Virus record (IMG/VR): IMGVR_UViG_3300032282_000614
Location: 1-26,195 of that record
Length of the DNA: 26,195 nt
Source of the DNA: a virus
Direction: 5' to 3' (one strand)
In this document: positions 1 through 26,195 of the stretch, one piece after another
How the letters are laid out: each line of letters starts with the position of its first letter
How positions within the stretch are numbered: position 1 is the stretch's first letter
Position numbers and translations under genes: made by a program
Notes under the pieces: model-generated
What the model was told of the DNA's origin: nothing
Databases searched by the model: none
The model's input: the letters and a program-made list of their open reading frames with translations, nothing else

Positions 1-1
1 C

Positions 2-697
2 GACTACGCCGAGAACGTCGAGCGCCACTGCCCGGACGGGGACGTGTTCAGCCCGACCATTGATAGCAAACGCTCGAAGGGCGAAGGCGAGATCGAGTGC
101 GTGTGCCCAATCTGCGACATCAAGAACGTCTTCAGGTCGCGGCCCAACCCCGATGGCTACGGCGTCACCAAGAGCGGGTATTTCTGCGACCTCGACGGCG
201 TCGAGATCGAAGGCGAGCACGGCCCGATCCCGGCTCACTTCGGCAGGCGGTGCCGGGCGCGTGACGAGCGCGAGCGCCAGTGCGGCTACCGATGGACTAG
301 CAAGGAATGCAAGCAGTGCGAGGAGCCGAACGACATCGCGGCGCGGCACTGCATACGCTGCAAGGCCGAGCTGGTGGACCCGAACGAGAAGCTGCGCATC
401 GCCTTCAAGGAAAGGAAACGCGACCCGTACCAGACGCAGCGCGATGTGGTGCTGGCGTGGGCCGTGAAGCCGTCTGTGAGCCGCAGTGGGAACCAGCAAT
501 ACAGCATCGACGTGACGACGCCCTACCGTCACTTCAGGTTCTGGGTGATGCGCAACCCGAAGTGGCAGAACCAGATCGCCGACTACAATCGTTTGGTCGC
601 GCTCAACGGTCGCCCGCCGAAGACGATCACCTACCGCAAGGACGACCAGTATTTTAAGGTCTATGCTTACAACGAGGCAGCCGATGAATCTCCCTGA
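2..697 (+). CDS. Phage DNA helicase, C-terminal part (cut by window edge)
   Basis: The frame is open to the left edge, so the start and the ATPase core lie outside the window. What remains is about 231 residues. The region has several CxxC-type pairs (CPICDIKN, CKQCEEPNDIAARHCIRCK) and the phrase GRRCRA, followed by a DPNEKL segment. I recognise this as the zinc-ribbon-containing C-terminal extension of phage DEAD/DEAH-box (SF2) helicases, in which a KECxxC...NDIAARxCxxCKxExxDPNEKL block is typical. The likely role is duplex unwinding during phage replication or recombination. The next gene, a VRR-NUC nuclease, starts 14 bases before this stop, an arrangement common in phage replication modules. 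No Walker motifs are visible because they would lie upstream, so the helicase call rests on the C-terminal signature alone. Confidence 0.7.
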   Translation, partial: DYAENVERHCPDGDVFSPTIDSKRSKGEGEIECVCPICDIKNVFRSRPNPDGYGVTKSGYFCDLDGVEIEGEHGPIPAHFGRRCRARDERERQCGYRWTSKECKQCEEPNDIAARHCIRCKAELVDPNEKLRIAFKERKRDPYQTQRDVVLAWAVKPSVSRSGNQQYSIDVTTPYRHFRFWVMRNPKWQNQIADYNRLVALNGRPPKTITYRKDDQYFKVYAYNEAADESP

Positions 698-1094
698 TGA
701 TATCCCCGTCTTCGGCGACAGGTCCTTCAGGGGCAAGTGCCCCACGGAGAACATCGAGCAGGTGACGTTCTTCAACCGGATCCGCAAGAAGTACCCTGAC
801 ACATGGGGCAAGATCGCCTTCCACCCGCGCAACGAAGGCAAGCGAACGCACCTTCAAGCCGCGCACCAAACAGCAGAAGGGATGACCAGTGGAACAGTTG
901 ACATTGTTGTGCCCGGAAGACGGACCTTCGTATGTGAGCTCAAAAGGCGAGACCACACGCAGTCGGTCTGGCAAAAAGACCAAGAGGAGTACCTCCGAAT
1001 TGCTCGCAAGATGGGAGCATTCGCCTGTGTCGCACTCGGGGTCGAGGCGGCAGAAGAAGCCTTCGCCAAGTATTTGGAAGAATCGTCCGAGTGA
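684..1094 (+). CDS. VRR-NUC domain nuclease
   Basis: This 136-residue protein fits a stand-alone virus-type replication-repair nuclease (VRR-NUC, PD-(D/E)XK fold), a family that includes phage Holliday-junction and flap-type nucleases. Visible fold residues are Glu23 and Gln26 in the first helix, the HPRNEG segment (about 48-53), Gly67 and Asp73 in TSGTVDIVV, and the catalytic ELK triplet (Glu85, Lys87). The ATG at 684 was chosen over an upstream ATG at 663 because GAGG lies 6 bases before it and the length fits single-domain members. It overlaps the helicase gene by 14 bases, so the two are probably translationally coupled. It likely processes branched DNA during replication or packaging. 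The family call is firm. Substrate preference cannot be read from sequence. Confidence 0.85.
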   Translation: MNLPDDIPVFGDRSFRGKCPTENIEQVTFFNRIRKKYPDTWGKIAFHPRNEGKRTHLQAAHQTAEGMTSGTVDIVVPGRRTFVCELKRRDHTQSVWQKDQEEYLRIARKMGAFACVALGVEAAEEAFAKYLEESSE

Positions 1095-1122
1095 CGATGT
1101 CCTCGCCGTTCTCAATGGGCGC

Positions 1123-1311
1123 ATGCCCCTAGAGAAAGCCCACCCGGCCATCCAGTCGGTCATGCAGAGGCTGTTGTACGAGGCTGCATGTGAAATACTA
1201 ACAGCAGAAAAGGAGAAAAGGTCATTGATGTTACAAAAAGTTCCAGAGTTAATCAGACCACACGTCGAGGCAGAGGTCTGGCGTGTATGGAGGATGAGGA
1301 ATGAGGTTTGA
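1123..1311 (+). CDS. Small hypothetical protein, start uncertain
   Basis: I do not recognise this protein. From the ATG at 1123 it has 62 residues, is predominantly helical in character and is rich in Glu and Arg (AEKEKRSLMLQKVPELIRPH), with no membrane segment or cysteine motif. It follows the nuclease gene and overlaps the next gene by 11 bases. The frame stays open leftward to a GTG at 889 with GAAGG in front, which would give 140 residues. However, that extra stretch lies wholly inside the nuclease gene and is Ser/Arg/Lys-rich low-complexity protein, as expected of a shadow frame. The Shine-Dalgarno match before 1123 is weak. Alternative starts in this frame include a TTG at 1000. Confidence 0.5.
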   Translation: MPLEKAHPAIQSVMQRLLYEAACEILTAEKEKRSLMLQKVPELIRPHVEAEVWRVWRMRNEV

Positions 1312-1552
1312 GATCATCATGAACATGCCTGTAAGGGGCAATGACACCCAAAATCCTGCGTTGATACACAGGTTGGTTGTCGAGTACCCATGCACTGGGG
1401 TCATAGACTTCTTGAACCAGACCATCGACGATGACTTCATCATCGTGGAGGAGTTCTTCCCAGACCCAGCTACTAAAACGTACAAAAGCCACGGGCTTAT
1501 CGCCCTCAACCGCCGATATGTCGGCAAGATCAAAGAATGGGATAGAAAATGA
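1301..1552 (+). CDS. Hypothetical protein (83 aa)
   Basis: I do not recognise this protein. It has 83 residues and no membrane segment or cysteine motif. It contains an acidic, mixed alpha/beta stretch (TIDDDFIIVEEFFPDP) and ends in a basic KEWDRK. The start is well supported: GAGGATGAGGA lies directly in front of the ATG. It overlaps the preceding gene by 11 bases, and its stop overlaps the start of the next gene in an ATGA arrangement, so it belongs to the same translationally coupled operon. The context of nuclease, DUF6378-like protein and regulator suggests an early accessory function, which is inference only. Confidence 0.7.
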   Translation: MRFEIIMNMPVRGNDTQNPALIHRLVVEYPCTGVIDFLNQTIDDDFIIVEEFFPDPATKTYKSHGLIALNRRYVGKIKEWDRK

Positions 1553-1935
1553 ACCACAAGGACGTCCTCTACAAAGCAGCTGAAATCCTCAACAAACGCG
1601 GCGAAACCTACGGAGATATTGATCCCTTGTTCGAGAACGCAGCGAAGCTCGCATCCATCATCACCGGCAAAGAGTTCAGCAAATACGACATTTCTGTGGT
1701 GATGGAATCCATAAAACTGGCGAGACGCCGGGCGAATTTTAAGCTTCCCGATCACTACATCGACAATGTAAACTATACCGCGTTCTCGGCGCAGTTTGCC
1801 CTGAACGATACCGAAGGAGAGAAGGTCGCTGCCGTGGCAACGCAGCCTGTTGAAATTGGAGAACCCTATGTTCAAGAAATCAGCGTACACTTTGACGGGA
1901 CTAGCACTACTGTCCTCGCCAGCCCTAGCCACTGA
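1549..1935 (+). CDS. DUF6378-like phage protein
   Basis: This 128-residue protein opens with an ILNKRGETYGD segment, followed by helices with AKLASIITGKEFSKYDISVVMESIKLAR (quoted as a landmark in two parts: AKLASIITGKEF and SKYDISVVMESIKLAR) and then a YIDNVNYTAFSA helix. I recall this R-x-x-x-YGD / K-L-A-R / D-N-x-x-Y pattern from the phage family DUF6378. Its all-helical make-up resembles MazG-type nucleotide pyrophosphohydrolases, but the acidic metal-binding motif of MazG is not clearly present, so I do not call an enzyme. It starts in an ATGA overlap with the upstream gene, and its last 68 bases overlap the transglycosylase gene, an unusually long overlap here. The C-terminal 35 residues look unstructured and may be shaped by that overlap. 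Confidence 0.65.
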   Translation: MNHKDVLYKAAEILNKRGETYGDIDPLFENAAKLASIITGKEFSKYDISVVMESIKLARRRANFKLPDHYIDNVNYTAFSAQFALNDTEGEKVAAVATQPVEIGEPYVQEISVHFDGTSTTVLASPSH

Positions 1936-2401
1936 AGAAGACGCAGGCGCTTTCTGGCGTGAAGAAGCCATGAAAAGCGAGTTCGTTAAGGTCAACAACG
2001 TCCCTCAAAAAAAGAAGGTCGTGATTGACCAGATCACCGCAGTGGTGAAGAAGGAGCTAGGCGAACAATGGGTCGCCAGTGCGCTCAAGATCGCAAAGGT
2101 CGAGAGCGGCTACAACTGCAAGGCGACAGGTCCTAAGACCCGTCACGGTCACGCAAAAGGTGTCTTTCAATTGATTGACTCGTCTGCGCGCTCGCTGGGT
2201 TTCGAACCATCGAAAATGTACGATTGTAATGAGAACATCGCGGCAGGTGTCGCCCACATGAAGGTCTGCATCAGGTATGGCGTGAAAGACCCGCGTGGGA
2301 TGGCAGCTTGCCACGTTGCTGGCTGGAACCACTGGAACGTAAAGCTGGCTCGCCAGCATGAGAGGTACAAGCAGCGTTATATTCACATGGCTACAGCATA
2401 A
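1868..2401 (+). CDS. Secreted lytic transglycosylase (SLT/lysozyme-like)
   Basis: This 177-residue protein begins with a clear Sec signal peptide: MFKK, a hydrophobic run GLALLSSPALA, and a probable cleavage after ALA at residue 21. The mature part carries a transglycosylase SLT-like domain with candidate catalytic Glu79 in AKVESGYN, then AKGVFQLID (about 97-104, matching the G-x-x-Q motif of the family), and a late MAACHVAGWN motif. It would cleave peptidoglycan glycan strands from the periplasmic side. The ATG at 1868 has GGAGA five bases upstream, and starting there places the signal peptide at the very N-terminus. An upstream TTG at 1850 would add six residues. It lies in the rightward module, far from the lysis cassette. 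It could be a virion-independent wall-remodelling enzyme or an accessory lysis factor. Confidence 0.85.
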   Translation: MFKKSAYTLTGLALLSSPALATEEDAGAFWREEAMKSEFVKVNNVPQKKKVVIDQITAVVKKELGEQWVASALKIAKVESGYNCKATGPKTRHGHAKGVFQLIDSSARSLGFEPSKMYDCNENIAAGVAHMKVCIRYGVKDPRGMAACHVAGWNHWNVKLARQHERYKQRYIHMATA

Positions 2402-2425
2402 AAAGAGGGGGCGCACTGCCCCCTC
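2400..2425 (-). terminator. Intrinsic-type terminator for leftward transcription
   Basis: Bases 2405-2412 and 2418-2425 are perfect inverted repeats (8 bp, GAGGGGGC with GCCCCCTC) around a 5-base loop. Read on the minus strand, the hairpin is followed at once by five T residues (2404-2400), the classic intrinsic terminator form. On the plus strand the hairpin is preceded by A-run and followed by CAATCAACG, so it lacks a T tract for rightward termination. It sits just after the transglycosylase stop codon. The direction implies that leftward late transcripts that run past the gene convergence at 3.9 kb end here. A weak rightward attenuator role cannot be excluded. Confidence 0.6.
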
Positions 2426-2443
2426 CAATCAACGAGGCCAAAC

Positions 2444-2770
2444 ATGGAAAACGACATAAAAATACTGTGGGACAAGGGTTTAACGATGTCCCAGATCGCC
2501 AAGGAAATGGGCGTCACGGTCGGCGTCATAGCAGGCAAAATTAACAGACGCAGGGAGATGTTCGCCCCCCGCACCCCGCAAAAGCACCAAGCATACAGGC
2601 CAATCGGAAACTCAAGAGCGATCCTAGCCTTAAATACAAACACATGCAGGTTCATCACCAATGATGATACGTCGCGCCCTAAGTATTGTCTCGCGCCTGT
2701 TAAGCGCAGGTCGTACTGCGAAGAACACGCGGCTCTGTGCTATCTACCGAGGAGAAAAGCCGATGACTGA
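2444..2770 (+). CDS. GcrA-like cell-cycle transcription regulator
   Basis: This 108-residue protein has the GcrA plan. Residues 1-40 form a helix-turn-helix-like DNA-binding region (ILWDKGLTMSQIAKEMGVT, then GVIAGKINR, matching the SASQIA...NAVIGKxHR signature). A linker follows, and the C-terminal CRF...YC...YCEEH cluster (Cys68, Cys82, Cys92, His95) could bind zinc. In Caulobacter, GcrA binds the sigma-70 RNA polymerase holoenzyme and activates promoters carrying CcrM-methylated GANTC sites. A phage copy could redirect or mimic this programme. At about 108 residues it is shorter than the chromosomal protein (about 170), mainly through a shorter linker. GAGG lies before the ATG. It follows the hairpin at 2405-2425 and overlaps the next gene by 8 bases. 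The host inference of Alphaproteobacteria comes largely from this gene. Confidence 0.85.
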   Translation: MENDIKILWDKGLTMSQIAKEMGVTVGVIAGKINRRREMFAPRTPQKHQAYRPIGNSRAILALNTNTCRFITNDDTSRPKYCLAPVKRRSYCEEHAALCYLPRRKADD

Positions 2771-3038
2771 CAGGCTCATGAAGCATGGCTGGCACTGGAG
2801 CTTCGGATGGCTGCGCAGGCCAGAGCTCGATCAGGACGGCCTGTATTGCTACGAGCAGCCAGACGGAGACCTGATCCTCAGCGGTAGGCCAGCGCACAGG
2901 ATCGCCATCTATCTTGACTGTCGCATGGATGAGGACACGGGCGACGAGTACGCCTGCTTCGCACCAATCCCACGGAGGCCTATGAGACATGATCCATCAG
3001 CTAAACCCACCGCTGCCCGTCGAAACGCCAAAAGGTAA
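2763..3038 (+). CDS. Hypothetical protein (91 aa)
   Basis: I do not recognise a family. From the ATG at 2763 the protein has 91 residues. The N-terminal part is rich in Trp, His and Gly (KHGWHWSFGWLRRPELDQDG). Beta-type segments follow (YCYEQPDGDLILSG and RIAIYLDCRMDEDTGDEYAC), and the tail is basic and Ala/Arg-rich. The start is supported by GAGGAGA upstream and by the 8-base overlap with the regulator gene. The same frame extends upstream to 2661, but that would overlap the regulator by over 100 bases. The following gene starts within its last 50 bases. It probably acts in the same early operon, and nothing in the sequence says how. Confidence 0.65.
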   Translation: MTDRLMKHGWHWSFGWLRRPELDQDGLYCYEQPDGDLILSGRPAHRIAIYLDCRMDEDTGDEYACFAPIPRRPMRHDPSAKPTAARRNAKR

Positions 3039-3183
3039 GGCGCTCTGCGTGGCGTGGATCGACTACGGCCCAGAGCACCATCTGCTCTGGGTCTGCTTCC
3101 AGAACGACAGCCGAGAGTGCTGGTGCTGGGCGAACCCAGACATCAGGGCTCAAACCAACCCAAGCATGGGGAGACCACATTGA
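2989..3183 (+). CDS. Conserved small phage protein (64 aa)
   Basis: This 64-residue protein opens with MIHQLNPPLPVETPKGKAL and continues with IDYGPEHHLLWVCFQNDSRECW and WANPDIRAQTNPS. I recall a small protein with this opening from several alphaproteobacterial phages and prophages, where its function is unknown. It has no membrane segment. The ATG at 2989 has GGAGG about 10 bases upstream. It overlaps the preceding gene by 50 bases, and its TGA stop overlaps the TTG start of the glycosyltransferase gene (TTGA), so the two may be translationally coupled. The family recognition is from memory of the N-terminal phrase and should be verified by similarity search. Confidence 0.65.
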   Translation: MIHQLNPPLPVETPKGKALCVAWIDYGPEHHLLWVCFQNDSRECWCWANPDIRAQTNPSMGRPH

Positions 3184-3905
3184 TACACTTCATCTGGCTC
3201 ACGCAGCACGGCAGCAGGCCGTTCTCATACATCAACGCGCTGGCCGTGCGAGCGGCTGCGACCCGGCACTACAAGGATCCGATCATCATGTGGTGCAACG
3301 AGATCCCGAAGAACAACCCGAACTGGTATATGGTGAAGGACTTGTTCGAGGTCAGGCCAATCGAGATGCCGTCCGAGATCGGCGGCGTACCGCTGGAGCA
3401 TGTCCAGTACAAGGCAGACGTGCTAAGGCTCCAGATCCTCCAAAAGCATGGTGGGATATACCTAGACACCGACAGCCTGCTCCTAAAGGGCCTGCACCCC
3501 TTCACGGACAAGGAGATGGTGCTGGCGCGGGAGAGCCCAGATTCCATCGCCATGTCGCCGATCATCTGCAAGCCCAATGCGGACTTCGTGAACGTCTGGC
3601 TACAGCGGATTCCGCAGGCGCTGGAGGTTGGGACGTGGGCTTATCACGCCGTGAATTTACCTGTGGAAATCGCCAAATATCATGCCTGCGACATAAGACC
3701 GCAGGCCGAGTTTTTTCCGTTTGATCTCCGGCACAACTATCTGTTTGACGATGGCCGAGCCGACGAGCACATGCAGCGCATGGGCGATCCCTACGCGCTG
3801 CATGTCTACGAGACATATTGGGCAGGCTACCTAAACGGAGTTGACGAGACCTATATGAAGAAGCGCGACACGTTGTTCGCGCGTCTCTTCAGGGACCTCT
3901 GTTGA
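3180..3905 (+). CDS. GT32-type glycosyltransferase with DXD motif
   Basis: This 241-residue protein is a GT-A fold glycosyltransferase of the GT32 type. The signature runs from YKADVLRLQILQKHGG (about 77-92) into IYLDTDSLLLKGL, where DTD at 96-98 is the metal and nucleotide-sugar binding DXD motif. The N-terminal IPKNNPNW and IHFIW phrases also fit. The chosen start is a TTG at 3180 (overlapping the upstream stop) because a GGGGAG Shine-Dalgarno sequence lies about 7 bases before it and the conserved IHFIWL segment begins there. A longer frame from 3054 would start inside the previous gene. The substrate is unknown: host envelope sugars, phage DNA or virion proteins are all possible. It is the last rightward gene, and its final 17 bases overlap the end of the convergent late gene. 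Confidence 0.85.
   Translation: MIHFIWLTQHGSRPFSYINALAVRAAATRHYKDPIIMWCNEIPKNNPNWYMVKDLFEVRPIEMPSEIGGVPLEHVQYKADVLRLQILQKHGGIYLDTDSLLLKGLHPFTDKEMVLARESPDSIAMSPIICKPNADFVNVWLQRIPQALEVGTWAYHAVNLPVEIAKYHACDIRPQAEFFPFDLRHNYLFDDGRADEHMQRMGDPYALHVYETYWAGYLNGVDETYMKKRDTLFARLFRDLC
3889..3905. other. Convergent gene overlap, 17 bases
   Basis: The minus-strand stop (TGA, bases 3891-3889) and the plus-strand stop (TGA, 3903-3905) each lie inside the other gene, so the two transcription modules collide here. I see no inverted repeat with a T-run in either direction within about 100 bases of the junction, so termination must happen elsewhere or be Rho-dependent. Confidence 0.85.
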
Positions 3906-5937
3906 TTGTTAGCGGGGGCAACTGGTAGTCAGGCGTCCCTGCATACTCTCCGGCCTCTTCAGCAACCAGACCAGCGCCACGAACCGTTTTGCGAGCCGTG
4001 CTGGCCTGCCTCTTGGCGTTCTCAGTGGCGAAGTTCTCAAGGGCATTGACGGCGCTACGGATTTCAGCCGGGGAACCAGAACGCAAGATCTTGCCAATGG
4101 CGTTCGCCCGAGCTTCTGGGATCAGTACGTCGCCGGACAGGATGTTGGTCATGGCCTTCCAGATGCCAGACGGTTTGCCTTGAGCGACATCTGCCGCAAT
4201 GCCGAGCAGATGAAAGTCACTGGAATCCAGATCCTTGCCACCAGCAATGCGCCGAGCGGTTGCAGGGCCGCCCGTGATCCTGCTTGCGTTCTTGAATAGG
4301 CGAGCTTCGGCCTCAAGGCTCTCCTCAAGGAGGCGGGCGGATGTCGGGTTCGGCATGATCGTGCGCAAGACCTCGCGACGGTCCTCAATGTTCTGGCCTA
4401 CGCGCTTGGTGACGTCGCTGGTGTCGGCGGATCCGAAGATGTTGTCGCGCATATTCTTGAGCGCCCCGACACGGTAAGCTTGACGCTCGCCAGCGCCCAT
4501 GTCTTTCCATTCGCGCTTCAGAAGCTCTGGGTCTGCGGTGCTGAACTTGCGACCGTTCTCCAGCGCCTCCACAATCTCCTTGTCGCCCTTGTAGACGGCG
4601 CGGGCCGCCTTGAAGGCATCAACATCCTGATCAAGAATCTCACCAATCTTGCGGCGCATCGCAAGAGCGTTGTTGGATAAAGGAGATCCGGCTCGCGACT
4701 CCGTAGAGGCCTGATACAAGCCGCGCATGATGTAGTCCCACTGCTTGACCTCTGGGATCTCCTCAAAGGATTTCATGGACTGCCCGGGGACAGTGCTGAC
4801 TTCTTTGGTTCCAAATTTGCCTAAAGCACCGTCGCCGTCTGAAGCGTAAAGCTTTTTTGCGGAAGAGATAGCCTCGGGGTATGCCTCTTTGACTGTATCC
4901 ATCACTGACTGAAGTTTAGCCTGCGCCTGCGTTGGGATCTTGGCTTGGTAGGCTGCTTCATAGAACGGATCAGCATTGCTGCGCAGTGCCTTGATGAGGG
5001 CCTCTTCGTTTTCGTAAAAATCGCCTTTGACGCCCATGTTTTCACGGGTGGCCTTGTTGACGCGCGCCCGTTGCCCAGCCTGCCGATTTTCAACGTCTAA
5101 CCCAATATCAATGCCCGCCTGCCCCGGACGCTGTGCGATGACCTCAGCGCGGTTCGTGAGGGCAGGGGCCACGTCAAAGAGCTGCGCGGGTGCGCCAGCA
5201 TTGTACATGCGCTGCCACTCGGCACCTGCCTGCTGAGGCGTCATGCCGCTGCGCTCCAGATCCTGTAGGACACGGGACTTGGCGACATCCTCGGACATCT
5301 TCGGGCTAAAACGCTCCATGACGCCCGTGACTGCGGGCGAAAGAACCTCAGCGCCTTTGGTAAGGCCGCCGCCAACAACAGCTCCAACGCCAGCGCCTTG
5401 AGCCGCAGACTTGAGACGGCTGCCAATGTCCTCAGCAGAGAAAAGTTGAGTTGAATCGCTTTCTCCTAAGCCGCTGAGGCCACCTTGAATCGCGCCTGTC
5501 TTGACGCCCTGCACCACAGCAGGTGACAAAATGGGCCTAGCCACCCTGCTGGCGACCTGAGCGCCCTTGGCGATGCCAAGGCCGGGAACGAACATGGTGG
5601 GGACGCTGCCTGCAAGCTCGGAGGCGATAGCCGTCGCCGGGTACTGACCTTCGAACTGCTTCTTTGCCTCACGCTCTTCCTTGAGGGCTTGCTCGTAGGG
5701 GATGCCCTCAGATCTGGCGCGAGCGCCCGCAATGAGCTCATCGCTCCAGTTGAAGGTCAGCCCTGACGCAGCCGAACGGCCAACGCCCTTCGCAATATCG
5801 CCCCACGACATGTCCTTTTTCTGGGGCATGTCAGCAAGAGGGTCGCTCGTCTTCTTCCGGTTCTGCTGCAAAAAGGCGGTTATTTCCTCGCCAGTCGCAT
5901 CGTCTGGGAAGCTGAAACCTTCGACAATTTTAGCCAT
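3889..5937 (-). CDS. Large internal virion/ejection-like protein (682 aa)
   Basis: This 682-residue protein opens with IVEGFSFPDDATGEEITAFLQ, a form common at the start of podovirus internal virion proteins (a short beta stretch then a P-D-x-A-T-x-E-E-I helix). Residues about 105-215 are Gly/Ala-rich and hydrophobic (for example GAGVGAVVGGGL), suggesting membrane-interacting helices. The remainder is long and helical with many charged residues. The likely role is in the virion interior, ejected with DNA into the host, as for T7 gp14-16-type proteins. It is the last of four consecutive large Ala/Gly/Gln-rich genes. A G-run Shine-Dalgarno lies upstream of the ATG. The stop lies inside the convergent GT32 gene. 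No catalytic motif is evident. The role is inferred from composition and position. Confidence 0.6.
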   Translation of the reverse strand: MAKIVEGFSFPDDATGEEITAFLQQNRKKTSDPLADMPQKKDMSWGDIAKGVGRSAASGLTFNWSDELIAGARARSEGIPYEQALKEEREAKKQFEGQYPATAIASELAGSVPTMFVPGLGIAKGAQVASRVARPILSPAVVQGVKTGAIQGGLSGLGESDSTQLFSAEDIGSRLKSAAQGAGVGAVVGGGLTKGAEVLSPAVTGVMERFSPKMSEDVAKSRVLQDLERSGMTPQQAGAEWQRMYNAGAPAQLFDVAPALTNRAEVIAQRPGQAGIDIGLDVENRQAGQRARVNKATRENMGVKGDFYENEEALIKALRSNADPFYEAAYQAKIPTQAQAKLQSVMDTVKEAYPEAISSAKKLYASDGDGALGKFGTKEVSTVPGQSMKSFEEIPEVKQWDYIMRGLYQASTESRAGSPLSNNALAMRRKIGEILDQDVDAFKAARAVYKGDKEIVEALENGRKFSTADPELLKREWKDMGAGERQAYRVGALKNMRDNIFGSADTSDVTKRVGQNIEDRREVLRTIMPNPTSARLLEESLEAEARLFKNASRITGGPATARRIAGGKDLDSSDFHLLGIAADVAQGKPSGIWKAMTNILSGDVLIPEARANAIGKILRSGSPAEIRSAVNALENFATENAKRQASTARKTVRGAGLVAEEAGEYAGTPDYQLPPLTINRGP

Positions 5938-5939
5938 GG

Positions 5940-7376
5940 TTACTGCCCCCCAACCACAAGCTGGCCCTGCTCATTGCGAGTCACAGGCGTTGCGCCACGG
6001 CCCCTCTGCTGCCGGAAATAATCGCCATAGGAGAGGCGATTTTTGTTTTCCTGAAGCGTGGAAGGGTCGAGCTTTGTAATGTCAGCGTTTGGCGGATAGA
6101 TGAAGAACGGATTTGCGTTGCGATACTCATCCCATTTGCGATCTGCACTCTCAAGGGTCTTGTTCACAGCAAGGTAATCACGCAGGAACGCGCGCCGCTC
6201 AAGCTCTGTCGCGGTCTTCATAATGCCGAATTTAATGGTGTTGGCATTTGCTTCGAGGCCCTTCCCAACTGAAGGGACAGACTGACCAAACATAGCAACG
6301 TCCCTGTCGGAGGCGGCACCCTTCAAATCTTTACCGGCAGAGATTGTGAGCCTAGACTCGATTTCCCTCATGCTCTGTGTAGAGGCGGCATCAAAAATCT
6401 GAGGAACCTTGTTCCAGCCCGGCCCAGTCCTCTGGTTTTCCTGATTAAGCGCCCCAAAACGCTTGTAATCTAGGAGTTCGCCTCTGAGAGCGGAATCAGG
6501 AACCTCTTCAGCCTGCTTTTGTAAGACGCGCGTATCAGCTTGATATCGGGCAAGCCTTGCTTTTTCCCTATCCTTCTGAGGAAGGGCGGCGTAGGGGTCC
6601 ACCGTCATAAGAGGGACGCCATACTCAAGCGCCTGCGACTGCCGATCAGCGTCGGCAGCGGCGCGCTGCTCCTCTGCGATCTTGCCAAGATCCAGAGGCT
6701 GGCGTGTCATCGGGTCGAGGGTCTGATCGCCCTTTTTGAGGATCGTGATTGTGCTGCCATCGGGGCGCACTACGTTCCTGTACTCTTCCTGCTGCGAATC
6801 CTTCCCGATCCCGAGCTTCTGAAGAACGGCTGCGCGGCGCTGCTCATCAGTTAGCTCGGGGCGCTTCAGCAGTTCGTCAAATTCAGTTGGCTCTCTCTCC
6901 TGATCTTGCTGCGCCTTCATCAGCGACAGAGTGCTCTGCGGGTCCATACCACCAGCCATTTCGATGCCCATCTTGGCGCGGGCGTCCTGAAGCTGCTGGA
7001 TCTGCTGCTGTCGCTGACGCTGAGCCTCAGCGGCCTTCGACAGGGGGCCGGAAAGAGCCGTTGCGCCCTTGCCAAAGCTCTCCAACGTGCCGCCAATGCC
7101 CCCGGACGTTGTGGGAGACAACAGCGCGCCGCTCAACTGGAACAGGGCTCCAGCCTTTTCGTAGTCGCTCATACCCTGCGACTGAAGATCCGATTCCCGC
7201 TTCTGGATTGAATCCAGATACTGCTGACGGGCAGCGTTCTGCGCCGCATACTGCTGCTGCATTTTATCAGCTATCGCAGCATAAGGCCCCACCAACCCAT
7301 AGGGGTTGACAGGCTGTTGGAGCGTATTGAGAGCGCCGGGGGGCTGCTGTATGGGGTTGCCATCTTCGTCGAGCAT
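5940..7376 (-). CDS. Internal virion/ejection-like protein (478 aa), Gln-rich
   Basis: This 478-residue protein has a Pro/Gln-rich N-terminus (IQQPPGALNTLQQPVNPYG). A helical region follows with many Gln residues (QRQRQQQIQQLQDARAK, about 120-136), probably a coiled coil. A Gly/Ala segment, YEKAGALFQLSGALLSPTTSGG, occurs near residue 75-95; I have seen comparable segments in structural proteins of marine and alphaproteobacterial podoviruses. It has no enzyme motif. It lies between two other candidate ejection proteins, 2 bases from the next and 10 bases after the previous gene. AAGGGGG precedes the ATG. It most likely forms part of the internal core or is injected into the host. The Gln-rich composition contrasts with the lysis and fibre genes upstream. 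Confidence 0.55.
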   Translation of the reverse strand: MLDEDGNPIQQPPGALNTLQQPVNPYGLVGPYAAIADKMQQQYAAQNAARQQYLDSIQKRESDLQSQGMSDYEKAGALFQLSGALLSPTTSGGIGGTLESFGKGATALSGPLSKAAEAQRQRQQQIQQLQDARAKMGIEMAGGMDPQSTLSLMKAQQDQEREPTEFDELLKRPELTDEQRRAAVLQKLGIGKDSQQEEYRNVVRPDGSTITILKKGDQTLDPMTRQPLDLGKIAEEQRAAADADRQSQALEYGVPLMTVDPYAALPQKDREKARLARYQADTRVLQKQAEEVPDSALRGELLDYKRFGALNQENQRTGPGWNKVPQIFDAASTQSMREIESRLTISAGKDLKGAASDRDVAMFGQSVPSVGKGLEANANTIKFGIMKTATELERRAFLRDYLAVNKTLESADRKWDEYRNANPFFIYPPNADITKLDPSTLQENKNRLSYGDYFRQQRGRGATPVTRNEQGQLVVGGQ

Positions 7377-7386
7377 TTTTGCCCCC

Positions 7387-8463
7387 TTACTTCAGAAGTG
7401 TGCTGAGAGCGCTTGCCCCGGAGGCAGCGCCAGCAATGCTTGCCAACGGAGAGGCAGAGTAAGTACCGCCAACATTGGTTTTGTTCTCGGTCACGGCTTG
7501 GCCTGTAGATGGCAAGCCACGGACCATTTCGTTGAGAAAAGTGGCCTTCTTCATGGGGTCGTCGCGCTGCGCTAAAAAATCCTCATGCGCAAGATCAAGG
7601 CGCTGCTGTTCAAGATCCCGTTGTTGAGCGCCAATTGCTTCCTCAGCGGCTGCGCCGGTCAGGCCAAGAGACTGAGCCTTGCCAGCCAAATTGGCTTGCA
7701 CATTGGCCAAGGCATTTTTGTTGGCTTCCTCAGTTCCCGTAAGCGTCCCAGCCGTCTGCGCAAGCGTTGCTTGACGGTCAAGATCTTTCTGGGCAGCGCC
7801 AAGAGACGTATCGTAGCCCTTGGCAAGCTGAGTGCCGATGTTCGCCTGAAGCTCGCTGGCGATGTCCCTGACGCCACGTTGCGCCAGTTCTTGCTGGCGC
7901 GTGGATCCGTACTGCCCGGCGCGAATGAACTGGTCGCCTAGCGCAGGCATGAGTTTTTCTCTCACCTGACGTTCAGCAATCTCGCTCATTCGGTCGGTGA
8001 CGTTGGTCTGATATGGGTTCAGGTAATCTGTGACATTCGTTGGAGCTGCCGCAGAGGCTGTTTTCAAATATGGATTTGCCGCCCCGATAGCGCTGAGGGC
8101 TCCAGATGTTTTAGCAGTTTCTGCTGCCGTATCTAACCCTGTTGTGTATGCCTTGGCAGCCGTCTTTCCAGTTTCAAAAGCGCTTGTCTGCATCGGATCA
8201 AAATCAGCGATGCGTTTATATTTTTCGTACTCTTCCTTGGGAAGGCCCGCCAGATAGTCGGCCTCTGCCTGCGGACCTTTGGCCTTGATATCGGCAGGAA
8301 CTGGGGGACCATAGGCCGTGTAACCTTCATTGGCGGCAGCGTAAGACCCGGCCAAAAGGTTGCTGAGATAGTCCGACATATATTGAGGGATTTCGGTGGT
8401 CGTGTACGCCTTTGTAGTTGAAGTGTTTGGCGTACCCTGAGTGAGGAAACCTGTGAAACCCAT
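7387..8463 (-). CDS. Internal virion/ejection-like protein (358 aa)
   Basis: This 358-residue protein is very rich in Ala, Thr, Gln and Leu. Its middle section (about 155-310) reads as one long amphipathic helical region with segments such as RAGQYGSTRQQELAQRGVRD and AQQRDLEQQRLDLAHEDF. The pattern NPYQTNVTDRMSEIAERQV followed by a GQYGSTR turn recurs, as I remember it, in virion proteins of podoviruses that sit with the ejection proteins. The N-terminus (GFLTQGTPNTSTTKAYTT) is polar. No transmembrane or catalytic motif is clear apart from short Ala/Gly stretches. GGGAGGG precedes the ATG at 8463. Its placement between other internal-protein candidates supports a virion role, probably a DNA-ejection component. 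Biochemical function is unknown. Confidence 0.55.
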   Translation of the reverse strand: MGFTGFLTQGTPNTSTTKAYTTTEIPQYMSDYLSNLLAGSYAAANEGYTAYGPPVPADIKAKGPQAEADYLAGLPKEEYEKYKRIADFDPMQTSAFETGKTAAKAYTTGLDTAAETAKTSGALSAIGAANPYLKTASAAAPTNVTDYLNPYQTNVTDRMSEIAERQVREKLMPALGDQFIRAGQYGSTRQQELAQRGVRDIASELQANIGTQLAKGYDTSLGAAQKDLDRQATLAQTAGTLTGTEEANKNALANVQANLAGKAQSLGLTGAAAEEAIGAQQRDLEQQRLDLAHEDFLAQRDDPMKKATFLNEMVRGLPSTGQAVTENKTNVGGTYSASPLASIAGAASGASALSTLLK

Positions 8464-8465
8464 GA

Positions 8466-9782
8466 TTAAGCCCTCCCGCCCATAAGGTAATGCTCAGGAT
8501 TTTTCGCATCCGGGCTAATCTGCCCACGAGACAGCGCCTTCCCCTTCTGCTTGCGGATATTAGCACGGAACTGATCCAAGCGCTCAGCGCCAGCCTTGGA
8601 CGAGCCGTCGCCCAGCAGGGCTACTGTCTCGGCGTCGATGACGTACTCGCCATCTGAAAGTTTGGCATTGATGCTGTCCGAGCGTCCGGTTCCTCCACCC
8701 TGCACATAGCTGCTAAGAGGGCCGCCCCGAGCTGCTTGCACAGTCGGCTCATCTTCTTGCTGCGCCAGAGAATTGTAGCGGAAATAGTTGCGCTCCGGCA
8801 TTGTGCCATACTTGTAATAGCCAACCGGATCCGGCGCTCTGACCCTCTGCAAGGGGTTCGTGTTAAGGGGCTTGTTCATGGAGCTACTGCCCCCAGACCC
8901 CGCCGGGGCGCCAAGATCAGGTTGCGCAGGCTGCCCGCTACCTTCAGCCATGTCGCCAAGGACCAAAGCGGCTGCGGCCATCTTGTTAGGGTCGGAAAGA
9001 TAGCCGGTCGCAGCATTTGCCAATTTTGAACCAAAACCTTCAGAAGAGGTGGACCCGGTCGGTGCTGCCCACCCCCCAGAGCCGGAAGACCCGGCAAACT
9101 CAGCAGGCCTAGCTGTCGGCATTGGAACATCGCCGCCTTGGCTAGGTGCAGCCGAATACGGTTCCGTGCCCATATAATTTCCAAACGCCGAAGCTCCCAC
9201 AGTTCCAAGACCGGCCAACCCAGCGCTCTTTGCAGCGCCCTTCCAGCCGCCTGTCAAGCCGCCAATGCCAGCGCCAAGAGCAGCGTTGGTAGCAAGCGTT
9301 CCAAGGGTGGTCCCACCCAAAGCGCCGATGCCGGTGGCCCCAGCAAGCGTAGTTCCCGCCAGCGTCTCGCCAAGCAAAGCCGTCCCAATTGGAGCACCGA
9401 TGCCGGTTGCCATGAGAGCTGTACCAGCAAGGGCGGCGACAGGTGCAAACCAGTCTTGCTTCCAGAACGGCGTGAATTGAGGCATACCCGTGTGCGGGTT
9501 GACCGTCGGCTCGCCCCACTGCTCGCGCAGCTTGTTGAACTCATCCTTGTTGATATGGATGATCATAGTGTCGCCGCCGACACCGGAGTGCGCTACACGG
9601 GCGGCTTCGCTGGCCAGACCGCCCTTAGCAAATTTCTCGACATGCTCTTTGGGCATCTTGATGGACACCGGCTTGGTGCCGACGCGACCGCCTTTGTAGA
9701 AAACGCTCATGGGTTTTCCGCGCCACGCAGAATCCGCAGCATCGTTAGCAAGGGGGGTCCAGTTGGAAGGATAGTCAGCCAT
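8466..9782 (-). CDS. Virion/ejection-like protein with KGG motifs (438-441 aa)
   Basis: A protein of about 438 residues. Its N-terminal part carries FYKGGRVG and FAKGGLAS. A hydrophobic Gly/Ala/Thr-rich region follows (from WFAPVAALAGTALM to the GAGIGGLTGG stretch, about 115-190) that could insert in a membrane. The linker is Ser/Gly/Pro-rich. The C-terminal block GRSDSINAKLSDGEYVIDAE / GDGSSKAGAERLDQFRANIR is, as I recall it, a conserved feature of a podovirus structural protein family. It probably belongs to the ejection apparatus. The start is ambiguous: GTG at 9791 (overlapping the upstream stop) has no Shine-Dalgarno, whereas ATG at 9782 has GGTGGA about 7 bases ahead, so I prefer 9782. 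The KGG motifs are shared with two other late proteins in this window. Confidence 0.6.
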   Translation of the reverse strand: MADYPSNWTPLANDAADSAWRGKPMSVFYKGGRVGTKPVSIKMPKEHVEKFAKGGLASEAARVAHSGVGGDTMIIHINKDEFNKLREQWGEPTVNPHTGMPQFTPFWKQDWFAPVAALAGTALMATGIGAPIGTALLGETLAGTTLAGATGIGALGGTTLGTLATNAALGAGIGGLTGGWKGAAKSAGLAGLGTVGASAFGNYMGTEPYSAAPSQGGDVPMPTARPAEFAGSSGSGGWAAPTGSTSSEGFGSKLANAATGYLSDPNKMAAAALVLGDMAEGSGQPAQPDLGAPAGSGGSSSMNKPLNTNPLQRVRAPDPVGYYKYGTMPERNYFRYNSLAQQEDEPTVQAARGGPLSSYVQGGGTGRSDSINAKLSDGEYVIDAETVALLGDGSSKAGAERLDQFRANIRKQKGKALSRGQISPDAKNPEHYLMGGRA

Positions 9783-9783
9783 G

Positions 9784-10020
9784 TCATCCACCGGGTAAGG
9801 TTACGGCACGGGTGAACGCGAACGCCCAGTCCTGCCAATCTGTGTATTCCATCGGGTTTGGGGGGTTCTGCTCTCCGACTTTGAAGAAGGAGACAATACC
9901 CAAAGCCCATGTCTGCCAATGATCGGGGTCATCCAATCGACCCATTGTCCCATATTTCTCCAGACTATAGACCATCGAATCGGTCCAGTCAGTAACCGTC
10001 ATGCCGCGCGGGTCGATCAT
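9784..10020 (-). CDS. Hypothetical Trp-rich protein (78 aa)
   Basis: I do not recognise this 78-residue protein. It is acidic and unusually rich in Trp (VTDWTD, DHWQTW, YTDWQDW) and contains two related segments, DPDHWQTWALGIVSF and EYTDWQDWAFAFTRA, which look like an internal duplication of a roughly 30-residue unit. Its start overlaps the stop of the stabilisation protein gene by 4 bases (ATGA), and its stop lies beside the start of the next gene. It would therefore be made together with neck and ejection proteins. It may be a small virion component or assembly factor. That is inference from position only. Confidence 0.65.
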   Translation of the reverse strand: MIDPRGMTVTDWTDSMVYSLEKYGTMGRLDDPDHWQTWALGIVSFFKVGEQNPPNPMEYTDWQDWAFAFTRAVTLPGG

Positions 10021-11555
10021 CCCAGCACCGTTCCGTCACCAATTTCGATGTGGGCGATGCACTGACCCATCTGATAGTTGCCCCCAACCACATTGGACTT
10101 AAAGATGAACCGCATTTCGCGCCGGATCTCCTTGAAGAAGATCACCTGCTGCTCAGGGCGGATTGTGTTCTCTTGGTCAGGGAAGACCTTCTCTTCGCTG
10201 ACGACTTCAGGCGAGCGAGCGTTGGCCCTGCCCGTGATCTGGCAGGTCATGTCGCCGGTCTGGATAAAGTCGGGCTCGACCATTGAACAGCGCAAAGAGC
10301 GGTTTTTCGGCTGGTTTGGATCCGCAACCGCCGAAATGTCGGCGGTCTGGAAGTAGGACTCAATCGAATTTACCTGCACACCATCAAGCTCATCGTAGCC
10401 AAACTCGTTTTGCCAGAGGCGATATTTGCCGTCTATGGCGTCAACGCCGGTCATGAGCGGGTACTCGTAGACAGTCACGAACTCGCCGCAGGAGCGCCCG
10501 GAGTTCGGCAGTTCGGTGTCATACCATGTGTTCTCGCGCAGGTTGTAGATGACCGCATGGGTGCATTCAGTGGCGTCACCGCGCGGATAGCACCACCAGA
10601 TTTCACCAAAGCGCGGGACCTTGTAGGAGAACACCTTCTGGCGCTGATCATAGTTGAGGTTATCAAAGAACCAGTTCTGGTTGAGTTGGTTCGGGATCTC
10701 GCGGACGACGCCGTTGAACATCAAGAAGCGGTCAACGCCAACCCAGTAGAAGATGCCGTCGTACTCGATGACCGACTGTGACGAGAGAATGGACGACTGG
10801 GATGTCAGGGTGTCGAACTGAAAGACGGGGTCGCCGCCTATGAAGGTGCAGCGGATCAGGCTGTCCAGAGACCAAAACAGGCCCGCAGGCGCGTTGCCGG
10901 GGCCAGCGCGCAGGGGCAGCGCCGCGACGATCTTTTGGCCCGTGATGTAGGCATCGCCTGATCCGAGGCCGACCCAATCGTTAGGGCTATTGGCAACGGA
11001 CCAAGCCACATAACCGTCAGAGCCATAGACAAAGGTATAAGGGTATAGACTGACAACCCCGCCAGAAACCGCTGGTGCCGTGTTGGCCGTCAAGATAGCG
11101 GTGTCATCAGCAAGCCCCCAATAAACAGAGGATGTTGCGTCAGAGTCAATGGTTGCAAGGTTCTTTCCGGGATGCGCAAGAAGATACGCGCCGGGCGAAA
11201 CACCAACCGAGTCAAATTGCGTGTCGAAGGTCCAGAGATAATTGACGTTGGTGGCGAGGCCGGATGGGGTCCTGTTGTTCTGCCCTACCGCAACGCCATT
11301 TGCGTTCAAGACAAACTGCGTCACATAGCTCTTGCCGCCAGAGACAATATAAACGAGGCCGTTCTGATTGTAGGAGTTGAGGCCGCGCGAGATCTCAGGC
11401 ATTTCCACAGAGACCGTGCGATAGCCGCCCATCTTGCGAGGCAGACCGCGCTGGAACCTGCACCATTGCCCGTCTACATAGAAGCCGTTCTCAAACCGCG
11501 TTCCGTCGCGCTTGATGCCGGGGAGGGATTTGATGGTGTAGGGAGACGGAGCCAT
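10017..11555 (-). CDS. P22 gp10-like tail stabilisation/hub protein
   Basis: This 512-residue protein is beta-rich throughout. It opens with SPYTIKSLPGIKRDGT and RFENGFYVDGQWCRFQRGLP and has recurring Trp/Tyr-rich blades such as VAWSVANSPNDW, YDGIFYWVGVDRFLMFNG, GEIWWCYPRG and IYNLRENTWYDTEL. These are typical of the beta-propeller-like phage stabilisation family (P22 gp10 type), which closes the portal channel below the adaptor in short-tailed phages. The C-terminal part (about 400-512) resembles a beta-sandwich. The order, with the adaptor gene two genes upstream and ejection proteins downstream, fits a neck/tail role. GGTGG precedes the ATG, which overlaps the previous stop by one base (TAATG). 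It could instead be described as a hub or nozzle protein. The structural assignment is fairly secure and the exact position in the tail less so. Confidence 0.7.
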   Translation of the reverse strand: MAPSPYTIKSLPGIKRDGTRFENGFYVDGQWCRFQRGLPRKMGGYRTVSVEMPEISRGLNSYNQNGLVYIVSGGKSYVTQFVLNANGVAVGQNNRTPSGLATNVNYLWTFDTQFDSVGVSPGAYLLAHPGKNLATIDSDATSSVYWGLADDTAILTANTAPAVSGGVVSLYPYTFVYGSDGYVAWSVANSPNDWVGLGSGDAYITGQKIVAALPLRAGPGNAPAGLFWSLDSLIRCTFIGGDPVFQFDTLTSQSSILSSQSVIEYDGIFYWVGVDRFLMFNGVVREIPNQLNQNWFFDNLNYDQRQKVFSYKVPRFGEIWWCYPRGDATECTHAVIYNLRENTWYDTELPNSGRSCGEFVTVYEYPLMTGVDAIDGKYRLWQNEFGYDELDGVQVNSIESYFQTADISAVADPNQPKNRSLRCSMVEPDFIQTGDMTCQITGRANARSPEVVSEEKVFPDQENTIRPEQQVIFFKEIRREMRFIFKSNVVGGNYQMGQCIAHIEIGDGTVLG

Positions 11556-12781
11556 TAGCTAAGCGCCACCATGAGGGACAACGAGCTTTGCGTCGAGAAG
11601 GTGTCGATGGCTGTTCTTGCAGCAGCCGCGTCAGTGGCTGTGAAGACCGCAATGCCGACTGACGTGCCGCCAAGGTTGACCAGCGCGCCGCCTGCTGTCG
11701 TTGAGCCGGTGCCGCCATCCGCCACAGGTACGGGAATCGCGACGTTCAAAGTTTGTGCCGTGACAACATTGGTGCCGTTGCAGTACAGGATCGACGCGCC
11801 GCCCTGCGGGACCACAACGCCAGTTCCAGCGGCGGTCTTTACCGTCAAAGTGTAAGAGCCGGTGGTGCTGTTGGTGATCCAGTATTGCTGCACCGTGGCG
11901 GGAACGATGATGTTCCTGTTGCCGGTGAGGACGCCTGTCAGGTTGTAGGCGAGGCGGTTCAATTCAAACCCGGATAGGGTGTAATTGCCGGTTCCAGCAA
12001 CATTGATCTGGGTGTAGTCAAAGGCGAAGGTCGAGGATTGACCAAGGCCAACGGTGTAGAACGAGACCCCATCCGTGATGACCATCGCGGAGTCGCCGGG
12101 GTTCATGATCAGCGTTGTCGCAGCGTTGATCGTCTCGGAGCCATAGGGGTTGAGCGTTATCGCACTGGATCCGCTGTTCCTGATATAGAGGAACCAGTCG
12201 CCGCCAACAACAGAAGCTGAGTCAAAGGAGATCGTTCCAGACGCGCCCGTCCAGTTGAGCATGTGAGCGCGGTCGTTGACGCCAGCGGTGTAGTTGGAGT
12301 TGAGCGAGCTATTCGAGATCGCCTGATTGAGCGTCGTCGTGATCGCCTTGAGGCCGTAGCCCGCGAGCGCAGCGGCATTGGCTGAGGATAGAGTCGATCC
12401 AAACTGGTAGGCCACCCACACGCCAGCGGCAGTGGTGTTGGAGGTCATGTAGACCTGCCAGAGAGTGCCGGGCAGAACCGAGCAAATCACACTGCCGATG
12501 CTGTTCACAACCGTGAAAGTCGTGGTGCCGATATTGTTGAATAGAGCCACCTCGCCGACCGAAGCCTCGTCGGAGGCAGGCATGAAGACCTTGCGAGAAG
12601 ACCCGGTGCTGTTCACATCCATGATGCGCGCGACTGGGTAATCCGCAAGCGTGTTGGGGGCGCTCGTCTCGACAGGCCACGCAAGGACAACATCTGCCGC
12701 AGCAAGATTGAATCCAAGATATGAGACATCTGCCGGGTAGATATTCGTCCCGCCGAAGACTTCGGTGTAGCTGCTCGTCAT
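11555..12781 (-). CDS. Tail fibre-like beta-rich structural protein (408 aa)
   Basis: This 408-residue protein is Thr/Ser/Asn/Gly-rich with alternating beta pattern, starting SSYTEVFGGTNIYPADVSYL. The middle contains repeated beta segments about 60 residues apart (for example GDWFLYIRNSGSSAITLNPY, then QQYWITNSTTGSYTLTVKTA), which may be duplicated beta-sandwich units. Near residue 355 it has the phrase VPVADGGTGSTTAGGALVNLG, a motif common in phage tail fibres (GGTGxTTAxxAxxNLG). It lies directly after the adaptor gene (stop and start adjacent, GGAGG six bases ahead) and before the stabilisation protein. It may be a neck appendage or tail fibre. The last 50 residues (AAAARTAIDTFSTQSS) also fit a fibre tail. 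Role in receptor binding is inferred. Confidence 0.6.
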   Translation of the reverse strand: MTSSYTEVFGGTNIYPADVSYLGFNLAAADVVLAWPVETSAPNTLADYPVARIMDVNSTGSSRKVFMPASDEASVGEVALFNNIGTTTFTVVNSIGSVICSVLPGTLWQVYMTSNTTAAGVWVAYQFGSTLSSANAAALAGYGLKAITTTLNQAISNSSLNSNYTAGVNDRAHMLNWTGASGTISFDSASVVGGDWFLYIRNSGSSAITLNPYGSETINAATTLIMNPGDSAMVITDGVSFYTVGLGQSSTFAFDYTQINVAGTGNYTLSGFELNRLAYNLTGVLTGNRNIIVPATVQQYWITNSTTGSYTLTVKTAAGTGVVVPQGGASILYCNGTNVVTAQTLNVAIPVPVADGGTGSTTAGGALVNLGGTSVGIAVFTATDAAAARTAIDTFSTQSSLSLMVALS

Positions 12782-13426
12782 TTATGCCTCCGTCCGACGG
12801 GCGGAACGATCAAGGATCTTGGACAGGTCTTCGCCGTTTAGCGCCTGCATTGCGCGATCATACATCTGCTGCCAAACCGGAATGCGCTCGTCGTTCTTGA
12901 GGAACGGCGTGGCCTCCAGCAAACAGGCGTAGAGAAGCACTTGCGGGGCGTATTCGGTGAGCCAGTTGGATTGGTTTGCATCGTCGAGCAGCGGAGGGAG
13001 CTGATAGATCAGGACCTCGAAGGGGTAAGCCTGATCCGGCGTCGGCGAGACAATCCAGTTGTTGTAGTCATAGTCCGCATAGAACAGCGGGACATCGGTC
13101 TCTTCGCGGTTCGGCCAGTAGGAGCGAACATACTCGTAGGAGCGCGGGAAGAGTTGGTTGTATTCGTTCCCGATGCCGAAGTTGAACGACACCGTCGTGC
13201 GCCAGCGGTCTGGCTTGGGGTAGACGGCGAGGCCGGGAGACATGGTGCTGGTGACGACGTTGATCATCCCCTGCACTTTCAACTCGCGGGCGATGCGCCG
13301 CTCCGCAAGATTGATCAGTCGGGGGATCTGCTCATAGACAATCGCATCCGACGCAAGCGTGAAGCCACGCTCAAGATAGCGCCGAATGTCTTCTTTGAGG
13401 GTGGTGAACGTCGTCGTCTGTGCCAT
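12782..13426 (-). CDS. Head-to-tail adaptor (SU10/P22 gp4-like)
   Basis: This 214-residue protein begins with FTTLKEDIRRYLERGFTLAS and a helix IYEQIPRLINLAERRIARELK-type segment (quoted in parts: VYEQIPRLINLAERRIARE). A beta-rich middle follows (PKPDRWRTTVSFNFGIGN, EYVRSYWPNREETDVPLFYA), and the C-terminal helix APQVLLYACLLEATPFLKND continues into a run ending in a short basic tail. This arrangement is what I know from podovirus adaptor proteins that bind the portal and connect it to the tail. It follows the endolysin gene by 17 bases, with AGGATAGG before the ATG, and the fibre-like gene follows with no gap. Gene 4 of P22 also has muralytic activity, but I see no catalytic motif here, so none is claimed. 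Confidence 0.7.
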   Translation of the reverse strand: MAQTTTFTTLKEDIRRYLERGFTLASDAIVYEQIPRLINLAERRIARELKVQGMINVVTSTMSPGLAVYPKPDRWRTTVSFNFGIGNEYNQLFPRSYEYVRSYWPNREETDVPLFYADYDYNNWIVSPTPDQAYPFEVLIYQLPPLLDDANQSNWLTEYAPQVLLYACLLEATPFLKNDERIPVWQQMYDRAMQALNGEDLSKILDRSARRTEA

Positions 13427-13443
13427 GGCCTATCCTAACACTA

Positions 13444-13962
13444 TCAAGCCTCGTCCGCCATACTGACGGCCTTGGCCTTCACGTCAGCCACCCGGATGCT
13501 CCAGCCCTTGCCGAAGGTGTCGAAGGTCGGAAGCTTCTTGAGGAAGTCCATCCGCATGTCGCAGATCGCATCCGCCGTTTGCTCAGCGTCACACGCTTTG
13601 ATGGCCTCCAAGGACTTGGGGCCAATCATGCCATCGACAACCACACCAGCGATCTGCTGGAGGTACTGCGCAGCCCTATGAGGGCCGCTGTTCACTGCAA
13701 GGTCATAGGCGGCATAGTCTACGCCGGAAGGAAGGCTGTCGCCCTTGATCCGATCCCAGTACAAAGACTTATAGAAGGGCTTCACCATCTGCGGCGTGAG
13801 GGCGCGCATATCAGCCTCTGTCACGCTACGGTTCAGGTAAGCTTCCCACGCCGAGCGGGTAACGCCCAAATTCGTCATGCCGCCCGGATCTTTTGGATGA
13901 TTCACAAAACCACCTTCGTGCTTGATCACCATGTCGAAGCAGTCGTCCCAGTTCTCTTTCAT
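13444..13962 (-). CDS. Endolysin, GH108 N-acetylmuramidase
   Basis: This 172-residue protein matches glycoside hydrolase family 108. The catalytic motif is IKHEGGFVNHPKDPGGMTN (about 13-31) with Glu16 as the expected acid, followed by LGVTRSAWE. The C-terminal half (about 85-165) contains AVNSGPHRAAQYLQQIAG, VDGMIGPKSLEAI and MRMDFLKKLPTFDTFGKGW, typical of the peptidoglycan-binding segment found with GH108. It cleaves the MurNAc-GlcNAc bond for lysis. There is no signal peptide, so it needs the holin encoded immediately upstream; the two genes overlap by 4 bases (ATGA). The length is the usual one for this family. Assignment is strong. Confidence 0.93.
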   Translation of the reverse strand: MKENWDDCFDMVIKHEGGFVNHPKDPGGMTNLGVTRSAWEAYLNRSVTEADMRALTPQMVKPFYKSLYWDRIKGDSLPSGVDYAAYDLAVNSGPHRAAQYLQQIAGVVVDGMIGPKSLEAIKACDAEQTADAICDMRMDFLKKLPTFDTFGKGWSIRVADVKAKAVSMADEA

Positions 13963-14483
13963 TTCCCGTCCCTCGCGGTAAGAGCATCAGTCTTCTGTTT
14001 GGATCCGGCGCTGGAGCCGTAGTAGAACTGAACGACGCCGGTCCACGACGTGCTGAGTGACCCGAGCATCATCAGCAGGACTTCGGTCCCCGTCTGCGGG
14101 ATGCCGAACACCATGATCCAAACCAACGCAGCAAAAAACCCAAACGTGATGAAGTAGGCCAGAACCTTGGGGGTCCAGTCCTTTGTATCTCGCTGCATCT
14201 GCCGGGCGCTGTCGCGGTCACCGGCAGCAATACGCTCCAGATCGATATCTAGAGACTTCATCTGCACCTTGAAGTCGGCGTCGATTTTCTTGATGGCAGC
14301 AAGCTGGTCAGGCGTTGCAGAGGCCATCGCCGTGGAGATCTGCTCCTCTGTGGCCTCTTCGTGGCCGAAGAGGGCGTTGGATAGGGTCTTCACCGCAACG
14401 CCAGCCAGTGGGCCACCCAGAGCCGTAGCAATAGAGGGGGCAAGTTGACCAAGTAGGGGGCCGAATTGCTTCAGTAAGTCCAT
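13959..14483 (-). CDS. Holin, GTA 3TM type
   Basis: From the ATG at 14483 this protein has 174 residues. The N-terminal segment (LGQLAPSIATALGGPLAGVA) is a moderately hydrophobic helix. Then comes a charged middle with AAGDRDSARQMQ, a sequence mark of the 3TM holins found with gene transfer agents and alphaproteobacterial phages. A strong membrane helix (VLAYFITFGFFAALVWIMVF, about 108-127) and a second hydrophobic stretch (TEVLLMMLGSLSTSW) precede FYYGSSAGS. It should form inner-membrane holes that let the endolysin out. AGGAG lies 9 bases before the ATG. A longer frame to 14603 would overlap the upstream membrane-protein gene and adds Arg/His-rich sequence, so it was rejected. The endolysin gene starts inside its stop codon. 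Confidence 0.85.
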   Translation of the reverse strand: MDLLKQFGPLLGQLAPSIATALGGPLAGVAVKTLSNALFGHEEATEEQISTAMASATPDQLAAIKKIDADFKVQMKSLDIDLERIAAGDRDSARQMQRDTKDWTPKVLAYFITFGFFAALVWIMVFGIPQTGTEVLLMMLGSLSTSWTGVVQFYYGSSAGSKQKTDALTARDGK

Positions 14484-14494
14484 TTTCGGCACTC

Positions 14495-14959
14495 CTATCG
14501 GTGAACAAGGCCAATAGAGACGAGGATGAGGCAAACGACAACGAGAATGAGCGCAAGAAGCGCCGCGCCCCACGTCATGACGGTGTGCATCGTCTCTTCC
14601 CACTCTTTCTGCGCCTCAAGAGCAGCGGCTCTCTGATCTTTTTTTATTTGGGTTGTATGTGAGACCACTTGATCCCATGCGGCTAGGCCAAATTCTGAGA
14701 TAAAGTGGTTTTTTAGCTCTTCCATCATGGCGTCGGCTTCCGCCTTGGCGGCGTATGCCTCCATGGCGACCTGCTGAGCTGATTTCCCAGCGATTATGCT
14801 GCCCTTGGGGTCTGCGGCATGACGGGTGATCGCGGCCACGCTCTCAAAGAGCGAGCCGAGGTCCTTCGCCATCGACTGAAGTTCCTTCCCGACAGCGATG
14901 CCTGACTTCAGGGCCTCAAAGCTCAGCTTGGCCGCCGCTAGAAGACTGATGGGATCCAT
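14495..14959 (-). CDS. Single-pass membrane protein near the lysis genes (154 aa)
   Basis: This 154-residue protein starts MDPISLLAAAKLSFEALKSG, continues as a helical, charged, coiled-coil-like region (about 20-125), and ends with one strong hydrophobic span WGAALLALILVVVCLILVSI (about 130-149) and a short VHR tail. Similar small proteins with the MDPISLLAAA opening occur, as I recall, in marine podoviruses without a known function. The C-terminal anchor with an N-terminal cytoplasmic or periplasmic coiled coil could suit a holin regulator or part of the lysis machinery. It lies between another single-span protein and the holin, with the stop and start codons adjacent. There is no lipobox, so it is not an outer-membrane spanin subunit. 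Function is unknown. Confidence 0.65.
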   Translation of the reverse strand: MDPISLLAAAKLSFEALKSGIAVGKELQSMAKDLGSLFESVAAITRHAADPKGSIIAGKSAQQVAMEAYAAKAEADAMMEELKNHFISEFGLAAWDQVVSHTTQIKKDQRAAALEAQKEWEETMHTVMTWGAALLALILVVVCLILVSIGLVHR

Positions 14960-15433
14960 CTATTTCCCCTTCTCAAGAAGGGTGATGCGCTTGTCGAGTT
15001 CAGAAACCATCTTCATCGTTTCGAAACGGATTGCGGCTCTGGCTTGGGCAGCATCCGCAGCCATATCAAGACGGCTTTTATCAACAGCCGCCATTGAGCG
15101 TTCGCGGTCGAGCGTCATGGCGGCGCGGCCAAGCGCGGCCTCCTTCTCAACCTTTGAGATCTGCTCGCTCAAATTCTCGCGGATCTGCGCCATGTCGATG
15201 GTTGTGCCCTGCGGCGGGATAGCCTTGTTGTCAGCGTTCACGACCACGGCGATCTTGGACTTTAGTTGAATGATCTCGTTGTTGGCGCTGGACAGCGAAC
15301 TCATGAGGTAAACGACGCAAGAGAATAGGATCGGAATGCCGGAGAAGGTGATCTTCTCGACCAGTGCGCTCTTGCTGGCCGTCGCAGCCATCTCAAGTGC
15401 AATCTTCTCCTGTTTTTCTTCGGTGGTGCTCAT
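14960..15433 (-). CDS. Membrane protein with coiled coil (157 aa)
   Basis: This 157-residue protein has a charged N-terminus, one hydrophobic span near residues 28-47 (ITFSGIPILFSCVVYLMSSL), and then a long charged helical region with heptad-like spacing to the end (for example ENLSEQISKVEKEAALGRAA and SELDKRITLLEKGK). This layout, one membrane anchor plus a long coiled coil, fits an inner-membrane spanin-like or holin-associated protein, but I do not recognise a family and there is no partner lipoprotein visible next to it. It overlaps the upstream gene by 4 bases (ATGA), and its TAG stop is directly followed by the next ATG. The coiled coil would lie in the periplasm or cytoplasm depending on orientation, which the sequence alone does not settle. 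Confidence 0.65.
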   Translation of the reverse strand: MSTTEEKQEKIALEMAATASKSALVEKITFSGIPILFSCVVYLMSSLSSANNEIIQLKSKIAVVVNADNKAIPPQGTTIDMAQIRENLSEQISKVEKEAALGRAAMTLDRERSMAAVDKSRLDMAADAAQARAAIRFETMKMVSELDKRITLLEKGK

Positions 15434-15663
15434 TTGTCAGCCTTCCCATCGAGCTTGTCATAGATGCGCTGGAACATCGTCTCGATGTGATCCATTCGCT
15501 TGTCCATGTCGAACTTGCTGACATAGGTCTTGGGAAGCTCTACCTCCAATTCATGAAGATCTTTATTCAGTTCTTTAACAGCGCCCCAAATTTCACGCGC
15601 AAACCAGCCGCCAACCGCAATGGCCGAGCCGCCGATGAAGTTCATGATGGTCTGCGTATCCAT
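15430..15663 (-). CDS. Small membrane protein (77 aa), holin-like context
   Basis: This 77-residue protein has a single N-terminal hydrophobic helix (MNFIGGSAIAVGGWFAREIW, about 7-26) with a Gly/Ala face, followed by a charged helical region to residue 77 (KELNKDLHELEVELPKTYVS, then FDMDKRMDHIETMF). Size and layout fit small phage membrane proteins found beside holins, some of which act as pinholins or antiholins. No family can be named from sequence. The start overlaps the glycosyltransferase stop by one base (TAATG), and its own stop overlaps the next start (ATGA). It begins a run of four consecutive membrane-protein genes that ends with the endolysin gene. Confidence 0.65.
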   Translation of the reverse strand: MDTQTIMNFIGGSAIAVGGWFAREIWGAVKELNKDLHELEVELPKTYVSKFDMDKRMDHIETMFQRIYDKLDGKADK

Positions 15664-16730
15664 TATGCGGCCTCTTCAAGTTCACCCCGCACATACTTGA
15701 GGTTCCCTTGAAGACGCTCGTCATCTGGCGACTTCTCGACCGCAAGCTGTGCCTGTTCAATCGAAATATCGCGCAGGCCCAAATGCCACGCGGCAATGCT
15801 CGCCAGATCATGCGGCCAGTGGCCCCAGACTTCCGGGTCGCAGGTGTAGACAAGGGCCCTGTCCTTGATCTTCAGGGCCCGCATGGAGGCAGCGAAGCAC
15901 TCCTCCCAGCGTTGCTGGTAGTACATCAGGCGGGCAAGCTCGCACCACGGCTCACGGGTGTCTGGAGCCTCGCCACAAGCCTGCAAAAACCACTTCTCGG
16001 CGCTGCGCCAGTCGCCGATCTCGGTGTAGCACCTACCCATTAGGCGCATGGCGTAGCACCGCTCGTTCTGGGCGCTCATGGCGTTCATGCCAAGATACTT
16101 GGTCAGCGCAACTATGGCCTCGTCCCAGCGACCATAGAAGGTCAGTTCACGGGAATAGTAGAAGTAATGGCTGGGGTCTCGGTCGTCCTCCTTCACCGCC
16201 ACTTCCAAGAGGGGCATGTACTGCCCACGGCTCTTGGTGGGATCCGGGTGATGGACGACGAGGGTCTTGTCGCTCCACGCGAGCACTTCGGGGACGCGCG
16301 GGTCGATGCGCAGGTCCTCGTGGCAAGGGTGGTGCCAGTGATAGCCATGACGGCTGTGAATCTTGCGGTAGGGGAACTTGATGCCGTGGCCCCAGTCAAA
16401 GAGATACCACAGGTTGGTGGTGTCCTCTTTCCAGACCCTTTCGATCTCTTCGCGCCAGCCGGGCTCTAGAAGCTCGTCAAGATCCAGACTAATGCAAACG
16501 TCCACGTCACGAGGCACAAGGGACAGAGCAGCGTTACGAGCATGATCAAAGCGCCAAGGAGAGATACATATATCGTAAACTGTAGCGCCAAATCGACGAG
16601 CTTGTCCCACCGTGTCATCGGTTGATCCTGTATCCGCGATCAGGATGATGTCTGCGTCTGCCGCCGACGCGCAGAAACGCTCAACGAATTGAGCCTCGTT
16701 CTTCGCGATGGCGTAGACGCAGATCTTCAT
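15663..16730 (-). CDS. GT2-type glycosyltransferase with C-terminal TPR-like repeats
   Basis: This 355-residue protein is a family-2-like GT-A glycosyltransferase. The N-terminus MKICVYAIAKNEAQFVERF is the usual first strand and helix. DTGSTDDT (about 33-40) is the nucleotide-binding loop, and SLDLDELLEP (81-90) holds the metal-binding D-x-D (Asp83, Asp85). An HHPCHEDLR motif comes later. From about residue 195 the sequence becomes helical hairpins resembling TPR units (RWDEAIVALTKYLGMNA, DWRSAEKWFLQACGEAP and further copies), which often bind a protein acceptor. This pairing of a GT with TPR helices invites the idea that a phage protein, not only a host sugar, is modified. The start overlaps the stop of a 49-residue gene by one base (TAATG). 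Confidence 0.85.
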   Translation of the reverse strand: MKICVYAIAKNEAQFVERFCASAADADIILIADTGSTDDTVGQARRFGATVYDICISPWRFDHARNAALSLVPRDVDVCISLDLDELLEPGWREEIERVWKEDTTNLWYLFDWGHGIKFPYRKIHSRHGYHWHHPCHEDLRIDPRVPEVLAWSDKTLVVHHPDPTKSRGQYMPLLEVAVKEDDRDPSHYFYYSRELTFYGRWDEAIVALTKYLGMNAMSAQNERCYAMRLMGRCYTEIGDWRSAEKWFLQACGEAPDTREPWCELARLMYYQQRWEECFAASMRALKIKDRALVYTCDPEVWGHWPHDLASIAAWHLGLRDISIEQAQLAVEKSPDDERLQGNLKYVRGELEEAA

Positions 16731-16879
16731 TACTCAGCCTGCTCTGGCTGCGGAAGCTGAGGCTCAGCCTGCGCCTTGATGTTGTTCACGAGATTGACCA
16801 CCTCGCCGAACGGGCGCTGGGCCAGAGTCGCCAAGATGTAGTTGATCTCATCGACTGTCAGATTGATTGTCAGGTTCAT
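16730..16879 (-). CDS. Small conserved-looking phage protein (49 aa)
   Basis: A short open frame of 49 codons encodes MNLTINLTVDEINYILATLA followed by QRPFGEVVNLVNNIKAQAEP and a Gln/Pro/Glu tail. It has the look of a beta strand followed by two helices. Small phage proteins with the same plan (a short strand, then VDEINxILxxLxxxPFxEVxxLxxxIxxQ) are familiar to me from many podoviruses, with no known function. GGGG lies about 6 bases before the ATG. Its TAA stop overlaps the glycosyltransferase ATG by one base, indicating translational coupling. The gene fills the only gap between the two glycosyltransferase genes, which raises confidence that it is real. It might help assemble or regulate them, but nothing in the sequence proves that. 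Confidence 0.75.
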   Translation of the reverse strand: MNLTINLTVDEINYILATLAQRPFGEVVNLVNNIKAQAEPQLPQPEQAE

Positions 16880-16895
16880 GCCATCCCCACTTTGG

Positions 16896-17567
16896 TTATG
16901 CCACTAGGGCAATTCCGTTCTGTAAACGCTTGGAATACTCTTGGAAAGAGCCGACGAACTTCTTTGTGCCGATATGTGTGCAAGTCATCCTTGGATCAAG
17001 CCAAAGGTCGAAACCAGCTTGGGCGAGCTTTCTGAAGAGGACTGTGTCCTCACTATAAAGTTCCCCGTCGATGATCTCGACATTGCAAACCATTCGGCAT
17101 ACAGCGCCTTCGTTCTTGTACTCCGGGCTTGCGTCCCAGACAGCTCTAAGGGCCTTGGATGAGATCTTTACGAATCCCGTGCCCAGACCCTCGACCTTGA
17201 TGAGACCAGCCCTAGAGGCGGTGTTCCTCGTCTTGACGGCGTAGAGTTCTGCGCCGTCCGTCTTTTTGCGGTAGGTGCCACCGACGACATCCTCATCCCG
17301 GTCCAGAAGATCGAAGATCCACTGGGGATCGAACTCGATGTCTGCGTCGATGAAGATGATGTCGTCATACCCGCCATTGACCGCCAAGGCGATCAGGTCG
17401 TTCCTCGCCCGCTGTATCAGCGCGTCATAGGACATATAGACGGGATGGAGGAAGACGTTGTGTTCGGCGCTCATGCGAACAGCGTTGACGAGGCTGTTCG
17501 CATACCAAACATCCACCTTCCCGTCATATGACGGCGTGGCGATCAGGACCTTGCGGGGCTCAACCAA
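16896..17567 (-). CDS. GT-A fold glycosyltransferase
   Basis: This 223-residue protein has RKVLIATPSYDGKVDVWYAN at the N-terminus, an R-A-R-N-D-L-I-A-L helix (53-61), and FIDADIEFDPQWI (about 72-84) with DAD (74-76) as the metal-binding motif, followed by VVGGTYRKK. These are features of phage and bacterial GT-A glycosyltransferases of the family-2/Anp1-like kind. It is small and lacks transmembrane segments. The preferred start is a TTG at 17567, preceded by GGGAAGG, overlapping the end of the 82-residue gene by 8 bases. A second TTG at 17600 would add 11 residues and overlap more. It lies between the large repeat fibre gene (two genes upstream) and the second GT. The acceptor could be a virion protein or host glycan. 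Confidence 0.8.
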   Translation of the reverse strand: MVEPRKVLIATPSYDGKVDVWYANSLVNAVRMSAEHNVFLHPVYMSYDALIQRARNDLIALAVNGGYDDIIFIDADIEFDPQWIFDLLDRDEDVVGGTYRKKTDGAELYAVKTRNTASRAGLIKVEGLGTGFVKISSKALRAVWDASPEYKNEGAVCRMVCNVEIIDGELYSEDTVLFRKLAQAGFDLWLDPRMTCTHIGTKKFVGSFQEYSKRLQNGIALVA

Positions 17568-17808
17568 GGGCGGCCTTCCCGGCTGTGATGGCTGCCTCAA
17601 CGGCGCTCATATCCTCAGTGGTCCAGAAGTCCTTCGCCACCATGATCTCAAGGTGAGACACATTGCGATCAAGCGAAGCCTTGAAGTCGTCAGCCGACAT
17701 GAACTCGGGCTTATTGCCAGCGAGGTAGTCGTTGATGACGGCAACGCTGTCAAAGAGGGCGCTGTAGTGGCGGGCGATCTCTTCAGCGGTAGGCTTTAGC
17801 GGGTCCAT
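17560..17808 (-). CDS. Conserved-looking small phage protein (82 aa)
   Basis: This 82-residue acidic helical protein begins MDPLKPTAEEIARHYSALFD and continues VAVINDYLAGNKPEFMSAD, ending in a helix EAAITAGKAALG. I do not know its function. It begins one base after the stop of the large fibre gene; AGGAG, shared with the end of that gene, lies before the ATG at 17808. An in-frame ATG at 17823 is possible but would overlap the fibre stop. Small genes placed directly after a fibre gene often encode a fibre assembly chaperone or a tip protein. Here that would be a guess, and the protein shows no coiled coil long enough to make it likely. Confidence 0.65.
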   Translation of the reverse strand: MDPLKPTAEEIARHYSALFDSVAVINDYLAGNKPEFMSADDFKASLDRNVSHLEIMVAKDFWTTEDMSAVEAAITAGKAALG

Positions 17809-17809
17809 T

Positions 17810-20800
17810 TTACACTCCTGCAATCTGCGCTTTCAGCGCGTCAAGTTCAGCCTTGAGTTCTTGGATAGCCTTGACCAAGACTGGTATCATTTTGGTCTCG
17901 GTGATCTTCAGATGCTCATCTTCCAAGTCGTCAGCGATCAGCAAGTTCTTGTCAATCGCGCCAAAGGACTTTTCAAGGGCGATAACATCTTGCGCCAAGA
18001 AACCGAGGGTCTGGCGCGTGTCCTTCTTGCTGCCATCCGAAACGCCATCCTCATATCTGGCGCGGTCGTCCCACTTGTAGCTGATGGGGCGCAGTGCCTT
18101 GATGAAGTCTAGACCGTATGGGGCATCGACAACATCCGTCTTGTCACGGGCGTCAGAAGTGACCGTCCAAGCAATCTTGATGTAGGCGTTCGTGTGGCTG
18201 GTGTTACCAAACGTAATCCAGTTGCTGTTAGTTCCGATGGTTCCAATACCGCCTGTGGCATTGCCAGAGCTGTTCCCGATAGCGATATTGTTTGAACCAG
18301 TCGTCGCGCTGTCAGCGGCTTGAAGGCCAATATAGACATTGCCCCCTGACCCGGTGTTACTATAACCGGCATTGTAGCCAATGTTGACGTTGCTGCCACC
18401 GGTTAAATTGGAATACCCAGCTTGAAAACCGAGGTTAACATTGTTGTTACCCGTGGTGTTCAATAAACCTGCGGCATATCCAATAGAGGTATTTTGAACA
18501 CCTGTTGTTGTATTTTGAAGAGCAGCGACACCAACGGCAACATTATTGTAGCCTGTCGAGTTTGCATAAAGAGCATAGTATCCGATAGCCACATTGTCTC
18601 CACCAGTGGTATTAAGCTGCATGGCTTGAGCGCCCATGGCAGTGTTAGAACTTCCAGTGGTATTTGCAGCTAAAGCCCCATTACCTATACCCGTATTGTT
18701 AGTCCCGGTGGTATTGGCCCCAAGTGCGCTCTTGCCGACAGCGACGTTTTGAACGCCAGTTGTATTGGCCTGTAGGGCGCTAACGCCAACAGCAACATTA
18801 TCATAGCCAGTAGTATTGTAATAAAGGGCACTAAGCCCAACCCCAACATTGAATGCAGCAGTTGTATTGTTTAAGAGGCACTGATTACCAATCGCCGTGT
18901 TTCCAGCACCACTACTGTTAGCATTAAGAGCCTGATACCCAACGGCAGTATTGCTATAGCCGGTGGTGTTGCTGTACAGAGCTAAATACCCAAGAGCGGA
19001 GTTTTGATAACCCGTGGTGTTAAACTGCAAGGCCGAAGCGCCAACAGCAAGATTGCTTGCGCCTGTGGTGTTAGCGTTAAGGGCATTAACGCCAAGAGCA
19101 GTGTTCCCATTCGCAGTCGTACTAGACGACAAAGACCCATAGCCAAAAGCAGCGTTGTTGGACCCAGTTGTATTAGCACCAAGGGCATATGTGCCAGAAG
19201 CGGTGTTGTTAACGCCGGTGGTGTTTTGATACAGGGCTTGAAAGCCAACAGCGACATTGCCATAGCCAGTGGTGTTGCTATAAAGCGTATTTACACCAAC
19301 AGCGGTGTTGTTATAGCCCGTTGTATTCTGCGTAAGAGATAGAGAGCCCACAGAAGTGTTAGAAGCACCTGTCGTTGTGAACTGCTGAGAAACATATCCG
19401 ATGGCAGTGTTATTGTCAGTCCTTGAAAGCTGAAGTGCAGCCACACCAACCGCGGTGTTTTGAACGCCCGTGACATTTGAATTGAGGGAGTTCAGACCGA
19501 CCGCGATATTATCTCTACCAGTTGTGTTGTTGTAGAGAGAGGACGGACCAATCGCGATAAGATTGCCACCCGTTGTGTTTGAGCGGGCTGCTTCAGCGCC
19601 AATAGCGATATTGCTTGAGGCATTGTTTGTGTACAATGCGCCATTGCCAAGGGCAATATTACCAGAGCCAGTGGTGTTGGTTGTCAGCGCGCTAGAGCCA
19701 ACAGCAGTGTTGTTGTATCCGGTTGTGTTGCCTGCCAGCGCGCTAGGGCCAATAGCAATATTGCTGTACCCAATCGTGTTGTTGTACATGGCAAAATTGC
19801 CAATGGCGATATTGGGCGAGCCCGTAGTATTGAGGCGCAAAGCAACACGGCCAATGGCTATATTGTCGCTTGCCAAGTTCTGTTCCATAGCGGCAGAACC
19901 GATTGCGGTGTTATAATTGCCACTAATATTTAAAGTCAGAGCAGAAGGGCCAATCGCCACGTTCTCTACACCAGTAGTGATTGATGGCGCAGCATTATAC
20001 CCAACGCCAACATTGCTGTTGCCAGTAGTGATAGCCCCTAGCGCACTCTGCCCCATTGCAGTGTTATAACCGCCGGTTGTGGCAAAATAGAGGGAGGCAT
20101 AGCCAAATGCGGAATTAGATTGAGCAGTGGTATTGCTATAGAGCGACCCCTCGCCAAAGGCGCAATTATAATTCGCAGTCGTATTGGACCGGAGGGCGTT
20201 CAAGCCGAAGGCATTGTTATAACTGCCAGTGGTGTTGGAGTTCAGCGCATTCGCGCCGAAGGCGTTGTTGTTATTGCCGGTAGTATTGGCGAAAAGCGTA
20301 CCAGCGCCGACTGCAACGAGTGTCGCGCCAGTGGTGTTTTTGTTGAGCGAGTTAACGCCAACGGCGACGTTGTTCGCGCCAGTAGTGTTGGAGATCATCG
20401 CGCTCAAGCCAACGGCCACATTGTAGCTGCCAGTGGTATTTGTGGTCAGCGCCTGCAATCCAAGCGCAGTGTTGCCCGTGCCAGTAGTATTGGCAACGAG
20501 GGCCTGCCAACCGAACGCCGAATTGCTGGAGCCAGTCGTATTGGCGGCCAACGCAGACTGTCCCAATGCTGAATTTAGGGTGCCGGTAGAATTTGACGAT
20601 AACGCGGCGCTGCCCACAGCAGTGTTTTGATACCCAGTGGTGTTGGCATAAAGCGCATTTAGGCCAATGCCAGTGTTGCCGTAGCCAGTGGTATTGTTGG
20701 CGAGCGCAATGCGTCCAAATGCGGTATTTTCATACCCCGTAGTGTTTGACCCAAGGGCATTAAATCCGACAGCCGTATTAGTGTATCCGGTAGTATTTGA

Positions 20801-21160
20801 ATAAAGTGCCGTATAGCCGACAGCGACATTTTGATACCCAGTCGTGTTCGCATTGAGAGCCTGATACCCAACTGCCGTATTCGTCGCCACAGACCCCGCG
20901 CCAAGGCCGACGCGCAGGGTGTTCATGGACGAGTCGCCACTTACGACGGAGAACTTGTAGCCAGAGACGATGGATGAGATGCCGACATTCTGCGAAGCGT
21001 CAACGAGGACTGCCGCCACACCCGCTGTAGCGATTCCAAGTTGATTTGTCCCAGCAAGGTAAATGCCGGTGGTGTTGCCGCCCAAGAACGAATGGCTGGG
21101 CGTCCCAGCAGTCCCCTTCGGAGCAAGGATCTGCTTGCTGTTTTGAGCGGCGGTGGTCAT
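17810..21160 (-). CDS. Giant tail fibre: YadA-like beta-roll repeats plus S74 chaperone domain
   Basis: This 1116-residue protein has three parts. The N-terminus (1-90; HSFLGGNTTGIYLAGTN and LGIATAGVAAV) is a common entry of phage tail fibres. From about 104 to 967, about 51 copies of a 17-residue unit follow (pattern N-T-T-G-x-x-N-x-A-x-G-x-x-A-L-x-x), with three units one residue short. The N-x-A-(V/I/L)-G core is that of the left-handed parallel beta-roll heads of YadA-type trimeric adhesins. The C-terminus (about 999-1116) is an S74 intramolecular chaperone: TSDARDKTDV with candidate catalytic Ser1002, LRPISYKWDD, GFLAQDV and a final coiled coil. In this family the chaperone trimerises the fibre and cuts itself off before the Ser. 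It probably recognises the host surface. The repeat DNA is nearly without matching codons, so the tandem copies are old. Confidence 0.9.
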   Translation of the reverse strand: MTTAAQNSKQILAPKGTAGTPSHSFLGGNTTGIYLAGTNQLGIATAGVAAVLVDASQNVGISSIVSGYKFSVVSGDSSMNTLRVGLGAGSVATNTAVGYQALNANTTGYQNVAVGYTALYSNTTGYTNTAVGFNALGSNTTGYENTAFGRIALANNTTGYGNTGIGLNALYANTTGYQNTAVGSAALSSNSTGTLNSALGQSALAANTTGSSNSAFGWQALVANTTGTGNTALGLQALTTNTTGSYNVAVGLSAMISNTTGANNVAVGVNSLNKNTTGATLVAVGAGTLFANTTGNNNNAFGANALNSNTTGSYNNAFGLNALRSNTTANYNCAFGEGSLYSNTTAQSNSAFGYASLYFATTGGYNTAMGQSALGAITTGNSNVGVGYNAAPSITTGVENVAIGPSALTLNISGNYNTAIGSAAMEQNLASDNIAIGRVALRLNTTGSPNIAIGNFAMYNNTIGYSNIAIGPSALAGNTTGYNNTAVGSSALTTNTTGSGNIALGNGALYTNNASSNIAIGAEAARSNTTGGNLIAIGPSSLYNNTTGRDNIAVGLNSLNSNVTGVQNTAVGVAALQLSRTDNNTAIGYVSQQFTTTGASNTSVGSLSLTQNTTGYNNTAVGVNTLYSNTTGYGNVAVGFQALYQNTTGVNNTASGTYALGANTTGSNNAAFGYGSLSSSTTANGNTALGVNALNANTTGASNLAVGASALQFNTTGYQNSALGYLALYSNTTGYSNTAVGYQALNANSSGAGNTAIGNQCLLNNTTAAFNVGVGLSALYYNTTGYDNVAVGVSALQANTTGVQNVAVGKSALGANTTGTNNTGIGNGALAANTTGSSNTAMGAQAMQLNTTGGDNVAIGYYALYANSTGYNNVAVGVAALQNTTTGVQNTSIGYAAGLLNTTGNNNVNLGFQAGYSNLTGGSNVNIGYNAGYSNTGSGGNVYIGLQAADSATTGSNNIAIGNSSGNATGGIGTIGTNSNWITFGNTSHTNAYIKIAWTVTSDARDKTDVVDAPYGLDFIKALRPISYKWDDRARYEDGVSDGSKKDTRQTLGFLAQDVIALEKSFGAIDKNLLIADDLEDEHLKITETKMIPVLVKAIQELKAELDALKAQIAGV
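18155..18157 (-). other. Predicted S74 self-cleavage site codon (Ser1002)
   Basis: The TCT codon (minus strand) for the Ser of V-T-S-D-A-R-D-K marks the expected cut site of the S74 chaperone. Cleavage just before it would free a C-terminal fragment of about 115 residues and leave a mature fibre of about 1001 residues. The Ser/Lys pair typical of this family is present (Ser1002; Lys follows five residues later in R-D-K). Actual cleavage is inferred from the family. Confidence 0.6.
18260..20851 (-). repeat. Coding tandem repeat, about 51 units of 51 bases
   Basis: Inside the giant fibre gene the DNA consists of about 51 tandem 51-base units (three are 48 bases) by hand alignment of the translation. 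The units share protein pattern but vary freely at third codon positions, so they diverged under protein-level selection and were not recently amplified. Each unit begins with the Asn codon of N-T-T-G or a variant. An additional partial unit precedes at about 20890. The plus strand of this stretch carries several open frames that are mere shadows. Confidence 0.85.
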
Positions 21161-21477
21161 TAGGTAAGCTCCAGCACAGAAGCGACAACGTCAACGGCAG
21201 CGGCGGCAGTCACCGATATGCTGTTGCCGGTCAGGAGAACGAGGCGGTTGTTGTTCGACAGCACCGACAAGTTGCTGGCGGAAGGAAGGGGCGCGCTATT
21301 GAGCACGTTGACCGTCGTTGCGCCCTTGACGACACTGACGGTCACAGTCGTGTCGGCTCCAGCGTCGTTCGCGATGATCAGTCCCACAATGACGCTAGTC
21401 GTCGCAGCGGGGGCGGTGTAGACGGTCGTGACGGTGGTGACGTTATTGGCCACCGCGTTGGTAAATGTCTGAGCCAT
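21160..21477 (-). CDS. Small beta-rich structural protein (105 aa)
   Basis: This 105-residue protein is rich in Thr, Val, Ala and Asn with short alternating beta strands (NNVTTVTTVYTAPAATTSVI, VTVSVVKGATTVNVL) and no cysteine or charge clusters. I have seen this type of small Thr/Val-rich protein between fibre genes of podoviruses. It looks like an immunoglobulin-like or decoration beta-sandwich, and function is unknown. Its TAA stop overlaps the giant fibre's ATG by one base (TAATG), which implies translational coupling, and AGGAGA precedes its ATG. It is preceded by a 35-base gap from the collagen-like fibre gene, one of the longest gaps in the leftward module. No promoter consensus is obvious there. 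Confidence 0.65.
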   Translation of the reverse strand: MAQTFTNAVANNVTTVTTVYTAPAATTSVIVGLIIANDAGADTTVTVSVVKGATTVNVLNSAPLPSASNLSVLSNNNRLVLLTGNSISVTAAAAVDVVASVLELT

Positions 21478-21512
21478 GGCGCTCTCCTATTCCTTCCATT
21501 CTACCCTATGCC

Positions 21513-23228
21513 TCAGCCCATCGCTACTGCATAGATCAGTGAGTTCAGATCCGGCCCCGTAGGGCCCGTGGGCCCGGTCGGCCCTGTGGGTCCGGTCGGA
21601 CCCGTTACGCCCTGTATCCCCTGCGCCCCGGTGGGGCCGGTGGGCCCCGTGGGTCCAGTCGGCCCTGTTACGCCCTGTACTCCCTGCGGGCCTGTGGGGC
21701 CTGTCGGGCCTGTCGGGCCCTGTATCCCCTGCGGGCCGGTTGGCCCTGTGGGGCCCGTAGGACCCGTGACGCCCTGCGGGCCAGTAGGTCCGGTCGGACC
21801 AGTAGGGCCAGCCACGGTAGAGGCAGCGCCTGTCGGCCCGGTAGGTCCGGTTGGCCCCGTTGGCCCAGTCGGCCCGGTGGGGCCGAGCTGCGTGTACAAA
21901 ACCTGTGTTGCAGTCACAATCACAGACGGTGAGACGGGCGATGTGGGTGATGTCCCTGCGGAAATCGTTTGAAGACTGACTGCCGTGTTATCAACGCGCC
22001 ACATCAGTTGCAGATAGTCACCAGCTGCAAGCTTCAAAACGTAGTTCCACGACACGATGTTCAAGCCATCAATGCCGCCATGTTTGTTGGTGATTGCCAC
22101 TTCGCCAGTGGTATCTGGAACGTCACCCGTGCTGCCACTGTCGTTCTTACGCAGCCAAACCTTAGCATCGTGAATCTGCGTGTCTGTGTTCACAAACTGT
22201 GCTGAAAACTGAATGTTATAAACACCTGCATAAGCAAAGGTGATCCGATCACCGCTAGTGATGCTGACACCGTTGCTGTCAGTATCCGTGCTATTGATCT
22301 GCATCACATAAGCGGTGGTCGTATTAGCCGCCGTCTGATTGGTCGTATCCCAGAACGAGCCCCAATAGCCCAGCGCGCCGCCTGCGCCCGTCGCGCCGGT
22401 CGCTCCGGTCGGTCCCGTAGACCCTGTCGGCCCGGTCGGTCCCGTGGGGCCTGTGGGCCCCGGAACGGTCGAAGACGCGCCTGTGGGCCCCGTAGGGCCG
22501 GTAGGACCCGTCGGACCCGTGACGCCTTGGATGCCCTGCAAACCCGTGGGGCCTGTGGGTCCGGTCGGACCCGTGGGGCCAGTAGGACCCGTAGGGCCCG
22601 TGACGCCCTGTATGCCCTGCAAACCCGTGGGGCCTGTGGGCCCAGTCGGCCCCGTAGGGCCGGTGGGGCCCGTGGGGCCCGTGGGGCCGACAACGCCCTG
22701 CACCCCTGTCGGTCCCGTGGGCCCAGTGGGGCCTTGGATACCCTGCAAGCCTGTAGGTCCGGTAGGCCCGGTAGGTCCGGTGACACCTTGGATCCCCTGC
22801 AAGCCCGTGGGGCCTGTAGGCCCCGTAGGCCCCGTAGGGCCGACAACGCCCTGCACCCCAGTGGGCCCGGTCGGACCAGTCGGGCCCGTGGGGCCAGTTA
22901 TGCCTTGAACCCCCTGTAACCCCGTGGGCCCAGTGGGCCCGGTCGGCCCTGTAGGGCCCGTGGGCCCGGTGACGCCTTGGAGACCCTGCAAGCCCGTGGG
23001 CCCGGTCGGTCCTGTGGGGCCAATTAAGCCCTGCACACCCGTGGGCCCCGTGGGGCCGGTGGGGCCAGTGGGGCCGACATATTGTAGAAATTGACCGTAG
23101 AACGCGCGCTTAGTGATCCCGCCTTGAACGATAATTGTCGTATCAGACGCCGTTGGCGCATCCGCCAGCGGCAACTGGGTGATCTTCGTAGGGATCAGGT
23201 TTGTCGGAACGCGCGGATTGTTCGTCAT
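21513..23228 (-). CDS. Collagen-like (GPT) fibre with central jelly-roll-like domain
   Basis: This 571-residue protein has four parts. An N-terminal fibre entry (1-51; [14 protein letters not shown]-type sequence and [14 protein letters not shown]) is typical of phage tail fibres. Collagen block 1 (52 to about 283) has about 75 G-x-y triplets, mostly G-P-T with inserted GLQGIQGVT and GVQGVV units. A 165-residue beta-rich domain (about 284-448; [40 protein letters not shown]) looks like a C1q/TNF-type jelly roll. Collagen block 2 has about 35 triplets. The end is [12 protein letters not shown]. Pro at x and Thr at y are typical of collagen-like phage and BclA-type proteins; such Thr residues are glycosylated in Bacillus spore BclA. 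Trimer formation is expected. The gene starts in an ATGA overlap with the upstream gene. Confidence 0.9.
21552..21884 (-). repeat. Collagen block 2 (about 35 Gly-x-y triplets)
   Basis: This block follows the jelly-roll-like domain. It is composed of G-P-T triplets with G-P-Q and G-V-Q/G-V-T insertions. It begins with six G-P-T triplets, then the interruption AASTVA, closely resembling the ASSTVP interruption near the end of block 1. It ends just before the short C-terminal tail [12 protein letters not shown]. Confidence 0.8.
22380..23075 (-). repeat. Collagen block 1 (about 75 Gly-x-y triplets)
   Basis: The coding DNA consists of triplets of nine bases for G-P-T with variable third bases (codons GGN CCN ACN), interrupted by GLQGIQGVT-like units. 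A non-collagen interruption, ASSTVP, occurs close to the domain boundary. The varied codon use suggests old repeats kept at protein level. Minus-strand triplets read on the plus strand in one frame as G-P-V triplets, which creates a false open frame. Confidence 0.85.
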
Positions 23229-23527
23229 GGCACCAGATACCCGTCGCCCTCCTCGCCAATGATGAAGAGGTCTTCATCCTGCGAGATCGTGCCGTACATG
23301 TTCAGCGCGATATTAGTATCAGGGCGAGGGTGAAACAAGTTGATCCGTTCGGGTTGCCGGGCGGCCAGACGGTAGGGATCAAACTGATCCTTGTCCTCAT
23401 CGCAAACGTAGAGGCCGGGATAGTTAGGGTCCGAAGAAAGATCCTCAAGCGACATCTTCCTCGAACACCGGGCGCAGATCCCGATGCCGAAGGTGGACTT
23501 GCCGCGTGGGTCAAGAAAGATGCTCAT
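23225..23527 (-). CDS. Small cysteine-containing phage protein (100 aa)
   Basis: This 100-residue protein opens [20 protein letters not shown] and has a CARC pair (Cys19, Cys22) and a third Cys in [20 protein letters not shown], then [14 protein letters not shown]. The CxxC and the third Cys with nearby Asp or His may bind zinc. I recall a similar D-x-D-Q-F-D-P-x-R-L-x-x-R-Q-P-E-R block in small proteins lying next to podovirus structural genes, but its function is not known. It overlaps the previous gene by 4 bases (ATGA) and the collagen-like fibre gene also by 4, so it is co-translated with the hub and fibre. Perhaps it aids fibre assembly; this is inference. Confidence 0.65.
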
Positions 23528-24612
23528 CGGGTGTACGGCGAGATGTTAGGGGCAAAATAGATCGGCGAGTTGTCGCGCTCCTCGTCCTGCGCGATCCTCA
23601 AAGCTTCGTCAGCCGTAGCCTTGATAGGCCCGACAAGCGAAAGATTGAAGTCAGGAAGCTCCATAGCAAGCCGCCATGCAAGTTGCCAGACGATTGTCTC
23701 GTACCACCGCTGCGGAATGTCGAGTTCTTCCGTGAGCGTCCCGACGTCCATGATGTAGCGTTGCCGCCAGATCGTGAACTGCCCAAACATGTTGGTCGTG
23801 TCCGTCACCGGCCAAATCCGCATCACCGGGTAGTCGCGCTGACGGTCGAACCAGTACTGGAGCGGACGCCCGGAGAACGTCTTATTCGGCAAATTTGTCC
23901 AGTCGTCGCGGTTCATGCGCGCCAGCGGGATCTCGGTGGGATTGTTGGCCGCATAGAACTCGACGACGTTCAGGGTCTGCCCGCCGGTCTCGCGCATGCG
24001 GAAGTAGTTCACCGGCTGGGTGCCGTCGATGTCGTACCACTGCCACTTGCCAGCGGTGTACAGGGTCGCGCCCGGCGACAAGCACGAGGTCCACGTCACG
24101 CCATCGTTGGACCACTCGAACTCAATGTTGAAGGTGGCGGTGGTCGCCATCATCACGCCAACGGTCGTCACCTGTACCTGCGACTGCGGGTCGTTGATTG
24201 GGTCCGCGCCAATGTAGGCGATCTCGATGTTGCCATCAGGTCCGGTCTGGGCGCAGGACGTGTCGAGGTCCCCATCGAAGGCGTAGGACGGGATGCCTCC
24301 CGGCGAGCTGTACTGAACCGGGCCGTTCTGCCGGGACAGCCAGCGGAAATTGGCATTCAGGATGTCCATCGTACCCTTGGGCGGCGTGATAGCCGCTTGA
24401 CCGAGATAGAGGGGGAGGATCTCTTTCTCGATACACCAAAGAGGGACACCCTGACTGCCAAGCGACGACAACAGCAGAAAGAGGTCATCTTTCGCCATGT
24501 CGATCAGCTCAGACGTGATTTGCTGAGGCTGCATGCGGCAGCGCCGGAAGGCGTGATCAATCACCTTCCGGGTCTTGAATACGGTCGTGGAAACTGTGCC
24601 GGAGACCGTCAT
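23524..24612 (-). CDS. Tail hub-like protein with discoidin-like insertion
   Basis: This 362-residue protein has an N-terminal helical part (TRKVIDHAFRRCRMQPQQIT and DMAKDDLFLLLSSLGSQGVP) and then WCIEKEILPLY, which I know from podovirus structural proteins near the portal and tail. The central section (about 105-220) is beta-rich, with IPSYAFDGDLDTSCAQTGPD and WSNDGVTWTSCL and RMRETGGQTLNVVEFYAANN, the pattern of a discoidin (F5/8 type C)-like carbohydrate-binding domain. The C-terminal part returns to mixed helices (EELDIPQRWYETIVWQLAWR). It may be a hub or nozzle component that contacts host sugars. The stop of the previous gene is directly followed by its ATG. Confidence 0.6.
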   Translation of the reverse strand: MTVSGTVSTTVFKTRKVIDHAFRRCRMQPQQITSELIDMAKDDLFLLLSSLGSQGVPLWCIEKEILPLYLGQAAITPPKGTMDILNANFRWLSRQNGPVQYSSPGGIPSYAFDGDLDTSCAQTGPDGNIEIAYIGADPINDPQSQVQVTTVGVMMATTATFNIEFEWSNDGVTWTSCLSPGATLYTAGKWQWYDIDGTQPVNYFRMRETGGQTLNVVEFYAANNPTEIPLARMNRDDWTNLPNKTFSGRPLQYWFDRQRDYPVMRIWPVTDTTNMFGQFTIWRQRYIMDVGTLTEELDIPQRWYETIVWQLAWRLAMELPDFNLSLVGPIKATADEALRIAQDEERDNSPIYFAPNISPYTR

Positions 24613-25827
24613 TTAGCACTTCACCTTTCCGCCCTTTTTCATCATAGATGGGGCGTTCTCAGGCATCGCCATGGAGGCTTTCTTAGCCATGGCCGCACGG
24701 ATCGCCCCGACGTTAGGCTTGTTCGGGCGGGACTGGCCGACACCGATGCCGCCCTCGCCTATTGAAGCAAGGGCTCCCCGGGCTGGCATTGCCTGCTGCG
24801 GGATCATAGGAGCGCGGGGCGCAACAGGAACAGAGTTTGCCCTTCTCGCAAGAGCGGCGCGCATCTGCGGGGGGATGCCACCGCCATCAGCCTTCTTGAG
24901 AGCGGCAGGCTTGACCATGCTCTTGATCAAGGACTTATCAGCAGCCACGTCTTCGTGAGCCATTCCGCCCTTTGCTTTGGCGACTGGGCGATGCCCGTAA
25001 CGATAGCCACCATATTCGTTGTCGCGCCGGTCAACAGCGCGAGAGGCCCTCTTCAAAGACCCATAGGTGCCGACAACGTCGCCGGTCTGGCGGTCGTAAA
25101 CCTCAAACGATTCTTTTTCGGGGCTAGGCAACGGGACGCCCTGCTCGGCCTTCATGCCGCCCTCAGCGTAGCCGGTCTTCTTCTGGCCTTTCAATGAGGA
25201 CTCAATGGCGTTCGACTTTGCCATCTGGACCTTTTGAGCCATGCCGCCCTTCTTCATCCCAGCCGGGCGACGGGTAGGCATGGGCATATCCTTCGCCTTG
25301 CCATAGAAGTCCTCATCGGTGGACTGCTTGACCTTGCCGCTCTTGATGTCCTTGACGGAAACGGACTCGACATCGCCGCCCTTCTTGTAACCGCGCTCCA
25401 TCATGCGCAAGTCCATGTCGGACATCATGCCTTGGTTCTGCGCTTGCTTGGCAATCTCGGCCTGCCTCTTGGAGGCCTGCATCATCATCATCCGGCGCTG
25501 GCGGTCACTAATTCCGCCAAGCCTACCCCCCTCAAGAGCTCCCTTGCCAACATTGCTAGGCGGCTGCGGCATATTATTGATGTCATAAGGGCCTGTAACG
25601 CCTTCGCCGTACATGCCACCGTCATCAAATTTCTTGACTTTCCCGCCCTCAGCCTTCCTCATCGGCCCCTTCGGCTTGCCAACGCCGATGATGACCATCA
25701 TGCCCTTGGGCTCTTTCTCAACCTTGCCGCCCTTGGCAAACATCGGCCCAGTGACCTTGCTGGGGGCACTGCTGGTGAAGCCAGCGGCGGAAGGGAACTC
25801 GAAGTCTTTGACGTAGCGGATAGCCAT
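24613..25827 (-). CDS. Basic Met/Gly/Lys-rich virion protein with KGG motifs (404 aa)
   Basis: From the ATG at 25827 the protein has 404 residues: AIRYVKDFEFPSAAGFTSSA, then low-complexity sequence high in Lys, Gly and Met. The motif (A/K/E)-G-G flanked by Lys and a hydrophobic residue recurs about eight times (FAKGGKV, KAEGGKV, YKKGGDV, MKKGGMA, YAEGGMK, KAKGGMA, MMKKGGKVKC at the end). A folded part near residues 255-295 has SFEVYDRQTGDVVGTYGSLK. I have seen such KGG proteins among podovirus structural genes; the role is unknown, perhaps DNA-binding, scaffolding or ejected protein. An in-frame ATG at 25890 would add a stretch that overlaps the upstream gene. GAGG stands 8 bases ahead of the ATG at 25827. 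Confidence 0.65.
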   Translation of the reverse strand: MAIRYVKDFEFPSAAGFTSSAPSKVTGPMFAKGGKVEKEPKGMMVIIGVGKPKGPMRKAEGGKVKKFDDGGMYGEGVTGPYDINNMPQPPSNVGKGALEGGRLGGISDRQRRMMMMQASKRQAEIAKQAQNQGMMSDMDLRMMERGYKKGGDVESVSVKDIKSGKVKQSTDEDFYGKAKDMPMPTRRPAGMKKGGMAQKVQMAKSNAIESSLKGQKKTGYAEGGMKAEQGVPLPSPEKESFEVYDRQTGDVVGTYGSLKRASRAVDRRDNEYGGYRYGHRPVAKAKGGMAHEDVAADKSLIKSMVKPAALKKADGGGIPPQMRAALARRANSVPVAPRAPMIPQQAMPARGALASIGEGGIGVGQSRPNKPNVGAIRAAMAKKASMAMPENAPSMMKKGGKVKC

Positions 25828-25837
25828 GGGTGTTACC

Positions 25838-26137
25838 TCAGTTACAGTCCCACTTGCGAAGAGACTTATTGATACGAGAATCGGGATCACGCGCCGTCTC
25901 CGGGGAGGTCAGCTTTGCCTTCATGCCCCCCATGCGGCTACAGAATGAATCGCGGCGGGACGCCGCCGCAGGGCTCTTCTTTGCCTCGGATGCGCTCACG
26001 GGGCGCTTGATGTCATGGCCTTGGGACCTAAGAGAAGCTCGTCCCTTCTCGTTGAGGCCGCCCTCGGGATTCTTCCCCTCAGCACGAGTCCAAGCTCCTC
26101 CGGTCTTGTAGACCGGCGTAGAGCCGCCCTTAGCCAT
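25838..26137 (-). CDS. DUF6321-like small basic phage protein
   Basis: This 99-residue protein has MAKGGSTPVYKTGGAWTRAE, then GKNPEGGLNEKGRASLRSQG and SRRDSFCSRMGGMKAKLT and a tail PDSRINKSLRKWDCN. I recognise this NPxGGL-x-x-KGR / SFCxRMxGMK / DPxSRINxxLRKW succession as DUF6321, a family of small phage proteins with unknown function found beside structural genes. It is strongly basic. The ATG at 26137 is preferred because the conserved sequence starts there. An alternative ATG at 26152 would add five residues. It lies 10 bases before the KGG protein gene and shares the KGG motif at its N-terminus. A role in DNA packaging or the virion is inferred. Confidence 0.8.
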   Translation of the reverse strand: MAKGGSTPVYKTGGAWTRAEGKNPEGGLNEKGRASLRSQGHDIKRPVSASEAKKSPAAASRRDSFCSRMGGMKAKLTSPETARDPDSRINKSLRKWDCN

Positions 26138-26155
26138 ACACCAGCGCCCCATGGG

Positions 26156-26194
26156 TCACCCGTATGTCTTGATGCACTCGAGCACAATCGAGTA
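26156..26194 (-). CDS. Possible C-terminal end of an upstream gene (cut by window edge)
   Basis: A minus-strand frame open to the right edge ends at a TGA at 26158-26156 and encodes YSIVLECIKTYG, the last 12 residues of a possible protein. The stop lies just before the DUF6321-like gene, in keeping with the tight packing of the module. Twelve residues cannot identify a product, and the frame could be chance. Confidence 0.35.
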   Translation of the reverse strand, partial: YSIVLECIKTYG

Positions 26195-26195
26195 C

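Follow-up and report, generated by a model that had tools for sequence, protein, structure and literature searches.

The window analyzed here, a viral record 26,195 bases long, encodes a GcrA family protein composed of an N-terminal HTH and a C-terminal Cys/His SID (Table 1). We place at roughly 0.6 the probability that the gene product is a phage cofactor of RNA polymerase that would dock on region 2 of sigma-70 and for which the DNA-reading arm would be dispensable. This reading draws on homology in both domains, a conserved gene place, relatives that have a SID by itself, purifying selection on such lone SIDs, and the absence of T-R-N from the recognition helix. We infer sigma-70 binding from homology and predicted fold; whether it would activate or compete, and the host, are matters of inference as well.

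According to one review, bacterial GcrA binds sigma region 2 by its SID while its DBD reads methylated DNA (PMC7403470), and PMC7987155 describes GcrA as engaging sigma-70 ahead of the promoter. Phage GcrA has been published since 2012 (phiCbK) and features in PMC3556154, PMC9437464, and PMC11309003, so that a phage-borne GcrA alone is not new. In searches of open-licence papers, we found no title or abstract opening that reports stand-alone phage SIDs.

The window gene, its surroundings, and GcrA in isolated phages

The window is probably a fragment of a larger genome, since the nearest isolates found, the Caulobacter phages RW, GB2A, RLK, and KcrB, have genomes of ~62 kb each; the window tail-tube protein is 64% identical to theirs. 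The left 3.9 kb runs rightward, and the remainder forms a leftward block that includes structural and lysis genes. In the latter part of the window, a 1116-aa tail protein built of many short repeats (17810-21160) lies not far from a collagen-like fibre gene (21513-23228).

Table 1. Features of the gcrA region (window coordinates, except the last row, which belongs to a SID-only relative).
Feature	Coordinates	Strand	Basis
DUF6378 gene, conserved upstream neighbour	1549..1935	+	Pfam, synteny
SLT transglycosylase (lysozyme-like) gene, upstream neighbour	1868..2401	+	Pfam SLT 1.5e-8, synteny
Strong RNA hairpin between SLT gene and gcrA	2405..2425	+	Folding; similar stem, other loop in many relatives
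gcrA-type gene, 108 aa	2444..2770	+	Pfam PF07750, PDB GcrA matches, AlphaFold2 model
N-terminal HTH DBD, residues 1-40, recognition helix TVGVIAGKINRR	2444..2563	+	PF07750 profile 10-43, own DBD profile, 5yiv_A
Mosaic stretch in gcrA	2539..2689	+	40/111 columns differing from contig L003 (window 1-5118)
Short linker, 13 residues between own DBD and SID profile matches	2564..2602	+	
C-terminal SID, C-x13-C-x9-C-x2-H cluster	2603..2767	+	PF07750 profile 87-150, own SID profile, 5yix_B
91-aa gene of unknown function, start overlaps gcrA stop	2763..3038	+	
DnaA domain-IV-like HTH gene downstream of SID	L112:3618-4175		Profile match

The gcrA-type frame opens with an ATG, and its product matched PF07750 at 42.2 bits (E 1.4e-10; curated cut-off 26.9). 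PDB sequence matches were led by C. crescentus GcrA (7ye1_G, E 2.5e-7), followed by its DBD (5yiu_A, 0.0097) and SID (5yix_B, 0.054), bearing out the N-terminal DNA-binding signature and C-terminal Cys/His cluster that the initial annotation had read from the letters. Our own profiles gave 65.2 bits for the DBD, with the window sequence being one of the profile's seeds, and 85.9 bits for the SID, of whose profile it is a member. Moreover, a gene 85% identical to the window gcrA was found at the same gene place in another contig.

Like Caulobacter crescentus GcrA (PF07750; PDB 5YIX, 5YIV, 7YE1, 7YE2), the protein has an HTH followed by a Cys/His SID. It differs from cellular GcrAs in having T-V-G for T-R-N and in its linker, which we regard as shortened because the PF07750 match falls in two stretches and skips the profile middle; its ~13 residues compare with a median of 52 in cellular proteins and of 42 (range 6-73) in phage DBD+SID proteins. 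The initial annotation had stressed that both signatures fit into only 108 residues. That length stands, but not its unusual compactness: in the 114 alphaproteobacterial genomes searched, some frames of 114-125 aa hold the two parts together, and 76 of these genomes had a PF07750 match at E<=0.001. The same search also exceeded the cut-off in the control genome of Sulfolobus acidocaldarius.

An AlphaFold2 model of the window protein, built with 37 aligned phage sequences (mean pLDDT 86.4, pTM 0.47), predicted a three-helix HTH at residues 2-35 and a C-terminal part from residue 57 on. The top PDB row in Foldseek was GcrA (7ye2_G, E 0.22), closely followed by unrelated HTH proteins. VIA-align superposed the model on the GcrA DBD (5yiv_A; Z 5.6, 1.1 Å, 38 residues, 42% identity) and SID (5yix_B; Z 5.8, 2.0 Å, 43 residues); many HTH chains unrelated to GcrA equalled or outranked the GcrA chains. 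The GcrA assignment is thus carried by sequence matches rather than by structure matches.

The SLT gene upstream is common to SID-only relatives (those whose gene has a SID and no DBD) and many DBD+SID relatives. The leader hairpin, which is GC-rich and has no U-run, lies directly upstream of gcrA in both forms. Across loci L105-L146 its stem was kept with varying loops (UUCG, UUUG, GUAA, UGCG, UUAA, UACG), and among loci up to L146 it was absent from L132, L136, and L142. All 17 distinct leaders of SID-only genes at the window gene's own place had an 8-bp stem, and folding z-scores for four leaders were -2.9 (window), -2.5, -1.5, and -2.1.

In other phages, mostly alphaproteobacterial ones, GcrA is represented by phiCbK gp222, DMCA, MW202485, and genes annotated as 'cell cycle regulator' in giant phages of Brevundimonas. 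The phiCbK and DMCA genes (183 and 214 codons including the stop) keep both parts, and their annotated neighbours differ from those in the window; an annotated adenine-specific methyltransferase lies near gcrA in DMCA. The MW202485 GcrA (L088:1368-1928) seems to have two DBD-like repeats before its SID (28.3 bits in total versus 17.2 for the best one). Among the nearest isolates, RW carries a GcrA DBD in RW_GP061 (33.7 bits), a gene annotated as hypothetical at the end of a rightward replication block, in a place like that of the window gcrA. Unlike the window gene, RW_GP061 has no SID, and a weak SID-like match was found in another gene, RW_GP049 (14.6 bits with Pfam, below the cut-off; 10.1 bits with our own profile). 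By these profile matches, GcrA is probably split in RW, with DBD and SID on separate genes. Both stretches of the RW record, 29325-29642 (solid DBD half) and 18371-18934 (weak SID half), are annotated as hypothetical.

Stand-alone SID genes

When viral contigs were scanned with eight aligned SIDs, 125 relatives were obtained, and the best 80 of them were classed using a DBD profile built from 14 sequences, the window among them. In 50 of these 80, DBD and SID share one frame (the SID of one, L171, is broken); the other 30 had a SID only, a proportion that is not an unbiased share because the query asked for SIDs. Similarly, the invariance of most SID residues is partly built in, as they sit in two patterns used by the scan. 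An earlier Pfam GcrA search of 40 related records had given 13 at E<=0.01 and 6 above the cut-off, the rest including many short contigs. One candidate relative (L004, 33%) was dropped, there being no PF07750 match in its record.

The SID-only genes encode 55-97 aa from the nearest ATG. Searching all six frames over as much as 900 bp ahead of each of the 30 genes gave no stray DBD of at least 10 bits (best 8.1 bits), nor did any at E<=0.5 turn up in six SID-only records scanned whole, in pieces (16.7-49.7 kb). RW has a DBD, as does every one of the eight DBD+SID records that were scanned, the window being one of them. Specifically, 24 of the 30 SID-only loci (21 distinct DNA sequences, several loci being near-copies) were at the window gene's own place and are called window-type here; in all 24, the SLT match ended 44-55 bases before the SID start. 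The remaining six belong to a second family with a different short N-terminus and adjoin a DUF6378 gene instead of the SLT gene; a further scan with one of their SIDs gave 14 loci, including five of these six contigs. Four long relatives had no DNA-reading half at the window gene's locus.

The window-type stand-alone SIDs are under purifying selection. Within this group (21 distinct sequences), dN/dS was below 1 in all 35 close SID-only pairs that had dS<1 and three or more synonymous changes, with a median of 0.13. At E<=0.01, Pfam GcrA matched 37 of 38 SIDs, a set that includes 26 SID-only proteins; two SID-only examples scored singly gave 27.9 and 34.0 bits, above the cut-off. A profile of the 38 SIDs matched 5yix_B in the PDB at E 4.5e-7. 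An AlphaFold2 model of one stand-alone SID (L112; pLDDT 80.2) had five Foldseek matches at E<=10, the first three being the GcrA chains 7ye2_G, 7ye1_G, and 5yix_B, with probabilities of 0.95-0.99 and weak E-values of 0.056-0.18. VIA-align placed this model on 5yix_B over 45 residues (Z 5.7, 2.0 Å). Sequence and selection outweigh the model, because AlphaFold2 may have learned GcrA structures in training, and on them we regard the stand-alone SID as a real protein. Identity to the C. crescentus SID was 24-26% over the aligned part (window and L112 models), so the sigma interface in the phage SIDs is predicted rather than proved.

Among the 114 cellular genomes, four (G053, G093, G101, G108) had SID-like matches with no DBD partner in frame, one of them below the cut-off and one with an internal stop. 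Prophages or full-length genes with low scores might explain these matches, which mean that phages may not be the only place where stand-alone SIDs occur.

We then considered the history of the locus. In the SLT protein tree (48 rows), the window and L104 were placed inside the SID-only phages on starred branches, and a single clade of the 24 SID-only rows was rejected (p-AU 0.0016), which speaks against a single origin of the SID-only genes. The SID tree (54 columns) did not reject a single SID-only clade (p-AU 0.298 for 24 rows, 0.0785 for all 30); it drew the window, L104, L114, and L124 within the SID-only group, and its starred branches ask for three changes. The tree of the downstream 91-aa gene had mostly no resolved branches. 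The DBD may have been regained, it may have been lost several times, or whole cassettes may have been exchanged between phages. The stretch from the SLT gene to the 91-aa gene looks like an exchangeable cassette because the distance to the latter differs between forms: in the 23 DBD+SID loci where it was found, it lay at most 48 bases from the gcrA end in 21 and 208 bases away in two, and the six SID-only loci with this gene have it 1.0-2.5 kb further downstream. In line with such exchange, 40 of the 111 columns in which the window differed from L003 over 5.1 kb clustered within 151 bases of gcrA.

Of 14 window-type SID-only records, 12 carry a gene for a DnaA-type HTH (PF08299) downstream of their SID, with scores that mostly fall short of the Pfam cut-off; the other two (G180, G185) end <0.9 kb past the SID gene. 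Elsewhere, it was found in 0/3 records of the second SID-only family, 5/18 DBD+SID records, 1/5 with weaker GcrA, and weakly in RW, for a total of 19/41, five of the 19 being above the family cut-off. The window had no PF08299 match. In four whole records (G007, G008, G010, G015), the gene starts ~0.7 kb beyond the SID. We did not retain it as a substitute for the lost DBD, the link being an association within one clade.

The recognition helix and GANTC sites

The recognition helix begins with T-R-N in all of the best 80 of 526 cellular GcrA relatives, an invariance slightly favored because one of the six patterns used in the cellular scan began with its N. These residues would read the methylated site. 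Taking T-R-N as the mark of a methyl-GANTC reader, the window protein lacks it, having T-V-G. In 48 of 50 aligned phage DBDs (51 given), the middle residue is R or K, with V found in the window and L104 only; by eye, phiCbK GcrA is also without T-R-N. Judging from its sequence, the window HTH has probably drifted away from methyl-GANTC reading, and it may read something other than methyl-GANTC. Compared with L104, its closest relative, the window DBD has one non-synonymous and three synonymous differences; these are too few for a statistical test, and the arm seems kept in the window lineage with no sign of decay.

GANTC occurred 41 times in the window versus 87.7 expected from trinucleotides (ratio 0.47), and versus a mean of 65.1 (sd 6.3) when synonymous codons were shuffled, with no count as low in 300 shuffles; the comparison with expectation that the initial annotation had proposed shows depletion, not enrichment. 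Ratios were 0.51, 0.37, 0.43, 0.18, 0.74 (G169), 0.47, and 0.42 in seven other DBD+SID records and 0.47, 0.49, 0.59, 0.35, 0.91 (G167), and 0.51 in six SID-only records with no DBD anywhere. RW had 0.36 and a 40-kb stretch of phiCbK 0.24, with 0.88 and 0.78 in the two controls, lambda and Pseudomonas phage D3; counts covered part of the length in G172, G170, RW, phiCbK, lambda, and D3. Depletion is not uniform, as seen in G167 and G169, and CCNGG was depleted alike (71 versus 150.9 expected, 0.47), such that avoidance is not unique to GANTC. Nevertheless, these phages commonly avoid GANTC, irrespective of the GcrA form that they carry. This avoidance hints at CcrM hosts, and we saw no evidence of GANTC promoters: with depletion both with and without a DBD, GANTC enrichment was rejected as a sign of phage promoters. 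One of the 41 sites was intergenic (16825, 95 bases before a glycosyltransferase-like gene), and neither of two extended YGAKTCG sites was, both lying within genes; this mapping of sites to promoters, likewise proposed at the outset, gave no association and is weak as evidence because the window has only 322 intergenic bases.

The initial annotation saw no CcrM gene in the window, and PF01555, an N6/N4 methyltransferase profile, agreed, with no match there at E<=0.1. A methyltransferase of the phage's own was rejected as a partner, PF01555 matching 0/1 (window) and 1/39 related records (G169), on a profile that does not cover all methyltransferases and with most related records being fragments.

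Possible roles of the phage protein

In the mechanism we propose, the SID would dock on region 2 of the host sigma-70, as the GcrA SID does in Caulobacter, and, once docked, would change the promoter preference of the holoenzyme, keep host GcrA off sigma, or both. The HTH would be an optional arm that adds DNA contact. Because selected SIDs survive with no DBD, sigma gripping appears to be the part these phages need. However, against a dispensable arm, the window gene keeps its DBD, as do 50 of the 80 classed relatives (best 80 of 125). The initial annotation had offered two outcomes, of which tuning of host transcription is the better supported as far as it would run through sigma-70, whereas control by methylation state, on which the other outcome (the phage driving its own promoters) depends, is not supported, given the T-V-G helix, the depletion of GANTC, the DBD-less relatives at the same locus, and, as a weak point, the single intergenic GANTC site.

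A bolder form, which we hold tentatively, is that phages have cut GcrA, probably more than once, to a free-standing sigma-70 clamp of ~60-80 residues that would commandeer or inhibit the host polymerase while reading neither DNA nor its methylation, the DNA-reading part being a swappable module. The module part rests on a DBD that is present in the window, absent in neighbours, and probably a separate gene in RW, and on the DnaA-type HTH gene slightly downstream in window-type SID-only phages. It is rather doubtful, though it overlaps in its odds with the cofactor reading, of which it is a sub-case, that the protein acts as a competitor of host GcrA. Here, it would fill the region-2 site with no useful DNA reading, turning off the host GcrA regulon, halting the cell cycle, and freeing resources for the phage. 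A SID kept alone under selection would suit such a role, and phage sigma-binding proteins that divert the host polymerase are a known kind, but the DBD is kept in those same 50 of the best 80 loci, and the sigma-2 binders in the review that describes them are activators (PMC7403470).

An orthodox mimic of GcrA, one that reads GANTC methylated by CcrM close to promoters of the host or the phage and switches on host S-phase genes, is favored by the presence of both domains, the Caulobacter hosts of the nearest isolates, and the GANTC depletion, with its hint of CcrM hosts; moreover, such a role has been proposed for phiCbK gp222 (PMC3556154), and methylation-dependent binding has been shown for GcrA of several bacteria (PMC3667746). 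We nevertheless consider it unlikely given T-V-G in place of T-R-N, close relatives with no DBD, GANTC with no promoter association in the window, and a published scan reporting GcrA sites in alphaproteobacterial phages with no positional bias (PMC9437464). Finally, the gene would be a functionless passenger, an acquired host gcrA in the course of losing domains, if the domain loss in relatives, the mosaic stretch, and the broken SID of L171 reflected decay. The dN/dS of 0.13 in stand-alone SIDs, the conserved gene place, and the leader hairpin kept in many relatives make this very improbable.

Returning to the cofactor reading, the selected stand-alone SIDs make the role of a SID with no DBD directly testable with ~60-residue proteins. 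If they inhibit, they would be natural tools for switching off the GcrA regulon; if they activate, sigma-2 binding alone would suffice. Genetics should be possible as well, since RW and related isolates from Caulobacter encode a GcrA DBD and may encode a SID in a gene of its own. To our knowledge, RbpA, Crl, AsiA, and gp39 do not belong to the GcrA family. All four also act by binding a sigma domain, RbpA and Crl being activators that bind sigma-2, while the phage proteins AsiA and gp39 target sigma-4 (PMC7403470), unlike the region 2 expected for the window SID.
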